A stretch of DNA of 60,594 nt from a virus (IMGVR_UViG_3300042549_005527:1-60594); one strand, 5' to 3'; counted from the stretch's first letter, positions 1 to 60,594 are shown. Notes: generated from the letters alone by a model not told the origin. A program made the numbers and translations.

Positions 1-1
1 G

Positions 2-637
2 TTTGATGTTGCCACACAACAATTGGTATTAGAAAAGCAATTGGACATCATTGATGATGGCGTAACATTTGCAACTCGCGGACTTGGTGAACTAACACTA
101 TCTGAGAACGATACACTTGATCTTACCGCAACAGATTACAGGTTTAGTGTAAAATATTTAAACCCTGCTGACAACACATATTTGCCAACTTATTCAAACA
201 CCTACTACGGTGTAGCTGGTCAAGTAAAAGTAAATCAAGATGTTTATCCTGTGTTGCAGCCCAGCCAAGAAATAATTGAATTTCAAAGAGTGTACAACGA
301 CAGCATAAGCCTATATCAACACTTTAGTGGCAACATCTATGCTTATCCAGAACTCAACGGTAATACAGCATTACACACTGTTGCCATGTACATGACCGGG
401 TTTAAAGGGACAGTTCATATTGAAGGAACTCTATACAACTCTCCTGCTGAATTTGGAAGATATGCCAGAATAGACACCCGAGTTTATGACGGATTCACCG
501 GAGTAGATTACATAAACTTCAATGGCGTCTTTTCATATATCCGAGTCATTTATCAGCCTGCAAAGAACCCTGCAGAATACAACAACGATAATCCTGCCTA
601 TTACGGATCATTTGACAAGTTCTTGTATAGATGTTAA
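2..637 (+). CDS. Phage protein of unknown function, 5' end cut off by the window
   Basis: The frame is open from the first bases of the window to a TAA at 635-637, so the true start lies upstream; a TTG at 23 is an internal possibility only. About 212 residues are visible, rich in Tyr, Asn and Thr with alternating hydrophobic stretches, as in a beta-rich protein. I do not recognise the family. It lies just upstream of the primase gene on the same strand. A virion or baseplate role is possible but unsupported by any motif. Confidence 0.6.
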   Translation, partial: FDVATQQLVLEKQLDIIDDGVTFATRGLGELTLSENDTLDLTATDYRFSVKYLNPADNTYLPTYSNTYYGVAGQVKVNQDVYPVLQPSQEIIEFQRVYNDSISLYQHFSGNIYAYPELNGNTALHTVAMYMTGFKGTVHIEGTLYNSPAEFGRYARIDTRVYDGFTGVDYINFNGVFSYIRVIYQPAKNPAEYNNDNPAYYGSFDKFLYRC

Positions 638-645
638 AATAAAGT

Positions 646-1641
646 GTGAATGAAATACAGTCTACGCTTTTAGCATTATTACCCTCCAAAAGAAAAGTCA
701 CCATCGGTGGCTGGGACTCCTTCAATGCTCCCTGTTGCACACACAGAGGCGAAGGTCGAGATGACCGTGCTCGTGGCGGTGTACGGATAGAAAAAGACGG
801 ATTTGTTTATCACTGCTTCAACTGCAATTTTGCAGCCGGATGGACTCCGGGTAAACTATTGAGCAAAAACACCAAAGATCTATTTAGATGGATCGGCATG
901 TCGCAAGGGGACATAGGCAAACTGAATCTTGTTGCATTAAAGATCAAAGATGATCAGCCAGTGTTTAAAAAAGCATTAAAGTTTGATCTGCTTGATAGAG
1001 CGTTGCCCGATGACTGCCAGTCTGTGGACAAATGGATTGCCAGCGGTGCTACTGATAGTGAACTACAAGAAGTAATTTCATATCTAGTAGATGAACGTAA
1101 CGTAGACTGGTCTTGGTACAACTGGATGTGGAGTCCTGCTCCTGGATTTCGAGATAGAGTCATTATACCGTTTTATCAAGATGGCCGTATAGTGGGTTAC
1201 ACTGGTAGAAAGATCAAGCCGGGCAGACCCAAATATATCACAGACAGCCAAAGTGGGTATGTGTTCAACATAGATAATCAAACACATGACAGAAAATATG
1301 TAATAGTAACTGAAGGTCAATTCGATGCTATTGCAATCGACGGAGTTGGTATTATGACCAACGAACCCAACGAAGTTCAAATAATGCGTTTGAATTCGCT
1401 GGGTAGAGAAGTAATTGTTGTGCCAGACAAGGATCGCCCAGGTGCAAAGATGCTGAAAGCAGCAATCAGCAACAATTGGTCTGCCAGCTTGCCCCCATGG
1501 GAAGACGATGTCAAAGATATTGCAGATGCTGTAAAAAAATACGGGCGGTTGTATGTATTGACCACAATCCTGCACTACAGAGTGCAAGGAGAGATAAAAA
1601 TAAATTTACTGAAGAAAAAATTAGAGAACCTAGATGAATAA
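646..1641 (+). CDS. DNA primase with zinc finger and TOPRIM domain (T4 gp61-like)
   Basis: A 331-residue primase that would make RNA primers on the lagging strand at the phage replication fork. The N-terminal zinc-binding site shows Cys30, Cys31, His33, Cys57 and Cys60. The central TOPRIM-like domain has the metal-binding Glu in VIVTEGQFDAIA (Glu223) and the DxD in VVPDKDRPG (Asp261, Asp263). The start is a GTG at 646 with no clear Shine-Dalgarno; no in-frame ATG fits better. The 3' end overlaps the helicase start by 8 bp, which indicates translational coupling and a shared primosome role. Length and domain order match phage primases acting with DnaB-type helicases. Confidence 0.88.
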   Translation: MNEIQSTLLALLPSKRKVTIGGWDSFNAPCCTHRGEGRDDRARGGVRIEKDGFVYHCFNCNFAAGWTPGKLLSKNTKDLFRWIGMSQGDIGKLNLVALKIKDDQPVFKKALKFDLLDRALPDDCQSVDKWIASGATDSELQEVISYLVDERNVDWSWYNWMWSPAPGFRDRVIIPFYQDGRIVGYTGRKIKPGRPKYITDSQSGYVFNIDNQTHDRKYVIVTEGQFDAIAIDGVGIMTNEPNEVQIMRLNSLGREVIVVPDKDRPGAKMLKAAISNNWSASLPPWEDDVKDIADAVKKYGRLYVLTTILHYRVQGEIKINLLKKKLENLDE

Positions 1642-3094
1642 AACAAACTACGACTACGAAGTACAAACACTATATCTAAACATGTTTCTCAGCGATGCAG
1701 AAACATTCATAAGATGTCAGAATATTTTTGATCCTGAAAACTTTGATCAACGCTTGCAAGGTGCGGCAGAATTTATCAACAAGTATGTAGATGAATATAA
1801 AGTAATGCCAGAATCTGCAATTGTAAATGCACAGACGCGAAGCCAGTTCAATCCAGTTCCATTGCCCAGAGAAAACTACAATTGGTTAATGGACGAATTT
1901 GAAAACTTCAGTCGACACAAAAGTCTAGAACGTGCCATTATCAAGAGTGCAGACTATCTAGAATCTGGCGATTACGGACCAGTTGAAAAGTTGATCAAAG
2001 ATGCTATCCAGATCAGTTTGAACAAAGACATGGGTACAGATTACTTTGAAGATCCTAGAGCACGTTTGAGCAAGTTAAAGGACGGCAACGGGCAGATTAG
2101 TACAGGGTGGCCCAGCATTGACCGTAAGTTGTATGGTGGATTTAACCGCGGCGAGTTGAACATTTTCTGTGCAGGATCAGGTGGTGGTAAAAGTTTGTTC
2201 CTGGCCAACTTGGGTGTAAATTGGGCTTTGCAAGGGTTGAATGTATTGTACTTGACATTTGAACTTTCCGAGGGTTTGGTAGCCATGCGATTGGATTCAA
2301 TGACCACAGGTATTGGTACAAGAGAGATTTTTAAAAGCATCGACGATGTGGAATTAAAGGTTAAAATGCTGGGTAAAAAGGCAGGAAACCTACAAGTTAA
2401 GTATATGCCCTCAGGTAAAAATTGTAACGATATTCGAGCCTATTTGAAGGAATATCAGGTCAAAAAAGGTTCAAAACCCGACGTTTTATTAATAGATTAC
2501 CTGGATTTGATGATGCCTTTAAGTGTGAAGGTCAGTCCTAGTGATCTGTTTGTAAAAGACAAATATGTGTCAGAAGAGATCCGTAACTTGGCTATGGAAA
2601 CACAATGCGTTACAGTTACTGCCAGTCAGTTAAACCGCAGTGCTGTGGAAGAAATTGAGTTTGATCACAGCCATATTTCAGGTGGTTTGAGTAAGATTAT
2701 GACAGCGGATAATGTCATTGGTATCTTTACCAGCAGGGCAATGAAGGAACGTGGACGTTATCAAATCCAGTTTATGAAGACACGTAGTTCCAGTGGTGTT
2801 GGACAAAAAGTTGACTTGGAATTCAACGTAGACACATTACGTATCAGTGATCTGGGCGAGGATGATGATCAAAGCAGTTATTCCAACAAACCACAAAGTC
2901 CAGCAAACAATGTGTATTCTGGACTCAAACGCACCAGTACAGTAAGTACCACAACAGATCCCGAAACTGGGGAAATACGCGATATTGATCCCAAAATGGG
3001 CACAAACTTAAAGATCAACAAACAAGAAAACAACAGCCCATTGATTAGAAAATGGGTGCATGAGATGCCCAATCTAAATCCTGAAAAAGATTAA
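1634..3094 (+). CDS. Replicative DnaB-type helicase (T4 gp41-like)
   Basis: A 486-residue hexameric-type replicative helicase. The RecA-like core starts near residue 155 (STGWPSIDRKLYGGF), with Walker A AGSGGGKS at 180-187 and Walker B LLIDY at 285-289. A later conserved block, TASQLNRSAV, matches DnaB-family motif H3. The N-terminal 150 residues are helical, as expected for the primase-interacting region. The C-terminal 70 residues are polar and probably disordered. It overlaps the primase gene, giving the classic phage helicase-primase pair. Its stop overlaps the stop of the convergent YqgE gene by 4 bp. Confidence 0.9.
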   Translation: MNKTNYDYEVQTLYLNMFLSDAETFIRCQNIFDPENFDQRLQGAAEFINKYVDEYKVMPESAIVNAQTRSQFNPVPLPRENYNWLMDEFENFSRHKSLERAIIKSADYLESGDYGPVEKLIKDAIQISLNKDMGTDYFEDPRARLSKLKDGNGQISTGWPSIDRKLYGGFNRGELNIFCAGSGGGKSLFLANLGVNWALQGLNVLYLTFELSEGLVAMRLDSMTTGIGTREIFKSIDDVELKVKMLGKKAGNLQVKYMPSGKNCNDIRAYLKEYQVKKGSKPDVLLIDYLDLMMPLSVKVSPSDLFVKDKYVSEEIRNLAMETQCVTVTASQLNRSAVEEIEFDHSHISGGLSKIMTADNVIGIFTSRAMKERGRYQIQFMKTRSSSGVGQKVDLEFNVDTLRISDLGEDDDQSSYSNKPQSPANNVYSGLKRTSTVSTTTDPETGEIRDIDPKMGTNLKINKQENNSPLIRKWVHEMPNLNPEKD

Positions 3095-3645
3095 AACCAA
3101 GCGTTGATTCTGTATGCAGCGGCAGCATCCAGAGCTGCACGCCATTGATCCGGACCTTCTCCGGCAAACACATTGTCCAGTGTTGCTGGAGAAACTTCCC
3201 ATTTGTGCGGTTCTTCTCGAGATCTAGGATCCAACTGCTGATCCAATCTGCCGTCATCCCATAACCAATATCCGGCACAGGCTCTGAAGTATTTGGGGCC
3301 TTCGCCTTGACTGATTGCGGCCAGCACACTGACATCGTTGGTCACTGCCAGCTCGTTGTTTAACAGCACCGTGCTCATGCCACGCCAGTCGGTGCTGTGT
3401 ACCACGTGAATTTTGTTTTGCCCAATATTGCCACCGTAGTACAGCGGATCAGATCCATTGTATTCTATGCCAATGTTGTCAGCCACAGTTTGGAGATCAA
3501 TGTCTTCCATGGGATTATTGAGTTGCAAGCCTATGCCCAAACGATTGGTATGAGTCACAATCAACAACACACTTTTGCTCAATTCGTCCTGAGGGTTGTG
3601 CGGGTTGGCCAATAATAAATGTCCGGGGTATTTTTTCTTTGTCAT
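3091..3645 (-). CDS. yqgE: YqgE/AlgH (UPF0301, DUF179) family protein
   Basis: A 184-residue protein with the hallmarks of the bacterial YqgE/AlgH family: GHLLLANP at 8-15, then a VLLIVTHTNRLGIGLQLNNP block, YYGGNIGQ at 69-76, and the C-terminal signature AGYWLWDDGRLDQQL at 124-138 (family form GYAGWxPGQLExEL). Length matches the bacterial family. YqgE has no settled biochemical role; AlgH was once called a transcriptional regulator. The gene is alone on the minus strand between plus-strand genes. It has its own late-promoter-like CATAAATA at 3655-3662, about 10 bp upstream of the ATG, back to back with the promoter of the next gene. Occurrence in a phage is unusual and suggests capture from a host. 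Confidence 0.85.
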   Translation of the reverse strand: MTKKKYPGHLLLANPHNPQDELSKSVLLIVTHTNRLGIGLQLNNPMEDIDLQTVADNIGIEYNGSDPLYYGGNIGQNKIHVVHSTDWRGMSTVLLNNELAVTNDVSVLAAISQGEGPKYFRACAGYWLWDDGRLDQQLDPRSREEPHKWEVSPATLDNVFAGEGPDQWRAALDAAAAYRINAWF

Positions 3646-3654
3646 GTGTAAGAA

Positions 3655-3662
3655 TATTTATG
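3655..3662 (-). promoter_or_regulatory. Late-type promoter CATAAATA for the YqgE gene
   Basis: One mismatch to the T4 late -10 element TATAAATA, placed 9-17 bp upstream of the YqgE start and arranged divergently with the plus-strand TATAAATA at 3664-3671. Confidence 0.5.
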
Positions 3663-3663
3663 G

Positions 3664-3671
3664 TATAAATA
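3664..3671 (+). promoter_or_regulatory. T4-type late promoter TATAAATA
   Basis: Exact match to the T4 late promoter core, which a phage gp55-like sigma would read. It is 7 bp upstream of the ATG at 3679, so the leader would be very short. Confidence 0.65.
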
Positions 3672-3678
3672 ACACATC

Positions 3679-4371
3679 ATGTCACAAAATCGTCACGCAG
3701 ATCCCATACGTTACAATGCCACACTGAATCCATTGCTGTGGGATGGAGATCGTTTGAAAAGTGAAGTACGCGGCGCACTCATGCGTATGGCTGAAGATTT
3801 CCAAACATTTGTGGCGGTGCCTTTTGAAGTCACAGATGTGATCATCACCGGCGGCAACGTGAACTACAACTACACCAGTCACAGCGACATAGATCTGCAT
3901 TTGATTGCAGATTTTGACAGCATCACCTGTGATCGCGAAGTGGCTGAACTGTTTGATACCAAGCGCCTGCTGTATCGTCGTCGTTACGATCTAACCATAC
4001 ATGATGTACCCGTGGAACTGTATGTGGAAGATCAACGAATACCCGCAGTTTCTGCAGGCCTGTTCAGTGTACGACACAATCGTTGGTTGCGCAAACCACA
4101 ACAACAGCAGGTTCAACATGACCAAGCTGCTGTTGAACACTGGACCGGAATCTGGACCACAGTGTTGCAAGCGGCCATGCGTACAGGGGATTTACAAGTG
4201 TGCAGAAATGCTGTAAACTTGTTACGCAGTTACAGAAAACTGGGCCTGAGCACCAATTCCGGTGAATTCAGCATACCCAATCTGGTGTTCAAAAGTCTGC
4301 GCAATGATTCCGTAATACAAGGCATCACTGTGCTGATAGATCGACTGCATGATCAAGAATTGAGTATTTAA
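3679..4371 (+). CDS. Nucleotidyltransferase-fold protein
   Basis: A 230-residue protein with a polymerase-beta-type nucleotidyltransferase signature: ITGGNVNYNYTSHSDIDLHLI at residues 56-76 supplies the GG motif and the catalytic DxD pair (Asp70, Asp72). A third acidic candidate is in VPVELYVEDQ near residue 115. The C-terminal half is helical. The substrate is unknown; related phage proteins are annotated only as predicted nucleotidyltransferases. It has a late promoter directly upstream, and its TAA is followed at once by the ATG of the HAD gene, so the two are co-translated. Confidence 0.7.
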   Translation: MSQNRHADPIRYNATLNPLLWDGDRLKSEVRGALMRMAEDFQTFVAVPFEVTDVIITGGNVNYNYTSHSDIDLHLIADFDSITCDREVAELFDTKRLLYRRRYDLTIHDVPVELYVEDQRIPAVSAGLFSVRHNRWLRKPQQQQVQHDQAAVEHWTGIWTTVLQAAMRTGDLQVCRNAVNLLRSYRKLGLSTNSGEFSIPNLVFKSLRNDSVIQGITVLIDRLHDQELSI

Positions 4372-4905
4372 ATGCCCACATTGTACATAGACATGGATGG
4401 CGTAGTGGCCGATTTCAACACTGCTGCCCAACACCTAATTCAGGCCACTGATGAACAACGACAACAAGCTGATCAAGCTGGACGTTGGCCTACCGAAATA
4501 TGGAGTCAGTTGCTGAACCATCCGAGATTTTACAGAGATTTACCGCTCATGCCCGGTGCCCTGCAACTGATGGCCACTGCACACCTGTTTGAAACCCTGC
4601 CGGGCTGGCGCCTGCGCATGTTGACAGCTATTCCCAAGGGCAACGACATGCCCGATTGCTTTCACGACAAAATAGACTGGATGCAACGACACTGGCCCGA
4701 TGTGCGTGTGTGCTTTGGACCCTACAGTCATGACAAACAACACCATTACCGAGAAGGCGACATCTTGGTAGACGATCGTGTGTCAAACTGCGAAGAATGG
4801 CGGGCTCGTGGCGGACGGGCTATACTGGTAAAAGATGTGCGAGAAGCCACAGCAGAATTGGATGAGATTTGGACTGAATTGAACCAAACCTTCCTGTGGG
4901 ACTGA
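4372..4905 (+). CDS. HAD-superfamily 5'(3')-deoxyribonucleotidase
   Basis: A 177-residue NT5C-like phosphatase, expected to remove phosphate from deoxynucleoside monophosphates. Motif I is YIDMDGVVADF with Asp7 (nucleophile) and Asp9 (acid/base). Motif II is LTAIPKG near 84-90. Motif IV is ILVDDRVSNCEEW with Asp134 and Asp135. Length and motif spacing fit phage and bacterial 5' nucleotidases. It starts immediately after the nucleotidyltransferase stop codon. The likely job is adjusting nucleotide pools during infection, as in other large phages. Confidence 0.83.
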   Translation: MPTLYIDMDGVVADFNTAAQHLIQATDEQRQQADQAGRWPTEIWSQLLNHPRFYRDLPLMPGALQLMATAHLFETLPGWRLRMLTAIPKGNDMPDCFHDKIDWMQRHWPDVRVCFGPYSHDKQHHYREGDILVDDRVSNCEEWRARGGRAILVKDVREATAELDEIWTELNQTFLWD

Positions 4906-4911
4906 TAAATA
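4904..4911 (+). promoter_or_regulatory. Late-type promoter GATAAATA
   Basis: One mismatch to TATAAATA. It overlaps the TGA stop of the HAD gene and lies 35 bp upstream of the small gene at 4946. Confidence 0.45.
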
Positions 4912-4945
4912 ACACAATGCCCAACAGGCACAAGAGGAAAAAATC

Positions 4946-5176
4946 ATGACATATCTAGTAAGAGTTTACGAAGATTCTGAATACGCTACCTGGACTGACA
5001 CCGAGCATGTCACACAACCGGCTGCATATGCACAACTTTGGCAGGACGCAATTCCGTTGCCGTTAGACACAGAGTTGACCACTGTACAGCCCACACCGTG
5101 GGGATTTGCCATTGCTGATCAAGGTGTTTGGATACACAGCAGCAGACCCGAAATTGTGGGTCAGCCCGTGGCCTAA
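4946..5176 (+). CDS. Small hypothetical protein (76 aa)
   Basis: Starts with ATG behind an AGAGGAAAAA ribosome-binding site and carries several Trp residues in an acidic, non-membrane sequence. No family recognised. It sits alone behind the late-like element at 4904-4911. A small GC hairpin (CCCG/CGGG at 5183-5193) follows the stop and may be a weak terminator. Confidence 0.6.
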   Translation: MTYLVRVYEDSEYATWTDTEHVTQPAAYAQLWQDAIPLPLDTELTTVQPTPWGFAIADQGVWIHSSRPEIVGQPVA

Positions 5177-5245
5177 TTGCAGCCCGCTTCGGGGTCACAC
5201 AGCCCTGAAAATTTTGTAAAAAAAATTTTAAAAAGCAATTTCTCA

Positions 5246-5947
5246 GTGATTCCCAATCACATAGTGGCCATCACAGTGAGCACAAACTACAGTGACCTAC
5301 TGTCACAGGTGTTGTCCCACAATTACCAATATTTTGATCACTGGTACATAGTGACAGCAGCCACAGATCAAGCCACCATAGACACAATCCAATCCAGCCC
5401 AGCACAGGATCGAATCACTGTGTTGTATCATGAGTTTGCACATGAATTCCACGATCCTGTGCGCAATTGCAGTCAACAGCGTTGGTTTGACAAAGGTGGT
5501 GCCATACGTGAAGCTCAACTGCGGGCACACAGCGAATGGCCCACGAGTTGGTACTTGATCATGGACACTGATATACTGATACGCTCGGCGAGAGACATCA
5601 TCACCCAACACTTGTGCCCAGACTTCCTGTACCACCCACAGGCTCGTTATGATTATGCCACAGCCCAAGACTATGCACAGGGTCGAATCTCAGCTGACTA
5701 CTGGTGCGGTGCAGAACCCAGACCCATAGGCTTTTTTCAACTGTATGCCAGAACTAGAACTAGAGCAGATAGACTGTACCAAGCCAGCTTGGACACCAAC
5801 TGGTGTGATGATGAATTTGCAGCACTGTGGCCCGAATGCCAGCACAGAACACTGCCGATCACAGTGGATCATTTGGGATACTGGGCCCCGGGCATGACAG
5901 CGACGCATCGTGGACGTGATCTGGGCCAGGGCTGGAAGAGCCAGTAG
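5246..5947 (+). CDS. Glycosyltransferase-like protein, GT-A/DxD type
   Basis: About 233 residues from a GTG at 5246; the frame is open back to a TTG at 5177, but those bases contain a hairpin and A/T-rich tract and look noncoding. The N-terminus NHIVAITVSTNYSDLL begins a Rossmann-like strand. RWFDKGGAIREAQ and the metal-binding DTD (about residues 107-109) in YLIMDTDILI fit a nucleotide-sugar-dependent GT-A enzyme of a type common in aquatic phages. DDEFAALWP near the C-terminus resembles the acidic catalytic region. Donor and acceptor are unknown. It converges on the SGNH gene at 5983. Confidence 0.65.
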   Translation: MIPNHIVAITVSTNYSDLLSQVLSHNYQYFDHWYIVTAATDQATIDTIQSSPAQDRITVLYHEFAHEFHDPVRNCSQQRWFDKGGAIREAQLRAHSEWPTSWYLIMDTDILIRSARDIITQHLCPDFLYHPQARYDYATAQDYAQGRISADYWCGAEPRPIGFFQLYARTRTRADRLYQASLDTNWCDDEFAALWPECQHRTLPITVDHLGYWAPGMTATHRGRDLGQGWKSQ

Positions 5948-5951
5948 TCCC

Positions 5952-5967
5952 GCGGGGCGAAGCCCGC
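5952..5967. terminator. Convergent terminator-like hairpin
   Basis: GCGGG and CCCGC arms around a GCGAAG loop, followed on the plus strand by A and T tracts (to 5987). It lies between two convergent genes and could stop transcription from either side. Confidence 0.5.
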
Positions 5968-5982
5968 AGCAGCAAAAATTTT

Positions 5983-6762
5983 TTACACCGGTACTATTCC
6001 AGCAGCAGCCAAAGCTGGAATCACTAGACTGTGTGCCCATGCCCGTAGTGTGGCAGGACCCGGATGATAAGCACCGTCTAGCCCAACATCTCTGGCAGCA
6101 TCTGCAACACAGCCCCAAGCACCTATAGTGCCCCAAGCCGCAGGCCCGTAGTTGTAAGCATAGTGTTCTATCACGGGACATGACCATAAGTTACGCACAC
6201 TGAGTGACACAAAGTTCAAATACTCGCGTATGTGTGTTTCGTGTGTGATCCACCCTGAAGCCAAGGTGCTCATGTGTGCATTCCAAGGTCCCCAGTTGCG
6301 TACTGAGCCGGAACCCACAAATTCAGTGAGTCTGTGCATGCCGGGCCATAGATACACCACAGCACGTGGACGCACACCAGCTGCATACAGAATGTTTGAA
6401 TTGGCCCATTGAAATAACGGATCTGTGGCACCCTGCCCTAGATTGACCACAGGTGAGCGCAAATGACCAGCAACATGAGCAGTCATGGTTTGTGAATCAT
6501 CAACTCCGGGTGCAAACTGATAACTGCATCCAAACATCAGCACTGAGTTAGGCCAATCCACTGAGTCAAATTCAGGAGCACGATAACCTTGCGAATTCAC
6601 TGTGTAGCGTACAGGTGCTGTGCGCCAAGGCCAGTCTGCGGGTTGATGTTGTAGATTGTGAGCGTACAGTTCACGACTGTCGTTGCCGTAGAAATCAGGT
6701 GGTTCACAGCGCAAACCGTGCCAGGAACTGCGTAGTAATGAGACAGGTTGATCAGTGTGCAT
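5983..6762 (-). CDS. SGNH/GDSL-like hydrolase
   Basis: A 259-residue protein from the ATG at 6762; the frame extends to a GTG at 6780, but a TGTAAATA late-like element at 6768-6775 overlaps that extension. Block I is FGCSY with the likely nucleophile Ser80. An Asn-containing segment NLGQGATDPLFQWANSN follows, and the C-terminal block V is DGAYHPG (Asp229, His233). Such enzymes deacylate or acetylate sugars or lipids. It is the one SGNH gene outside the plus-strand island, where six more occur. Substrate unknown. Confidence 0.65.
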   Translation of the reverse strand: MHTDQPVSLLRSSWHGLRCEPPDFYGNDSRELYAHNLQHQPADWPWRTAPVRYTVNSQGYRAPEFDSVDWPNSVLMFGCSYQFAPGVDDSQTMTAHVAGHLRSPVVNLGQGATDPLFQWANSNILYAAGVRPRAVVYLWPGMHRLTEFVGSGSVRNWGPWNAHMSTLASGWITHETHIREYLNFVSLSVRNLWSCPVIEHYAYNYGPAAWGTIGAWGCVADAARDVGLDGAYHPGPATLRAWAHSLVIPALAAAGIVPV

Positions 6763-6767
6763 ACCAG

Positions 6768-6775
6768 TATTTACA
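6768..6775 (-). promoter_or_regulatory. Late-like element TGTAAATA
   Basis: Two mismatches to TATAAATA, 5 bp upstream of the ATG at 6762. If used, the transcript would be nearly leaderless. Confidence 0.3.
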
Positions 6776-6949
6776 CACACCGGGGGTCTAGCAGGGCTAA
6801 AAAATTGCTGCGCAAAAATTAAGCGGTTTTGGTTTTAGTTTGGGAGGGGTTTCTAATCTAACGGGGGCTTTTTGCATGTGCTTGTTGTTTTTTTACAACA
6901 GTATTGTGTAGTGTGACCCCCCACCTCCAGGAGCCACACCTGACCACCA
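6776..6949. other. Intergenic stretch with T-rich and hairpin elements
   Basis: No ORF seen. It holds a plus-strand GGGAGGGGTTTCTA element resembling one at 17393, and a TGTTGT/ACAACA hairpin around a T tract near 6888-6904, similar to one near 17369. It probably separates the SGNH gene from the end of the small-gene array. Confidence 0.4.
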
Positions 6950-7237
6950 TCAGTCCGATTCCAAGTCCAACTCCTGCACATCCCAACGCTCATCACCAAA
7001 GTCGTAGCCTTCTTCTTCCAGCTGTTTCACAGCTTCGTTGAATGCGTCCTGAATGTTCCATACCAAGGCAGCAGTCTTCTCATCCTTCCGGCGCCGTGCT
7101 CTAGCTGTGCCTGCTTGGTACACTACGGCTAGATGTTCAGCACAGTAGCTGTGCCCGTCCCGTGCGGCCAGTGTGCATGTAGGGCTGTGTCCGTGTGCGC
7201 CAATGTACTGGCACTGTGTTGTTGCGGCGTGTTTCAT
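6950..7237 (-). CDS. Small Cys/His-cluster protein (95 aa)
   Basis: Starts at the ATG at 7237, directly after the TAA of the upstream gene (7241-7239), so it is translationally coupled; a longer upstream frame overlaps that gene and is not used. The N-terminal third shows CQYIGAHGHSPTC and then HSYCAEH, a probable zinc-binding knuckle. The middle is basic (ARARRRKDEK) and the C-terminus is strongly acidic. Third gene of the unit that starts with the AAA+ ATPase. Function unknown. Confidence 0.65.
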   Translation of the reverse strand: MKHAATTQCQYIGAHGHSPTCTLAARDGHSYCAEHLAVVYQAGTARARRRKDEKTAALVWNIQDAFNEAVKQLEEEGYDFGDERWDVQELDLESD

Positions 7238-7238
7238 G

Positions 7239-7466
7239 TTAGTCTTCCTGTTCCAAACGACGAATCTCTTGTCGGATCTTTTCCAAATGTTCTTCAGGCA
7301 AGGTAGCAATGAACACCATGCCTGCTTCGTAGCCTTCTCTGCGTGTGAGTGCTTCGCTGCCCCAGTACAAGGCCACAATGCTCCAGAATGCCCATGTGTC
7401 CCAGGCTATTTCCAACACACTGAGCACTAGGCCCAGTGTGGTGTACAGTGCAATACGCTGTAACAT
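7239..7466 (-). CDS. Small membrane protein (75 aa)
   Basis: Two hydrophobic segments (about residues 5-20 and 24-36) precede a charged amphipathic C-terminal tail ending EKIRQEIRRLEQED, so it is probably an inner-membrane protein with a cytoplasmic coil. Its ATG overlaps the TAA of the AAA+ ATPase gene as TAATG. Function unknown. Confidence 0.65.
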   Translation of the reverse strand: MLQRIALYTTLGLVLSVLEIAWDTWAFWSIVALYWGSEALTRREGYEAGMVFIATLPEEHLEKIRQEIRRLEQED

Positions 7467-8341
7467 TAGGCTCGCTTCATACAGGTTGTTCTAGCCATTG
7501 CTTGCCAGCTCTTGGGAAACGCCTTGCGCAGGTCCGCAACCTTCAGCACCATACGCAGGCTCAGCTCACGCAGGTGCTCTTTGTTGGTGTTGATAAACGC
7601 CACCACTTCGGCCACAGTGCTCTTGTCAAACTCGTAACGGTCCAACATGCCAGTTTCCACAATGGCCTTGATCCACAACAGCTTCTCTCTGCTGGTGTCC
7701 ATTTCCAAGTCCATGTAGTGGCAACGGCTTTCCAGTGCATCCAAGTGACTGCGGAGCTTCTTGCTACGCACATGCTCGAACTTGATGTTGGTGATGAAGA
7801 TAGCCGCACCCTTGAACTCGAAGCGATCCGGAATGCCTTCGCTACGCAGGATCCGGCTGTCGGTGTTCCAGCTGATGAAGCGACGAGCATTGGAGTCCAA
7901 AGCACCTTTCAGGATGTTGAGGCTCAGCTCTTCCTGCAGGATGTCGTCACAGTCGTCAAACACCAAGACTGATTTGCTATCGCTGAACTCGTACAATTTT
8001 GAGTACAAGCCGATGGAGCTCATGGCACCCTTGACCACTTCAAACCTGGGCTTGCGCTCGCCCAGCACATCGAACAGGCCGTCCTTTTGCAGTACTGCTT
8101 CCACGTTGTGGCTCTTGCCCACGCCGGGAGGACCCGACACAATCATGGCACGTACATCGCCCGACTTCACAGCCTTGGTCATTTCGGTAAGAATGTCAAA
8201 ACGCTCACGCAGGCGTGACAGGATCTGCTCGTCAGTCTCTTTCTCAACTGCGGCTTCTTTGGCCGCAATAGCATCGGTGTCAAACTCGATAACGTTGCTG
8301 ACTGCCTTAGAAGGCTTGCGGGCGGCTTTGGTTGCTGGCAT
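7466..8341 (-). CDS. AAA+ ATPase
   Basis: A 291-residue AAA+ protein. Walker A is GPPGVGKS at 70-77, Walker B is VLVFDDCDD at 125-133, and sensor 1 is Asn185 in IFITNIKF. An Arg in DALESRCHYM near 206 could act as the finger. The N-terminal 40 residues are Ala/Lys rich and probably flexible. The start is the ATG at 8341 behind AGAGGAAAC; the longer frame would run through the promoter. It is the first gene of a three-gene unit with a membrane protein and a Cys/His protein. Possible roles are remodelling or DNA loading; the client is unknown. Confidence 0.82.
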   Translation of the reverse strand: MPATKAARKPSKAVSNVIEFDTDAIAAKEAAVEKETDEQILSRLRERFDILTEMTKAVKSGDVRAMIVSGPPGVGKSHNVEAVLQKDGLFDVLGERKPRFEVVKGAMSSIGLYSKLYEFSDSKSVLVFDDCDDILQEELSLNILKGALDSNARRFISWNTDSRILRSEGIPDRFEFKGAAIFITNIKFEHVRSKKLRSHLDALESRCHYMDLEMDTSREKLLWIKAIVETGMLDRYEFDKSTVAEVVAFINTNKEHLRELSLRMVLKVADLRKAFPKSWQAMARTTCMKRA

Positions 8342-8372
8342 AGTGTTTCCTCTGTGTGTTGTTGAAGTGTGT

Positions 8373-8401
8373 ATTATAACAAGAATCTTGCGGTGTGTCA
8401 A
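8373..8401 (-). promoter_or_regulatory. Sigma70 promoter for the AAA+ unit
   Basis: TTGACA (8401-8396) and TATAAT (8378-8373) with a 17-bp spacer, about 30 bp upstream of the ATG. Confidence 0.92.
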
Positions 8402-8404
8402 GCT

Positions 8405-8459
8405 CTTTGTTGAATGCTGGACTCATTTCCTTCGTCGCTCGGCCCAGCATTCAACAAAG
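8405..8459 (-). terminator. Large hairpin (16-bp stem) between gene end and next promoter
   Basis: Perfect inverted repeat of 16 bp (8405-8420 with 8444-8459, arm CTTTGTTGAATGCTGG) around a 23-nt loop. It sits between the stop of the gene at 8477 and the -35 box at 8401, so it probably ends that transcript. There is no T tract, so it may instead be a 3'-end stabiliser or an RNase III target. Confidence 0.6.
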
Positions 8460-8476
8460 GGCTCGCGCCCTCTGTG

Positions 8477-8827
8477 TCAGTCCATACGTGAGCCGGCGTA
8501 GACCTTTTCCAAGCCCAGCTTCTGCTTCAGCACCTCTGCGTAGGCATAGGCACCTGCTTCCAAAATGTCCAAGCTCTGTGCGGCCGCCTTGCCCGGGTTC
8601 CACAATTGCAACGAGCCGGTGTAGTCCTTGCGGAAGCCTGCGGCCTGCAGGGCCTTGCCCAGTTTGCTGTTGCTACGCACGCCCCACACATTGACCCAAG
8701 CAAAGCCACATGCGCCGCGGTCACCGCCCAGTGCGGCCAGTGTCTGCTTGCAGGCTGTACGGGCTTGGTGGGCGGCTTCGTTGCAGGCGTCTTGCACGAG
8801 GTCCAGGTTAAAGTCTTTTGCAGTCAT
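8477..8827 (-). CDS. Conserved phage protein (116 aa), GACGFAWV type
   Basis: Carries the motif GACGFAWVNVWG (about residues 37-48) followed by a Gly/Lys-rich segment and an amphipathic helix. I recognise the central motif from other large phages, where it has no assigned function. ATG start, single gene behind its own promoter. Confidence 0.7.
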   Translation of the reverse strand: MTAKDFNLDLVQDACNEAAHQARTACKQTLAALGGDRGACGFAWVNVWGVRSNSKLGKALQAAGFRKDYTGSLQLWNPGKAAAQSLDILEAGAYAYAEVLKQKLGLEKVYAGSRMD

Positions 8828-8857
8828 TTAGTGCTCCTGTTGTGTTAGTGTGTATGT

Positions 8858-8886
8858 ATTATAGTCTCAATTTGTCAATCTGTCAA
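8858..8886 (-). promoter_or_regulatory. Sigma70 promoter for the gene starting at 8827
   Basis: TTGACA and TATAAT, 17-bp spacer. Confidence 0.9.
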
Positions 8887-8889
8887 CCG

Positions 8890-8908
8890 ACCCTATTCTC
8901 TGTAGGGT
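8890..8908 (-). terminator. Short hairpin ending the small RNA
   Basis: ACCCTA/TAGGGT arms with a 7-nt loop, placed 3 bp before the -35 box of the next promoter. There is no clear T tract. Confidence 0.45.
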
Positions 8909-9016
8909 TATTATATCCGTTGCCCCACCTAAGTGCCCTAGTTCCTCTAGGGCTTTAACACTGTTCCTCAGCGTCCTTAAATGCTCTTTACTTCAGCAAC
9001 CTTATTCTTTCTTCTT
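8890..9016 (-). ncRNA. Candidate small RNA of about 125 nt
   Basis: A perfect sigma70 promoter (9051-9023) is followed by about 115 bp with no ATG in any frame on this strand, then a hairpin and the next promoter. The transcript would contain a perfect 7-bp stem with a 5-nt loop at 8935-8953 (GCCCTAG arms). The start near 9016 is inferred from promoter spacing. It could instead be an unusually long leader for the next gene, but an independent promoter follows. Confidence 0.55.
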
Positions 9017-9022
9017 GTATGT

Positions 9023-9051
9023 ATTATAACGTCTTTTCAAAGACCTGTCAA
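9023..9051 (-). promoter_or_regulatory. Sigma70 promoter for the candidate small RNA
   Basis: TTGACA and TATAAT, 17-bp spacer. The spacer contains the palindrome GTCTTTGAAAAGAC. Confidence 0.88.
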
Positions 9052-9063
9052 CCAGTAGGGCTA

Positions 9064-9414
9064 TTAGCTAGCCCGCACTCGTTGCGCCACTGCCTCGAGC
9101 TTCTTGTCGTTAGTGTTCACTAACATATAGGTATCGTATTCCACCATGTCAAAACGCTGGAACTGGAACTCTACGCCCTGTGCTTTGAGCACTCGGTTAA
9201 CTTCTACTAGGGTAGCTTCTGCCACTGCAATGCCCACACGGACATCAATGTCTTCTACTTCTTCAAATTTAGCCTTGGCCAGGATGTCTTCTATGTTGCT
9301 GGGGCTGTCCAGGACTAGGAACTTGCGGAGCTTCTTGTTTAAGCTCTCGTTGCAGTAGTCCTCTAGGTGGTCACCTAGTTCGTTGCTGTCTATGTCTTTA
9401 AGTGTCTTAGCCAT
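9064..9414 (-). CDS. Hypothetical protein (116 aa)
   Basis: Starts at the ATG at 9414 behind AAGGGAGCGACAG; the longer frame is read-through of the promoter. Acidic, mixed alpha/beta protein without recognised motifs. Single gene between two promoters. Confidence 0.65.
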   Translation of the reverse strand: MAKTLKDIDSNELGDHLEDYCNESLNKKLRKFLVLDSPSNIEDILAKAKFEEVEDIDVRVGIAVAEATLVEVNRVLKAQGVEFQFQRFDMVEYDTYMLVNTNDKKLEAVAQRVRAS

Positions 9415-9444
9415 CTGTCGCTCCCTTTGTGTTAGTGTGTATGT

Positions 9445-9473
9445 ATTATAACAAGGTTTTGCCAAGTTGTCAA
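9445..9473 (-). promoter_or_regulatory. Sigma70 promoter for the gene starting at 9414
   Basis: TTGACA and TATAAT, 17-bp spacer acttggcaaaaccttgt, one of the GGTAAAACC-type spacers. Confidence 0.92.
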
Positions 9474-9476
9474 CTG

Positions 9477-9677
9477 TTATTTTGAAGAACTTGTGTGGCT
9501 TTTAAACAACATGCCCGATAGGAAGTTCACGCCCCATGCTTGCAACAAGGTGATCTCTTTGAGTCCAAACAGTTCAGGCATGAGCCAGTCCCACAGCCAC
9601 ATGGTAGGCAGTGCCATGATCAGACTCAGCGCAACCAAAAAGGCCACGGCTGTAACGATGGTTCCAATGATGTGCAT
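9477..9677 (-). CDS. Small conserved membrane protein (66 aa)
   Basis: A hydrophobic N-terminal helix (residues 2-25) is followed by LWDWLMPELFGLKEITLLQAW and a second hydrophobic segment. The pattern LWxWLMPxLFGL is recurrent in small phage and bacterial membrane proteins of unknown function. Second gene of a two-gene unit, 4 bp after its neighbour. Confidence 0.7.
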   Translation of the reverse strand: MHIIGTIVTAVAFLVALSLIMALPTMWLWDWLMPELFGLKEITLLQAWGVNFLSGMLFKSHTSSSK

Positions 9678-9681
9678 GGTA

Positions 9682-9906
9682 TTACTTTGGTTGGTTCAGC
9701 TGGTTCAATGTTTCTTCGTATTCCAAACGACTCAGGACCACGCCGTACATGCTATAGACCAGGAGTGCGATGCTGCCTGCACCCAGGGTGAACAGGATCT
9801 GATCGCGTGTCAGCTGTTCCAGGATCAGTGTGACGCCAATGCTGGATACAAGGATGCCGGCCACGATGCCTGCGGTTTGGAGGATTGCTCTTTGTTTAAC
9901 TGTCAT
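9682..9906 (-). CDS. Small membrane protein (74 aa)
   Basis: Two predicted transmembrane helices (about 8-28 and 36-56) and a short charged C-terminal tail. ATG behind AAAGGAAACACC. First gene of the unit with the membrane protein at 9477. Function unknown. Confidence 0.68.
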   Translation of the reverse strand: MTVKQRAILQTAGIVAGILVSSIGVTLILEQLTRDQILFTLGAGSIALLVYSMYGVVLSRLEYEETLNQLNQPK

Positions 9907-9929
9907 GGTGTTTCCTTTTTCAAAGAAGT

Positions 9930-9959
9930 ATTATAGCATAGATCGCTAACGGTTGTCAA
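9930..9959 (-). promoter_or_regulatory. Sigma70 promoter for the two membrane-protein genes
   Basis: TTGACA and TATAAT, 18-bp spacer. The TGA stop of the gene at 9956 lies inside the -35 hexamer. Confidence 0.88.
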
Positions 9960-10195
9960 GCGATTTCTTTGTAGACTTTGTAGCCAGAGCCGCTTAGAAC
10001 ACGGATGGCCGCTTTAATCTCTTGAGCCTTGCGCTCGTAGTATTCCAACATCTCACGCACACCTTTGAGGGTGGCTTCATCGTGAGTTTCATTGAAGAAG
10101 GTGTGCGTGAACAGGTAGATCCTCTTGCCGTCTTCATCTCGGCTCTCTTGGATGGTGCCGAAGTTCTTGTATGTATGTATTTCGTTCTGTTTCAT
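9956..10195 (-). CDS. Hypothetical protein (79 aa)
   Basis: An N-terminal beta-type half (RIYLFTHTF) is followed by a helical, charged half (MLEYYERKAQEIKAAI). No family recognised. ATG at 10195 behind AGGAGCACATT. Its stop is embedded in the next promoter. Confidence 0.65.
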   Translation of the reverse strand: MKQNEIHTYKNFGTIQESRDEDGKRIYLFTHTFFNETHDEATLKGVREMLEYYERKAQEIKAAIRVLSGSGYKVYKEIA

Positions 10196-10219
10196 AATGT
10201 GCTCCTAGTGTGTAAGTGT

Positions 10220-10248
10220 ATTATACGATCAAAGACGGAAACGGTCAA
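10220..10248 (-). promoter_or_regulatory. Sigma70 promoter for the gene starting at 10195
   Basis: TTGACC and TATAAT, 17-bp spacer. The -35 box and most of the spacer lie inside the coding 3' end of the gene at 10229. Confidence 0.85.
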
Positions 10249-10456
10249 GCACTGAGTTGGCTTCTGTCAACGGCATCTGTGCCACAAGGTTGTCCATCTC
10301 TGCCAGCAGGATCATGCGTTGGAGGCGCATGGCTTCGGCACGATCTTCAGGATCCAGTGCCGCCAGGAACTCATCAAAGTCCTCCATGGTGTCACAAGCC
10401 CACATCTCATCCAGCAGGCTCACTTGATACTGTGTCAGTCCGTTGATTTCAATCAT
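10229..10456 (-). CDS. Conserved small phage protein (75 aa), acidic helical
   Basis: Begins MIEINGLTQYQVSLLDEMW and is largely helical and acidic, ending VLDRFRL. The opening motif and the RMILL segment recur in small phage proteins of unknown function. Third gene of a three-gene unit. Its ATG overlaps the upstream TAA as TAATG. Confidence 0.68.
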   Translation of the reverse strand: MIEINGLTQYQVSLLDEMWACDTMEDFDEFLAALDPEDRAEAMRLQRMILLAEMDNLVAQMPLTEANSVLDRFRL

Positions 10457-10539
10457 TAAAATTCTCCCATGATGATGAGTGCCAAGCCCATTACAATCAC
10501 GGGCATCATTACAATGGCTAGGTTGATGATTGCTTGCAT
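10456..10539 (-). CDS. Very small membrane peptide (27 aa)
   Basis: ATG at 10539 behind AAGGAGTATTGAA, followed by an almost wholly hydrophobic peptide (AIINLAIVMMPVIVMGLALII) ending GEF. It fills the gap between two coupled genes and overlaps the downstream ATG by 1 bp, which supports real translation. Single transmembrane helix; function unknown. Confidence 0.6.
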   Translation of the reverse strand: MQAIINLAIVMMPVIVMGLALIIMGEF

Positions 10540-10540
10540 T

Positions 10541-10762
10541 TCAATACTCCTTGAAGTCGCCGGATTCTTCGTTGTCGTTGTAGCCTGCGGTGTAGGCCAC
10601 AATCTCGTCGGCTGTCATGTCCTTCAGTTCCACACGGGGTGTAGTTGATGTGGCACCTGTGTAGTAGTGAGGATTGTAGTTCCTGCGGTAGTAGCTGTCT
10701 GCCATGCCGCGATCGTAAGGACCACCGTGTCGTGTGTCCATCTCAATGTGTTCTCTAATCAT
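10541..10762 (-). CDS. Conserved small phage protein (73 aa)
   Basis: RGMADSYYRRNYNPHYY in the N-terminal half and EIVAYTAGYNDNEESGDFKEY at the C-terminus resemble a small family seen in other large phages, function unknown. First gene of a three-gene unit. Its TGA is one base before the ATG of the 27-aa peptide. Confidence 0.7.
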   Translation of the reverse strand: MIREHIEMDTRHGGPYDRGMADSYYRRNYNPHYYTGATSTTPRVELKDMTADEIVAYTAGYNDNEESGDFKEY

Positions 10763-10788
10763 CTTTGCTCCTTAGTGTCTATGTGTGT

Positions 10789-10817
10789 ATTATAACAGGG
10801 TTTGGATAACCCGTCAA
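10789..10817 (-). promoter_or_regulatory. Sigma70 promoter for the gene starting at 10762
   Basis: TTGACG and TATAAT, 17-bp spacer. Confidence 0.86.
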
Positions 10818-10826
10818 CCTCAAGGG

Positions 10827-11144
10827 TTACCAAGCAAGTTCTTGCGGACCGTATGTGATGCGGCCTTCGTAGTCCAACTGGCTCTGCTCAAACTCAGTCA
10901 GGTAGTTGTCTGCTACGATGCGCCAGTCGATGATGTGCTCGCGGAAGTGATCGTTGTCGCATTCGATCTGCGAGCGAAGGGCCATGATGGCCACAGTGGC
11001 ATCAGCCTGGCCGCCTTTGAACTTCTTGATCACATAGTCCGAGCCGCCTTTGAACTTCCAGTACTGTGGGCAAGCACCCGTGCCGTCCCAGTCATGGGCA
11101 CCGTAGTTTTCTTGGGTCTGTGTAGTGATTAACAGTTTAGCCAT
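10827..11144 (-). CDS. Conserved phage protein (105 aa), NYGAHDWDG type
   Basis: From the ATG at 11144. MAKLLITTQTQENYGAHDWDG followed by PQYWKFKGGSDYVI is a recognisable small phage family with no known role. The longer upstream frame is read-through of the promoter. Single gene. Confidence 0.72.
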   Translation of the reverse strand: MAKLLITTQTQENYGAHDWDGTGACPQYWKFKGGSDYVIKKFKGGQADATVAIMALRSQIECDNDHFREHIIDWRIVADNYLTEFEQSQLDYEGRITYGPQELAW

Positions 11145-11171
11145 TGTGTGCTCCTTAGTGTCTATGTGTGT

Positions 11172-11200
11172 ATTATAACAAGGTTTTAGTACCCTGTCAA
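11172..11200 (-). promoter_or_regulatory. Sigma70 promoter for the gene starting at 11144
   Basis: TTGACA and TATAAT, 17-bp spacer. The -35 box lies in the loop of a short ACCCT/AGGGT inverted repeat (11191-11210). Confidence 0.92.
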
Positions 11201-11212
11201 CCTGTAGGGTCT

Positions 11213-11515
11213 TTAGCGAATGCAACCCAGGTATCTGCCAAACTGATCATAGGCAGGAATGCAACTCACCGCAGGCGGCTGGTACTGTGGGCTGTACACT
11301 GGAGGAGTGCGGTACTCGTACACCTGTGGATAACCTATCTGCGGTTGAGGTGCGTAGATCACTTGCGGTTGAGGTGCGTAGATCACGCGAGGCTGGGCGA
11401 CCTGCTGGATCAGTGTAACTGCACCAATCACTGCCAAAAAATCACGTCCGTTCTGTGCTTGAGCCGAACCCACGGCACTGAGAGCAATCAAACCTGCGAT
11501 TAGAACTTTTTTCAT
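11213..11515 (-). CDS. Secreted or periplasmic protein with YAPQP repeats (100 aa)
   Basis: A clear Sec signal peptide (MKKVLIAGLIALSAVGSAQA, cleavage after residue 20) is followed by a short hydrophobic segment and a Pro/Tyr/Gln-rich region with direct repeats (VIYAPQPQ twice). Two Cys in the last 20 residues (SCIP and GCIR) could form a disulfide. Export of an early phage protein suggests an envelope role, such as blocking superinfection, but nothing proves it. Confidence 0.72.
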   Translation of the reverse strand: MKKVLIAGLIALSAVGSAQAQNGRDFLAVIGAVTLIQQVAQPRVIYAPQPQVIYAPQPQIGYPQVYEYRTPPVYSPQYQPPAVSCIPAYDQFGRYLGCIR

Positions 11516-11543
11516 ATTAGACTCCTTGTTTGTCTATGTATGT

Positions 11544-11572
11544 ATTATATATCCAAACAGCCCAATTGTCAA
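11544..11572 (-). promoter_or_regulatory. Sigma70 promoter for the secreted protein
   Basis: TTGACA and TATAAT, 17-bp spacer. The TGA of the gene at 11569 is inside the -35 box. Confidence 0.9.
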
Positions 11573-11766
11573 CTGATTTCTTCGAAAGTCCTGCCTTTTA
11601 GGTCCAGTTTTAGCGGAGTCTTCAACTTGCGAACCTGATCCGAACCGTGTGGCACATACGCAACACAGGTGGCTTGACGACCTGAGGGCCGGGCATCGAA
11701 CACATAGATATGGTTGGGGCACTGTTCTGCCCACTCGGTAGTCTCTTGATAGATGTAGTGTTTCAT
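11569..11766 (-). CDS. Hypothetical protein (65 aa)
   Basis: From the ATG at 11766, which overlaps the upstream TAA as TAATG. Contains FDARPSGRQATCVAYVP and a basic middle. A longer frame to 11862 runs through the upstream small gene and is rejected. No family recognised. Confidence 0.62.
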   Translation of the reverse strand: MKHYIYQETTEWAEQCPNHIYVFDARPSGRQATCVAYVPHGSDQVRKLKTPLKLDLKGRTFEEIS

Positions 11767-11879
11767 TAGATGCTCGCAATCATTGCCAGAACAGCCATGC
11801 CCCAGATTGCTATGACCTGGACGATGCCAAAGTAGAACAGGAAGTAAATCACTGTAATCCAACCAATCAATTTCAGCAT
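11766..11879 (-). CDS. Very small membrane peptide (37 aa)
   Basis: ATG at 11879 behind AAGGAGCACAG. Nearly all residues are hydrophobic (LIGWITVIYFLFYFGIVQVI and onward), giving one long or two short transmembrane helices. It sits directly after a promoter and couples to the next gene. Function unknown. Confidence 0.65.
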   Translation of the reverse strand: MLKLIGWITVIYFLFYFGIVQVIAIWGMAVLAMIASI

Positions 11880-11904
11880 CTGTGCTCCTTGTTGCGATGT
11901 ATGT

Positions 11905-11933
11905 ATTATAGCATCAATCTATCTGCACGTCAA
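11905..11933 (-). promoter_or_regulatory. Sigma70 promoter for the gene starting at 11879
   Basis: TTGACG and TATAAT, 17-bp spacer. The -35 lies inside the last codons of the gene at 11914. Confidence 0.85.
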
Positions 11934-12111
11934 CCACTTGACCATCGCGGAACACGAAGTAGAGGTTCATGTTGCTGTAATAGACCCAGACACATTCGTT
12001 GCCCTTGGTCATAGTGTAGTGGGTCACACGAGGCCAGTTCCGGGTCATGTAGTCCTCAACCAGGATCACTTCCAGCGGGTTGAGGTCAGGGTGTATACTA
12101 ATGTCACGCAC
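11914..12111 (-). CDS. Hypothetical protein (65 aa)
   Basis: Small alpha/beta protein with a C-terminal beta-type segment (CVWVYYSNMNLYFVF). Overlaps the upstream gene by 8 bp. Its last codons double as the -35 region of the next promoter. No family recognised. Confidence 0.62.
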   Translation of the reverse strand: MRDISIHPDLNPLEVILVEDYMTRNWPRVTHYTMTKGNECVWVYYSNMNLYFVFRDGQVVDVQID

Positions 12112-12316
12112 GGTCCAGCATCCTCATCAGTTCGTTGTTCAGGTAGTCCATCTCCGACCGCTCCACGTAGAAGTCAGTGGTTGGATCGTAGTAGGCACCT
12201 TCCTTTGGATCGTAGTACAAGACACGACCGGAGAAGTTGAACGGACCTTCCAGGCCCTTGCGTGGGCCGTACTTGTCGCGCATCCGATCCATTGTGTCCA
12301 AAACCTTGTATCCCAT
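12104..12316 (-). CDS. Conserved small phage protein (70 aa)
   Basis: MGYKVLDTMDRM followed by FNFSGRVLYYDPKEGAYYDPTTDFYV resembles a small phage family of unknown role. ATG behind AAGGAGCACACT. First of a two-gene unit. Confidence 0.68.
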   Translation of the reverse strand: MGYKVLDTMDRMRDKYGPRKGLEGPFNFSGRVLYYDPKEGAYYDPTTDFYVERSEMDYLNNELMRMLDRA

Positions 12317-12342
12317 AGTGTGCTCCTTGTTGCGATGTATGT

Positions 12343-12371
12343 ATTATAACACCTTTTGGACAACCCGTCAA
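12343..12371 (-). promoter_or_regulatory. Sigma70 promoter for the gene starting at 12316
   Basis: TTGACG and TATAAT, 17-bp spacer. The TGA of the gene at 12368 lies in the -35 box. Confidence 0.86.
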
Positions 12372-12556
12372 CCAATTTGTTGAATCTCTGCCCTCCAGTA
12401 GCACTCACGGCTACCACCTGTTTCCCAGTGCGCCTTGTAGGCACGGGCTTCTTCCAGTGTGGTGTAGAAGCGAGTGTCATCAGGGTCAACACGTTGGACT
12501 CCGCTGTCGTATTCAGTGACTGTGACTTTGTACAGTGTGCCTGGCTCAACTCTCAT
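12368..12556 (-). CDS. Hypothetical protein (62 aa)
   Basis: From the ATG at 12556. Acidic, with TRFYTTLEEARAYKAHW in the middle. No family recognised. Single gene whose stop is shared with the next -35 box. Confidence 0.62.
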   Translation of the reverse strand: MRVEPGTLYKVTVTEYDSGVQRVDPDDTRFYTTLEEARAYKAHWETGGSRECYWRAEIQQIG

Positions 12557-12580
12557 ACACTTCTCCTTCTGTGTAAGTGT

Positions 12581-12609
12581 ATTATAACACTGTTTGAAAG
12601 ACCCGTCAA
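12581..12609 (-). promoter_or_regulatory. Sigma70 promoter for the gene starting at 12556
   Basis: TTGACG and TATAAT, 17-bp spacer. Confidence 0.86.
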
Positions 12610-12625
12610 CCAGTCGGGATATAGA

Positions 12626-12700
12626 TGAACCCCGCAACAGCTTCACAGCGTGGCGGGGTTCGGGGGGTTGCCTGGGACACTACCCCCAGGACTTGGAGCA
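12626..12700 (-). terminator. GC-rich double hairpin after the HTH gene
   Basis: Transcribed leftward, this region first folds GGGGGTAGTGTCCC with flanking CCTGG/CCAGG, then an AACCCCGC/GCGGGGTT stem (about 12628-12661). It follows the stop at 12705 and precedes the next promoter, so it is a likely terminator. GGGGGTAGTGTCCC recurs at 17409-17422 after another gene. Confidence 0.5.
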
Positions 12701-12704
12701 ACTC

Positions 12705-12980
12705 TTAGACTAGACCAAGAGACATTGCTTTGTAACCAGCGGCAATCAACTTGCGGCTTGGTTGACCAATCTCATACTCAGTAACTTGAACACCGTTACC
12801 TGCCTTGCGTGAGTTGCCATAAACAGCAAAACCTGCTTGGCGAATACGTGAGACTTCGGCACTCATGTTCTTGATACCGAAACGGCTAGCGGCTTGGCTA
12901 GCAGAAACCTTCTCACCACTCTTCAACGCTGTGAACAGCTTGTGGGTCTTGGTGCCTTGATTGATGTTGTATGTAGTCAT
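12705..12980 (-). CDS. Helix-turn-helix phage protein (91 aa)
   Basis: From the ATG at 12980. The stretch KVSASQAASRFGIKNMSAEVSRIRQAGF (about residues 24-51) fits a winged-helix or HTH DNA-binding unit. It is followed by a VYGNSRKAGNGVQVTEYEIG wing and a conserved C-terminus IAAGYKAMSLGLV. A recurrent phage family. It is a candidate early regulator of this promoter array, which is inference. Confidence 0.72.
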   Translation of the reverse strand: MTTYNINQGTKTHKLFTALKSGEKVSASQAASRFGIKNMSAEVSRIRQAGFAVYGNSRKAGNGVQVTEYEIGQPSRKLIAAGYKAMSLGLV

Positions 12981-13021
12981 TTTGTTTTCCTTTGTTTTAG
13001 ACTGCTGTGCAGTTATCAACA

Positions 13022-13050
13022 AGTATACAGAAACTGTCTACCAAGGTCAA
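13022..13050 (-). promoter_or_regulatory. Sigma70-like promoter for the HTH gene
   Basis: TTGACC and TATACT, 17-bp spacer. One of the weakest members of the array. The TGA of the gene at 13047 is inside the -35 box. Confidence 0.7.
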
Positions 13051-13265
13051 GCCGCAATCTTGCCAAACTCACGATCAACATAATGACCAATCAGTTTGCG
13101 TTGAATCAGCGTTACCAGATCGCCGTGCTGATCCGAAACAATGAATCGAACTGGACATTTGCCCCAGGTGCCCGAGCGTTGAAACTGGGCAAACCATTTG
13201 CGGTGTTGTTTGTTGTCCGGATCAAATGCAGTCCAAGGACGTCCGATGTAATCTAATCTACTCAT
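13047..13265 (-). CDS. Conserved small phage protein (72 aa)
   Basis: FDPDNKQHRKWFAQFQRSGTWGKCPVRF and VTLIQRKLIGHYVDREF are recognisable from other large phages; function unknown. Its ribosome-binding site (AAGAGGAGATAAC) overlaps the 3' arm of a long hairpin (13273-13358). No sigma70 promoter lies just upstream, so it is probably read from the promoter at 13871-13899 and limited by that hairpin. Confidence 0.7.
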   Translation of the reverse strand: MSRLDYIGRPWTAFDPDNKQHRKWFAQFQRSGTWGKCPVRFIVSDQHGDLVTLIQRKLIGHYVDREFGKIAA

Positions 13266-13272
13266 GTTATCT

Positions 13273-13358
13273 CCTCTTAGTAAAATACACTCACGACATA
13301 GGCCATTGGATCTCCCTGTCTAACCGAACCAACTTCGGCAGTGTATTTTACTAAGAGG
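13273..13358 (-). promoter_or_regulatory. Leader hairpin masking the ribosome-binding site
   Basis: A perfect 19-bp inverted repeat (13273-13291 with 13340-13358) brackets 48 nt that hold a small CCGAA/TTCGG hairpin. In the leftward transcript the 3' arm ends in AAGAGG, the Shine-Dalgarno of the gene at 13265. The structure should block translation or attract RNase III. It may also act as a terminator for the upstream gene. Confidence 0.65.
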
Positions 13359-13367
13359 GGCACTGGG

Positions 13368-13386
13368 CCCCAATACCCCGCTGTAG
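13368..13386 (-). repeat. Single copy of the CTACAGCGGGGTATT element
   Basis: Reads CTACAGCGGGGTATTGGGG on the minus strand, matching the four iteron-like copies at 22291-22461 over 15-16 bp. It lies between a stop codon and the RBS-masking hairpin. Confidence 0.5.
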
Positions 13387-13388
13387 GG

Positions 13389-13814
13389 TTAGAATGGTGC
13401 GTCTTCCAAGTCTGCCAACTGTGCAGTCACTTGGGCTTTGGTCACAGCACTCTTGGCTGGCTTGGTGGCACGAGCGCGAGCAGCAATGGCGTCCAGGCTG
13501 GGCTTGCTCTTAGCAGCCTTCTTGGCAGGAGCCTTGGGTGCAGCCTTGGCCTTGGGTGCAGCTTCTGTTTCGTCGTGCTTGTCTTGATATGCCTCAAGAG
13601 CTTCACGCACCAACTTGTTGCCGTTGTCGAAGTTGATCTTCAACAGGAATGCAACAGCTTCCAACTTGGTCATTGGGTGGGTGAGTTCGATCAGATCGAT
13701 ATCGGAACTGCCGGTCTTGGCCAGGACCTTGACACGCATCTGATCATTGGCAAAGCGGGCTTTGAAAGCGCCAGCACGTTTAGAAACACCTGCAAATTTA
13801 AAAGTCTTAGACAT
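13389..13814 (-). CDS. Conserved phage protein with Ala/Lys-rich linker (141 aa)
   Basis: The N-terminal 80 residues (MSKTFKFAGVSKRAGAFKARF, then NDQMRVKVLAKTG and MTKLEAVAFLLKI) form a compact conserved domain seen in other T4-like phages. A long KAKAAPKAPAKKAAKSK linker and a short C-terminal helix follow. Function unknown; the linker could contact nucleic acid. ATG behind AAGGAGTTATC. Confidence 0.72.
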   Translation of the reverse strand: MSKTFKFAGVSKRAGAFKARFANDQMRVKVLAKTGSSDIDLIELTHPMTKLEAVAFLLKINFDNGNKLVREALEAYQDKHDETEAAPKAKAAPKAPAKKAAKSKPSLDAIAARARATKPAKSAVTKAQVTAQLADLEDAPF

Positions 13815-13870
13815 GATAACTCCTTTGTGTATGTGTGTATGTCTTCTGCGAACCGTTTCGCATTGTATTA

Positions 13871-13899
13871 ATTATAACACCTTTGGACGATGGTGTCAA
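13871..13899 (-). promoter_or_regulatory. Sigma70 promoter for the gene starting at 13814
   Basis: TTGACA and TATAAT, 17-bp spacer. The leader begins with a TGCGAA/TTCGCA hairpin near 13849-13864 that may protect the 5' end. Confidence 0.92.
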
Positions 13900-13908
13900 C
13901 CGTTTTGT

Positions 13909-14091
13909 TCAAGCGCCGTAGTAGGGACTATAGATCTCCTCCTCTTGTGGCGTATCTGCCACACCCATTTCTTGCAATTGGCCCAACACCATTTCGATTG
14001 GGCACTCCAGGGTCAACGCAATCATTCGGGCACTCATGCCGTCAATGTACAGTTGCTCAATGTCGTATGCCAGTTCTGCTACCTTGCTCAT
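13909..14091 (-). CDS. Small HTH-like phage protein (60 aa)
   Basis: MSKVAELAYDIEQLYIDG, then SARMIALTLECPIEMVLGQL, fits a short helix-turn-helix of the type used in recombinase or sigma-like small proteins. Recurrent in aquatic phages; function unknown. Overlaps the upstream gene by 4 bp (ATGA). Confidence 0.7.
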   Translation of the reverse strand: MSKVAELAYDIEQLYIDGMSARMIALTLECPIEMVLGQLQEMGVADTPQEEEIYSPYYGA

Positions 14092-14501
14092 TCCATTTCC
14101 TCCTCTTGTTTCTCTTGTTCAAATGCCATCTCCAACGGAATCCAATTCTCTTGTGTACCGTAGTGACGCACATACCACTGAGCCTTGCCTGCCCAGTTCT
14201 TGCTGAGGATGTAGTCGTACTCCTCGCCGCAGACATTTTTGTAATAGTCCTCAATGTCTTTGTATTTCTCAATCGACAACTCTTCACCGCGCTGAGTGTA
14301 GGCACCTTGTTTAGTTTCCTCAACAGAGTCGCACAGGCTTGAGAAGCCGCCCAAGTCAATCAAGTCACGCAGTTTGAACGGATCGCTGTAGTGATTCAAC
14401 AGGATCTGGCCGTTGTGTGCCAAGTAGCCGTCCCAGTGACAGTAGACTTGCTCGACTGTGCCGTCTGCGAATTCCAATGCGATTGTGCTTCGTGTTCCCA
14501 T
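14088..14501 (-). CDS. Conserved phage protein (137 aa), MGTRSTIALE type
   Basis: Opens MGTRSTIALEFADGTVEQVY followed by CHWDGYLAHNGQILLNHY, a widespread phage family of unknown function. The C-terminus is strongly acidic. ATG behind TAGGAGCACTAA, with a leader of about 120 nt. Confidence 0.75.
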   Translation of the reverse strand: MGTRSTIALEFADGTVEQVYCHWDGYLAHNGQILLNHYSDPFKLRDLIDLGGFSSLCDSVEETKQGAYTQRGEELSIEKYKDIEDYYKNVCGEEYDYILSKNWAGKAQWYVRHYGTQENWIPLEMAFEQEKQEEEME

Positions 14502-14623
14502 TTAGTGCTCCTAGTGTGTTTGCTTAGGCCGAGTCTCCAAACTCGCTTCGTATCCCTTGGTTACAACCCTTTTTGCATTTCTGCTGGGTTCTTACATTTG
14601 AGGATCGCCTTGCTTCTGTCTAT
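14502..14623 (-). promoter_or_regulatory. Long structured leader with minimal uORFs
   Basis: About 120 nt between the promoter and the ATG at 14501. It contains CGAGT/ACTCG (14530-14545) and AACCC/GGGTT (14565-14590) stems, an ATG-TAA start-stop pair and a five-codon ORF (MQKGL). It could be a translational control leader; no known riboswitch is recognised. Confidence 0.4.
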
Positions 14624-14629
14624 GTGCTA

Positions 14630-14658
14630 ATTATAGCACGGTTTTACCATCCTGTCAA
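14630..14658 (-). promoter_or_regulatory. Sigma70 promoter for the gene starting at 14501
   Basis: TTGACA and TATAAT, 17-bp spacer ggatggtaaaaccgtgc. The TGA of the gene at 14655 is inside the -35 box. Confidence 0.92.
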
Positions 14659-14891
14659 CCGATCAAAACAACTTGTCGGCCTTCAACTTCGTCGGCGTCC
14701 TCGTTGTCCCAGTCAGGCTCAACAACTTTGTCCATGCGGTGGTAGTCGCTGTACTGCACGAGACCCATCTCTACGCTAGAGATTGCAGGGGCAACCTGTG
14801 TGCGCCAGTGGTCGCCATAGCCGTATTCGAAGTGGACTTCGGCATCCTGCGGCATGTGTTGCAGTTGCTCGATCAATTGCGCTACATTCAT
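14655..14891 (-). CDS. Conserved small phage protein (78 aa)
   Basis: MNVAQLIEQLQHMPQDAEV and FEYGYGDHWRTQVAPAI are typical of a small phage family of unknown function. The C-terminal half is acidic. Single gene. Confidence 0.7.
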   Translation of the reverse strand: MNVAQLIEQLQHMPQDAEVHFEYGYGDHWRTQVAPAISSVEMGLVQYSDYHRMDKVVEPDWDNEDADEVEGRQVVLIG

Positions 14892-14921
14892 TTCAGCTCC
14901 TTGGTGTTTCAGTGTACGTGT

Positions 14922-14951
14922 ATTATAGCATCAGTTTTACCAAACTGTCAA
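14922..14951 (-). promoter_or_regulatory. Sigma70 promoter for the gene starting at 14891
   Basis: TTGACA and TATAAT, 18-bp spacer. Confidence 0.88.
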
Positions 14952-14954
14952 CCA

Positions 14955-15098
14955 TTAACCCTTGCTCTTGGCGGGCTTCTGTTTGGCTTCAGCGGCAGCG
15001 ATCTTGCCCGAGTAGGCTTTGCCAGCTGTGTGGATCAGACCGGTTGCAGTGAACTTGATGGTGCCACCAGTGCTGGAAGGGATAGTTTTCTGTGTCAT
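14955..15098 (-). CDS. Small basic protein (47 aa)
   Basis: From the ATG at 15098: Thr/Ser-rich N-terminus and a Lys/Ala-rich C-terminus (AAAEAKQKPAKSKG). No family recognised. It sits cleanly between two promoters, which supports it as a gene. Confidence 0.6.
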   Translation of the reverse strand: MTQKTIPSSTGGTIKFTATGLIHTAGKAYSGKIAAAEAKQKPAKSKG

Positions 15099-15129
15099 TG
15101 TGTGTCCTAGTTGCGTTGTTGATGTGTGT

Positions 15130-15158
15130 ATTATACAATACTTTTGATAACCTGTCAA
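15130..15158 (-). promoter_or_regulatory. Sigma70 promoter for the gene starting at 15098
   Basis: TTGACA and TATAAT, 17-bp spacer. Confidence 0.92.
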
Positions 15159-15188
15159 CCCAAAGGGTTATTGGATTGGTCTTACAAT

Positions 15189-15208
15189 GGGCGGGTCACT
15201 AGCCGCCC
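15189..15208 (-). terminator. Hairpin after the gene ending at 15223
   Basis: GGGCGG/CCGCCC arms, 8-nt loop, 14 bp after the stop codon. No strong T tract. Confidence 0.5.
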
Positions 15209-15222
15209 AAACGCCTTAACTT

Positions 15223-15489
15223 TTAGCACTCAGGGTCAAAGTCTGCCCACTCTTGTGCTTCGTCCGGCTGTCCGTCACGTTCTTCAGCCTCGTACTCCTC
15301 TTGCAGTTCCTCGCTCATAGTAAGGAAGCTCTCGCAGTAGTGGAACAGTTCCTCAAACGCACGGCGCTCCGTACGGTTCAACTCTCGCAGGAACTGAGGG
15401 CCTTCCTCTTGCATAGTGTCCAACACTTGCTTCAGTGCAGACAGAGTGTTCTCGTTCATGCAATACGACATATTTGGGTAGTTGCTCAT
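15223..15489 (-). CDS. Acidic hypothetical protein (88 aa)
   Basis: Helical, Glu-rich, with FLRELNRTERRAFEELFHYCE in the centre and an acidic tail. ATG behind AAGGAACTAAG. No family recognised. Single gene. Confidence 0.65.
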   Translation of the reverse strand: MSNYPNMSYCMNENTLSALKQVLDTMQEEGPQFLRELNRTERRAFEELFHYCESFLTMSEELQEEYEAEERDGQPDEAQEWADFDPEC

Positions 15490-15520
15490 CTTAGTTCCTT
15501 AGTGCGTTGTTGATGTATGT

Positions 15521-15549
15521 ATTATAACAGGATTTGGATACCCTGTCAA
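15521..15549 (-). promoter_or_regulatory. Sigma70 promoter for the gene starting at 15489
   Basis: TTGACA and TATAAT, 17-bp spacer. Same ACCCT/AGGGT inverted repeat around the -35 as at 11191-11210. Confidence 0.92.
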
Positions 15550-15558
15550 CCTGTAGGG

Positions 15559-15807
15559 TTATTGCAGCACACACTTAACGATAATGCCCGGCCCGGCACT
15601 GTAGTAGCTGTCTCCACCTTGTGTAAGTGTAACGTTTTGTTTGCCGGCAGCTTCTTGCAGTGCTTTGAGCAGTTGCACATTTCCTTGGAAATAGCACTTG
15701 ACACGACGAACGTTTGAAGCGTCGGATTTAGTTTTGTTTGTGTACACTCCGTAGGAACTGGTGGAATGTTGTGCGATAATAGCACGGACTTGCTTAGTGT
15801 TTAGCAT
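15559..15807 (-). CDS. Hypothetical protein (82 aa)
   Basis: Basic N-terminal half (MLNTKQVRAIIAQH, then TNKTKSDASNVRRVKCYF) with a central helix LLKALQEAAG. No recognised motif. ATG behind AAGGAGCAAAC. Confidence 0.65.
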   Translation of the reverse strand: MLNTKQVRAIIAQHSTSSYGVYTNKTKSDASNVRRVKCYFQGNVQLLKALQEAAGKQNVTLTQGGDSYYSAGPGIIVKCVLQ

Positions 15808-15832
15808 GTTTGCTCCTTGTTGCGATGTATAT

Positions 15833-15861
15833 ATTATAACAACTTTTTACCAACCTGTCAA
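15833..15861 (-). promoter_or_regulatory. Sigma70 promoter for the gene starting at 15807
   Basis: TTGACA and TATAAT, 17-bp spacer. The TGA of the gene at 15858 is inside the -35 box. Confidence 0.92.
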
Positions 15862-16082
15862 CCTAACGTAGCAGAAACCCTATCCACTGCAGGGTCATAC
15901 TTGAGGAACACTTTGCCCTCACCGCCATCTGTGTCCACTACCGTGTAGCAGAACTCGTGCCCGTTGGTAATGCCCAGGAAGCGAGCAGACTTGAGTTTAG
16001 GGCGGCCTTTGACCGGCAAGGCCTCCTCTAGCATAAAGGAGGGCATGTTAGTAAGGAGTTTAAGTTTGTCTGCTGTAATCAT
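15858..16082 (-). CDS. Conserved small phage protein (74 aa)
   Basis: SARFLGITNGHEFCYTVVDTD and KVFLKYDPAVDRVSA match a recurrent small phage family, function unknown. ATG behind AAGGAGACAAC, which overlaps the end of the upstream gene. Confidence 0.7.
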   Translation of the reverse strand: MITADKLKLLTNMPSFMLEEALPVKGRPKLKSARFLGITNGHEFCYTVVDTDGGEGKVFLKYDPAVDRVSATLG

Positions 16083-16091
16083 GTTGTCTCC

Positions 16092-16250
16092 TTAATCTAC
16101 ATAATAGTCAATCCGCTCTACCAGTGCATCCATTGCAGTTTTTAGTTCCCATTCCACAGTCTCGCACTCTGCAATAGTCATGCCGTCGCAGGTAGCAGTT
16201 GCCAGCATGTCTTCAATCTCACGCAGTTTCTCTAAAATTGTATCACGCAT
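16092..16250 (-). CDS. Small helical protein (52 aa)
   Basis: ATG at 16250 behind AAGGAGCAGAC; MRDTILEKLREIEDMLATAT opens a mostly helical acidic protein ending ERIDYYVD. It lies between a sigma70 promoter and the next gene, which starts 9 bp after its stop. Function unknown. Confidence 0.65.
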   Translation of the reverse strand: MRDTILEKLREIEDMLATATCDGMTIAECETVEWELKTAMDALVERIDYYVD

Positions 16251-16276
16251 GTCTGCTCCTTAGTGTGTAAGCATGT

Positions 16277-16305
16277 ATTATAACGCAAAACACGCACAGG
16301 GTCAA
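16277..16305 (-). promoter_or_regulatory. Sigma70 promoter nested in a terminator hairpin
   Basis: TTGACC and TATAAT, 17-bp spacer, driving the gene at 16250. The -35 box and the start of the spacer are the 3' arm of the hairpin at 16293-16321, and the terminator T tract lies in the spacer. Confidence 0.88.
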
Positions 16306-16321
16306 CCAAAGACCCTGTGCG
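16293..16321 (-). terminator. Intrinsic terminator overlapping a promoter
   Basis: An 11-bp perfect stem (arm GACCCTGTGCG), 7-nt loop, then TTTT on the minus strand, just after the gene ending at 16333. Confidence 0.78.
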
Positions 16322-16332
16322 CTGTACAGTTA

Positions 16333-16719
16333 TTAAACGTCCGCACACTCTGCGTAAACAGCGTCCACATGTGCAGGGTCCAAACGTGCAAGCCCTGCAA
16401 TAAATGCAGCCCCTACATCGCAAGATACGTAGCAGTCCTCCTGCATCCCCTGCTCGCTGTAGCTTACATCGTTTGCTTCAGCTTCAGCAAAGCCCAGCGT
16501 TTGCAAGTATGTACGCAGTTCCTGCATAAACTGTTTGTCTGTGTAAATTAAACCCAATGCGTTGACGTCCCAAGTGTCTGTGTTAAAGTACACGCACAGC
16601 TCGCCAAAGTCTCTCTCGTTGTTAATGTACTGCAAGTCCAGCTTCACAATGTCTACTGCTTTAGCAGTGCGGCTCCAGTAGCCACGTCCGTTTGTGTGCA
16701 GTGTTGTGTATGCTTTCAT
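16333..16719 (-). CDS. Conserved phage protein (128 aa)
   Basis: FGELCVYFNTDTWDVNALGLIYTD, then FMQELRTYL and SYSEQGMQEDCYVSCDVG, are recognisable from other large phages; function unknown. ATG behind a GGAGCGATAC site. Single gene with its own promoter and terminator. Confidence 0.72.
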   Translation of the reverse strand: MKAYTTLHTNGRGYWSRTAKAVDIVKLDLQYINNERDFGELCVYFNTDTWDVNALGLIYTDKQFMQELRTYLQTLGFAEAEANDVSYSEQGMQEDCYVSCDVGAAFIAGLARLDPAHVDAVYAECADV

Positions 16720-16748
16720 GTATCGCTCCGTTTGTTTAGTGTAAGTGT

Positions 16749-16777
16749 ATTATAACGCAAAAAACGCACAGTGTCAA
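16749..16777 (-). promoter_or_regulatory. Sigma70 promoter nested in a terminator hairpin
   Basis: TTGACA and TATAAT, 17-bp spacer that contains a six-T run. Drives the gene at 16719. Confidence 0.9.
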
Positions 16778-16792
16778 CTAAAGACCCTGTGC
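16766..16792 (-). terminator. Intrinsic terminator overlapping a promoter
   Basis: A 10-bp stem with one mismatch (GCACAGGGTC with GACACTGTGC), 7-nt loop, then GTTTTTT. It ends the gene at 16802 while supplying the -35 of the next gene. Confidence 0.78.
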
Positions 16793-16801
16793 TGTGTAGT
16801 G

Positions 16802-16945
16802 TTACTCGACAAGCTCTTCGTCAATAGCACATGCAAGCGCATTGTAAGCATTTTGTATAGCAACATGCTCGTCTAGTTCCGCTTCCTCTAAGAGGTCTTG
16901 TATGCGTAACATTGCTACAGCGAGTTTGTGTTGTAATTCTGTCAT
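16802..16945 (-). CDS. Small helical acidic protein (47 aa)
   Basis: ATG at 16945 behind AAAAAGGAGCAACT. MTELQHKLAVAMLRIQDLLE begins a single amphipathic helix; the end is acidic. It is flanked by a promoter and a terminator, which supports expression. Function unknown. Confidence 0.65.
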   Translation of the reverse strand: MTELQHKLAVAMLRIQDLLEEAELDEHVAIQNAYNALACAIDEELVE

Positions 16946-16972
16946 AGTTGCTCCTTTTTAGTGTATGTGTGT

Positions 16973-17001
16973 ATTATAACATGAAACACAGCGTAGAGCA
17001 A
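16973..17001 (-). promoter_or_regulatory. Sigma70-like promoter nested in a hairpin
   Basis: TTGCTC and TATAAT, 17-bp spacer, driving the gene at 16945. The -35 deviates because it falls at the loop/arm border of the hairpin at 16987-17020. Confidence 0.72.
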
Positions 17002-17020
17002 GCAATAGCCCTACGCTGTG
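16987..17020 (-). terminator. Hairpin terminator overlapping a promoter
   Basis: A 10-bp perfect stem (CACAGCGTAG/CTACGCTGTG) with a 14-nt loop, followed by TTT only. It ends the gene at 17026. Confidence 0.65.
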
Positions 17021-17025
17021 CAGGG

Positions 17026-17280
17026 TTATACTAGCAGGAAGTTTTGTGTGCGAAGCTGTGCTTTTGCTTGTGCAAGCACACGCTCAAAACTTGCTTGACG
17101 TGCAGTTGCACTTTCCTCTAGTGTTGCAAAATCGCCACTCTTAAAAACTGCATTGCTGATGCTTACAATAATGTTGCCATTTTTGTCTGTTTTGCTTTTG
17201 TCAAAAGTAACTAACAAACGGACTGTGTTTAGTTTTTTGTTAACTACTACTTTTGCGTATGCTGTGCAGTTTGTTTGCAT
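17026..17280 (-). CDS. Hypothetical protein (84 aa)
   Basis: The ATG at 17280 has GGAG 7 bp upstream, so it is preferred over the ATG at 17292. N-terminal beta-type half (AKVVVNKKLNTVRLLVTF) and helical C-terminal half. No family recognised. Confidence 0.65.
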   Translation of the reverse strand: MQTNCTAYAKVVVNKKLNTVRLLVTFDKSKTDKNGNIIVSISNAVFKSGDFATLEESATARQASFERVLAQAKAQLRTQNFLLV

Positions 17281-17311
17281 TGTGAGCTCCATTGCTGTTT
17301 AGTGTAAGTGT

Positions 17312-17340
17312 ATTATAACGCACTTTCGCCACTTTGTCAA
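17312..17340 (-). promoter_or_regulatory. Sigma70 promoter for the gene starting at 17280
   Basis: TTGACA and TATAAT, 17-bp spacer. Confidence 0.92.
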
Positions 17341-17365
17341 CCCCACACTGCTGGTAGGGTTATTT

Positions 17366-17436
17366 GTTGTGTTTTTACAACACTCAAGGATGGGAGGGGT
17401 TGCTACTACGGGACACTACCCCCGCACCCCTCCCGG
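17366..17436 (-). terminator. GC-rich hairpin plus T-rich hairpin after the YubB-like gene
   Basis: GGGAGGGG/CCCCTCCC arms enclose GGGGGTAGTGTCCC, the same core as after the HTH gene near 12675. A TGTTGT/ACAACA hairpin follows. A likely terminator for the three-gene unit ending at 17444. Confidence 0.5.
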
Positions 17437-17443
17437 AGCAAAC

Positions 17444-18058
17444 TTACTCGTTAGTGGCGCTGAGTCCACCGTCCAAGTCAATATCAATGTTCTCTTCTTC
17501 CTCTTGGTCCGCTTCCCACTCAGCCACTGACTCGCTGATGCCAAACGCCTCGTCCAACTCTACAGGCAACTCTGCCGCAATCTCTTCTGAGTTCATACCA
17601 CCGTACTCGTAGAAGGCATCATCACCGTTGTCCCATACACCAGCAAAGGCCATACCTGGCTCGTAATACATGGCACGGATGCGAAAGCCCTGTTCCATCA
17701 GCAGTTGATAGGCATTGCAAGGAGGGCTCCACGCTGAGTCAAAGCCCAGCATCAAGCCACCTGGGATGTCCTGTGCTGGATTACCGTCTGCACCCACGTC
17801 CCACTTGGTTCCCCATGTGCCCACACAGAAGTCATACCAGTTGGCAAACCCGTAACGCATACGGTTCAACTCGCTTTGTTCTTCCAGCTTCTGTTGCTCC
17901 ACTGGATCGCCCAGTGAGCCTGCTACAATATGCAGATCCTCTGGCACTGGAATGAACTCTTGTAGCAAGGCACCCTTGTTGAATGCTTCACGCACACGCT
18001 CAATCATTGCTGGGTCATCGTGGTAGATCTCTACCGAGTTGTTGCACCAATTAGGCAT
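17444..18058 (-). CDS. YubB-like (Api92/DUF1281) ferredoxin-like-fold protein
   Basis: A 204-residue protein opening MPNWCNNSVEIYHDDPAMIE, the hallmark of the DUF1281/Api92-like family found in phages and plasmids. NWYDFCVGTWGTKWDVG and FDSAWSPPCNAY are also family features. The C-terminal 45 residues are highly acidic. The role is unknown. Last gene of a three-gene unit; its ATG overlaps the upstream TAA. Confidence 0.8.
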   Translation of the reverse strand: MPNWCNNSVEIYHDDPAMIERVREAFNKGALLQEFIPVPEDLHIVAGSLGDPVEQQKLEEQSELNRMRYGFANWYDFCVGTWGTKWDVGADGNPAQDIPGGLMLGFDSAWSPPCNAYQLLMEQGFRIRAMYYEPGMAFAGVWDNGDDAFYEYGGMNSEEIAAELPVELDEAFGISESVAEWEADQEEEENIDIDLDGGLSATNE

Positions 18059-18207
18059 TATTGAAGCTCCTCAGGTAAGTAGGCCAACAGTGTGTCGTTG
18101 GGCAGTTCCAACAACAGTTCGTAGATCGCAGTAAAGTCACCAGCGACCACATCCTTTTGTATTTGATCAATCACTTGATCAATCAAGACTTCGCGTTCAG
18201 TAATCAT
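18058..18207 (-). CDS. Small acidic protein (49 aa)
   Basis: ATG at 18207 overlaps the upstream TGA (ATGA); its own TAA overlaps the next ATG (TAATG). MITEREVLIDQVIDQIQKDV is helical. Double coupling strongly supports translation. Function unknown. Confidence 0.68.
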   Translation of the reverse strand: MITEREVLIDQVIDQIQKDVVAGDFTAIYELLLELPNDTLLAYLPEELQ

Positions 18208-18473
18208 ACAATCTCCTCTTCCCACTCGTAGAATGTAACGCTAGGATCCATCTTCTTCAACTGCCGGGCCGCAGTGACCAACTCCTTGTATCTCCGATTG
18301 ACCTCTGCACGGGGCAGTTCGCCATCGCAGGTCAAGTTCTCAGGACTCAGGGCCGCATCAATCATGTCTGCAACACGCTGACGACCCTTAGCAGTTTTGA
18401 TCTCATACTGCTCGCCTTTGAAGAAACTGTTCCAGTGATTCTTCTGTGCAATGAACTCTTGTAGTGCTTTCAT
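18204..18473 (-). CDS. Hypothetical protein (89 aa)
   Basis: Helical and charged, with EIKTAKGRQRVADMIDAAL in the first half. ATG behind AAAGGAGCAAAG. First gene of the unit that ends with the YubB-like protein. No family recognised. Confidence 0.65.
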   Translation of the reverse strand: MKALQEFIAQKNHWNSFFKGEQYEIKTAKGRQRVADMIDAALSPENLTCDGELPRAEVNRRYKELVTAARQLKKMDPSVTFYEWEEEIV

Positions 18474-18499
18474 CTTTGCTCCTTTGTTGCTAAGTGTGT

Positions 18500-18528
18500 A
18501 TTATAGCAAGAAAACAGGGGATTGTCAA
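18500..18528 (-). promoter_or_regulatory. Sigma70 promoter for the gene starting at 18473
   Basis: TTGACA and TATAAT, 17-bp spacer. Confidence 0.92.
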
Positions 18529-18710
18529 CTACCCGCCGGTCCGTCTCCGGTGTTCAGTGTGACAAACATTATGTCCTAGTACCCCGTCAGCACACTCGTG
18601 TAAACTTTCGTTTACAACTGCCTTCATGCCCTGTAGCAACCTGTCCCCGTCGGAACCTTTCGCTTGCTACAGGCCCTAACGGACTAGGTAACCCTGTTTG
18701 TTTCTTACTA
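18529..18710 (-). ncRNA. Candidate structured small RNA of about 180 nt
   Basis: A perfect promoter (18745-18717) is followed by about 180 bp that fold strongly. There is a 10-bp stem (18630-18639 with 18664-18673, arm CCTGTAGCAA), a 7-bp stem capped by a GAAA tetraloop on the transcript (18599-18616) and a CCTA/TAGG hairpin at the 5' end. The next promoter begins right after it. A 32-codon ORF (ATG 18627, MKAVVNESLHEC) exists without a good ribosome-binding site. Start and end are inferred. Confidence 0.6.
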
Positions 18711-18716
18711 TGCCTA

Positions 18717-18745
18717 ATTATAGCAAGGTTTTACCAAGTTGTCAA
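18717..18745 (-). promoter_or_regulatory. Sigma70 promoter for the structured RNA
   Basis: TTGACA and TATAAT, 17-bp spacer acttggtaaaaccttgc. The TGA of the gene at 18742 is inside the -35 box. Confidence 0.9.
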
Positions 18746-18972
18746 CCAAACGCCTTGAATAACCCTACAATGCCTATGGCTAATGCCACAACGTTGACAG
18801 TGAACTGAGGCATGTTGCGCACTCGCACAGTCCAGATCAAGAACAACACTGTACCAATGAACGCGGCCACAATGTTCCAAGGGTAGGCCTCAGGCCCCAT
18901 GGCATTGAGCACATGCATGGCAATGATGGCCACTGCCCCTGACCACTGTAGTACTTCATTAATATTACGCAT
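18742..18972 (-). CDS. Small membrane protein (76 aa)
   Basis: From the ATG at 18972, behind a GAGAAGG site. Three hydrophobic segments (WSGAVAIIAMHVL, IVAAFIGTVLFLIW, VNVVALAIGIVGLF) indicate a polytopic inner-membrane protein. It overlaps the upstream gene by 8 bp. Function unknown. Confidence 0.68.
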   Translation of the reverse strand: MRNINEVLQWSGAVAIIAMHVLNAMGPEAYPWNIVAAFIGTVLFLIWTVRVRNMPQFTVNVVALAIGIVGLFKAFG

Positions 18973-19363
18973 CAATACCTTCTCGATCAACCATGTCGCT
19001 CAACTCAGCGAATTTTTGTTTGTACTTGTAGACTTCACGTTTGGCCTCATGCAGTGCTTCGCTGATGCAGTCCTCTGCGGTGCCGTCTGTCAATACCTCA
19101 CGGGCATCCTTGTACAGGCACCCGCCCAGGTAGTGAGAGCCCATCTCAAGGCTGTCAACCATTACACGTACACGCAACATGAACCAGTCCAAGTTGCCCG
19201 AGTCAATATCCCGGGCCATCTCTTTGAGATCAAAAAGGGGAACACCGTTCTCGTCCAGGCTGTCATCGAAACAGTCTGACAGACTCAAGTCCTCGTAGCT
19301 CTTGTCTACGATCACAGTAAAGCCATCGCGCTCGTAAGTTGCCAGTTCATCGTAGTATCGCAT
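18965..19363 (-). CDS. Conserved phage protein (132 aa)
   Basis: LFDLKEMARDIDSGNLDWFMLRVRVMV and YLGGCLYKDAREVLTDGTAEDCI are strongly recognisable from other large phages; function unknown. ATG behind AAGGAACACCC. Middle gene of a three-gene unit. Confidence 0.74.
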   Translation of the reverse strand: MRYYDELATYERDGFTVIVDKSYEDLSLSDCFDDSLDENGVPLFDLKEMARDIDSGNLDWFMLRVRVMVDSLEMGSHYLGGCLYKDAREVLTDGTAEDCISEALHEAKREVYKYKQKFAELSDMVDREGIDA

Positions 19364-19376
19364 GGGTGTTCCTTAA

Positions 19377-19634
19377 TTAATAGTGGTGACGTGAGCCAGG
19401 GTCGCAGAAGTCTGCATTGTCCGGAGTCCACTCTTCTGTGGGCTCGTCTTCTTCCTCTTCGTCCTCTGGCTCGTCCTCTACAAGGTCGTTAGCCAGCATC
19501 ATCTCATGCACGGAACTCTCGCTGAGCCAGCTGAGGCACATTTCTGCCACAGCACGTGGGTCCAGCAGGCCCTCGTCCATCATGTCCAGCATCCGTGTAG
19601 TTGCAGGGCGAATCTTTGCGTACGAATTAAACAT
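19377..19634 (-). CDS. Acidic conserved phage protein (85 aa)
   Basis: MFNSYAKIRPATTRMLDMMDEGLLDPRAVAEMC is a recurrent phage motif. The C-terminal half is a run of Glu/Asp, possibly a DNA mimic or a protein-binding tail. First gene of its unit. Confidence 0.72.
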   Translation of the reverse strand: MFNSYAKIRPATTRMLDMMDEGLLDPRAVAEMCLSWLSESSVHEMMLANDLVEDEPEDEEEEDEPTEEWTPDNADFCDPGSRHHY

Positions 19635-19664
19635 ATCAGCTCCTTTGTGTTTCAGTGTAAGTGT

Positions 19665-19693
19665 ATTATAACAGAGAACTCAATCCCTGTCAA
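19665..19693 (-). promoter_or_regulatory. Sigma70 promoter for the gene starting at 19634
   Basis: TTGACA and TATAAT, 17-bp spacer. Confidence 0.92.
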
Positions 19694-19701
19694 CTGTAGG
19701 G

Positions 19702-20058
19702 TTATTCAACACCCACAGTGACGTCCACTTCAATGTCTGTAACTGTGCCAGCGAGATCGTACTTGATCCCAGTAACAGCCGCGCCGTAGTTCACAGCCGC
19801 AAGTCGCTCTTTGAGCATACTCTCGAGATCTCCCAGCATGTCGCCTAGGAAGTCCGCAGTGCTGTCTTTAACGCCACGCAGGGTCTCGTTGATCCCGTTG
19901 CGAGACAAGTCCTCTTGCCCGTCCATGATCATGTCAATGAACGCTTCTGTTTGGCTGATCAAGGCCTGCTCTACAATAGCGTTGATCAGCTCTCTGTTGG
20001 CAAACATAAAGGCGCTGGCCTTAAACGTCTTGTCGCCTGCTTTGAAAATCACTGACAT
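19702..20058 (-). CDS. Hypothetical protein (118 aa)
   Basis: MSVIFKAGDKTFKASAF, a helical middle, and a C-terminal beta segment (GTVTDIEVDVTVGVE). No family recognised. ATG behind AGGAGAAGACC. Single gene. Confidence 0.65.
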   Translation of the reverse strand: MSVIFKAGDKTFKASAFMFANRELINAIVEQALISQTEAFIDMIMDGQEDLSRNGINETLRGVKDSTADFLGDMLGDLESMLKERLAAVNYGAAVTGIKYDLAGTVTDIEVDVTVGVE

Positions 20059-20084
20059 GGTCTTCTCCTGTTGAACAAGTATGT

Positions 20085-20113
20085 ATTATAACACTGAACA
20101 GTGAGCAGGGCAA
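20085..20113 (-). promoter_or_regulatory. Sigma70-like promoter nested in a hairpin
   Basis: TTGCCC and TATAAT, 17-bp spacer. The deviant -35 is forced by the 13-bp stem at 20098-20133. Confidence 0.75.
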
Positions 20114-20133
20114 CCTATAACCCTGCTCACTGT
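20098..20133 (-). terminator. Hairpin terminator overlapping a promoter
   Basis: A 13-bp perfect stem (ACAGTGAGCAGGG/CCCTGCTCACTGT), 10-nt loop, directly after the gene ending at 20138. The weak T content suggests either termination without a long U tract or a processing signal. Confidence 0.68.
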
Positions 20134-20137
20134 AGGG

Positions 20138-20410
20138 TCAAACAACTTCCAGCATGGACGCAGGCACTTTCCACAAGCCCTGCTGAGTACGTACTGTGAC
20201 AAACTTGATGGCGATCTTGTCCACAACACCCTGCATGGTGATGCCTGTTTTGGTGCTGGTAAAACGCACAGCACCACCCAAGCGAACTGCTCGCTTGTTG
20301 GCATCACCCAGACGGGCCCGGGCAAACTTCACAGCGTCAATGATGCTGGACAGTTGCTCGTTGGTGAAGTTGCCTGCCAGGATCTCTGCGTTGACTGATT
20401 GAATACTCAT
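20138..20410 (-). CDS. Conserved small phage protein (90 aa)
   Basis: NEQLSSIIDAVKFARARLG, then GGAVRFTSTKTGITMQGVV and a C-terminal QGLWKVPASMLEVV, suggest an N-terminal helix and an SH3-like beta barrel; a recurrent phage family. ATG behind AAGGAGCAACG. Function unknown. Confidence 0.7.
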   Translation of the reverse strand: MSIQSVNAEILAGNFTNEQLSSIIDAVKFARARLGDANKRAVRLGGAVRFTSTKTGITMQGVVDKIAIKFVTVRTQQGLWKVPASMLEVV

Positions 20411-20436
20411 CGTTGCTCCTTAGTGTGTAAGTGTAT

Positions 20437-20466
20437 ATTATACGGTAAAACCGATAACCTTGTCAA
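20437..20466 (-). promoter_or_regulatory. Sigma70 promoter for the gene starting at 20410
   Basis: TTGACA and TATAAT, 18-bp spacer with the CGGTAAAACCG palindrome (plus-strand reading). The TAA stop of the gene at 20438 is inside the -10 box. Confidence 0.88.
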
Positions 20467-20599
20467 CCATCGGGTTTTTACGAGCCACAGCCCGCCATGC
20501 CCGATTGGCCTTAGCATATTGCTGGGCGTTTGTAGTAAAGCCCGGGAAGCGAGTCTTGGCCCAGATCACAAAGTTCAAACGTTCAATCTCGTTCTTCAT
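20438..20599 (-). CDS. Small basic protein (53 aa)
   Basis: ATG at 20599 overlaps the upstream TGA (ATGA). MKNEIERLNFVIWAKTRFPG and a basic middle (KANRAWRAVARKN) are visible. The last ten codons run across the whole promoter of the next gene and stop at the TAA inside TATAAT. Function unknown. Confidence 0.62.
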   Translation of the reverse strand: MKNEIERLNFVIWAKTRFPGFTTNAQQYAKANRAWRAVARKNPMVDKVIGFTV

Positions 20600-20817
20600 T
20601 CTTCAACTCCGAAATGTTGTTTAATAGTATCTGCCACATGCGGAAAATACTGCGATGAATGATCCATTGAATCTATCAAACCAGCACATTCCTTCACAAT
20701 CAACTCGGCGAATCGTTCAGCAAACTTCTGCAAGTCCTGCATGTCCATTGTGGACCAAGTGCCGGCGAATTTCTCATCCAGCGTTTGGCCCATCAGTGCT
20801 TTAATTTGTTCGTTCAT
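20596..20817 (-). CDS. Small helical phage protein (73 aa)
   Basis: From the ATG at 20817, which overlaps the upstream TGA as TGATG. MNEQIKALMGQTLDEKFAGTW, then LQKFAERFAELIVKECAGLID, is a common helical pattern in small phage proteins. Function unknown. Confidence 0.68.
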   Translation of the reverse strand: MNEQIKALMGQTLDEKFAGTWSTMDMQDLQKFAERFAELIVKECAGLIDSMDHSSQYFPHVADTIKQHFGVEE

Positions 20818-21092
20818 CACATGCTCCAGTAGAGTTCGCTTGAAGGATCGCATGAGCGGGGTGTGTCATGCGCGATCTCCACTGCCGCACCAGTCATCAA
20901 GTTGCGCACAGTTTTCATGCTGGGAGTCCAATCAAAGCGCCAGCCATCTTCGGGCCTGTACAAGGGAAACAGTTCGGCCACTGTACGGCGCATGGCATTG
21001 TCGTCCTTGACAGGCCAAACTGTAGTGCTGAACAGTCGCTCGCCAGTTCGGCAACGACGATCTGCTTTGTAGATGTATAGTGTGTAACTCAT
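20817..21092 (-). CDS. Hypothetical protein (91 aa)
   Basis: MSYTLYIYKADRRCRTGERL opens a mixed protein with a central DGWRFDW segment. ATG behind AAGGAGCAGAG. First of a three-gene coupled unit. No family recognised. Confidence 0.66.
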   Translation of the reverse strand: MSYTLYIYKADRRCRTGERLFSTTVWPVKDDNAMRRTVAELFPLYRPEDGWRFDWTPSMKTVRNLMTGAAVEIAHDTPRSCDPSSELYWSM

Positions 21093-21118
21093 CTCTGCTC
21101 CTTAGTGTGTAAGTGTCA

Positions 21119-21147
21119 ATTATAACACGGTTTTACCTAGTTGTCAA
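21119..21147 (-). promoter_or_regulatory. Sigma70 promoter for the gene starting at 21092
   Basis: TTGACA and TATAAT, 17-bp spacer actaggtaaaaccgtgt. The TGA of the gene at 21144 is in the -35 box. Confidence 0.92.
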
Positions 21148-21482
21148 TCCCCGCGAACATCAGTGTTCAGCACTGGGCGAACAGCTCTGCGTATCTCAAC
21201 TTCACGCCGGTGTGCTTCTGCTTTGCCTCGTATGACTTCGTGTATATAGCATTCAATCTCTTCTTTGCTGTCTATCTTGCGAAGTTCAGCGCACAGGAGC
21301 CAGTTCTTGTCTTCAGTCTTTGCACGATAAAAGTGCTTGTTGGCACGAACACGCACGCTCTTGCCCACAGTGCTTTCTGTCTTTGCAGTCACCCCTATAT
21401 AGTTCTTGCCGTTGATGACAAGCTCGTATATGATGTGATTGCGATCGACTCGCTTTTTACGGGGTGTGTTTGTTGCTGTCAT
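21144..21482 (-). CDS. GIY-YIG-like nuclease-domain protein (112 aa)
   Basis: From the ATG at 21482. IIYELVINGKNYIGVTAK (residues 17-34) matches the GIY-YIG pattern, with IYE and YIG blocks. RVRANKHFYRAKTEDKNWLL supplies the following basic/His region, and an acidic CYIHEV is near residue 77. GIY-YIG proteins cleave DNA, often as free-standing homing nucleases in T4-like phages. The gene is short for a homing nuclease with a separate DNA-binding domain. Catalysis is not certain. Confidence 0.6.
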   Translation of the reverse strand: MTATNTPRKKRVDRNHIIYELVINGKNYIGVTAKTESTVGKSVRVRANKHFYRAKTEDKNWLLCAELRKIDSKEEIECYIHEVIRGKAEAHRREVEIRRAVRPVLNTDVRGD

Positions 21483-21488
21483 GTGTGT

Positions 21489-21517
21489 ATTATAGCAAGG
21501 TTTTACCAACGTGTCAA
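21489..21517 (-). promoter_or_regulatory. Sigma70 promoter for the GIY-YIG gene
   Basis: TTGACA and TATAAT, 17-bp spacer cgttggtaaaaccttgc. Confidence 0.92.
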
Positions 21518-21593
21518 CACTTTTTTGCAAAAACTTTTGTTGTGTTTTAGCCACACGTTTGGCACTGCCGCCGGTTAACATAACGCCAAGAGA

Positions 21594-21624
21594 AAACCCT
21601 AAAACCCGAAGGGCAGTAGGGTTT
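21594..21624 (-). terminator. Intrinsic terminator of the tRNA transcript
   Basis: AAACCCTA/TAGGGTTT 8-bp stem with a nested CCCTTCGGG hairpin in the loop, followed by TCT-rich sequence on the minus strand. Confidence 0.65.
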
Positions 21625-21890
21625 CTCAGTCAGTGCGTCCGCAAGTGTCAGCACACTGCCCTTCCTGCTGGTTCCTGCTCATAGAGCTAGCCTTAACTGC
21701 CGGAAGCAAACAGTCGCAGGTTCAGTTGTTGCCAAGGCCCCTACGGAACTGATTCAACCGCGCTGCCCACAGCCTCCAAGACTTCCGGCTCCTAGCTGCT
21801 TTGTCGCGGTCTATGCGCCAACTTAAGGTTTCTAATTCTATCGAGTGTATATATACACTACAGTGACTCCGCCTTCTATACAGTGTGTAT
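21625..21890 (-). ncRNA. Candidate structured RNA downstream of tRNA-Met
   Basis: About 265 bp without a supported ORF lie between the tRNA and its terminator. GCCGGAAG/CTTCCGGC (21782-21789 with 21699-21706) closes a 75-nt region, and AGTGTATATATACACT (21844-21859) is a 16-bp palindrome. The closed region is tRNA-sized, but I could not fit canonical D and T arms, so it is not called a tRNA. It may be a stable phage RNA or a long 3' trailer. Confidence 0.4.
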
Positions 21891-21902
21891 TCTACAGTGT
21901 AA

Positions 21903-21980
21903 TGGTGGGCCGTCTGTGAGTCGAACACAGCACCAATGGATTATGAGTCCACTGCTCTAACCAACATGAGCTAACGGCCC
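21903..21980 (-). tRNA. tRNA with CAU anticodon (Met, or Ile after lysidine modification)
   Basis: Full cloverleaf: acceptor GGGCCGT/ACGGCCC, D arm GCTC/GAGC, anticodon stem GTGGA/TCCAT with loop CTCATAA, T arm CTGTG/CACAG with loop TTCGACT, and an encoded CCA (21905-21903). It has its own sigma70 promoter. The elongator/Ile2 identity cannot be settled here; the acceptor begins G-C, so it is not an initiator type. Confidence 0.92.
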
Positions 21981-22011
21981 ACTGTAACTCTACTGTACAG
22001 CGTATACAGTA

Positions 22012-22040
22012 ATTATACACTATAGGTCCGTGTGTGTCAA
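22012..22040 (-). promoter_or_regulatory. Sigma70 promoter for tRNA
   Basis: TTGACA and TATAAT, 17-bp spacer, about 30 bp upstream of the tRNA 5' end. Confidence 0.92.
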
Positions 22041-22164
22041 GTTTTGGACCGGAAAGACCCGCAATTCTGGTGGGGTTTTGGCAGCATTTTGTGCTGTTTT
22101 GGCAGTGATTCACAGTGAAATATGCTGGAAAAGGAAAGAAATCCGTGGCCAAAACACGGAATTT

Positions 22165-22228
22165 ACACGGTAGACCTGTGTGACGTCACCGTGGGGATGA
22201 GAGGTTATAGTCAAATGGTCTACCGTGT
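22165..22228. repeat. 12-bp inverted repeat enclosing a 10-bp palindrome
   Basis: ACACGGTAGACC at 22165-22176 and its perfect complement at 22217-22228, with 40 bp between that include GTGACGTCAC (22180-22189). Confidence 0.7.
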
Positions 22229-22290
22229 TTCTTCCAACTTCTCACCTTTCTTGATCCTGTTCACGGATCCTGACCCGAGCCCACAGCCCC

Positions 22291-22334
22291 TACAGCGGGG
22301 TATTTGGCTTGGGTGCTACAGCGGGGTATTTGGG
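22291..22334 (+). repeat. First tandem pair of the 26-bp iteron-like repeat
   Basis: CTACAGCGGGGTATTTGG occurs at 22291-22308 and 22317-22334, spaced 26 bp start to start. The linker is GCTTGGGTG-like. Confidence 0.8.
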
Positions 22335-22417
22335 CAGTGTACGCTTCTCTCCCGCACTCTATCAAGTGTTCTCACTAGCGTGTGTGTACAGTGTATATAG
22401 TGTATATCGACAGATCA

Positions 22418-22461
22418 CTACAGCGGGGTATTTGGCTTGGGTGCTACAGCGGGGTATTTGG
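22418..22461 (+). repeat. Second tandem pair of the 26-bp iteron-like repeat
   Basis: The same 18-mer at 22418-22435 and 22444-22461, again spaced 26 bp, 127 bp downstream of the first pair. Confidence 0.8.
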
Positions 22462-22501
22462 CTTGGTACAGTTATTACTGTAGTGTATATCTACACTGCG
22501 A

Positions 22502-22699
22502 TCACCGTTGTTTTTCTGCAAGTGATCGTACATGTTCGCGTACTTCCACGAGATCCACAGCCGAGTATGTCAGCAATTGAGTCAGTACTGTTTCGCGATA
22601 TAGGGCACGAACTCCTGGATCTGCATGACTACCCCATTCACTGGCCGCTAGAGCTTGCTGTATCTCCTGTTGGAACTGTTGTGCTCGAGTCTGTTGCAT
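22502..22699 (-). CDS. Small helical protein (65 aa)
   Basis: MQQTRAQQFQQEIQQALAAS starts a Gln-rich helical protein. It overlaps the upstream gene by 62 bp in another frame. A GGTAAATA element lies 5 bp upstream of the ATG, which favours independent expression. No family recognised. Confidence 0.5.
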   Translation of the reverse strand: MQQTRAQQFQQEIQQALAASEWGSHADPGVRALYRETVLTQLLTYSAVDLVEVREHVRSLAEKQR

Positions 22700-23294
22700 G
22701 TGTGTATTTACCGCGGTGTTCAGCTTGAATCTCCAGCATTTCTTCCCGGATTTGATGCCACGTTGCTGTGTTCCATAGGTACGTTACAGCCACTCTGGGT
22801 TCTGTTGTGTGTTTGATCACACTGTGTACATGTGTCAAATCCATCAACCAAGCCTCGCCTGTTCGGGTATGTACACTTCTAGTGGGCAATAAATCCTTGG
22901 GACTCCACACTGCCAATCTGTTGTCTTGTCCCCATGCCTGTGCTGTGGCACTGCCTACAATCACAGGTTCTGCACCCTGATCTGGTTGAAATCCGGTCAC
23001 AACATCACCTGCATCTGCTGACAGGTACACATTCAGCTCGCATTGATGGCGAATACTGGTGTTGGGAACCATTATGCCCTGACCCTGCAACACACTGATT
23101 CTGCGATGATCTGGGGCAGTACGGAAAAACCTGCGTGTGTGCAAGGCTGTCCATTCAGTTTCGGTGAGATCTATCAAATGATAGGCCAGGTTCACTCTGG
23201 AACTCATGTAGTGTGCGGCTCGTTCATATGCACATATGGCATGCCAGTCTGCTATGGGCAGTAGGAAATCTGCGTCAAATTGTTGGGCGTTCAC
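22638..23294 (-). CDS. Hypothetical protein, possibly oxygenase/cupin-like (218 aa)
   Basis: GTG start at 23294. The centre carries IRHQCELNVYLSADAGDVVTGF, then GEAWLMDLTHVHSVIKHTTEPRVAVTYLW, a His/Arg pattern like the double-stranded beta-helix fold of aspartyl-hydroxylase-like oxygenases. The canonical HxD is not clear. The C-terminal 25 residues are Ser/Thr-rich. It lies beside two GT9-like genes, so a role in glycan or surface modification is possible. Confidence 0.5.
   Translation of the reverse strand: MNAQQFDADFLLPIADWHAICAYERAAHYMSSRVNLAYHLIDLTETEWTALHTRRFFRTAPDHRRISVLQGQGIMVPNTSIRHQCELNVYLSADAGDVVTGFQPDQGAEPVIVGSATAQAWGQDNRLAVWSPKDLLPTRSVHTRTGEAWLMDLTHVHSVIKHTTEPRVAVTYLWNTATWHQIREEMLEIQAEHRGKYTHATDSSTTVPTGDTASSSGQ
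22705..22712 (-). promoter_or_regulatory. Late-like element GGTAAATA
   Basis: Two mismatches to TATAAATA, 5 bp before the ATG at 22699; any transcript would be almost leaderless. Confidence 0.3.
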
Positions 23295-23312
23295 TGTGTG
23301 GGTTCCTTTGTG

Positions 23313-24044
23313 TTATTTGGGCTTTTCAATCCAGGTCCAATCCTGACCCAACACCGGAGTTAGACCCATGTGGCTGCGTGGTATGAAGTAACGATCCGAA
23401 CCCAGGGCCAGTTGATCCACCAGGTTGGCCCAGACCGAATCCACGCACACTACACTGTCGGCTTGATCCACCAACTCAATCCAGTCAGTCAGCAGGCGAT
23501 CGGGCTCTGCTGTGATTTCAATGATCTGCCAGTCTGCAGGTATGGCCGAACGATCAAACTCTGCACGGTGATCACTGCCCTCCAGATGCAACACTGCATA
23601 ATGCGGTTGGTCTGTGCGTAGCTGATCAATCAGGGCTGCTTCACGTGCAGGTGTGCGTGTGATGTAACGGGCCAGATCCCACTTTTTCACAAACGGCACT
23701 GAGGCCACTGTGTACTTGTGCTGATCAAAGCTGGTGTGCTGAAAGCAGGCATGTGTGTGAAAATCGTGCCCGGTCAGAGCCTGATACAGGCACAGGATCT
23801 CGTCACAGCCCTGTTGCCGCAGTATTCGGTTGGGCACATCGTAAAAATAACGTCCGGGTGCATCGTACGGCACCGGCGTCCATCGCACCCATGGGGCCAT
23901 GGCGCGGGCATGGGGCACAAACTGCTCCAAAATGGGCCAGTGTATGCTCCAGCCCAGATCATGATAGTGACCCGCTATGGGCAGGGCTATCACAATGTCA
24001 CCCAGGCCCCTGCTTTGTATGATTCCTAATCTGCCCTGGGTCAT
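23313..24044 (-). CDS. GT9-like (heptosyltransferase-type) glycosyltransferase
   Basis: A 243-residue protein opening with GIIQSRGLGDIVIALPIAGHY, the N-terminal signature of ADP-heptose-type GT9 enzymes. The C-terminal half has DWIELVDQADSVVCVDSVWANLVDQL, resembling the donor-binding Rossmann domain (usual SxDSGxxHLAAAL). It is shorter than bacterial heptosyltransferases (over 300 residues). It overlaps the downstream 24041 gene by 4 bp. Donor and acceptor are unknown. Confidence 0.68.
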   Translation of the reverse strand: MTQGRLGIIQSRGLGDIVIALPIAGHYHDLGWSIHWPILEQFVPHARAMAPWVRWTPVPYDAPGRYFYDVPNRILRQQGCDEILCLYQALTGHDFHTHACFQHTSFDQHKYTVASVPFVKKWDLARYITRTPAREAALIDQLRTDQPHYAVLHLEGSDHRAEFDRSAIPADWQIIEITAEPDRLLTDWIELVDQADSVVCVDSVWANLVDQLALGSDRYFIPRSHMGLTPVLGQDWTWIEKPK

Positions 24045-24193
24045 GTGATTTGGCTGTAGGTTATGATGTTGCCCGCGCCGTACTGGCTTTCGGCCAGCTG
24101 TTGAGCCACATAGGCATCGTCGGCCTGCAGGCGTACTCGTGTGGTCAATCCGCGGTTGCCGCCCACTGCCACCAAGAATTCAAATATGTGCAT
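24041..24193 (-). CDS. Small protein (50 aa)
   Basis: ATG at 24193 behind CAGGAGCACACA. MHIFEFLVAVGGNRGLTTRV, then DDAYVAQQLAESQYG, suggests a compact alpha/beta unit. It overlaps the start of the downstream GT9-like gene by 4 bp. Function unknown. Confidence 0.62.
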   Translation of the reverse strand: MHIFEFLVAVGGNRGLTTRVRLQADDAYVAQQLAESQYGAGNIITYSQIT

Positions 24194-24229
24194 GATTGTG
24201 TGCTCCTGAGTATGTTGTGCTGTTGTGTT

Positions 24230-24258
24230 ATTGTAGCATGGTTTTACCATGATGTCAA
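24230..24258 (-). promoter_or_regulatory. Sigma70 promoter with perfect spacer palindrome
   Basis: TTGACA and TACAAT, 17-bp spacer tcatggtaaaaccatgc containing CATGGT-AAA-ACCATG. Drives the 50-aa gene and probably the GT9-like gene. Confidence 0.85.
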
Positions 24259-24261
24259 CCG

Positions 24262-25029
24262 TTAAAAGTACTGAATTGTGGGTCTCAAAGGGAAATAGCA
24301 CTCGTTGCGGTTCAACGGTAAATCTGTTCGGGCTTCGCAGTGTATACGGCCTACTCCTAGCCCAACAGCCAGTGCAAAGGCCTGGCTTTGATTGCCCACA
24401 AATGTTTCGGCCCCGGCAATGACCTGCGCCAATTCCAACATGTTTTGGGTAGGGTGATAGGGTATTTGCCATCCGGTCACACGTACAAATTCTGCATGTT
24501 CCTGGGCCAGACCCACAAACACAGCCTGTTGTTCCCAACCCTGAGCACGCCATTGACTCCATTGAGCACTGAGGGTCGCGGGGGTCCAGCGTTGGGTACG
24601 ATTGATCACTATGGGTCTGCCGGGTATTGGCATGGGGGTGGGCACAGTGAGCCAGGGTTCACTGCTGACTGTTCGAGCCGCGTCGCTGCTGAGTCCAAAC
24701 ACTGCGGCATACAGGGTCACGTAGTCGCTGGGGTGGTTCACAAAGGCCGGTCTAAATCGGTCCAGGTTGTGTGTGATTTCCACATCGGGTGTCAGGGTAT
24801 CAAATCGGCGGATGTAGCCCTGTGCCTGCATGAACGACTGCATGTACTCAAAATCCCCTTGGGTCATGCGACCCTGGTGGAACGGTGCTGGGGGTGACCC
24901 ATAATAGTGCTGGCCTATCCAATCCATTTGGTTCAGGTGCAGATAGAACTCACCACCGCCAAAGTGTTTCACAATTGGCAAACTGTAGATCAAGTCGCCT
25001 AGGGCGCCGGAATGTTTAAATCGTTTCAT
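24262..25029 (-). CDS. GT9-like glycosyltransferase
   Basis: A 255-residue protein. FKHSGALGDLIYSLPIVKHFGGG (residues 4-26) is the GT9-type N-terminus. NMLELAQVIAGAETFVGNQSQAFALAVGLG near 208-237 is the donor-site helix region with the usual position of the conserved Ser/Asn. The ATG at 25029 is preceded by ATTAAATA. Together with the gene at 23313 it forms a glycosyltransferase pair of GT-B type. Confidence 0.7.
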   Translation of the reverse strand: MKRFKHSGALGDLIYSLPIVKHFGGGEFYLHLNQMDWIGQHYYGSPPAPFHQGRMTQGDFEYMQSFMQAQGYIRRFDTLTPDVEITHNLDRFRPAFVNHPSDYVTLYAAVFGLSSDAARTVSSEPWLTVPTPMPIPGRPIVINRTQRWTPATLSAQWSQWRAQGWEQQAVFVGLAQEHAEFVRVTGWQIPYHPTQNMLELAQVIAGAETFVGNQSQAFALAVGLGVGRIHCEARTDLPLNRNECYFPLRPTIQYF

Positions 25030-25037
25030 AATATGTG

Positions 25038-25045
25038 TATTTAAT
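25038..25045 (-). promoter_or_regulatory. Late-like element ATTAAATA
   Basis: Two mismatches to TATAAATA, 8 bp upstream of the ATG at 25029. Confidence 0.4.
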
Positions 25046-25074
25046 ACGCTGATGTCTGCGAGAAAAAAAATGTG

Positions 25075-25082
25075 ACTAAATA
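25075..25082 (+). promoter_or_regulatory. Late-like element ACTAAATA
   Basis: The same 8-mer, followed by C, occurs 32 bp before the fibre gene at 59832; here it is 36 bp before the giant protease gene. Two mismatches to TATAAATA. Confidence 0.5.
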
Positions 25083-25118
25083 CGAGTTATTGAAACTTTT
25101 CTAGGAAAACTACACGTC

Positions 25119-28100
25119 ATGAGTGAAAAAAAATACTACGCTATTGGGTCCACTAGCCCTGAAGGTTGGGAACGTCTACATGCTATCATGACCCAGGATG
25201 GTACACTGGATGACAACATACCGTCTAGAGCTGTAGAATGCACTGACCTCAAAGAACACAGTCCAACCCGGGCAGTGTACCTGTTGGATGATGAAGAAGC
25301 AGCACAGGTTGCCGCGCACCCAGACATACAGTTTATCCAAATAGATCGATCTCAATACCCGGACCTGTACCCACCACGTCCGGACGAACTGCACTGGAGC
25401 GCCAGATACGCAACTCCGGCAAAACATCATAGAGATTTTGGTGTTGGCGGTTATCCTAATCCTACCACTACAGCAGATATCAACAGAGCAGGCTACCAAG
25501 TGCTGCGTGGATCGACATATGAGAATCCTTGGGCTGCTTCCTCTTCTGCTACCATCCTCAGCACTGTAACAAATGCAACAGGCGGCACTGGAATTGATAT
25601 CGATGTTATTGTGGGCGACGAAGGCTGCTGGCTAGGACACGTGGAATTTGCCAACAACACAGGCAATGGGCCTGTGGATTATAAATGGGCCAATGCGGGT
25701 AACTTGCTGTCTAGTACCGGTACCTGTGATGTATTGGATGTGGTGCTGGACGGACCTTACTACATAGATCCTGCTTGGTTTAACGCCAACCCTGGCACTA
25801 GATTGACCACACGCTGGGATGGTTCAGTATTGCCAGTTGAATCAGTGGCTAGAGATTGGTGGGGTAATGCAAGTCAGCGTTCTTCACAGTTTGCTGGTGC
25901 CGGAACAGTTGCAATACCATCGTCATATACTAGAGCAAACACTTCTGGTTCTAATCTTGCAAAGCCCACCGGCAATAGTGATGGTAACCACGGAACCCCT
26001 TGCTCGGCTCAAACCTATGGTCGAACACACGGCTGGGCTTACAATGCCAACAAGTGGGTGATTGATGCCTATGGCGGTTATGGATTCGGTATCAACGTAG
26101 ATCTCTATTTTGATGTGATGAAAATATTTCATCTCAACAAGCCGATAAATCCTGTACACGGTAATAGGAATCCTACTATTTCAAGCAACAGTTGGGGATT
26201 TAGAGCAACACAAGGATCAAGCGGAAATTATTACTTCCGTCAAGGCACAACTGGCGCAGGCGGAGTGGCATATTCTTCAAAACCCAGATTCATGCAGTAT
26301 CTTGGTAGTACAGGTGACGGTGGTAGATTCAAAGGCGAAATGCTGACCAACAATTTAACTGTGGCTGGTGACGAATTGATTGCATCGGGTGTTATATTTG
26401 TTGTGGCTGCTGGCAACAGCAATCAACAGCAAGTGAGTTCTAGCCATCCTAATTTTAACAACTATTGGAGTTCGAGTCCAGCTACTCCGCTGGCCAGTGC
26501 AACTCATGACGAGTTTGGTTCTTTCTGTTACAACACTACCAACCGCAGAGGATTCCCGCAACAGTTGGGCAAGTACACCACAGGAACCACTGTGGTATAT
26601 CCTGCAATCAATATTGGTGCCCTAGATGACAATTATCAACTTGATGGTAAAGAACGCAAGGTAAACTACAGCGACATGGGCAATGAAATTGATGTGTTTA
26701 CTCCAGGGGATGGCACACTCAGTGCAAATATGGGGTCTGGACTTTTAGTACCAAGGCATGATCAGAGAGCAGGCGGATTAACATCTTACGATGGTAGATT
26801 TAGTGGTACCAGTTCCGCATGTCCTACAGCAGCAGGTATGATTGCCACAGCACTAGAATTCAACAGAACTTGGACTTGGCAAGATGTAAGAACTTGGCTA
26901 GGTCTGCTAACAAATCAATCTGCTTCAACCTTTTATCAAGGAGTTGATCCTGCAAGTGCAACTGATGTTGCATGGAGTGATCTGAACAGTTTAATGGGTG
27001 CTGCTCCTCGGGTTCTTTACAACAGTCTTCCTGTTGTTTCTTCAATGACTCTCACAGTGGCTGTGTCGACTGTATCAGTTCCTGCTTATTCAGTATTGAG
27101 TCCTGTTACTCCTGTTGTTGCTTCCAATGGTGTTGCTCCATATGTGTACAGCATTGCTCCAACAGTGCCTGCAGGCATTCTGTACAGCACATCAACTGGA
27201 GCATTATCGGGTAGTCCAACAGTGTTATCATCCACTACTAGTTATACTGTAACTGTGCGCGATGCTGAGTTGACTGTAAAGACTGCACAATTCTCAATAG
27301 CTGTTACTGCAACTGTGTTAACAACTGTGGTAAACGTTCCTAGCACTTCTGTTAGCCCATTGATTGCGTTTACTCCTTTTGTACCAGTTACTGCCACTGG
27401 CGGCAACGGCAATGTGACTTTGGCAGTATCTCCAGCCATGCCCAGTGGTATTGTTTACAACACAACAACAGGCGCAGTATCTGGCACACCAGCTTCTGCG
27501 TTTTCCAATACCTATGCTGTAACTGCCACTGATCAATTGGAACAAAAAAGCACAGGTACATTCAACTTTTCTTCAGTGTCAATTCCACTGTCGTTGACAC
27601 TGAATACTGCTACAAAAACCCTAACGGTATTTCAGTCAGTAACTCCATTTGTACCAGTCAGTGCCACAGGCGGCAACGGAATCAAAACATGGTCAGTGTC
27701 TCCTGCTTTGCCTGCTGGACTATCATTGAACACTGCCACTGGTACTATAATTGGAACACCTACTGCATCTATTGTTGCTACCAGTTATGTTGTGAGAGTA
27801 ACTGATCAGCTTGGACTAACTGATACCAGAACATTTGTGCTATCTGTAGAAGCGCCTGCACTGACAACTACACTGACCATATCGAGAGTATTGTTTTTCC
27901 CCGATATTGCAATTGATCCATTCTCGCCAGTCACAGTCAGCAGCAGTGCTGGCAGTGTAACATTTTCAGTCAGCCCGCCGTTGCCAGATGGATTGACATT
28001 GAATACTGGAACTGGTGTAATTTCAGGTACACCCACAGTGACCGGACGTTCCAATGTGTATACCATATTGGTAGTTGATCAAGTAGGACAACAATCCGTT

Positions 28101-30206
28101 AGATCTTTTAGATTAAAAATCAAATCCAAATTAGATCTAATAGATGCAGACGACCAGAACATTGTGTATGATCGTTTGTTTTCCTTAATGGGTACAACAG
28201 TTACCGGCTACGGTGCAATACCAGCCAGTGAGCCAGTTGATTACGGTCAGATAGTAAGAGATGAAGATTGGGACAAGATGTATGATGACTTGATCAGAGT
28301 CAAGATACACCAGTATGGAGTTGACACAAACAATTTGTTGATTGCAGATCCCGGCAACATAGTATTGGACGGAGTTCAAGATAGAATCTATACATGGTCG
28401 CAACTGCACCTGGCCACATCTTCTACAGTTCATCCTTCTCAATTGTCCAGCATGACAGTGAACACCAACGAAATGAGTCCACCTGAATGGATTTCTGAAT
28501 ACGAGGATCCTGATACCTGGACCAATATAACCGGTAATGGTTATATCGCAGCAGCAGGTTTTACCTGGTTTAGACCTGCACAATTGAATTATTTTTTCAA
28601 TCTTGGCGGATCTATAACACCGCAAATTTCTTTGGGACAAGGAACAATAAGAGATTATATTGCTTGGGATCCTTTGGTACAAGCTGCCAATCAATTGAAA
28701 TTTTCCAAGACACAGTTTTATTCAGCACTTAACAGTTTGGATAAGTCCTTTGTGCAGGTTGTGAGAGGGCCTGGCAATATTGGTTCTGTTACCACTACCA
28801 GCACATATTCGGCCAATGCTATCATTATCAAGTATCAGATTGTGGACAGTAGAATACTTGCCAGTATACAATTTGTTGCAAGTTTTAGTGATAAAAAGAA
28901 GAAGAAGAACAAAAAGAAAAAGGGCGGAAACAACATTGTAGTTAGACTACAGGTCAATACCAACTTTTTGACAAGATACAGCAACAACCTCTCCGGTGGC
29001 ATTGCTGCACCTGTTCCTCAAACTCAATTGATCAACGACTGTCTGAGTATCGACACTCGTCCAGTTGATCCGTTTGTGTTTGCAACTGGATCTTCCAACG
29101 GCCCACGCAACATTGTTCTACGCAACAACTCCACACAAACTTGTAATATTTCCAATGTGTTTTTAACAGGTTATACCACTGGTACTGTGAGTCCAACGGT
29201 GTTGACAATACCTCCAAACAGTTCTGGTTCTATTAATCTGTCCTACAGCGGCAACACTGCTGGACTGTTTAAAGGATTTGTCAACATTGAATCCAACGTG
29301 AACAATTTTACCATATTCACACAGGTTGAAGTTGGATCCATAACACCTCCAGCATTGAATTTAACAACAGGCACGCTTGATATTGTATCTCAGGATTTTG
29401 TTGTAGACATGGTGGGCGGGGCATATGAAAAGTTTGATGCAGAACTATCACGATTGGGCAACGGATTTGGATTTACTGAACATGTAGAAACTGTGGCAGC
29501 AGAAACAATGGATCGATTCAATGTGACATTTGATCCTCGAGATCTTGCAACTGGAACATATGTTACCACTGCAACAGTAACAGTGTATCCGTTGGACAAC
29601 AACAGTGAGGTTGCTGTGTTCAAAGTACCAGTCAACATCAATCTAAACATTCGTCGTTACAACATTGCTAGATGGTCCAGCGCACTGGGTCCGCAGACCA
29701 GCGCACTGGGTTTGAGTTTTGATTACATAGATGGTAAAAGATATCTAACAGTGGGCATAGGTACCAATAGTCCTGTGCTGTCACAACTAGGTACCACTAG
29801 CACATTCGGAACTTGGTCAGAAGTTTCTAGAATGATCATTGAAGATCGTATGGAAACATTGCACTCTGCAGAATATTTGATCAAAAGTGATTCCAATTAT
29901 GGTTCCAATTTTGGAATAGGTGCTGCATTTGGATCTATTGTCACTGTGAAAAATCAAAAGTATGGCAATATAGAAATACTAATGAACCCTGCAAGATATC
30001 CCGGTGATGATGTTGCAACAACAAACATAGTAAAATTCTTGTCCAGTGCATTCTACTATTTTGATCCAACAGTCAATCGAATAACACAATTGGAAACAGC
30101 AACTCAATTGTCCAATGGCGGGTACACTAGATATTTCAACACATTTGACAAGGATGGATCCGTTGTGACCAGCTTGGTTGTGCCCAACGGTGGGCTGATC
30201 AACTGA
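25119..30206 (+). CDS. Giant subtilase-domain protein with Ig-like repeats, probably virion-associated
   Basis: A 1695-residue protein. Residues 160-580 are an S8 subtilisin-like domain with the full catalytic set: Asp167 in VIVGDEG, His291 in DGNHGTPC, oxyanion Asn433 in VVAAGNSN, and Ser565 in FSGTSSACPTAAG. No signal peptide is visible. Residues about 645-1020 hold four putative-Ig (He_PIG) repeats of the form GLSLNTATGTIIGTP. A Lys-rich tract (about 1258-1268) precedes several beta-rich domains, with CSNS-like Asn/Thr-rich segments up to the C-terminus. This architecture suggests a tail or fibre-linked protease that could trim host surface proteins or process virion proteins. It opens the long plus-strand block. 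Confidence 0.82.
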   Translation: MSEKKYYAIGSTSPEGWERLHAIMTQDGTLDDNIPSRAVECTDLKEHSPTRAVYLLDDEEAAQVAAHPDIQFIQIDRSQYPDLYPPRPDELHWSARYATPAKHHRDFGVGGYPNPTTTADINRAGYQVLRGSTYENPWAASSSATILSTVTNATGGTGIDIDVIVGDEGCWLGHVEFANNTGNGPVDYKWANAGNLLSSTGTCDVLDVVLDGPYYIDPAWFNANPGTRLTTRWDGSVLPVESVARDWWGNASQRSSQFAGAGTVAIPSSYTRANTSGSNLAKPTGNSDGNHGTPCSAQTYGRTHGWAYNANKWVIDAYGGYGFGINVDLYFDVMKIFHLNKPINPVHGNRNPTISSNSWGFRATQGSSGNYYFRQGTTGAGGVAYSSKPRFMQYLGSTGDGGRFKGEMLTNNLTVAGDELIASGVIFVVAAGNSNQQQVSSSHPNFNNYWSSSPATPLASATHDEFGSFCYNTTNRRGFPQQLGKYTTGTTVVYPAINIGALDDNYQLDGKERKVNYSDMGNEIDVFTPGDGTLSANMGSGLLVPRHDQRAGGLTSYDGRFSGTSSACPTAAGMIATALEFNRTWTWQDVRTWLGLLTNQSASTFYQGVDPASATDVAWSDLNSLMGAAPRVLYNSLPVVSSMTLTVAVSTVSVPAYSVLSPVTPVVASNGVAPYVYSIAPTVPAGILYSTSTGALSGSPTVLSSTTSYTVTVRDAELTVKTAQFSIAVTATVLTTVVNVPSTSVSPLIAFTPFVPVTATGGNGNVTLAVSPAMPSGIVYNTTTGAVSGTPASAFSNTYAVTATDQLEQKSTGTFNFSSVSIPLSLTLNTATKTLTVFQSVTPFVPVSATGGNGIKTWSVSPALPAGLSLNTATGTIIGTPTASIVATSYVVRVTDQLGLTDTRTFVLSVEAPALTTTLTISRVLFFPDIAIDPFSPVTVSSSAGSVTFSVSPPLPDGLTLNTGTGVISGTPTVTGRSNVYTILVVDQVGQQSVRSFRLKIKSKLDLIDADDQNIVYDRLFSLMGTTVTGYGAIPASEPVDYGQIVRDEDWDKMYDDLIRVKIHQYGVDTNNLLIADPGNIVLDGVQDRIYTWSQLHLATSSTVHPSQLSSMTVNTNEMSPPEWISEYEDPDTWTNITGNGYIAAAGFTWFRPAQLNYFFNLGGSITPQISLGQGTIRDYIAWDPLVQAANQLKFSKTQFYSALNSLDKSFVQVVRGPGNIGSVTTTSTYSANAIIIKYQIVDSRILASIQFVASFSDKKKKKNKKKKGGNNIVVRLQVNTNFLTRYSNNLSGGIAAPVPQTQLINDCLSIDTRPVDPFVFATGSSNGPRNIVLRNNSTQTCNISNVFLTGYTTGTVSPTVLTIPPNSSGSINLSYSGNTAGLFKGFVNIESNVNNFTIFTQVEVGSITPPALNLTTGTLDIVSQDFVVDMVGGAYEKFDAELSRLGNGFGFTEHVETVAAETMDRFNVTFDPRDLATGTYVTTATVTVYPLDNNSEVAVFKVPVNINLNIRRYNIARWSSALGPQTSALGLSFDYIDGKRYLTVGIGTNSPVLSQLGTTSTFGTWSEVSRMIIEDRMETLHSAEYLIKSDSNYGSNFGIGAAFGSIVTVKNQKYGNIEILMNPARYPGDDVATTNIVKFLSSAFYYFDPTVNRITQLETATQLSNGGYTRYFNTFDKDGSVVTSLVVPNGGLIN

Positions 30207-30254
30207 TAATTCTAGAACACTACACCATCATTATGTACTAAGATAAATTAGTAT

Positions 30255-32492
30255 ATGTTTGCTGACATATATACCGTTCCATCTGCTGATGCTTACCTTG
30301 TGCCCTGGGAAGGGCGAGACCTAGAATACGATTTACAGTTGTATCTACTGGGACAAGGTCATGACGAATTTGTAGTTTTCAATCCTGAAGAAAATTTAGA
30401 CCTGTCGGTTGCAAAATATATAAAACACATACCCTACACAAGAAAATGTATTGTGTGGACTTATCAAGGCAAATGGATTGCAAAACTGTTCAAAGATGGT
30501 TGGTATCCGTATCACGGATATGAGACTTTTGAAATACAAAAACCCAATTACATCTGGCGTAAAAATCCAGACCTTGATAGATCAATGACATTTGATCAAA
30601 ATTTGTTTTCAACCTATGAACCAAATGACTGGGAACACCCTAGAAAACTGATTTGGTATATTGACAAACGATTCAATCCGTTGGAGGATGAAGTGTGGGC
30701 ATTCAGTTGCGAACCAGCCGACAGCAAACCAATCGACACAAAAACAATGGGTTATGTTACACCTTCTGTAACTGTTGAAGTAAACCAATACATACAACAA
30801 CTTGGATTGGATATTGATGTTGATAGTTGTTGTCCTGCATATTGGGAGTTGACAAACGAATGTGCATACGAACTTGACCCAGCACATCAAACTGATGAAA
30901 GACTTTGGGTCATCAAGTTTGTGCCTAATTGGAGAAGACCCAAAGAATGGAAATGGATGGGCACAATTTCTCCAACGATACAGATTGTGTACAATCCTGA
31001 CCTACCTGAGCTAAACTACAGCATAGAACACAGCATACCGTGGCATGATTTGAATTATGAACATGTGTGGATGCTAGACAGGTCTCACCTGACACATGGC
31101 GAGGAAGACATATGGGCATTTAAAATGATCATGTCCAACAGCGTAGTAGGTAGTAAAATTGTTGATTATATTACTCCAGACCTGGAAGTTGTGTACAATC
31201 CCGATTTGCCTGATCTAAACTACAATGTAGAATATCACATACCGTGGCATGACTTGAATTATGAACATGTGTGGATGCTAGACAGGTCTCACCTGACACA
31301 TGGCGAGGAAGATATATGGGCATTCAAAATGATCATGTCCAAAAATGTTGTGGGTAGTAAAATTGTCGATTATATTACTCCAGACCTGGAAGTTGTGTAC
31401 AACCCTGACCTACCTGAGCTAAACTACAGTATAGAATATCACATACCATGGCATGATTTGAATTATGAACATATGTGGATGTTGGACAAAAAACACACAC
31501 AATCCGCAGCAGAGCCAATCTGGGCAGTTCGTGTGTGTGCAACATCAGATGCTATAGGTACAAAAATTGTATCAGATGTTAGTCCTGTACACAATATAAA
31601 ATACAACAACAGTATCAAGGCTCTTGAACTTGATCCTGTGGCTGACCACATTGTTCAACACTACGATTTTGAATATGAAAATGTCTGGTACACCATGATA
31701 GACAATGAAAAGATATGGGTAGCCAAACTGTCAGTATCAGATTCTGTTGTTGGCACCAAAGAAGTTGCAGTAATTACACCAAACTTGCCTGATAGACTTG
31801 ATGTTATTTTTATCAGTTATGGAGAACCCAATGCAGAAACAAATTGGAATAGAGTATTGGAAAAAGCACCTCATGCAAAACGCATAACAGGTGTTGCCGG
31901 AATTCTGGAGGCACATCGTGCTGCTGCCAAACTGTCAAATACCAATATGTTCTATGTGGTAGATGGGGATGCGTATCTGTTTAAAAGTTGGGAATTTAAT
32001 TTCGTGCCCGGTGTTTTTGATCAAGACTGTACTTATATATGGAGTGCAAAAAATCCATTAGTTGAGTTGACTTACGGCCACGGAGGTGTTAAACTGTTTG
32101 CTAAGTCTAAGTTGTTGAAGCTGAAAAAATGGCGAACACTGGACATGACCACGAGTGTTTCAGAAAAAATCAAAGTCATGAGTGATATCAGTAACTGGAC
32201 AGCATTCAACACAGACAACTACAGCACATGGAGAACAGTGTTTAGAGAATGTGTCAAGCTGTCGGTGAACATGCATCGATATCCAGATAATCCTGAACAC
32301 CAATTGCGATTGGACAAATGGAAATCGGTTGATGCTGCTGTGCCGTTTGGTAATTATGCCAAAGATGCTCATGCATGTGCCGTTGAATTTGTCAATCAAC
32401 ATGTGAACAATTATGAAATGTTGATGAACATTAACGATAGATCCTGGTTAGAAGAGACTTTTAAAAAAACTTGTAAAGTAAAACAACAATGA
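30255..32492 (+). CDS. Putative glycosyltransferase with tandem 68-aa repeats
   Basis: A 745-residue protein. The N-terminal 250 residues resemble degenerate copies of a WAF/WxFK module. Residues about 250-450 hold three 68-residue units (start points 204 bp apart at 31038, 31242 and 31446), each with PDLPELNYSIEYHIPWHDLN and EEDIWAFKMIMS; the first two are nearly identical in DNA. The C-terminal domain from about 514 (LDVIFISYGEPNAETNW) has a DGD motif in MFYVVDGDAYLF and a late GGVKLF block, typical of a phage GT-A-like family. The repeats may bind acceptor or virion protein. Stop overlaps the next start (ATGA). Confidence 0.68.
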   Translation: MFADIYTVPSADAYLVPWEGRDLEYDLQLYLLGQGHDEFVVFNPEENLDLSVAKYIKHIPYTRKCIVWTYQGKWIAKLFKDGWYPYHGYETFEIQKPNYIWRKNPDLDRSMTFDQNLFSTYEPNDWEHPRKLIWYIDKRFNPLEDEVWAFSCEPADSKPIDTKTMGYVTPSVTVEVNQYIQQLGLDIDVDSCCPAYWELTNECAYELDPAHQTDERLWVIKFVPNWRRPKEWKWMGTISPTIQIVYNPDLPELNYSIEHSIPWHDLNYEHVWMLDRSHLTHGEEDIWAFKMIMSNSVVGSKIVDYITPDLEVVYNPDLPDLNYNVEYHIPWHDLNYEHVWMLDRSHLTHGEEDIWAFKMIMSKNVVGSKIVDYITPDLEVVYNPDLPELNYSIEYHIPWHDLNYEHMWMLDKKHTQSAAEPIWAVRVCATSDAIGTKIVSDVSPVHNIKYNNSIKALELDPVADHIVQHYDFEYENVWYTMIDNEKIWVAKLSVSDSVVGTKEVAVITPNLPDRLDVIFISYGEPNAETNWNRVLEKAPHAKRITGVAGILEAHRAAAKLSNTNMFYVVDGDAYLFKSWEFNFVPGVFDQDCTYIWSAKNPLVELTYGHGGVKLFAKSKLLKLKKWRTLDMTTSVSEKIKVMSDISNWTAFNTDNYSTWRTVFRECVKLSVNMHRYPDNPEHQLRLDKWKSVDAAVPFGNYAKDAHACAVEFVNQHVNNYEMLMNINDRSWLEETFKKTCKVKQQ
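31038..31649 (+). repeat. Three tandem 204-bp coding repeats
   Basis: Unit starts at 31038, 31242 and 31446. The first two copies are almost identical at the nucleotide level over more than 100 bp, which points to recent duplication; the third has diverged. Confidence 0.85.
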
Positions 32493-33874
32493 ATGAAAAT
32501 TTAGGCGACAGAATAAGAACAGTAATACCGATCATCAATGATGTGAGTCCGACATTTTGTTTGGCCAAATGGTATCATACAAATCTTTATCTCCAGACTG
32601 GAGAAACTCACAGTTGCTATCATCCAGCACCACACAAGATATCCATTGACGAAATCAAAAAAACACCAGATGCACTGCACAACACCATGCACAAGAAGGT
32701 TGAACGCAGTGAAATGCTGACAGGTGTTCAAACCAAAGGATGCAAATACTGTTGGAACATTGAAAATCTGCAACAAGATCATCTAAGTGATCGACACCTA
32801 AGGTCTGCTGCAATCTACACAGACGAACGATTCAAAACAGCATCAACTGGCAAGTGGGATCAAAGCATCAATCCTGAGTATGTGGAAATATCATTTGGTA
32901 ACGAATGCAATTTCAAATGCGGTTATTGCCATCCCAAGGCCAGTAGTCGTTTCTACAACGAAATCAAACAACACGGTCCTGTTGAATCTGTTGTGAATCA
33001 CAGATGCGATATTGATTATCTAAAAATATACGAGCGCGAAGAAGAAAACCCCTATGTGGATGCATGGTGGAAGTGGTGGCCTACCATGCGTAAGGACCTT
33101 ACCATCTTGCGTATCACTGGTGGCGAACCTTTGATGCATACCAGCACATGGAAATTGTTGGACAGTGTGCAAGAAGATCCCATGCCTTGGCTAGAACTGA
33201 ACATCAACAGCAACATGGGCATCAAGCCTGCATTGGTTAACAAGATGGTTGGCAAGGTCAATGCTATCGTTGCCAGCAACAGCATCAAAGACTTCAAACT
33301 GTTTACCAGTATTGACACCTGGGGGGCTCGTGCAGAATATATTAGAACAGGATTGGATCTAAAAATATGGGAACAGAATCTTAATTCTTATCTAACAGGC
33401 ACAGGACAGCCGATTAGTTTTATGATAACATTTAATATTTTGTCTGTGACCACTTTCAAACAGTTGCTTGTAAAGATACTGGAATGGAGACAACAGTACA
33501 ATCCTTACAATAAAACTCAGAATCCTCAAATGATTAGATTTGACACACCCTACCTGAAAGAACCCTTGCAGTATGATATGAACATCTTGCCCAAGGATCA
33601 GTTCATGATGTACATGGATGACAGTCTTGCATTCATGCAGAGCAATGTCGATGACACAGATGTTAACAAGTTTACCAGTGTTGAATTTGAAAAGTTCAGG
33701 AGAGTTGTGGACTACATGAGATCCACAGAGTATGCAGAAGAAACTTTACACCAAGGTCGTAAAGATTTTTACAATTGGTTTTCTGAACTGGACCGCCGTC
33801 GCGGCACCAACTTTGAAAAGACATTTCCGGAACTTGGTAATTTCTTTATGGAATGTGAGATGCTGAATGGATAA
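32489..33874 (+). CDS. Radical SAM protein with N-terminal twitch/SPASM-like segment
   Basis: A 461-residue radical SAM enzyme. The SAM-cluster motif is CNFKCGYC (Cys140, Cys144, Cys147), followed by TILRITGGEPLM (GGE motif, SAM binding) and NINSNMG. The N-terminal FCLAKWYHTNLYLQTGETHSC with KGCKYCW resembles the auxiliary-cluster twitch pattern placed before the core. It is expected to bind at least one [4Fe-4S] cluster and generate the deoxyadenosyl radical. Substrate unknown. First of five radical SAM genes; start and stop overlap neighbours (4 and 8 bp). Confidence 0.82.
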   Translation: MNENLGDRIRTVIPIINDVSPTFCLAKWYHTNLYLQTGETHSCYHPAPHKISIDEIKKTPDALHNTMHKKVERSEMLTGVQTKGCKYCWNIENLQQDHLSDRHLRSAAIYTDERFKTASTGKWDQSINPEYVEISFGNECNFKCGYCHPKASSRFYNEIKQHGPVESVVNHRCDIDYLKIYEREEENPYVDAWWKWWPTMRKDLTILRITGGEPLMHTSTWKLLDSVQEDPMPWLELNINSNMGIKPALVNKMVGKVNAIVASNSIKDFKLFTSIDTWGARAEYIRTGLDLKIWEQNLNSYLTGTGQPISFMITFNILSVTTFKQLLVKILEWRQQYNPYNKTQNPQMIRFDTPYLKEPLQYDMNILPKDQFMMYMDDSLAFMQSNVDDTDVNKFTSVEFEKFRRVVDYMRSTEYAEETLHQGRKDFYNWFSELDRRRGTNFEKTFPELGNFFMECEMLNG

Positions 33875-35084
33875 GAATTCACTGCTAAAAGAAAGCAAAG
33901 TGTTTTGCATGGCTCCATGGGTTCATATGCACACTAGTCCTGTGGGCAATGCCTTTTCGTGTTGTATTGCAAAGAACTTTTTTGGATCATCGTTGAATAC
34001 TTCAGTTGAGGGTCTGGTAAACTCTGATCATATGAAACAGATGCGTGTCGACATGCTGAACGGAGTTGAAGTTCCTACCTGTAGTTCTTGTTATCAGCAT
34101 GAACAACAAGGTGTTAATTCTTTTAGAACGCAATTCAACAGTCGATTTGAAAAGAACTTTGATGAAGTGATTGCTGATACCGCAACCGACGGGCACATTG
34201 GCAACTTCAAAATGCGTTATTTTGATATCAGGTTCAACAATATTTGCAACATGAAATGCAGAACTTGCAATTCTAACTTTAGTTCGCAATGGGAACAAGA
34301 GGATCTAAAACGCAAAGTGGAATATGCTCAGGTATTGCCCAAGAACAACAGCACTGAATTTGTACAAGAAGTATTAGAACATGTTCCTTATATGGAATAT
34401 GCTTATTTTGCCGGTGGCGAAAGTTTGATAACAGAAGAGCATTATATTCTGTTAGAAGAAATGATCAAACAAGGGCGTACTGATATTGCATTGTCCTACA
34501 ATTCCAATGTCAGCAATTTGAAATTCAAAGACAAGGACATTGTAAGTCTTTGGTCCAAGTTCTCTAGGCCGGTGGAAATATCAGCCAGCATTGATCACTA
34601 CGGTGAACGTGCAGAATACATACGGCATGGAACTGATTGGGGACAAGTTGAAAGCAATCTGTTTAAATTAAAGCAGGTACCAAATGTCAAGCTGTCAATG
34701 AACACAGTGGTCAGTATTTTCAATTATGCCACACTGGGACAATTCTATCAGTACTTGATTGACCAGCAGATATTCACTGCAAGCTCTCCAGTGTTTGGAT
34801 CTTATAGTATGACCAGTCCTGAGCAATTTACAGCACAGGCGCTACCAGTAGAGTTAAAAAATATTGGAACATTAGAATTACAGCAGTTAATTGAGAGAAT
34901 GACAGCTAATAAATTTCCTAGTTCTCATACTGAATCTATCGGATCTAATATTAAATGGGTACATGCAAGTAACATGTGGGAAACTTATAAAAATAAATTT
35001 CAGGAAGAAATACAAACAATAGATAAAGTAAGAGGAGAAGACTTTATCAAAGTGTTTCCTGAATTGTCTAAGTTATTTGATTGA
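33867..35084 (+). CDS. Twitch-domain radical SAM protein
   Basis: A 405-residue protein. The N-terminal FCMAPWVHMHTSPVGNAFSC with CSSCYQHE is the twitch-type auxiliary cluster segment. The core motif is CNMKCRTC (Cys127, Cys131, Cys134), and YAYFAGGESLI supplies the GGE-like SAM motif. It is a close relative of the next gene, so the two arose by duplication. This family is common in large aquatic phages; no substrate is known. It overlaps both neighbours by 8 bp. Confidence 0.84.
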   Translation: MDKNSLLKESKVFCMAPWVHMHTSPVGNAFSCCIAKNFFGSSLNTSVEGLVNSDHMKQMRVDMLNGVEVPTCSSCYQHEQQGVNSFRTQFNSRFEKNFDEVIADTATDGHIGNFKMRYFDIRFNNICNMKCRTCNSNFSSQWEQEDLKRKVEYAQVLPKNNSTEFVQEVLEHVPYMEYAYFAGGESLITEEHYILLEEMIKQGRTDIALSYNSNVSNLKFKDKDIVSLWSKFSRPVEISASIDHYGERAEYIRHGTDWGQVESNLFKLKQVPNVKLSMNTVVSIFNYATLGQFYQYLIDQQIFTASSPVFGSYSMTSPEQFTAQALPVELKNIGTLELQQLIERMTANKFPSSHTESIGSNIKWVHASNMWETYKNKFQEEIQTIDKVRGEDFIKVFPELSKLFD

Positions 35085-36351
35085 TAAAAATATTATGTTA
35101 AACGAAATTCCAAAAACTAATGTGTTCTGCATACTGCCATGGGTGCATTTTCATGCTCTGCCCAACAAAAAGGTATTGCCATGTTGCATGGCTGAATCCA
35201 ATTTGCCAGTTTCAAACACCGACAGCGAAAGTGTTATTGAAATGATGAACTCTACAGAATACAAAGAACTTAGAAAGAACATGTTGAATGGAATACCCAC
35301 TTCCACATGCAACAGATGTTATGATGTTGAGAAAGTAGGACAATGGAGTCTGCGTCAAAGCAACAACATTGTGCGTGGTGAAAAGAATTTGGATTTGGTT
35401 AATGCAACTGAACAAGATGGTACCATCAAAGATTTCAAATTAGAATACATGGACATTAGGTGGAGCAATATCTGCAATATGAAATGTCGCAGTTGCGGCC
35501 CGGAGTTTAGCAGTCTGCATGCCAAGGAGTATGTTGATAAAAAGTTTGGTAAAGAAGGATTAAAAAAACATTTCAACATGGATAGTGTTGTGGTCTCTTG
35601 TAATCAAGACAACAAACTGTTCAACAACATCAAGCCTTATCTTAAAGATGTGGAGGAAGTGTACTTTGCCGGTGGCGAAAGTTTGATCACTCCTGAACAT
35701 TATCAAACACTTGACGAATGGATTGCTCAGGGCAAAACTGATATTGAGTTAAGTTACACAACAAACTTCAGTGTATTCAAATACAAAGACAAAAATGTAA
35801 TAGACTACTGGAACAAATTCAAACGTGTCAAAATATTTGCAAGCCTTGACGGCATGGGCAAAGTTGCAGAATATCTACGAGCCGGCACAGAATGGAAAGA
35901 AGTTGAAAACAACATAAAAATGATCAAGGAACAAGCGCCGCATGTGGAATTCTTTTTGACTCCTACAATCAGCATTTGGAACGCTTATCACTTTCCAGAA
36001 TTCTTTGAATACATGGTCAGTAAAAAATATATTGATCCTGCCAACGGTGATACTCTTAGATTAAACTTGTTGACACACCCTTGGTGGGCCAATGTGGGAA
36101 TACTTCCAGATTTTTACAAAGACCGTTTGTACCTGAAATGGGACAAGATTAGAAAGAATACAAACTATCATCAAACTATTATAAACTCTGCGGCTGTTGT
36201 ACAAGAATCATTTAAAACAGGCACACGCACAGAAGGACTCAAAGAGTTTTTTGATATTCAGTTTGAAACAGACAAAATGAGAAAAGAGAAATTGTTTAAA
36301 TCAATTCCAGAACTAGAAGAGGTACACGAATGGCTATTAGAGAACTTGTAA
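35077..36351 (+). CDS. Twitch-domain radical SAM protein, paralogue of the previous gene
   Basis: 424 residues from a TTG at 35077; the opening IDKNIMLNE aligns with MDKNSLLKE of the upstream paralogue, which favours this start over the ATG at 35095. Twitch segment FCILPWVHFHALPNKKVLPC with CNRCYDVE; core motif CNMKCRSC (Cys133, Cys137, Cys140); GGE-like motif YFAGGESLI. The iron-sulfur demand matches the IscU/IscA genes in the same genome. It overlaps the next gene by 22 bp. Confidence 0.82.
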   Translation: MIDKNIMLNEIPKTNVFCILPWVHFHALPNKKVLPCCMAESNLPVSNTDSESVIEMMNSTEYKELRKNMLNGIPTSTCNRCYDVEKVGQWSLRQSNNIVRGEKNLDLVNATEQDGTIKDFKLEYMDIRWSNICNMKCRSCGPEFSSLHAKEYVDKKFGKEGLKKHFNMDSVVVSCNQDNKLFNNIKPYLKDVEEVYFAGGESLITPEHYQTLDEWIAQGKTDIELSYTTNFSVFKYKDKNVIDYWNKFKRVKIFASLDGMGKVAEYLRAGTEWKEVENNIKMIKEQAPHVEFFLTPTISIWNAYHFPEFFEYMVSKKYIDPANGDTLRLNLLTHPWWANVGILPDFYKDRLYLKWDKIRKNTNYHQTIINSAAVVQESFKTGTRTEGLKEFFDIQFETDKMRKEKLFKSIPELEEVHEWLLENL

Positions 36352-37316
36352 AAATAGATGCCAACCAACAATATTTAGATGTTGTTTGGCAAGTCAGCAA
36401 CTTCTGTAATTTTAAATGCAGTTATTGCAATCCTGGAAATTATTCCGGAGATAGTAGGAATGATAGCAACCTGTTGGTGTATATTGATAATTTAAAATTG
36501 ATCACAGACAAGTACTTGGCCTTGGGTTATAAGAATTTCAAGTTCTTTTTCAGTGGTGGCGAACCTACTCTGTGGCGCAACCTTGTTCCTATTTGCGAAT
36601 GGATCAGGGAGAACTTGCCCAATACAATTATTGCAGTCAACACCAACTTCAGTAGACCGTTGTCATGGTGGAAAAAACATCATCACCTGTTTGATGATGT
36701 GGTAGCAAGTTTTCACGTGGAGTTTTCTGACAAAGAAACTTATGTCAAGAATGCCAAGTTCATGTGTGACAAGTTGAACTATTTCAGTTGCAAGATGTTG
36801 ATGCATGAAGAAAAGTTTTGGGAAGTTGTGGAGTTTGGAGAAAAACTAAAGAAAGAATTACCCAACTACTTTATTGAATGGACTCCGTTGTATGATGAAA
36901 TGAGTTTGAATGCCAGTCCGTGGGAATATCAGGATCCAGACAAGTCAAAATTTTTGCAAGAACATACAGTTGACAGCAAGACCACAATACCTAAACCATA
37001 TTTGAAAAATCCATTCTACAGTGAAGCCTACTGGGACACTGGAGAGAAGACCGGAGTGTTCAGCAACGAAATGATACTTGAACGCAGGAACCATTTCAAA
37101 GGATGGGAGTGCAACATCGGCGACAGCATATGGATAAATCAAATTGGACAGGTCAGCATGGGCACCTGCGGACAGGTTGAAGTGCTTGGCAACATACTGT
37201 ATAATACTACTACAGTGGGTCCAAAGAAAATCATATGCGGCAAGGATCATTGTGCATGTGGAACTGATATTTTAATTCCAAAAAAGTATATAAAAATAAC
37301 GCAGGTCAAGGAGTAA
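36330..37316 (+). CDS. Radical SAM protein (328 aa)
   Basis: A single-core radical SAM enzyme with CNFKCSYC (Cys26, Cys30, Cys33) very close to the N-terminus and FKFFFSGGEPTLW as the SAM-binding GGEP motif. The C-terminal region has several Cys (GWECNIGDS, MGTCGQVEVLG, CGKDHCACG) that could hold a SPASM-like auxiliary cluster. Substrate unknown, probably peptide or sugar. ATG at 36330 with an AGAAGAGG site inside the upstream gene. Confidence 0.84.
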   Translation: MAIRELVKIDANQQYLDVVWQVSNFCNFKCSYCNPGNYSGDSRNDSNLLVYIDNLKLITDKYLALGYKNFKFFFSGGEPTLWRNLVPICEWIRENLPNTIIAVNTNFSRPLSWWKKHHHLFDDVVASFHVEFSDKETYVKNAKFMCDKLNYFSCKMLMHEEKFWEVVEFGEKLKKELPNYFIEWTPLYDEMSLNASPWEYQDPDKSKFLQEHTVDSKTTIPKPYLKNPFYSEAYWDTGEKTGVFSNEMILERRNHFKGWECNIGDSIWINQIGQVSMGTCGQVEVLGNILYNTTTVGPKKIICGKDHCACGTDILIPKKYIKITQVKE

Positions 37317-37319
37317 ATT

Positions 37320-39551
37320 TTGGATTTCAATTTAAAAGGGCTAGCAAAAAAAGAAGTGGTTGTTCACGAAGCACCCACTGCTGATATTGCAGATGCTAGA
37401 CATCGTGCAATGATGGATGCCATTGCTCCGTATGCAAAAAAATCTCAACAATCCAATGTAACTCCTGTTTACATAAATTACAAAACTCGCAACACAAAAC
37501 TGGTACTGGTGTTGTTACCAGAGTGGGCTCCTGAAATGCCACCATTCAATCTAGCTAGACTCAGCGGTATTGCCAAGAGTGCTGGATACGAAACCACTAT
37601 CATGGATCTCAATATTCGTGCATACAACGAATATGTAAACAACTGGGAGCCCAACAACAAGTTGCCATTTAGACTGTGGGATCCTAGCGCAACATGGCAT
37701 TGGTTAGGCAACACATACATGCAAGACATACATCCTTTGTTGGAACCGTTGTTGATGAAAGCCTGCGACGAAATACAAGCAACTCGGCCGGAGATTGTAG
37801 GGTTCAGTCAATACTACACCAACGAAGAGCCTACCAAATGGATGGCACAAGAGTTGAAACGTAGAATGCCCAATTTGAAAATTGCAGTAGGTGGTAGCAA
37901 TGTTCAGAAGTCCTGGTTCAACGCACATCCTTACTATGATTACATTGTCAACGGAGAAGGCGAACAGGTGCTGCTGGAGATACTGGACGAGATTGAAGCG
38001 GGTATATCCAACAACAAACAACAGTATATCAAGCAACCAGAAGGTCAACGTATCAATCTCAATGATCTTCCTATGCCAGATTATGAAAGCATTGATTTTA
38101 GCCAGTATTGTATACCCAATGGAGTTAATAGTGAGATCAGTCGAGGATGCACAGCCAAGTGTACGTTCTGCGAAGAAACACACTTCTGGAAGTATAGACA
38201 ACGGCAGGCAGTTGACTTGGTACAGGAAATTGAATGGCTATACTACAACAAAGGAACAGATGTTATTTGGTTCATCGATAGTCTGGTCAATGGAAACTTA
38301 AAAGAACTACGTGCGTTTTGTAAGGCAGTGGTAGCCAAGGGGTTAAAAATACATTGGACAGGATATGCTCGTTGCGACGGACGTATGGACTTGGAATATT
38401 TTAAAGATCTAAAAGAAGGTGGCTGCATTATCCTAAACTATGGTATTGAATCCGGAAGTCAACGGGTACTGGATGACATGGCCAAAGGTGTGACAGTGGC
38501 TGAGATGGAACAGAACTTTAAAGATGGGAAACAAGTAGGCATCTTTGCAGCCACCAATTGGATTGTGGGATTCCCTACAGAAGAATTGCAGGATTTTGCA
38601 GACAGTATGACACTGTTGTGGCGTATAAGAAACATGAATGTAAACAACGTTGGAGCTGGATTGGGATTTGGATTAGGACCAGAAACCATTGTGGGACAAA
38701 ATCCTCACAAGTTCAACGTAGCTTGGCACAAGTATCAAAATCATTGGATCACTCAGGATTTTAGAAAAGGTGGCACACATGTAATGACTCGTGTGAAAAC
38801 ATTTCATATGTTTATTGACTTTATGAAAGGATGCACTGAGCAACACTTTGATTATCCCATCAGGTACTCGCTGGCCAAAGAACATTATAAAATCAAACTG
38901 CACAACATCAACTTGGTCAAGGAAGTTGAATATGAACAATTTGATTACAACATTATCAAACCCAACATCAGTCCTTTTGCGGATGCACTGGTAAATGAAA
39001 TGTGGCCATTCTTTCGCATGTTATGGAAAACCAGAGGCGGCTACGATGCAGTGATCAAGTTTGATCCAGATATCGATCTTAGAGAATTTGGTAGTCAGTT
39101 CGGCCCTGGCATGTACACAGCAACATTCAACTTTTCTATCAATGATCAAGGTCAGTGGTCTGCAGATTTTGATTACGTGTTTGATCAAATTGATAATCCC
39201 TACGATGATAGACCTGTTGAAGATGGCCGTCGTGGTCCTTTCTATGCACAAGATTATAGTCGTATGACCACAAACACTGCAACTCGTGCTCGCAAATTGG
39301 CCAAGCCTACATGGAGTGATGATACAGGTCGCAGTGATTCTGATTTTTGGGAAATGCTGGTAGAAGAAGAACGTCTAAACAAAACCACGGACTTTTCTTT
39401 CAAGTATCATTATGTGGGCACAGGTGACTGGAGTGACATCTCTCAGTATGTGGTTGCTGTTGCCGACAAGTCCGATGTTGTTATACCAGAAAAAGAAACA
39501 ATGTTTTCTATTCCATTGACTAGCATAAAAAGGATCAACGATGGGCAGTAG
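37320..39551 (+). CDS. B12-binding-domain-type radical SAM protein
   Basis: A 743-residue protein, TTG start with AAGGAG 6 bp upstream. Residues about 60-220 resemble a cobalamin-binding Rossmann domain (LVLLPEWAPEMPPFNLARLS and IAVGGSNVQKSWFNAHPYYDYIVNGEGE), but the cobalt-ligating DxHxxG motif is not seen. The radical SAM core has SRGCTAKCTFC (Cys277, Cys281, Cys284) and an ILNYGIESGSQ block. About 250 residues follow, probably substrate-binding. This layout is used for methyl or ring-forming transfers on unactivated carbons. Substrate unknown. Confidence 0.82.
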   Translation: MDFNLKGLAKKEVVVHEAPTADIADARHRAMMDAIAPYAKKSQQSNVTPVYINYKTRNTKLVLVLLPEWAPEMPPFNLARLSGIAKSAGYETTIMDLNIRAYNEYVNNWEPNNKLPFRLWDPSATWHWLGNTYMQDIHPLLEPLLMKACDEIQATRPEIVGFSQYYTNEEPTKWMAQELKRRMPNLKIAVGGSNVQKSWFNAHPYYDYIVNGEGEQVLLEILDEIEAGISNNKQQYIKQPEGQRINLNDLPMPDYESIDFSQYCIPNGVNSEISRGCTAKCTFCEETHFWKYRQRQAVDLVQEIEWLYYNKGTDVIWFIDSLVNGNLKELRAFCKAVVAKGLKIHWTGYARCDGRMDLEYFKDLKEGGCIILNYGIESGSQRVLDDMAKGVTVAEMEQNFKDGKQVGIFAATNWIVGFPTEELQDFADSMTLLWRIRNMNVNNVGAGLGFGLGPETIVGQNPHKFNVAWHKYQNHWITQDFRKGGTHVMTRVKTFHMFIDFMKGCTEQHFDYPIRYSLAKEHYKIKLHNINLVKEVEYEQFDYNIIKPNISPFADALVNEMWPFFRMLWKTRGGYDAVIKFDPDIDLREFGSQFGPGMYTATFNFSINDQGQWSADFDYVFDQIDNPYDDRPVEDGRRGPFYAQDYSRMTTNTATRARKLAKPTWSDDTGRSDSDFWEMLVEEERLNKTTDFSFKYHYVGTGDWSDISQYVVAVADKSDVVIPEKETMFSIPLTSIKRINDGQ

Positions 39552-40320
39552 ATGTTTTGCATTCGGATGCAGTTATACAAAATGGATATGGCCCACATGG
39601 GCAGATTTTGTTGGTGTTAACTTTGACAATTACTACAACAGCGGTCGTGGCGGTGCCTCTAATTCTTTTATCATGAACAAACTGATAGAAGTCGACCATC
39701 AGTATAAATTTGATCCAAAAACAGATTATGTAATTATCATGCTGACAGGAATTAATAGATTTAGTTTCTATCACAATAATGACTGGAGAACATTTGGAGA
39801 AATGTCAGACTATGTTCGTTCTAGGGATGGTCGTAATGCGTCAGTTAGACCATATTTTCCAAAGCTACAACCATTTGCTACAGATCTATGGAATTTGGAT
39901 TGGGCAATTTATAACACCTGGATTTCTGTTGTTGCAATGAAGAATTTGCTTGTTGCAAAAAACATACCTCATAAGATAGTGATAGGTTTAAAGATAAATG
40001 AGCTTCTTCCAGGAAGTGGTGTTAATGCAAAGTCTGTTGAAAAACTTGCAGAAGTGAATGAAATTGCAGACATTGCTTATGGACTATATCCCCCTCCTCA
40101 ACAAGTGCAGATTGAGTTTCGTGATGGAACCAAAGACGGTCATCCCAGCATAATGGCACATCACAAATACGCTAATATGCATTTTCCGCAATTTGACACA
40201 GACATCAGTGCTGAGTTTTACAAAACAATGACACAAAAAATGGATATGAGTTCGCCCAACGCATGTGCAACCGCATTTGAAAAATCACTACTTGAATACA
40301 AAAATATCAAAAGAATCTAA
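39541..40320 (+). CDS. SGNH/GDSL-like hydrolase (259 aa)
   Basis: Block I CFAFGCSYTKW with the candidate nucleophile Ser at the CSY, an Asn/Gly segment in GRGGASNSF, IIMLTGINRF, and block V KDGHPSIMAHHKYA with the Asp-His pair. Such proteins remove or transfer acyl groups on glycans. It overlaps the radical SAM gene by 11 bp and is the first of three consecutive SGNH genes. Confidence 0.72.
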   Translation: MGSRCFAFGCSYTKWIWPTWADFVGVNFDNYYNSGRGGASNSFIMNKLIEVDHQYKFDPKTDYVIIMLTGINRFSFYHNNDWRTFGEMSDYVRSRDGRNASVRPYFPKLQPFATDLWNLDWAIYNTWISVVAMKNLLVAKNIPHKIVIGLKINELLPGSGVNAKSVEKLAEVNEIADIAYGLYPPPQQVQIEFRDGTKDGHPSIMAHHKYANMHFPQFDTDISAEFYKTMTQKMDMSSPNACATAFEKSLLEYKNIKRI

Positions 40321-40321
40321 C

Positions 40322-41074
40322 ATGAAACAAAATACACTGTTAATTGTAGGATGCAGCAACGCAGCAGGTTCTGAAATTGACGGAACTGGTGACAGCGTTT
40401 ACAACAGACAGCATTCGTTTGGAAATCTGTTGGCCAATCAGTTGAATTGCGTAGCAGTCAATGTTGCATCAAACGGTGCCACTAATCAAACTATCGCTCG
40501 CACCGCAATAGAGTGGATCAACAAACATTATAACGCAGATACCATGAATCTATCAGTGTTGGTAGCATGGACAGAAAGTTCTAGGTTAGAACTTCCAATG
40601 CACAGAGAAACTTGGTATGAACAATGGGACGTTGCAACAGATTACGTATCAGCTGCATCTAGAGATTTCATTCGTGTAAACTTTGGCTACAAAGGCGGCA
40701 ATGCCGAAGAAGAAAAAATTATTTCTAAATGTCAGGAATTCATGTCCAACAACCTTGCGTACCTAGAAATACAAAGTGCCAATTTGGTTTTGCAAATACA
40801 GTATTTTTTAAAGTGCTTGCAAGTTCCATACATAATGTGTAATACTATGCATATGTTCAACGACTACAAACATCTGAAGCCGTATCTAGATCAAATTGAT
40901 AAAACCCGTTACATGGATCTACAAGACAACAACAATTGTTTTTATTGGAAATATCGTAATGCAGGATACAGTAACCCCAAGGCCAAGTATTGGCATCATG
41001 ATGAAATTCCTCACGAGATGTATTCTCATGACCTGTACAACTTCTACGTTAATAAATATAATGTAGGTACTTAA
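40322..41074 (+). CDS. SGNH-like hydrolase (250 aa)
   Basis: From the ATG at 40322, just after the previous stop. VGCSNAAGSEI is block I, with an ASNGATNQTI Asn block; the C-terminal WHHDEIPHEMYSHDLY takes the place of DxxH, so the catalytic His/Asp arrangement is atypical. Role in acyl chemistry is inferred from family and neighbours. Confidence 0.62.
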   Translation: MKQNTLLIVGCSNAAGSEIDGTGDSVYNRQHSFGNLLANQLNCVAVNVASNGATNQTIARTAIEWINKHYNADTMNLSVLVAWTESSRLELPMHRETWYEQWDVATDYVSAASRDFIRVNFGYKGGNAEEEKIISKCQEFMSNNLAYLEIQSANLVLQIQYFLKCLQVPYIMCNTMHMFNDYKHLKPYLDQIDKTRYMDLQDNNNCFYWKYRNAGYSNPKAKYWHHDEIPHEMYSHDLYNFYVNKYNVGT

Positions 41075-41078
41075 TTAA

Positions 41079-41753
41079 ATGAAAAGAAAATTGTTTGTAG
41101 CAGGGTGCAGTATCAGCGATTACACAGATATTGAACACCCATATGGTGAAGTGTTGTCTGAGTTGCTGAACTTTGATTATGTACATGAAGGTGCGGGCGC
41201 TGGCAGCAATTCTCGTATCTGGAGAAAAATTACTGATCATGTGTTGAATGGTAATCTCACACAAAATGATTTGCTTATTGTTCAGTATACAGAAGTAACT
41301 AGAACAGAATTTTGGAGTGCTCTGGCCCCTGCTGGCATCAAAGATACCAGTCCTCCGGGAGAACCTTACTGCGATGGCGGGCGAGTGATCCGGTGGAAGC
41401 CTTATGCAAGTGCTTGGCAACCAAACAAGGAAGAAGTAGAATTCTTTGAACAGTACGAGAAATATTTTGTCAGTGTTGAATTTGCCAAACAAAACTTTCG
41501 GGTCAACAATTATAACTTTCAGCAGATGTTGAAAAATCACAACATCAATGTTGTATTTTTAACAACAACTAGGATTTTAAATCCTGACTACCAATACATT
41601 ACAGATCATTTCTTGCCCAATGAATTCAAAGACAACACATCGTCTGACAAGACAATGAATCTAAGAACTGGCGATACTTGCCATTTTAGTCAACTTGGAC
41701 ACAATATTACTGCCAACAAACTCAAACTACATATAGAAAAACTAGGATTATGA
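41079..41753 (+). CDS. SGNH-like hydrolase (224 aa)
   Basis: VAGCSISDY block I near residue 9, EGAGAGSNSRIW Asn block, LLIVQYTEVTRTEF, and a C-terminal GDTCHFSQLGHNI as the His-containing block V. Third in the SGNH series. It overlaps the next gene by 4 bp. Confidence 0.62.
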   Translation: MKRKLFVAGCSISDYTDIEHPYGEVLSELLNFDYVHEGAGAGSNSRIWRKITDHVLNGNLTQNDLLIVQYTEVTRTEFWSALAPAGIKDTSPPGEPYCDGGRVIRWKPYASAWQPNKEEVEFFEQYEKYFVSVEFAKQNFRVNNYNFQQMLKNHNINVVFLTTTRILNPDYQYITDHFLPNEFKDNTSSDKTMNLRTGDTCHFSQLGHNITANKLKLHIEKLGL

Positions 41754-43177
41754 AATACAAATTACCATTTTTTTACGACTACGTGTTACCCAACACTGTA
41801 ATGCCCAATGCGCTGGCTCCTGAGATGGGAGTAGTAAATTACATTCACACCATGTATTCCAATAGACTCAAGACTGAAAGTTTTTTTGACGAAGACTTGG
41901 ATCTGGAAAAAAATCCAATGGAACGTATGTTTGGAAAATCATATGGTCATTGGCCCAACAGTGTAAGGATGAATGGATCTCATGTTCGTGCGCCTTGCTT
42001 TCACAGCAGATTAGACATTTATGAAAATTCTGTTTACTTTGGAAAACAAACTCAACATGCAGATGGATTTCAACGATATGTGTATCCTATCAAAGTGACA
42101 CCTCATTTTAACAAATTCACCGGATTTGATCAAGTTGGCAGCAAGTTGAATGGAGAGTACTTCTGGAAACACATTTCTGCAGAAGTGTTGCAAGATCTGC
42201 GTGAAAGAAAAGCAATTGTTTTCTTAGACTGGGTAAATGAAAACTTTATTGAAAACTCAGAATACAAAGAACTGCACCACGGTTTGAAATACAGTGGCAT
42301 TCCAAAAGAACAAATTATTCTTGCTGTCAACAGTTTCAATGCACAGCAGGTTTACGAATCCTGGTTCACCCCAGAGGAAAGACAACTGCAAGTAAGAAGT
42401 TTTCCTTTCTTGTTGTGCAACATGTCTTGGCATTATGCAGCCAATCCTGATCGTAGAATGACTGAACAATCATTTAATGCCAGCAGAGACCAAATAAGAA
42501 AACACTGTTTTGTTTTTCCTAATCGTCGTGCAAGAGATCACAGAGTTGCAATGCTTCACAAACTTGCAGCAGACGATTTGTTGGACAAAGGCGATTGGAG
42601 TTTTCTTGATCAAATGACAGTAGACCACGGAACATCAGTTTCCAGGAATCTAAACATTGTGTTGGATCAAGAACGCACTGACAAGTTGTATCAACAGTTA
42701 CCGCACAGTTTGGAAACAGAGCCAGACAGCAAATATCTAACTGTGAGTGGGTGGGGCGACATGCACAGCAAGCAAAGCGAAAACTCTTACTTGTACATTG
42801 CCTCAGAAACTTATGTACATGGTGAGTATAGATCTTTTACAGAAAAAGTTTTCAAACCACTTGCCAACTTCCAGCCGTTTTTGTTTATAGCATTTCCTGG
42901 AGCATTGGAACAATTGAAGCGATTGGGCTTTAAGACATTTGCTCCGTTCATTGACGAAAGTTATGATCGAGAAACTGATCTGTCTCGTCGCATACATATG
43001 ATTGCAGCTGAAGTTGCTAGAATTTGTGCAATGAGCAAGGAAGAATTACACAATTGGTATTGGAGCATGGAAGATACTCTAATATACAATCACCGTCACC
43101 TATTGGAAATTTACAAAAATGAACCAATGACACTTGGTGTCATTCAGGAATTGCATCAAAAAGTTACTTCTTGGTAA
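41750..43177 (+). CDS. Putative glycosyltransferase (475 aa), SEKxF/DESYD family
   Basis: The C-terminal 200 residues carry YLYIASETYVHGEYRSFTEKVF, QPFLFIAFPGALEQLKRLGFKTF and FIDESYDRETD, a pattern shared with the genes at 44327 and 45723 and recurrent in aquatic phages. The layout (donor-site Glu plus a conserved Gly/Pro turn) resembles GT-B exostosin or fucosyltransferase-type enzymes, but that is tentative. The N-terminal half has no clear motif. It sits between the SGNH genes and RmlC. Confidence 0.55.
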   Translation: MKYKLPFFYDYVLPNTVMPNALAPEMGVVNYIHTMYSNRLKTESFFDEDLDLEKNPMERMFGKSYGHWPNSVRMNGSHVRAPCFHSRLDIYENSVYFGKQTQHADGFQRYVYPIKVTPHFNKFTGFDQVGSKLNGEYFWKHISAEVLQDLRERKAIVFLDWVNENFIENSEYKELHHGLKYSGIPKEQIILAVNSFNAQQVYESWFTPEERQLQVRSFPFLLCNMSWHYAANPDRRMTEQSFNASRDQIRKHCFVFPNRRARDHRVAMLHKLAADDLLDKGDWSFLDQMTVDHGTSVSRNLNIVLDQERTDKLYQQLPHSLETEPDSKYLTVSGWGDMHSKQSENSYLYIASETYVHGEYRSFTEKVFKPLANFQPFLFIAFPGALEQLKRLGFKTFAPFIDESYDRETDLSRRIHMIAAEVARICAMSKEELHNWYWSMEDTLIYNHRHLLEIYKNEPMTLGVIQELHQKVTSW

Positions 43178-43183
43178 TATTAT

Positions 43184-43729
43184 ATGAACTACAAAAACAA
43201 AAATTGGAAAGATGTTGATGTTGGGTATTTGAAAACGTTTGAGATTGAGGTGCCTGTCTATACTCCTGCGGTATATAGAGAGTATCGAGGTGAAATTTTC
43301 ACAACGTATCATTCCGAAGCACATCCTGTAAACAAACGATTGCCACCCGGCTGTGCTGTGCATGGAAGATTTTCAAAATCTTATGCAGGCGTGTTAAGAG
43401 GACTGCACTACGATACAAAGACATGGAAGCTGGTGCAAGCGTTGGTTGGTGACATATATCTTGTGGTGCTGGATGTTAGGCCAGGATCGTCCACATACGG
43501 CAAATGGGAATCTTATGTGATCAGTGAGCACACACGAGATCAAGTTCTGGTACCCCCAGGCTTTGCCAACGGACACTATGCGTTAACAGATTGTATTTTT
43601 CATTACAATTTGTTTTACGAAGGTGAGTATGTTGATGAAAATTCTCAAGGAGTAATCAAATGGAACGATCCAAAGTTTGATATTGAATGGCCCACCACAA
43701 CTCCTATTTTACAAAGGCGAGACAGATGA
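43184..43729 (+). CDS. rmlC: RmlC-like dTDP-4-keto-6-deoxyglucose 3,5-epimerase
   Basis: A 181-residue cupin-fold epimerase. FSKSYAGVLRGLHYDTKTWK has the catalytic His75 and Lys82 pattern. VGDIYLVVLDVRPGSSTYGKW and VPPGFANGHYALTD are family blocks, and the length is standard. The usual substrate lies on the path to L-rhamnose and related 6-deoxysugars. RmlA, RmlB and RmlD are not in this window, so precursors may come from the host. Stop overlaps the next start (ATGA). Confidence 0.85.
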   Translation: MNYKNKNWKDVDVGYLKTFEIEVPVYTPAVYREYRGEIFTTYHSEAHPVNKRLPPGCAVHGRFSKSYAGVLRGLHYDTKTWKLVQALVGDIYLVVLDVRPGSSTYGKWESYVISEHTRDQVLVPPGFANGHYALTDCIFHYNLFYEGEYVDENSQGVIKWNDPKFDIEWPTTTPILQRRDR

Positions 43730-44355
43730 TACACAACTTAAATCAACATGAAATTGTTAGAGATATAGATATTACAAAGGAAGACCTAATCAAGTTCGAA
43801 GAACTGATTGTGTCACATTGGGAATCAGCAAAGATACGTGGGCCAGTGCATCTGTCGCACGGTAACGAAGAACCGCTGATAGAAATTTTTAAAAGAATCA
43901 AAACAACTGATTGGGTATTTTCCACATGGCGCAGTCATTATCATGCGCTGCTAAAAGGCATAGATCCTAACTGGATAGAAAGCGAAATACTTGCAGGTAA
44001 ATCTATTACATTGTGCAACATTGATCAACACTTTTATTCCAGTGCAATTGTGTCGGCTACACTGCCCATTGCATTAGGTGTGGCGCAGGCAATCAAACGA
44101 GATGGTGGTACCGATAAGGTATGGTGTTTCGTTGGTGATATGAGTTTCGAAGGTGGTATATTTTATGAAGTACACAAGTATGCCAGAAACTTTGATCTAC
44201 CTTTGTATTTTATTGTAGAAGACAACGGTATTTCTACCTATACTCCAACAGAAGTAACATGGAACAAAAAGCGAGATATCCCCACAGATGTCATGCACTA
44301 CACATACAAATCAAAGTACCCGCATTATGGCTCAGGAAAATGGATTGCCTTTTAA
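43726..44355 (+). CDS. TPP-dependent E1-alpha-like subunit
   Basis: A 209-residue protein from the ATG at 43726. The thiamine-diphosphate motif GDMSFEGG...EDNG (Gly137-Asp138 to Asn167) and SAIVSATLPIALGVAQAIKR are those of pyruvate/branched-chain dehydrogenase E1 alpha. It is shorter than bacterial E1 alpha (over 300 residues). The matching E1-beta-like half lies at 53647. No E2 or E3 gene is present, so it is more likely a sugar- or acyl-modifying carboligase or decarboxylase than a full dehydrogenase. The 3' end overlaps the next gene by 29 bp. Confidence 0.8.
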   Translation: MIHNLNQHEIVRDIDITKEDLIKFEELIVSHWESAKIRGPVHLSHGNEEPLIEIFKRIKTTDWVFSTWRSHYHALLKGIDPNWIESEILAGKSITLCNIDQHFYSSAIVSATLPIALGVAQAIKRDGGTDKVWCFVGDMSFEGGIFYEVHKYARNFDLPLYFIVEDNGISTYTPTEVTWNKKRDIPTDVMHYTYKSKYPHYGSGKWIAF

Positions 44356-45730
44356 ATTAGTTTACTCTCATTGGTATAAAACAAGCGAGGGAGAATTTCC
44401 TGTTGCAAATGGTCTCCATCCGTCTACTGCCGAGTGGATTGTAACTCACATACAAGACAACAATCTGCTGCATGACAACAGACCATTTTTGAGAATAAAC
44501 AAAATTGACAGTTTGTATTTTTACAATGTTCCAGACTCTGGGCATTTCTTTAGGCATTCTGATTTTTACTATCATTTTGAAAAAAAGTTTTCGTTTGACA
44601 GCATAGTAAAAGAATCCGAAGTAAACGATTCTGATGCTGTGTATTTTTATCCAATAGAACTGGATTGTAATGCAACACAGTTCTTAACAGGTCAACATCC
44701 ATTTGTATTGAATGGACAGTCCGTAGACTATGTGTTTAAAAATACCTTTACCAACGGCATGTTGAATCTTATCAAAGCTGGCCGGGTCAAGATACTGTTT
44801 GTCAACATCATTGATCCTTGTACAGATATTGAAGTACTTGATGCAATTGAACACATGTTGGAAGAAATAGGAATTCCTGCACATCATGCAGTGTTCTTGC
44901 AGGGCAACACAAAAACAGACTACAAGGGAAAATTGCAGATAATAGGCAGTAAAATTTCTTTGTATCAAATATCAAATCAAATGGACAAGTATCCTCACAA
45001 TACCGGTCTTGGTTATATCAGTGATTATGTGAGAGAACAAGACATTGATGCAACAACTATTCGTCCTAACAAGTTTCTGTCCTTTAATAGAATCATGCGG
45101 CCGCATAGGGTAGCCCTATGTTATCTAGCAATCAAACATGAACTATTGGACACTGGAACTTTTAGTTTTTTACATATAGTAGAAGACAGTGTTGTTCCCA
45201 AGTTATCAATGTTGGTTGACCGAACTGACCAGTTTGATATTATAGCAGAAAAAATACACAAACTGGTGCCGTTGGAAATAGATACACATCATTTGGACAC
45301 TGCAAGTAAAAAATCATTCTACACTGTTGATATAAACAAAAAAGATCTATACAACAACAGTTATGTTCACATAACCACCGAAACACAATTTGATCAATAT
45401 TCAACACCATTCTTTTCTGAAAAAACTTGGCGCCCAATTTTGAATCTACAACCTTTTATCTACCTGGGAAACTATCAAGCATTAAATACACTTAGAACAC
45501 TGGGATTCAAAACATTTCATCCTTTTATAGACGAAAGTTATGATCAAGAACCTGATCCTAAAAAACGGTTTTCAATGATTGAAACACAAATTAAGAAGTT
45601 TGCACACATGACAACACAACAGGTACATGATTGGTACCATTCCATAACAGACATACTGTTGCATAATCAGCAACTGTTGTACACTTTTAAAAATTATAAT
45701 CCAGTTGATGAGTTGTTACAGCATGAGTAA
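44327..45730 (+). CDS. Putative glycosyltransferase (467 aa), paralogue B
   Basis: From the ATG at 44327; FKLVYSHWYKTSEGEFPVANG aligns with the start of the next gene. C-terminal FSEKTWRPILNLQPFIYLGN, LRTLGFKTFHPF and IDESYDQEPDPKKR define the family. A middle FNRIMRPHRVALCYLAIKH is also shared with the other paralogues. The Lys/Arg-Pro residues and the conserved Glu suggest nucleotide-sugar binding. Function is inferred only. Confidence 0.55.
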   Translation: MAQENGLPFKLVYSHWYKTSEGEFPVANGLHPSTAEWIVTHIQDNNLLHDNRPFLRINKIDSLYFYNVPDSGHFFRHSDFYYHFEKKFSFDSIVKESEVNDSDAVYFYPIELDCNATQFLTGQHPFVLNGQSVDYVFKNTFTNGMLNLIKAGRVKILFVNIIDPCTDIEVLDAIEHMLEEIGIPAHHAVFLQGNTKTDYKGKLQIIGSKISLYQISNQMDKYPHNTGLGYISDYVREQDIDATTIRPNKFLSFNRIMRPHRVALCYLAIKHELLDTGTFSFLHIVEDSVVPKLSMLVDRTDQFDIIAEKIHKLVPLEIDTHHLDTASKKSFYTVDINKKDLYNNSYVHITTETQFDQYSTPFFSEKTWRPILNLQPFIYLGNYQALNTLRTLGFKTFHPFIDESYDQEPDPKKRFSMIETQIKKFAHMTTQQVHDWYHSITDILLHNQQLLYTFKNYNPVDELLQHE

Positions 45731-47132
45731 GCAATATAAATTGATATATTCCAATTGGGTGCAAGCCGGTGGCAGATCAGTGCCAGTGGCCAACGGTATG
45801 CATACTGCGGTAAATGAGTGGATCAAGGTATTGTCACATACCGGTAATCTGCAGGTGCAAGGACAATATGATAGAATTTCACAAATAGAAAGTCAGTTTC
45901 AGATTCCTAATTCTGGAATTATTTTTAAACATTCAAATTTTTACTACTACTTTAAGAAATGCTATCCGCTTGAAAATATAATCAGCGAAGATGATATTGA
46001 AGACAATGACAATTGTGTTTACATATATCCTATCGAAATTGAAGGAGCCAATGTTGATCATGTGTACACCGGATTCAACTTTGAATTGAATGGAAATGAT
46101 TATGCATACCATTTTTCAAATACTATATCTGATAAACTAAGAACACATCTTAAAACTGGCAAAGTTAAAATAGTATTTTCACAGTTAACAGAACCTTCTT
46201 ATAGTGAAGTAACATTGAAAAACACCGAGGACTATTTGAGGAAACTAGGAATTCCAGGTAGTAGTATTGGATTCTTGTTTGGTAATGTAAGAAATGACTT
46301 TCATGAAAAAAATCTAGGAACAGCACGTCAGGGTACTGCACATGCTACACTGCATCAACAGGTAGACATTGGTTGTAGATACCCTATGGACATGTCGTCG
46401 TTGGGATATCGATGCGACTATGTTCGCGAGTCTGACTTGAACCCAACCTTAATTAGACCAAAAAAGTTTTTGTCTTGGAACAGAACAATGAACCGAGCAC
46501 ATAGAATGGCTCTGTGTCATGTTGCAATCAAATACAATTTACTAGCTGATGGCATCTTTAGTTTTTTACACAGTATTCCTATACATGATCCTGTGTCAGA
46601 AGTAAAAACATTGGTAAGCGGCACCGATCAAGAAATTGCTGACATTATCAAAACTATCGAGTCCATGCTGCCGTACGAAGTCGATACACAAAATCTTACC
46701 CCTGATGGAAAAATGGGTTTTCAAACCAATGAAAACAACAAAAAAGAAATATATGCAGACACATATCTGCACATCACTTCTGAAACACAGTTTGATTCTG
46801 TATCAAGTCCGTTCTTGTCAGAAAAAACATTTAGGCCCATATTGAATCTACAACCTTTTATCTATCTAGGAAATTACAAAGCCTTGGAAGAAATACGCAG
46901 GTTGGGATTCAAAACATTTCATCCTTATATAGACGAAAGTTATGATCAAGAACTGCAACCTGTTAGACGATTTGAATTGATAGAAAAACAAATTAAACGA
47001 TTTGCAGATATGGATATACAAGAATTGCACGATTGGTATTATTCTGTTGTGGATATTTTGATACATAACCAGCGGCACTTCTTGAGTCTGATCAATTATA
47101 ATCCTCTTGAGGATTTCTTAAACACATTATAA
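45723..47132 (+). CDS. Putative glycosyltransferase (469 aa), paralogue C
   Basis: From the ATG at 45723, overlapping paralogue B by 8 bp. KLIYSNWVQAGGRSVPVANG, WNRTMNRAHRMALCHVAIKY, FLSEKTFRPILNLQPFIYLG and DESYDQELQ show a tandem duplication with paralogue B. A third, more distant copy lies at 41750. Likely acts on the same glycan as its neighbours. Confidence 0.55.
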   Translation: MSKQYKLIYSNWVQAGGRSVPVANGMHTAVNEWIKVLSHTGNLQVQGQYDRISQIESQFQIPNSGIIFKHSNFYYYFKKCYPLENIISEDDIEDNDNCVYIYPIEIEGANVDHVYTGFNFELNGNDYAYHFSNTISDKLRTHLKTGKVKIVFSQLTEPSYSEVTLKNTEDYLRKLGIPGSSIGFLFGNVRNDFHEKNLGTARQGTAHATLHQQVDIGCRYPMDMSSLGYRCDYVRESDLNPTLIRPKKFLSWNRTMNRAHRMALCHVAIKYNLLADGIFSFLHSIPIHDPVSEVKTLVSGTDQEIADIIKTIESMLPYEVDTQNLTPDGKMGFQTNENNKKEIYADTYLHITSETQFDSVSSPFLSEKTFRPILNLQPFIYLGNYKALEEIRRLGFKTFHPYIDESYDQELQPVRRFELIEKQIKRFADMDIQELHDWYYSVVDILIHNQRHFLSLINYNPLEDFLNTL

Positions 47133-47135
47133 ATT

Positions 47136-48110
47136 ATGCAAATCAAAAACAAAACAATTATTGTAACTGGAGCCAGTGGGCTAGTTGGTGTACCTGCTGT
47201 TCGCAAATGCGTTGAGCAAGGTGCAGCAACTGTATACGCTGTTGATATTAGAATGGGTGACGAATTGGTTGCCTTGGCAAATCAACACAGCAATATCAAA
47301 TTGGTTCAAATGGATTTGACTTACCTACACCATTGTGAAAGTTTGTTTGCAAACAACAAAATTGACATTGTGTTGCACATTGCAGGAATCAAAGGATCTC
47401 CTTCTCGCACTGCATCGTGTCCTGCAGATTACATGTTTCCTATGAGTATGTTTAACATGAACATGATTCAAACTTCTTACAAAGCAAATGTAGAATGGTT
47501 TGTGTACCTGTCCTCTGTTGGTGTGTATGCTCCTGCAGACATAATGGAAGAAGACAGTGTATGGAGCACTGCACCCAGCAAAAACGATTGGCACCCGGGT
47601 TGGACCAAGCGAATGGGAGAACTGGCACTGGATGCCATGCGTATTCAACACGGTTGGAAAAACTGGACCATTATTCGTCCTAGCAACATCTATGGATGCA
47701 ATGATAATTTTTCCAAAGATGCCACAGTGGTCGCTGCCAATGTCTGGAAATTGTTTAACACCACTGGCGACATGATCTGTTGGGGTGATGGATCTGCTCG
47801 TAGAGATTTTGTGTTTGGTGACGATGTTGCACAAGCAAGTATTGATGTGGTAGAGAAAGAAATCAATGACACCATTAACTTTGGATGCGGAACAGCAGTT
47901 TCAATCAAAGACACTATTGAAACAATTGTGGAAGTGTACAAGGATCTAACAGGCAACAGTAAAAATCTGGTATGGGATACTTCAAAACCCAACGGAGACA
48001 TGTTGCGATGCTTGAGTGCAGAAAGACAAACCAAGTACGGAATATTACCACAGACGTCACTAAAAGACGGACTTACTCAAACTATCAAAGCATTGAAAGA
48101 AAGACAATGA
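47136..48110 (+). CDS. NAD-dependent epimerase/dehydratase (SDR), altered active site
   Basis: A 324-residue extended SDR. NAD-binding TGASGLVG at 11-18, Asp37 for adenosine ribose, YLSSVGVYAP in the centre, and IIRPSNIYG before the C-terminal domain. The catalytic YxxxK is replaced by PGWTK: Lys158 is kept but position 154 is Pro, with Trp156 between. Such loss suggests altered chemistry or binding only. It follows the three glycosyltransferase paralogues. Confidence 0.78.
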   Translation: MQIKNKTIIVTGASGLVGVPAVRKCVEQGAATVYAVDIRMGDELVALANQHSNIKLVQMDLTYLHHCESLFANNKIDIVLHIAGIKGSPSRTASCPADYMFPMSMFNMNMIQTSYKANVEWFVYLSSVGVYAPADIMEEDSVWSTAPSKNDWHPGWTKRMGELALDAMRIQHGWKNWTIIRPSNIYGCNDNFSKDATVVAANVWKLFNTTGDMICWGDGSARRDFVFGDDVAQASIDVVEKEINDTINFGCGTAVSIKDTIETIVEVYKDLTGNSKNLVWDTSKPNGDMLRCLSAERQTKYGILPQTSLKDGLTQTIKALKERQ

Positions 48111-48823
48111 TAGATTACGATCAATATCATCACGATGGTTATGTGCATCTACGTATAGAAGATCTGTTGCACTCGGCTGAAGATATAGAACAATTTAACA
48201 AATTGGCAGATGCTGCTCAAGCAATGCCAATTGACAATCATCATTATCAATACATACTCTCAGTCATGGGATTTCACAATGATCCAGAATGGCCGTTCAA
48301 AACATCAGTAGATTTACGAGATCAAAAGTTAGAAAAAATAAAGCAATTGAATTTGTTAGACACTCAACGATGGTATGAATCCAGCAGCGGAGCAGACAAT
48401 CTCAAGCAACAGTTTCAAACTGTTGTCAAAAAATTCATAAGAAACTTCTATCCTGAAATTGGTGAAAATTTTTCAAACCTTCACGCACAGGATGCAATAT
48501 CAGTATATATCAATGGCGATCACACACAGCCGCATAGGGATGGTCAAAACCCGGGCAGATTGTGTGCATTGTTGATGTATCTAACACCTGAAACACAATA
48601 CAACAATGGTGCCGGAGAATTGGTAATCAATCGCGACGAATCCACCGATGTCGTAATGAAAGTAAAACCTGTGCGTGGCAACGTTGTCATGTTGGATTTT
48701 ACCAAACACAACCCATTTCATGCAGTTAATCCAGTCACAAACAATTTTGTTAGACATTGTTACATATCTTTTATATGGAACACTGATCATATGACTGCTA
48801 ACACAAAACCAAAAGGATACTAA
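48107..48823 (+). CDS. 2-oxoglutarate/Fe(II)-dependent oxygenase
   Basis: A 238-residue protein from the ATG at 48107. Iron-binding His143 and Asp145 in QPHRDGQNPG, distal His205 in NPFHAVNPV, and the 2OG-anchoring Arg216 in FVRHCYISFIW make a complete prolyl-4-hydroxylase-like set. It should hydroxylate a peptide, sugar or lipid. It is coupled to the SDR genes on both sides, which suggests action on a glycan precursor or on the virion protein that is glycosylated. Confidence 0.82.
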   Translation: MIDYDQYHHDGYVHLRIEDLLHSAEDIEQFNKLADAAQAMPIDNHHYQYILSVMGFHNDPEWPFKTSVDLRDQKLEKIKQLNLLDTQRWYESSSGADNLKQQFQTVVKKFIRNFYPEIGENFSNLHAQDAISVYINGDHTQPHRDGQNPGRLCALLMYLTPETQYNNGAGELVINRDESTDVVMKVKPVRGNVVMLDFTKHNPFHAVNPVTNNFVRHCYISFIWNTDHMTANTKPKGY

Positions 48824-49788
48824 TGAAAAACAAAACAATTTTAATCACAGGCGGCTCGGGCCTAGTTGGACAAAACTTGACCAACAAACTGGTAGAAGAT
48901 GGATATACAAATATTCGTGTGCATTTGCATTCTCGTCAACCGCGAATCAAACATGACACTGTTGAATATGTCAGTGGTAATTTAACAGACTATGCTGATT
49001 GTCTTGCAGTTACTAAAAACGTTGACATTGTTATTCATGCTGCTGCCAGCACCAGCAATGCGGTAGACACTGTGCAAGATCCATTGGCACACGTTACTCC
49101 CAACGTGGCTATGAATAATTTTTTAATTGACAGTGCATATCGCAACAAGGTCAGCAAGTATATTTTTATCAGCAGCAACACAGTGTATCCTCCCAAAGGC
49201 GATGTACCAGTGGCAGAAACAGACTTCTTGTACGACGAACCATATCCTGTTTACTTTCCAGTAGGATGGATGAAAAGATATGCAGAAGTACAATGCGAGT
49301 TGTATGCCAAATATCTGCCCAACCCAATGACCACTGTGGTTATTCGTCCTGCCAATCTATTTGGTCCTCATGACAAGTACGACTTTGCCAAGTGTCACGT
49401 AACACCTGCAACTATTCGCAAAGTAGCCGACAATCTAAATCCTATCCCAGTGTGGGGAGATGGTACAGAATTGCGAGATCTATTGTACATTGATGACTTC
49501 GTTGAAGCACTACAATTGGTAATTGAAAAACAAGAAACATACGATGTGTTTAACATAGGTTGCAACAATGTGTATTCTGTGAACGATGTGTTGTTCACAA
49601 TGAAGCAACTGGTAGACAACAACAATCCTATTGAGTATGTAACTGGAAAGCCTAGCATGATCCCTACACGTAAGATTGATTCTACAAAGATTGAACGTGT
49701 GCTAGGATGGACTGCTAAAACACCATTGCATATTGGTTTGAAGAAGGCCTACGATTGGTATCTGGCAAACAAAGAAGAATTCAAATGA
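48823..49788 (+). CDS. NAD-dependent epimerase/dehydratase (SDR), altered active site
   Basis: A 321-residue extended SDR. ITGGSGLVGQN at 8-18, FISSNTVYPP, VIRPANLFGPHD, and FNIGCNNVYSVND. The active-site stretch is FPVGWMKRYAE: Lys151 is present but the residue four before it is Val, not Tyr, as in the gene at 47136. A Tyr four residues before the core (Tyr144) might substitute. It shares a start/stop base with the oxygenase gene. Confidence 0.78.
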   Translation: MKNKTILITGGSGLVGQNLTNKLVEDGYTNIRVHLHSRQPRIKHDTVEYVSGNLTDYADCLAVTKNVDIVIHAAASTSNAVDTVQDPLAHVTPNVAMNNFLIDSAYRNKVSKYIFISSNTVYPPKGDVPVAETDFLYDEPYPVYFPVGWMKRYAEVQCELYAKYLPNPMTTVVIRPANLFGPHDKYDFAKCHVTPATIRKVADNLNPIPVWGDGTELRDLLYIDDFVEALQLVIEKQETYDVFNIGCNNVYSVNDVLFTMKQLVDNNNPIEYVTGKPSMIPTRKIDSTKIERVLGWTAKTPLHIGLKKAYDWYLANKEEFK

Positions 49789-50720
49789 AAGTTTTAATCA
49801 CCGGCGGTGCTGGCTATTTAGGGTCTACTCTGGCTGAACATTTGTTAACCAATGGTCACACAGTGACAGTGTTGGACAACATCATGTACAAACAACTGTC
49901 ACTGTTGCATTTGTTCAAACGAGAAGGATTTAAATTCATCTACGGAGATGTTAGAGATACTTCACTGTTGTTGGATGCAGTCAAACGGCATGATGTTATT
50001 ATTCCGTTGGCTGCTATTGTGGGCATGCCTGCTTGCAAAGCAAATCCACAATTGGCCGAAGATGTAAACTACAAGCAAATCAGAAATATTGTTAGTGTGA
50101 TTAGGGACAACCAACAGCTAATTCTGCCAAACACCAACAGTCAGTATGGATCATCGGACAGCATCATTACAGAAGAAAGTGCATTTAATCCGCTGTCGCT
50201 TTATGCAAAAACCAAATGCGATGCAGAGGATGCAGTGTTGCACAACAAAAAAGGTGTGGTGCTTAGACTTGCAACTGTGTTTGGTGTGAGTCCACGAATG
50301 CGTCAAGACCTGTTGGTAAATGATTTTGTGTACAAAGCAATGGTAGACGGATACTTGGTGTTGTTTGAAGCACATTTCAAACGTAACTACATACATGTGC
50401 AGGATATTGCTCGTACATTTGAATTCATAATGAACAATTACGACGGTTGTAAAGGGCAAGCATACAATGTGGGTCTCAGCACTGCCAATTTAAGCAAGTT
50501 AGAACTAGCTGAAAAGATAAAACAGCATATTCCTAACCTTGTGATCAAACAAGACGAATTTAGCAAAGATTTTGACAAAAGAAATTACACAGTATCTAAT
50601 GAAAAAATAGAAAAATTAGGCTGGCAACCGTTGTATGATTTAGATTACGGGATCAAACAATTGATAGATGCGTATCAAATCATTATAACTAACAACAACA
50701 GGAGTTTTACAAATCTATGA
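49785..50720 (+). CDS. NAD-dependent epimerase/dehydratase (SDR) with intact YxxxK
   Basis: A 311-residue extended SDR from the ATG at 49785. ITGGAGYLGS at 5-14, Asp31, PLAAIVGMPACKANP, and a canonical catalytic pair Tyr140/Lys144 in LYAKTK. Likely a nucleotide-sugar 4-epimerase or dehydratase. It is the only one of the three SDRs with a standard active site and so may be the main catalyst. ATGA overlap with the upstream gene. Confidence 0.82.
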   Translation: MKVLITGGAGYLGSTLAEHLLTNGHTVTVLDNIMYKQLSLLHLFKREGFKFIYGDVRDTSLLLDAVKRHDVIIPLAAIVGMPACKANPQLAEDVNYKQIRNIVSVIRDNQQLILPNTNSQYGSSDSIITEESAFNPLSLYAKTKCDAEDAVLHNKKGVVLRLATVFGVSPRMRQDLLVNDFVYKAMVDGYLVLFEAHFKRNYIHVQDIARTFEFIMNNYDGCKGQAYNVGLSTANLSKLELAEKIKQHIPNLVIKQDEFSKDFDKRNYTVSNEKIEKLGWQPLYDLDYGIKQLIDAYQIIITNNNRSFTNL

Positions 50721-51148
50721 AACAAAGAAAATATCTACCAACACTGGGTGATCTAATTGATCGATTGAGCATTGTGCAACTAAAGGAAGTGTTTATTTCC
50801 GAACACAAGGATGCATACTCAAAGGAAATTGAAGAGATTGTACACGATATACAGATGATACTGGATGACACTAGAGGCCAGATTGATGCTGACACCATCC
50901 GTGCAATTGTTGTGGTATCACAGATGAATTTGCATATCTGGCACAATGAGTCCAACTTCCGACGTGGTGTTAAAGAAGGCAATCTGGAGTTGACACACGG
51001 ACTGAACGGAATTCGAAACACTGCAAAAAACAAGATACAAGAACTTGTGGGTGGAAGAAAAGATTACAAAGTAGATTGTCTAGCTGCTGATTTTAAAACC
51101 TGGGAAATCAGCTGGAGTTCACAAAACCCCGACGACAAAACAACATGA
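50717..51148 (+). CDS. DUF4254-like conserved phage protein (143 aa)
   Basis: PTLGDLIDRLSIVQLKEVFI, then MNLHIWHNESNFRRG, resembles a helical family in sugar-modification clusters (NxxxWHxE). No catalytic role is known. It lies between the SDRs and the second SGNH group and overlaps both neighbours by 4 bp, so it belongs to the same unit. Confidence 0.6.
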   Translation: MKQRKYLPTLGDLIDRLSIVQLKEVFISEHKDAYSKEIEEIVHDIQMILDDTRGQIDADTIRAIVVVSQMNLHIWHNESNFRRGVKEGNLELTHGLNGIRNTAKNKIQELVGGRKDYKVDCLAADFKTWEISWSSQNPDDKTT

Positions 51149-52083
51149 AGTTTGATACCAACAAAAGTGTAAAAGGCATGGTGTTTGCCGGCTGTTCGTT
51201 CACATGGGGACAGGGACTGTGGTACTACAGTTTTTCTGAAAGCCTTGATCAAACAATTGACGAAAATTTTGGTTACCATCCTAGATTGTACACACGGGCA
51301 CATTTTGCATTCAAAGATGCAAGTAGATATCCACGGCTGGTGGCCAATCACTTTGACACATACGAAATAGTTCGGCCCAGCAACGGTGGCAGCAACGATG
51401 GTATGATCAAGTATTGGAATCAATGTTTCGAAGCTGATCAGTGTCCGCAAGAGTCACTATATGTGCCGTCAGCTGCATATGATTACACCGACAGACGATA
51501 CGACAATCAACCACCGTCGGAAGTTCGGCAACAGAATCCTTTATGGTTTGACGAAGTAACCAAGCTGAATTACGAAGATGTATCGCATTTGATTTTTCAA
51601 GTTACTGCATGGCCTAGAACCTTAACTTCTGTACAACATGATGGCCGGACCATACCAATGCCAATTAGGTTGACCTGGGACAAGGATAGGCCTTACAATC
51701 AAGTGTTGCTGAAACAATTAGAAGACAACAATACAACACTTGGGGAACTGCATCAAAAACAAATGTTGGATGTTGCAAATTCTATAAAAGAGTTTTTGCA
51801 AAAATGTGAAAGCAACGGAATCAAAACTCTAATTATGCCATGGCCCGAAGACATGTACGATATCATAAAAGACGATGTATGGATGGCAGACAGATTGATT
51901 TCTTTGGATCACAACGGAAACACTTTTTCCAGCATAGAAAAACTAATGTTGTCTGATAACAGTTTGGTTATTTTAAAAGATCATGAAAATTTTGAAGTAC
52001 CTCCAATAGATGGTCATCCATCGTTACTGTGTCATCGCGTTATGGCAGATGCTGTAATTAAAAAAATAAATCAAAGCAGATGA
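51145..52083 (+). CDS. SGNH hydrolase (312 aa), GCSFTWGQGL type
   Basis: Block I FAGCSFTWGQGL near residue 15 with the candidate nucleophile Ser, a GGSNDGMIKYW Asn block, and block V PPIDGHPSLLCHRVMAD with Asp-His. A paralogue of the gene at 52781. Expected to act on acyl groups of a glycan. ATGA overlaps on both sides. Confidence 0.72.
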   Translation: MKFDTNKSVKGMVFAGCSFTWGQGLWYYSFSESLDQTIDENFGYHPRLYTRAHFAFKDASRYPRLVANHFDTYEIVRPSNGGSNDGMIKYWNQCFEADQCPQESLYVPSAAYDYTDRRYDNQPPSEVRQQNPLWFDEVTKLNYEDVSHLIFQVTAWPRTLTSVQHDGRTIPMPIRLTWDKDRPYNQVLLKQLEDNNTTLGELHQKQMLDVANSIKEFLQKCESNGIKTLIMPWPEDMYDIIKDDVWMADRLISLDHNGNTFSSIEKLMLSDNSLVILKDHENFEVPPIDGHPSLLCHRVMADAVIKKINQSR

Positions 52084-52778
52084 AAAATATTTTAATATTA
52101 GGAGACACATGGGGAATTACTCCCAGTCATATGTGGACTATAGATAAATCTGTTTCACAATGGTTTGAATTTCAGTTGATGAAAAAAGGACATGCAGTTT
52201 CTAACAGAGCATGGGGTGGCAACAGCAACAACTACCAACTGACCCAAGCCGAAGTGTATCTTGATGCCACAGCAGGCACGCCTCAGCAGGTAGATTTGAT
52301 CATTTGGTTTCATAGCGAACTGGTTAGAGATTTTATCAAAGATGAAACTGACCAGTTCGCTGCAATTGGATATGATGCAGTGCTAGAAATTACAGCAGAA
52401 CGCATGTACAACTGGGCAAGTCAAATCAAACAGACTCACCCAACAGTGCAATGGGCCATAATGGGCGGCCATGCACCATTGCACGATTCAAAGAAACACC
52501 TGTTGGATTGGGCAGACTTTAGAATAGACAACTTACGTGCTCGCATAGCAGGACAGGATATTCCTGCCAGCCATGCATTTGAATTCTTGGAAAGAGGCAA
52601 AGGAAGTTTGTGGGATTGGCCAGGCATTTCAGACAGTATTATTCAGAGAGAACTGGTAATAAAAGAACAAATTACAGCAGCAACAACAGACACCACAAAA
52701 TTTTACAATCAAAAGCATCCTGCACTGGAGCCGATGAAGTTGCTTGCACACGAAATAATGGAACATTTTAAAATTTAA
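52080..52778 (+). CDS. SGNH-like protein with variant nucleophile site (232 aa)
   Basis: Block I reads LILGDTWGITP, with Thr where Ser is usual (GDS). NRAWGGNSNNYQLTQ gives the Asn block, and KHPALEPMKLLA resembles block V without a clear Asp-His. It may be inactive or use Thr. Placed between two SGNH paralogues. Confidence 0.52.
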   Translation: MKNILILGDTWGITPSHMWTIDKSVSQWFEFQLMKKGHAVSNRAWGGNSNNYQLTQAEVYLDATAGTPQQVDLIIWFHSELVRDFIKDETDQFAAIGYDAVLEITAERMYNWASQIKQTHPTVQWAIMGGHAPLHDSKKHLLDWADFRIDNLRARIAGQDIPASHAFEFLERGKGSLWDWPGISDSIIQRELVIKEQITAATTDTTKFYNQKHPALEPMKLLAHEIMEHFKI

Positions 52779-52780
52779 TT

Positions 52781-53647
52781 ATGAAAAGTAAACAAAATGC
52801 AAAAGTAACCAAAGGAATTGTATTTGCCGGCTGTTCATTCACATGGGGACAGGGACTTTATTATTACAGCAATCTTGATTCTTTACAAGAACCGCCGCCG
52901 GATCAATACAATCCAGAATTTGTTAGAGATTCCCATATCAAATTTATGGAAACCGTTAGATATCCTCGACTGGTCGCTAATCATTTTGGAACCTATGAAT
53001 TTGTGCATCCACGCAACGGGGGCAGTAACCATGGCGCAGTTGCTTACTGGCGCAGTTGCTTTACCAACAAAGACAAAGATGCCAAAGTGTATAATGATCC
53101 AATCAAACCATTGGAGTACAATGAAATCTCGCACCTGGTGTTTCAGTTAACACAGTGGCAACGAGACAACTTCATCATGGAAATTGATGGAGAAAAACAC
53201 GATATTCCGTACCACTGTATCGGACAATCTCAGTACAAGAATAAGTTTTTCAAATGGTTGGATGCTCAAGGTGTATCCATGGACACATGGACAGAGTCTT
53301 ACATACAAAGAGGGCTGGATGATGTTAAGGCATTGTTGCAGGAATGCGAGGCCAACGGAATTAAAACAACAATTTTTACATGGCCTTCAGAATATCTAAG
53401 ATTCATAGAAAAAGACGCATGGTTAAAAGAACGTTTACTGTCATTTGAATACAAGAATACCGCCTACAGAAGTATTGAAGATTTGATGTGTCCTGGTGCT
53501 ATGCAGAACAAAGGATACAATCCTGAACTCACAGTCAAATGGGATGAAACGGAATTTGAAGTAACACCCAAAGATCACCATCCATCTGTGTCGTGCCATC
53601 AAGTAATGGCTGATAATATTATTAAAAGAATTCAAGGAACCTTATAA
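52781..53647 (+). CDS. SGNH hydrolase (288 aa), paralogue of the gene at 51145
   Basis: FAGCSFTWGQGLYYYSN and RNGGSNHGAVAYW match the upstream paralogue, and block V is PKDHHPSVSCHQVMAD. Local duplication with the variant protein in between. Its stop is followed by the E1-beta-like gene with 1-bp overlap. Confidence 0.72.
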   Translation: MKSKQNAKVTKGIVFAGCSFTWGQGLYYYSNLDSLQEPPPDQYNPEFVRDSHIKFMETVRYPRLVANHFGTYEFVHPRNGGSNHGAVAYWRSCFTNKDKDAKVYNDPIKPLEYNEISHLVFQLTQWQRDNFIMEIDGEKHDIPYHCIGQSQYKNKFFKWLDAQGVSMDTWTESYIQRGLDDVKALLQECEANGIKTTIFTWPSEYLRFIEKDAWLKERLLSFEYKNTAYRSIEDLMCPGAMQNKGYNPELTVKWDETEFEVTPKDHHPSVSCHQVMADNIIKRIQGTL

Positions 53648-54186
53648 TGAGTGCTGCTCCCCTATCTCCCTACAAAGACGAGTTGACCAAGTCCATGACA
53701 TGGTTGGCACAACAAGACAATGTTGTTTTTATTGGACAGCAGATTGTGTATGCTGGCAATCCAATGAGCACCACATTGTCTGGTGTATCAAAAGATCTAA
53801 TGATTGAAGTGCCAGTGATGGAAGAAACACAAATGGGCATGACTTTGGGGTTGGCCATGGCTGGCAAGACTGTGATAACATTCTATCCTAGGTGGGATTT
53901 TATTGTGTTGGCAGTGAATCAGTTGGTAAATCACATTGACAAATATCAATTGATGACAGGAAAGACTGCTAACATATTTGTTCGATTGGGCAAAGGATCT
54001 GACAAGCCATTGGATCCTGGACACCAGCACAAAGGCAACTACCTGGAAGAGTTTAAATCAATGTGTCCGAACATTACCTTCTGGGATTGCAAAAACAAGG
54101 ATGACATATTTGAAAACTATGTATCTGCATACAAGCAAGGTGGTGTTCATGTGTTAGTTGAATACCCGGAATTGTACTTTGCATGA
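53647..54186 (+). CDS. TPP-dependent E1-beta-like subunit
   Basis: A 179-residue transketolase-type pyrimidine-binding domain. VVFIGQQIVYAGNPMSTTLSG, then VPVMEETQMGMTLGLAMAGKTVITFYPRWDF, places the catalytic Glu (EET) that activates thiamine. It lacks the C-terminal domain of full E1 beta (over 320 residues). It is the natural partner of the alpha-like gene at 43726, 9.3 kb upstream. The pair should form a minimal TPP enzyme. ATGA overlap with the next gene. Confidence 0.8.
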   Translation: MSAAPLSPYKDELTKSMTWLAQQDNVVFIGQQIVYAGNPMSTTLSGVSKDLMIEVPVMEETQMGMTLGLAMAGKTVITFYPRWDFIVLAVNQLVNHIDKYQLMTGKTANIFVRLGKGSDKPLDPGHQHKGNYLEEFKSMCPNITFWDCKNKDDIFENYVSAYKQGGVHVLVEYPELYFA

Positions 54187-54740
54187 TACAACAAGTCAAC
54201 GCCGATGCATTCAGCAGTGGCCAGATTGGCAGTAAGATTTGGCTCTGTGAAGAATTAGAACGGCTGTTTGATTCTGTAGATAAAATTTGGATCTACGGTG
54301 GCTGGTACGGCATGAGTGCATTCCTGTTACAGAGTAGGGGCAATATGCGTATAGGACAAATACGCAGTTACGATGTTGATCCAGAGTGTGAAGCAGTTGC
54401 TGACATGATCAATGAAAATTGGGTTATTGACAATTGGAAGTTTAAAGCCAAGACACAGGATTGCAATGCATTAGACCTAGATTGGAATGGCCCAGATCTA
54501 GTTATAAATACAAGCACCGAGCATTTCGAATGTTTGGACTGGTGGAACAGTATCCCAAAAGGAACCGCTGTAGCACTTCAAGGCAACAATATGCCGCACG
54601 AAGATCACCACATACACAGCAGTAGCTTAGATGAGTTTGTACAAACTTATCCGGTTAGTACCCTACTGTTCAACGGCCAAAAAGATTTTGAATATCCCAA
54701 CTGGAAATTTAGTAGATTTATGCTAATTGGCATAAAATAA
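54183..54740 (+). CDS. SAM-dependent methyltransferase-like protein (185 aa)
   Basis: KIWIYGGWYGMSAFLLQSR stands at the Gly-rich motif I position, RSYDVDPECEAVADMIN is the acidic motif, and DLVINTSTEHFECLDWW corresponds to motif IV/post-motif. The Rossmann pattern fits class I methyltransferases, but the Gly-rich loop is degenerate. It closes the modification island. Confidence 0.62.
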   Translation: MIQQVNADAFSSGQIGSKIWLCEELERLFDSVDKIWIYGGWYGMSAFLLQSRGNMRIGQIRSYDVDPECEAVADMINENWVIDNWKFKAKTQDCNALDLDWNGPDLVINTSTEHFECLDWWNSIPKGTAVALQGNNMPHEDHHIHSSSLDEFVQTYPVSTLLFNGQKDFEYPNWKFSRFMLIGIK

Positions 54741-54749
54741 CCAGAATAT

Positions 54750-54778
54750 TTGACTTTTGCCGTTGTTTTTGTTAAACT
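54750..54778 (+). promoter_or_regulatory. Sigma70-like promoter for the lysis genes
   Basis: TTGACT and TAAACT with a 17-bp spacer, 51 bp before the ATG at 54830, which follows a strong AGAAGGAGG ribosome-binding site. Confidence 0.6.
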
Positions 54779-54829
54779 AGTGTGCTATTGCATAACTATT
54801 TTACCAACTAACAAAGAAGGAGGTCAATT

Positions 54830-55408
54830 ATGACTGAAATTGTGCTAGATAGGAAAGACTCTACATCAGAGTTGTCACCTATGATAATCAAAGGAGTTAA
54901 CTTTTTGTTGATGATTTTGGCATTGACACTGGCAGTGTCCTTGTTGAAATGGACAGTGACTGACAAACTGGAAAAGTTTGAATCAGTGGAAGGTTCTCAA
55001 ATTACAACCAAAGTAAGAGAAAGGCAACTGGCCTGTCTTGCAAAGAATATCTACTACGAAGCAGGCAATCAACCATTTGAAGGCAAGGTTGCTGTTGCAC
55101 AAGTAACATTAAACAGAACAGAAAGTGGATTATACCCTGCGGATATCTGCCAAACAATTTACCAAAAGAACATCGTGTATGAAAAGGTATTGTGTCAGTT
55201 CAGTTGGGTGTGTGATCGCACTGTGCTTGCTAGATCTGTAAACAACACAACCTACAACGAAAGCATGGAAGTGGCCAAAAAAGTTCTATTAGAAGGATTC
55301 AGATTGCCTAGTCTAACTGAAGCCATGTACTTTCACGGTGACTACATCAATCCGGGCTGGAAACGCCAAAAGATTACCAAAATTGGCAATCATATTTTTT
55401 ACAAATAA
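54830..55408 (+). CDS. SleB-type cell wall hydrolase with N-terminal membrane anchor
   Basis: A 192-residue peptidoglycan hydrolase. Residues 20-40 form a hydrophobic N-terminal anchor. The Hydrolase_2/SleB domain runs from about 67: CLAKNIYYEAGNQPFEGKVAVAQVTLNR with the catalytic Glu77, then CQFSWVCDR and AMYFHGDYINPGW. This family acts as a lytic transglycosylase. The membrane anchor suggests a signal-arrest type endolysin released at lysis. Strong AGGAGG site and its own promoter; a small membrane protein follows. Confidence 0.82.
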   Translation: MTEIVLDRKDSTSELSPMIIKGVNFLLMILALTLAVSLLKWTVTDKLEKFESVEGSQITTKVRERQLACLAKNIYYEAGNQPFEGKVAVAQVTLNRTESGLYPADICQTIYQKNIVYEKVLCQFSWVCDRTVLARSVNNTTYNESMEVAKKVLLEGFRLPSLTEAMYFHGDYINPGWKRQKITKIGNHIFYK

Positions 55409-55417
55409 GGAAACATT

Positions 55418-55750
55418 ATGAAAATTTTTAACTTGGTATTTGGTTCGATGGCAAATGTGTTTGTGGGAATATTTGAATTTGCAAAAACTCATTTGGGACA
55501 TGTTAGTGCTCACACACTGGGATGGATCACTATTGTGCTTATGCACTTTGCAAGCATTCCTACACTGGTTGCAGTACTGATGGCGCAAGGAGATAAATTG
55601 CCTCCTGTGGATCTGATGATTTTTGTATGGGCGGCACTTACTACGCTGTTCTTCAAAAGTCTCATTGAAAAGAACTTTTTGTACATCGCTACCATTTGCA
55701 TGGGATTTTTGGCACAAACAGTATTGATGGGATTGATTCTATTTAAATAA
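55418..55750 (+). CDS. Small membrane protein, holin candidate (110 aa)
   Basis: Three hydrophobic segments (about 35-57, 65-80 and 88-108) and a conserved LGHVSAHTLGWITIVLMHFASIP. It follows the cell wall hydrolase by 9 bp behind AAGGAAACATT. The topology and place fit a class I holin; the family is otherwise unannotated in marine phages. Confidence 0.55.
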   Translation: MKIFNLVFGSMANVFVGIFEFAKTHLGHVSAHTLGWITIVLMHFASIPTLVAVLMAQGDKLPPVDLMIFVWAALTTLFFKSLIEKNFLYIATICMGFLAQTVLMGLILFK

Positions 55751-55753
55751 ATA
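55746..55753 (+). promoter_or_regulatory. Late-like element AATAAATA
   Basis: One mismatch to TATAAATA, at the 3' end of the holin candidate and 5 bp before the ATG at 55759. Confidence 0.35.
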
Positions 55754-55758
55754 GAAGT

Positions 55759-56010
55759 ATGAAAGTTATAGAACTGTTAGCAGAAAAGAAACTTAAAGCG
55801 CCCACATCGAGTGAATGCTCTGTGGGCCATTCTCGTTTGAGCAATGTACGGTACAGCCAGTGTGTCAGCCTTGGCATGTTAAAACACGACAGTAGTCATA
55901 CCGCAGGCACTGGTACCCAGGGCAAAAAAGGCACTGGAGTAAAACTACGTGGCAAGAAAATGAAAAGTGAAATACACGGCGGGCCTGTCAAAGACTATGA
56001 CGGCAAGTGA
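55759..56010 (+). CDS. Conserved basic phage protein (83 aa)
   Basis: SRLSNVRYSQCVSLGMLKHDSSHTAGTG, then a Gly/Lys-rich GKKGTGVKLRGKKMKSE, is recurrent in marine T4-like phages; function unknown. TGATG overlap with the IscA gene couples it to the Fe-S cassette. Confidence 0.68.
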   Translation: MKVIELLAEKKLKAPTSSECSVGHSRLSNVRYSQCVSLGMLKHDSSHTAGTGTQGKKGTGVKLRGKKMKSEIHGGPVKDYDGK

Positions 56011-56339
56011 TGATTACTTTTACCGAAATAGCACACGCCAGAATAAAAAAACAACTACTCAGTAGGGGACATGGCATAGGAATCAAAGTGGGTGTAAAAA
56101 CCACAGGATGCAGTGGCCTAGCGTATGTGTTGGAATATGTTGACAAACTTGTGGATGAACATGCATTGTACCACATCACAGGAACATCTGATTTTGCTGT
56201 TGTGATAGACAAAAAACACGAACCTTACCTAACAGGAATGATTGTTGATTATGTTCGTAACGGACTAAACGAAGGGTTTGAGTTTCAAAATCCCAACGAA
56301 CGCGATCGTTGTGGATGTGGTGAAAGTTTTAGGATATAA
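56010..56339 (+). CDS. iscA: A-type iron-sulfur carrier (IscA-like)
   Basis: A 109-residue HesB/IscA protein. MITFTEIAHARIKKQL, TTGCSGLAYVLEYV with Cys34, and the C-terminal CGCGESF with Cys101 and Cys103 give the three cluster ligands. It would receive [4Fe-4S] or [2Fe-2S] clusters from IscU and deliver them to targets. The overlap with the upstream stop and the 1-bp gap to IscU indicate co-translation. Confidence 0.9.
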   Translation: MITFTEIAHARIKKQLLSRGHGIGIKVGVKTTGCSGLAYVLEYVDKLVDEHALYHITGTSDFAVVIDKKHEPYLTGMIVDYVRNGLNEGFEFQNPNERDRCGCGESFRI

Positions 56340-56340
56340 C

Positions 56341-56721
56341 ATGGCATATTCACAAAAAGTAATTGATCATTATGAGAATCCACGCAACGTGGGCAAATTT
56401 GAAATTGACGACAGCGTGGGCACCGGAATGGTAGGTGCGCCCGCTTGCGGCGACGTTATGAAGTTGCAAATCAAAGTAGAAGACGGAGTGATTATAGATG
56501 CCAAATTCAAAACATACGGATGCGGATCAGCCATTGCAAGCTCAAGCCTTGTTACAGAATGGGTCAAGGGAAAAACACTTGACCAAGCGGGAAAGATTAC
56601 TAATTCAACAATTGCTGAGGAACTTGCCCTACCACCGGTTAAAATACATTGTAGCATACTTGCAGAAGATGCTATCAAAGCCGCAGTAGAAGATTATAGG
56701 AAAAAACATGGATCAAGTTAA
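56341..56721 (+). CDS. iscU: Iron-sulfur scaffold protein IscU
   Basis: A 126-residue scaffold. [14 protein letters not shown] opens the family; the cluster ligands are Cys36 ([11 protein letters not shown], with Asp38), Cys61 ([12 protein letters not shown]) and Cys104 ([13 protein letters not shown], with His103). All key residues are kept and the length matches bacterial IscU. No IscS, HscA/HscB or ferredoxin gene is nearby, so host sulfur donor and chaperones would be used. It overlaps the next gene by 14 bp. Confidence 0.94.
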
Positions 56722-57037
56722 TATCACAGAACCTGCAATGTTACGCATAGCAGATCTACTAGCAGAAGAAAACAATCCAAAATTAAAATTGCGTACTTTC
56801 GTACAAGGTGGCGGCTGTTCGGGATTCCAGTATGGATTTACATTTGATGAACAACAAAACGAAGATGATTTTGTTGTTGAACGACCCGGAATGACTTTGT
56901 TGGTAGATGCAATCAGTATGCAATACTTGCAAGGATCCACTGTAGACTACAAGGACGACTTGTCTGGCAGCAGTTTTACTATCAAAAATCCCAATGCAGA
57001 ATCCACATGCGGTTGCGGCAGCAGTTTTTCCGTTTAA
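56708..57037 (+). CDS. A-type iron-sulfur carrier (ErpA-like)
   Basis: A 109-residue A-type carrier distinct from the gene at 56010. [34 protein letters not shown] with Cys37, and [11 protein letters not shown] with Cys101 and Cys103. The [10 protein letters not shown] form is closer to ErpA than to IscA. ErpA-type carriers usually pass [4Fe-4S] clusters to late targets such as radical SAM enzymes. Confidence 0.9.
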
Positions 57038-57052
57038 AATGGTAAAAATCAA

Positions 57053-57081
57053 TTGACAGTTTGTCAAAAACATTGTATAAT
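57053..57081 (+). promoter_or_regulatory. Sigma70 promoter for the DNA ligase unit
   Basis: TTGACA and TATAAT, 17-bp spacer, 18 bp before the ATG at 57100. The only perfect plus-strand sigma70 promoter seen in the window. Confidence 0.9.
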
Positions 57082-57099
57082 AATTGCATAAGTTAACAA

Positions 57100-58404
57100 A
57101 TGGAAACTCTAATGCACGATCCCTGCGATTCCGTTATTCGTAGTCTTGAAGACCACCCTAGCCGTCTCAACAAAGAAGCCATCATCGAAGCCCAAGCACA
57201 CAACACCGAGTTGTTCGAAGGCTTCAATCTGGCTCTTAGTCCGTTTGTCACGTTTGGTGTCAAGAAAGTTCCCACACACGGTGGTCCAGACGGACAAGGA
57301 CTTCCTTGGGTTGCATTCAAAGAACTTTGTAATCTGTTGAGCACACGAAAACTCACAGGCGATGATGCTCGTAGTGCAATTGAACTGGCACTTGGCGCCA
57401 GCACACAAAGTCAGTGGAATGATTGGTATCGTCGTATCCTGATCAAAGACCTGCGATGTGGCGTCAGTGAGAAGACTGTAAACAAAATTAAAAAGAACGC
57501 TGTGCCCTTGTTTGAATGCATGTTGGCACACGATGGTGCCAATCACGAAAGCAAGGTAACAGGCAAGAAATTGCTGGAGCCAAAACTGGACGGTGTTCGC
57601 GCATTGTTGATTATCAATGCAGAAGCTCGTTCTGCTACAATCTACAGCCGCAATGGCAAGATTTTGGAAAACTTTGGGCACATTACCAAAGGCATTGAAG
57701 ACAACTTTGAACTGTTTGAACGCAGTATGGTGATTGATGGTGAGGTTGTTAGTTCAAGTTTCCAAGCACTTATGAAGCAAGTTCATCGTAAAAGCGATGC
57801 CGAAGCAGGTGATGCACGTCTAATGGCATTTGACATCCTGCCATTGTCTGAATTTCTTGCAGGTAAAAGCACAATGGGACAACGTCGTCGTTCCAATCTG
57901 CTTCGCTCTTTGAAAGCCACACTGGACAAAGTTGGCAGCATTGATATTATTCCACAACTTGAAGTTGATCTGGGTACAGCCGTTGGCGAAATACAATTTG
58001 TACAATACAACAAAGATGCTATCGCCGCAGGATTTGAAGGCATTATGATCAAAGACATAGATGCACCTTATGTGTGCAAACGTCACGTGGCTTGGCTGAA
58101 ACAAAAGCCATTCATCGAAGTAAGTTTGACTATTGTGGGCATTGAGCCAGGAACAGGTAAAAATGAAGGCAAAATGGGCGCAGTTATCTGCGAGGGTACG
58201 GAGGATGGCAAGTTCATCCGTGTTAATGTTGGCTCTGGCTGGACAGATGATCAGAGAGCCGAAGTTGACGATTCGGTCATTGGTCAAGTCCTGGAAGTGC
58301 GAGCAGATGCAATTACTCGGAGCCAAGATAGTGAAGACGTATACAGCCTCCGCTTTCCACGGGCTCTTCGATTCCGAGGTTTTACAGCAGGTGAAAAACT
58401 ATAA
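57100..58404 (+). CDS. ATP-dependent DNA ligase (T4 gp30-like)
   Basis: A 434-residue ligase. Motif I is EPKLDGVRA with the adenylated Lys162; motif III-like YSRNGKILE; motif IV VIDGEVV; FEGIMIKDIDAPYV is motif IV/V; and WLKQKPF is motif V/VI. An OB-fold follows. The N-terminal 140 residues include a DNA-binding-like region. It seals nicks during replication and repair. Start at 57100 lacks a good ribosome-binding site; an ATG at 57112 is possible. Unlike its plus-strand neighbours it has a sigma70-type promoter, so it is probably expressed early. Confidence 0.93.
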   Translation: METLMHDPCDSVIRSLEDHPSRLNKEAIIEAQAHNTELFEGFNLALSPFVTFGVKKVPTHGGPDGQGLPWVAFKELCNLLSTRKLTGDDARSAIELALGASTQSQWNDWYRRILIKDLRCGVSEKTVNKIKKNAVPLFECMLAHDGANHESKVTGKKLLEPKLDGVRALLIINAEARSATIYSRNGKILENFGHITKGIEDNFELFERSMVIDGEVVSSSFQALMKQVHRKSDAEAGDARLMAFDILPLSEFLAGKSTMGQRRRSNLLRSLKATLDKVGSIDIIPQLEVDLGTAVGEIQFVQYNKDAIAAGFEGIMIKDIDAPYVCKRHVAWLKQKPFIEVSLTIVGIEPGTGKNEGKMGAVICEGTEDGKFIRVNVGSGWTDDQRAEVDDSVIGQVLEVRADAITRSQDSEDVYSLRFPRALRFRGFTAGEKL

Positions 58405-58405
58405 C

Positions 58406-58648
58406 ATGGACAAAGAAGCTGTTAAAAATTTAATGTTCGGTGGCTTCTGCGAGTTGACTAGAGACAGTCGATTCTACCACCACAGTGCCGTAGGTCCGGA
58501 ATATTGTTACTTTACTGATCGAGGTAAAATTGCCGTAACAGATTTTATGACTCAAATGGCAGTAAATATACACAAAGCTGAATTGGTTGATTTGGATAAG
58601 AGAGCCAAGGAGCTGGTCATCAACGGACTAAAAGGAGAAAGTGTTTAA
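58406..58648 (+). CDS. Conserved small phage protein (80 aa)
   Basis: [20 protein letters not shown], then YYHHS-type [20 protein letters not shown] and [14 protein letters not shown], belongs to a small family in marine T4-like phages; function unknown. It begins 1 bp after the ligase stop and precedes IF-1. Confidence 0.7.
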
Positions 58649-58650
58649 TC

Positions 58651-58869
58651 GTGTCTAAGCAAGATCAAATTTCATCAAGTGGAATTGTACAGGAAGTGTT
58701 GCCCAATGCTATGTTCAAAGTAAAATTAGAACAAGGCCATGTGATATTAGGGCATATCAGTGGTAAGATGCGCCAGAACAAGATACAGGTGTTGCTGGGC
58801 GACAAAGTTAGATGCGAATTAAGCCCATACGATCTTAGCAAAGGTCGTATAGTATTTCGTGAAAAGTAA
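58651..58869 (+). CDS. infA: Translation initiation factor IF-1
   Basis: 72 residues, the standard bacterial IF-1 length, GTG start. [39 protein letters not shown] and [13 protein letters not shown] are the conserved OB-fold blocks of IF-1. IF-1 binds the 30S A site with IF-2 and IF-3 and helps start-site selection. It is preceded by AAAGGAGAAAG and ends just before a strong terminator. A complete IF-1 in a phage is unusual; it is the last gene of the ligase unit. Confidence 0.93.
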
Positions 58870-58874
58870 ATCAT

Positions 58875-58902
58875 AAAAAAGCGCCTTCCGGCGCTTTTTT
58901 TT
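58875..58902. terminator. Bidirectional intrinsic terminator
   Basis: A6-GCGCC-TTCC-GGCGC-T8, symmetric, between the convergent IF-1 and HNH genes. The TAA of the HNH gene overlaps its right edge. Confidence 0.95.
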
Positions 58903-59410
58903 ATGTCAAGTAGTTAGCCCAACTTGGATGTTGGAAATCCCATAACATTCTCTTACGCTTTTCAGCCAATTGAAAGTATGTAGGCTTGACAGGCATATGC
59001 TTGGGCACAATCTTTTTGTTGTTGCCTTTGTTGGCATTGCAAGGGCCGCAGGCGCAGACAGTGTTTTCAAACGTGGTCTTACCGCCGTGGCTTGTTGGCA
59101 AAATGTGGTCCAGTGTAGCAGTTTTACGGCTGACATCGTCACCACAGTATTGACAAGCATAGCCGTCGCGAAGAAATACGTTTTGTTTGGAAAACCGTAT
59201 TCCAGTCTTTTTCTTTTGGTATTCTTTCAAGATCATAACAGCAGGCACCGGTGTGCTCCACTTTTCTGATCTAACAATCCAGTTGTCGTACCATTCTAGT
59301 ACAATAGCCTTGTCAGAAACCATATATCTTATTGCTTCTTCCCAAGAAATTGTACTCAAAGGAAGCATGGATACTGGAGATGCGTCAGCGTTGAGGATTA
59401 AACAAGTCAT
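58901..59410 (-). CDS. HNH endonuclease
   Basis: A 169-residue HNH nuclease. VFLRDGYACQYCGDD (Cys86, Cys89), TLDHILPTSHGG (Asp101-His102, His108), FENTVCACGPCNANKGN (Asn116, Cys121, Cys124) form the zinc-braced HNH core. The N-terminal 70 residues resemble the strand-rich region of bacterial and phage HNH proteins (LNADASPVSMLPLSTISWEEA). It may be a homing or host-DNA nuclease. Its own sigma70 promoter marks it as early. Confidence 0.88.
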   Translation of the reverse strand: MTCLILNADASPVSMLPLSTISWEEAIRYMVSDKAIVLEWYDNWIVRSEKWSTPVPAVMILKEYQKKKTGIRFSKQNVFLRDGYACQYCGDDVSRKTATLDHILPTSHGGKTTFENTVCACGPCNANKGNNKKIVPKHMPVKPTYFQLAEKRKRMLWDFQHPSWANYLT

Positions 59411-59452
59411 TTTATTTCTTTCAATAGTTTTGGCTGTAACCCAGAAGTATTT

Positions 59453-59481
59453 ATTATAGTTGAAACTGTCGCTTTTGTCAA
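59453..59481 (-). promoter_or_regulatory. Sigma70 promoter for the HNH gene
   Basis: TTGACA and TATAAT, 17-bp spacer, directly after the TAA of the gene at 59482. Confidence 0.88.
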
Positions 59482-59760
59482 TTAGATTTTGGTATCGCTA
59501 TCCGCCGGAGTGTTCCAAAACTTTCTATTTTCTACACCAGCTTTTTGAGCAAATTGTTTTGGATTACATCCAGAACAGACATGCTGATAATCGTTGCTGA
59601 TACGTTTCCGATCCATTGATCCTTGCTCTCGCTCAAATACAGTATTGCAGGAATCGCATTTAAGAACCACTACAGTTCGATATCTAGTATATGCATGTGA
59701 CTTTTTGTACTTGCTGGTACGAGTATATTCAATTTTAACTTTGAGTGTTTCTATCAACAT
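59482..59760 (-). CDS. Cys-cluster protein, probable zinc ribbon (92 aa)
   Basis: From the ATG at 59760. LKCDSCNTVF and HVCSGCNPKQF give two CxxC knuckles (about residues 34-66), a likely zinc ribbon, between basic segments. Such modules occur in phage nucleases and transcription-linked proteins. It lies next to the HNH gene. Function not determined. Confidence 0.6.
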   Translation of the reverse strand: MLIETLKVKIEYTRTSKYKKSHAYTRYRTVVVLKCDSCNTVFEREQGSMDRKRISNDYQHVCSGCNPKQFAQKAGVENRKFWNTPADSDTKI

Positions 59761-59764
59761 CAAC

Positions 59765-59772
59765 TATTTACA
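59765..59772 (-). promoter_or_regulatory. Late-like element TGTAAATA
   Basis: Two mismatches to TATAAATA, only 4 bp before the ATG at 59760. Confidence 0.3.
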
Positions 59773-59792
59773 TTCGGATTATAAAAGGTAAA

Positions 59793-59800
59793 ACTAAATA
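59793..59800 (+). promoter_or_regulatory. Late-like element ACTAAATA for the fibre gene
   Basis: Same 8-mer and following base (C) as at 25075-25082; 31 bp before the fibre ATG. Confidence 0.5.
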
Positions 59801-59831
59801 CCGTATCAAGGAAGCCTGAGGGCTATACATT

Positions 59832-60594
59832 ATGACAATCCATTACGTAAACACAGGTTCTAGCCCAAATGCAGGCAACGGCGACAGCTTAAGAGTTGCT
59901 TTCAATAAAATCAATGCCAATTTTGGCGAACTAACCAATCAAATTTCTGGAATAGTTGTATCAACATCCACATTGGTAGCCGGTACATATACCCTTGCAT
60001 TATCCACTTCTGGATCAGTTACACTAAATGGTGTGCCTTTTGTAAGTGGTGACGGATTAACTGGCCCAATATGGCAACTAACTAGCGGCTCATCGGTAGT
60101 AAGTCTTGCTTCTAATGGTTATATAACTTTAGCAAATGGCGCACAATTATACGATTATGGATCTACTTCTAGTAATGGTTATGGAATAACAGATAGTTTA
60201 GGTGGCACCTACATTGGTTACGACCCAGCTGATACGCTCGGTGCCCTACACATGGATTCGTACAATGGTAAAAATATCAGGATTCGTACAACTCCAGAAG
60301 GAACAAGTAACTATAAAGATTGGCTGTTTAGTGCAGGAGGTACACTGAGTGTACCTGGTTCTATTTTACCCAACGCAGATTTAGCCTACGACCTGGGATC
60401 GAGTTCTACACAATGGCGTAGTCTATGGGTAGGCACAAATACCATTTATATTAATCGTATTCCTTTGTCCATAACTCAAGGTGGCGATTTAACAATTAAT
60501 GGAAATATTGTCGGTGCTAAGGGAGATCCTGGAGCCGATGGAGCACCTGGAGCCGATGGAGCACCTGGAGCCGATGGAGCACCTGGAGCCGATG
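59832..60594 (+). CDS. Tail fibre-type protein with collagen-like repeats, 3' end beyond the window
   Basis: The frame opens at the ATG at 59832 and continues past the window edge (254 residues visible). The N-terminus VNTGSSPNAGNGDSLRVAFNKINANFGEL is the attachment-type start common to marine T4-like fibres. The middle is Gly/Ser/Thr-rich with AYDLGSSSTQWRSLWVG, a typical fibre repeat. The last 60 bp consist of GAP/GAD triplets in an 18-bp repeat encoding GADGAP, which would form a collagen-like triple helix. Expected to sit on the tail and contact the host. Confidence 0.82.
   Translation, partial: MTIHYVNTGSSPNAGNGDSLRVAFNKINANFGELTNQISGIVVSTSTLVAGTYTLALSTSGSVTLNGVPFVSGDGLTGPIWQLTSGSSVVSLASNGYITLANGAQLYDYGSTSSNGYGITDSLGGTYIGYDPADTLGALHMDSYNGKNIRIRTTPEGTSNYKDWLFSAGGTLSVPGSILPNADLAYDLGSSSTQWRSLWVGTNTIYINRIPLSITQGGDLTINGNIVGAKGDPGADGAPGADGAPGADGAPGAD

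Follow-up and report, generated by a model that had tools for sequence, protein, structure and literature searches.

Four promoters on the minus strand of an uncultured viral genome share bases of their -35 boxes with a predicted RNA hairpin that directly follows the stop codon of the preceding open reading frame (ORF). These elements are best read as composites in which one stretch serves both as the upstream gene's intrinsic terminator and as a host-sigma70, probably early, promoter for the gene downstream, a reading to which we give a rough probability of 0.75. Two overlapping codes would then occupy the same bases, with the -35 box read as DNA and the hairpin read as RNA. The window, meaning the whole stretch of DNA analyzed, is one entire IMG/VR virus record, 60,594 bases long, and probably represents a fragment of a larger genome.

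The four elements belong to an array of about 32 near-consensus sigma70 promoters (TTGACA-17-TATAAT) on the minus strand between 8401 and 22040. Promoters in the array, which are probably active early, are spaced at about one for each small ORF or short group of ORFs, and every one reads on the minus strand. Between 10001 and 30000, 44 promoter-like sites are found against 25 expected, and every perfect one lies on the minus strand. A hairpin that overlaps the -35 box and pairs into the 17-bp spacer is present at four of the 32 array promoters; the other 28 have no strong hairpin of this -35-sharing kind.

All four elements have a 17-bp spacer and a perfect TATAAT. Element 3 (hairpin 16986–17021; promoter 16973–17001, with TTGCTC at 17001–16996) has a 14-bp stem and a loop of 8, places the GCTC of its -35 box in the 3′ arm, and is followed by TTC only. 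It ends an 88-residue ORF (17026–17292) and starts a 47-residue ORF (16802–16945), which is in turn ended by element 2 (hairpin 16766–16792; promoter 16749–16777, with TTGACA at 16777–16772 and TATAAT at 16754–16749). The element 2 stem consists of 6 bp, a G·A mismatch, and 3 bp around a loop of 7, and runs into GTTTTTTG, where GTTTTTT supplies six T residues at 16764–16759. Downstream of element 2 lies a 128-residue ORF (16333–16719) ended by element 1 (hairpin 16292–16322; promoter 16277–16305), which combines a 12-bp stem and a loop of 7 with TTGACC at 16305–16300, its GACC in the 3′ arm, followed by GTTTTG with the spacer TTTT at 16290–16287 and TATAAT at 16282–16277. Element 1 starts a 52-residue ORF (16092–16250). 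Element 4 (hairpin 20098–20133; promoter 20085–20113, with TTGCCC at 20113–20108) separates a 90-residue ORF (20138–20410) from a 118-residue ORF (19702–20058); its stem is 14 bp with a loop of 8, GCCC of the -35 box lies in the 3′ arm, and the stem is followed by TCAGTG, which lacks a T tract. All coordinates refer to the minus strand.

A preliminary description of this DNA had proposed four hairpins sharing bases with -35 boxes, without naming a strand, and all four are present on the minus strand. Its further proposal of a T tract within the 17-bp spacer applies to elements 1 (TTTT) and 2 (TTTTTT), is weakly matched at element 3 (TTC), and fails at element 4, which has none. All four hairpins are GC-rich and stable, as in intrinsic terminators, with predicted RNA folding energies of -24.3, -13.5, -26.0, and -27.3 kcal/mol for elements 1 to 4 and z-scores of -4.8, -3.0, -6.6, and -7.1, values equaled by no shuffled sequence. 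A U tract directly 3′ of the stem is good in elements 1 and 2, weak in element 3, and absent in element 4. Elements 1 and 2 thus resemble Rho-independent terminators in having a GC-rich stem followed by a T tract; the elements differ from such terminators in that part of the stem doubles as a -35 box, and element 4 also in lacking a T tract. A simple terminator scan flags only elements 1 and 3, since it misses element 2 because of the stem mismatch and element 4 because of the missing T tract. For elements 3 and 4, an attenuator in which a CCCT/AGGG hairpin competes with the long hairpin was also considered. Either structure can be drawn, but in the predicted fold the long hairpin prevails, and a switch finds no support.

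The same arrangement recurs well above chance in related viruses. Every TTG-N3-N17-TATAAT from 273 related viral loci and the window was collected and reduced to a non-redundant set of 1,252 promoters differing by more than 20%, and hairpins were counted when the 3′ arm begins inside the -35 box and extends into the spacer with a score of at least 24. This set, in which relatives are not independent samples, contains 45 such hairpins; in 200 permutations that exchanged upstream halves between promoters, the mean was 1.2 and the highest count 5. In a shuffled-flank test of 997 promoters, hairpins with a 3′ arm ending in the spacer number 58 against 1.8, and hairpins lying wholly upstream number 39 against 2.8. 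The two bases before the -35 box are mostly GG, raising background pairing, and chance or base composition around these G+T-rich regions could in principle generate stems; the swap and shuffle controls preserve composition and rule this explanation out (45 vs 1.2; 58 vs 1.8), leaving it a negligible probability. Strong -35-sharing hairpins occur at about 4% of the relatives' promoters. The exact cassette pattern is found in 96 stretches of viral contigs and in none of the bacterial and archaeal genomes searched. Repeats internal to the spacer of ordinary promoters show a small and mixed excess.

T tracts are coupled to the stems. The 8 nt after the stem contain 4.02 T residues on average, compared with 2.79 at matched positions (p = 6e-10), and TTTT is present in the spacer of 21 of 45 fused elements compared with 183 of 1173 comparison promoters (p = 2e-6). 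A TTTT run within 13 nt follows 32% of upstream hairpins (6.4% at matched positions), 25% of hairpins running through the -35 box (13 of 51 in the stricter class B set; 6.7% matched), and 32% of those with the -35 box in the 5′ arm (2.6% matched). In classes A, B, and D the T tract moves along with the end of the stem as the stem shifts position (p = 9e-15, 3e-5, and 8e-11); many hairpins of classes A2, C, and E lack a T tract. A tracts show no enrichment 5′ of the stems to correspond to that of T tracts 3′ of them. Pairing was also assessed blind to the arms, by choosing promoters on the loop border and spacer T run only. With a T run, the paired fraction is 0.733, compared with 0.619 after shuffling (maximum 0.692 in 1000 shuffles); without one, the excess is small (0.562 vs 0.519).

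The stems also covary. Among 14 relatives in the element 1 register, preselected for 4 or more of the 6 inner pairs, a choice favoring structure, 95.5% of cells are paired and 28 cells are double-changed, compared with 8.7 after shuffling (reached in none of 500 shuffles). The two outermost pairs, which fall outside the row selection, account for 15 of the 28 double changes. When stems are scored by Watson–Crick pairs only and the leftover in-stem mismatches are counted, G·T outnumbers A·C by 93 to 17 with all classes taken together (column expectations, 0.85 to 2.8), indicating that the stem is a sense-strand RNA structure and not a DNA palindrome. Constraint on the stems at the RNA level is therefore well supported, and the preliminary proposal that the stem forms in RNA is borne out by the covariation, the excess of G·T over A·C, and 3′ T tracts unaccompanied by 5′ A tracts.

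These signatures bear directly on whether the inverted repeats could instead be DNA operators or cruciforms, with a repressor site over the -35 box. Repressors usually sit at inverted repeats overlapping a -35 box, and the class E spacer repeats are perfect, as an operator might be. In a DNA palindrome, G·T and A·C would disturb pairing to the same degree, yet they occur at 93:17, and the mismatches are thus not strand-symmetric. Nor is there a common operator, because stem sequences differ among promoters of one genome and covary. The mismatch asymmetry and the diversity of the stems together weigh strongly against operators and cruciforms, a reading that is most unlikely. The RNA-level signatures fit equally well if the hairpins are mainly 3′-end caps or RNase processing sites that stabilize the upstream message and are not efficient intrinsic terminators, and the absence of a T tract from element 4 and from many A2, C, and E hairpins is in line with this. 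Pure stabilizers need no T tract, however, and in classes A, B, and D the tract tracks the stem end, which makes a mainly stabilizing role unlikely. The hairpins are candidate terminators.

Bases of the -35 box are under a double constraint, and relatives of the window show three settlements of the resulting conflict: a stem mismatch, a compensated -35 change, and a slid register. In the element 1 register, position 6 of the -35 box faces a G and remains A or G, with the mismatch tolerated, in 13 of 15 relatives; the other two have C. Element 2 retains a perfect TTGACA at the cost of one stem mismatch. In the other register, used by elements 3 and 4, it is the -35 box that gives way, to TTGCTC and TTGCCC. 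At the junction corresponding to element 3, TAGGG is paired with TTGCCCTA in locus L113, and TAGTG is paired with TTGACACTA in L010 and L129; in the latter two a consensus -35 box is accompanied by a compensating change in the 5′ arm, a compensated change within the -35 box. At the element 4 junction, L210 keeps the stem in a slid position that leaves TTGACA in the loop; in L241 and L134 a hairpin within the spacer takes its place. The earlier suggestion that the -35 box is weakened where the stem demands it is therefore only partly upheld: the box is non-consensus in three of the four window elements, but element 2 keeps TTGACA, and A or G persists at position 6 in 13 of the 15 relatives. Fused elements carry TTGACA somewhat less often (23/45) than the comparison promoters do (804/1173; p = 0.02).

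Fusion of hairpin and promoter takes several positions among these viruses. The hairpin may sit immediately before the -35 box, its T tract extending into that box (AGGGTCTTTGG-TTGACA); it may pass through the -35 box, with the T tract in the spacer; or its 3′ arm may reach the -10 box, with the T tract near +1, as in L142 (TTAGCACACACAG-TTGACA-ATTTGGACTGTGTGTGC-TATAAT-AAGTTTTT). At every one of these positions, a transcript initiated at the promoter has no 5′ arm and is expected to escape termination.

As judged from sequence, a superimposed terminator and promoter would work as follows. A polymerase arriving from upstream would transcribe the 5′ arm after the stop codon, followed by the loop and by the -35 box, whose transcript opens the 3′ arm. 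The hairpin would then form in the RNA and, where the spacer carries a T tract, the polymerase would be released between the -35 and -10 boxes of the next promoter. A polymerase starting at that promoter would begin past the 5′ arm, so the hairpin could not form and the polymerase would not stop. The preliminary description had one transcript ending exactly where the next begins; this overstates the case, as a stop in the spacer would fall about 20 nt earlier than the next start. It had also proposed that the hairpins insulate the doses of neighboring genes, an effect that only 4 of the 32 array junctions could have and that may apply there.

A further payoff could come from a relay, in which polymerase and sigma released in the spacer stay on the DNA and restart, so that the ending of one transcript would supply polymerase to start the following one along the array. 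Reinitiation without leaving the DNA has been reported where a terminator adjoins a sense promoter (PMC6978380; PMC11347151). In both situations termination occurs close to a sense promoter; the reported case is in vitro with terminator and promoter separate, whereas here the same bases serve both. A relay is rather improbable. It is suggested by the in vitro work on terminated Escherichia coli RNA polymerase (PMC6978380, PMC11347151), and the cassettes offer compact parts and a natural setting for testing whether polymerases recycle into a promoter that overlaps the terminator.

Genes behind the cassettes are exchanged. Among orthologues of the ORF that precedes element 4, a promoter lies within 160 nt in 113 of 189 cases, and 20 ORF families (105 called) are found downstream, many of which sit behind a cassette. 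This diversity, as in the shuffling associated with promoter-early stem-loops (PeSLs), would also be expected if the elements were recombination cassettes whose repeats are kept as short homologous junctions for gene swapping, with terminator strength a minor matter. Stems that differ between junctions and covary are unhelpful for homologous exchange and point to structural selection, and a primary role in recombination is very improbable. Gene exchange may be a by-product.

PeSLs have reportedly been described by Arbiol et al. in 2010 (GBE 2:140) and Comeau et al. in 2014 (GBE 6:1611, "Composite conserved promoter-terminator motifs") in the T4-like myoviruses RB49, Phi1, nt-1, and PST. The elements described here resemble them in joining a near-consensus sigma70 promoter to a stem-loop, in lying between small genes of a plastic region, and in bordering exchanged genes. 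The promoters are strong and sigma70-like (TTGACA-17-TATAAT or near, about 32 in the array), and the stem-loop overlaps the -35 box and shows covariation and T tracts, with the terminator itself predicted. The hairpins of RB49 (L187) are placed directly ahead of the -35 box at 45322 and 34481 and inside the spacer at 43031, 33335, and 25338, and at 18532 the -35 box is in the 5′ arm. Among the RB49 and Phi1 promoters listed, none has the -35 box in the 3′ arm together with a spacer T tract, the form that distinguishes one class of the present elements. Three reports cite the PeSLs of T4-like phages, RB49 among them, as composite promoter–terminator cassettes bordering exchanged genes (PMC4503421, PMC3950731, PMC5348500). 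The haloarchaeal virus HGTV-1 carries a conserved motif of TATA box and inverted repeat before ORFs, which its authors compare with PeSLs (reviewed in PMC3950731). It shares with the present array a promoter-like element and inverted repeat ahead of many small ORFs; it differs in its archaeal promoter, and neither a shared -35 box nor T-tract coupling is described in the passage on this motif.

No match to the cassette was returned by blastn against 50,697 records of isolated phages, and the promoters listed for the jumbo phage PA5oct include no cassette of the -35-sharing form. The window encodes T4-type replication genes (primase, gp41/DnaB-like helicase, and ligase), and its helicase is nearest to those of the jumbo phages PA5oct and Atu_ph07 (52–54% identity). 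The missing cassette match and this helicase affinity do not indicate common descent with the PeSLs of Straboviridae, so the cassette is grouped with them by likeness and not by homology, working like a PeSL in a different register. Relatives of the window are viral contigs, the longest reaching 383 kb, and the lineage is one of uncultured, probably freshwater, jumbo phages, extending composite promoter–terminator cassettes past the T4-like phages. Megablast matches between the window and Acinetobacter phages are confined to tRNA-Met.

Class D hairpins represent one of several positions of terminator–promoter fusion among the viral relatives compared. Loci in this class, including L142, L049, L141, L271 and L205 along with others, possess long inverted repeats around the -35 box, in which the 3' arm contains the beginning of the -10 box or the entire -10, and a TTTTT tract lies at about +1. 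In this arrangement a putative terminator is superimposed on the promoter along its full length. A number of class D repeats, such as that of L271, can be read as promoters in both orientations.

In the T4-like phage RB49, near-perfect GC-rich hairpins fill the spacer between the -35 and -10 boxes of promoters, at positions 43031, 33335 and 25338 of locus L187 and at 115033, 117409, 121736 and 134549 of the RB49 record.

Ordinary promoters of the window's lineage carry a recurrent motif, GGTAAAACC, within the 17-bp spacer at many loci, and spacers of this kind lie near 14658, 14951, 18745, 21147, 21517 and 24258 in the window. Across 982 promoters, GGTAAAA occurred 113 times.

On the plus strand, a 1,695-amino-acid ORF (25119-30206) matches phrog_9158, a family of unknown function, across its initial 790 residues. 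It is followed by an extended series of large ORFs of mixed types (30255-54740, plus strand), where the promoter array is absent and several ORFs resemble, by eye, radical-SAM or sugar-nucleotide epimerase genes. Small plus-strand ORFs at 56007-57037 contain motifs that, also judged by eye, are iron–sulphur assembly-like.
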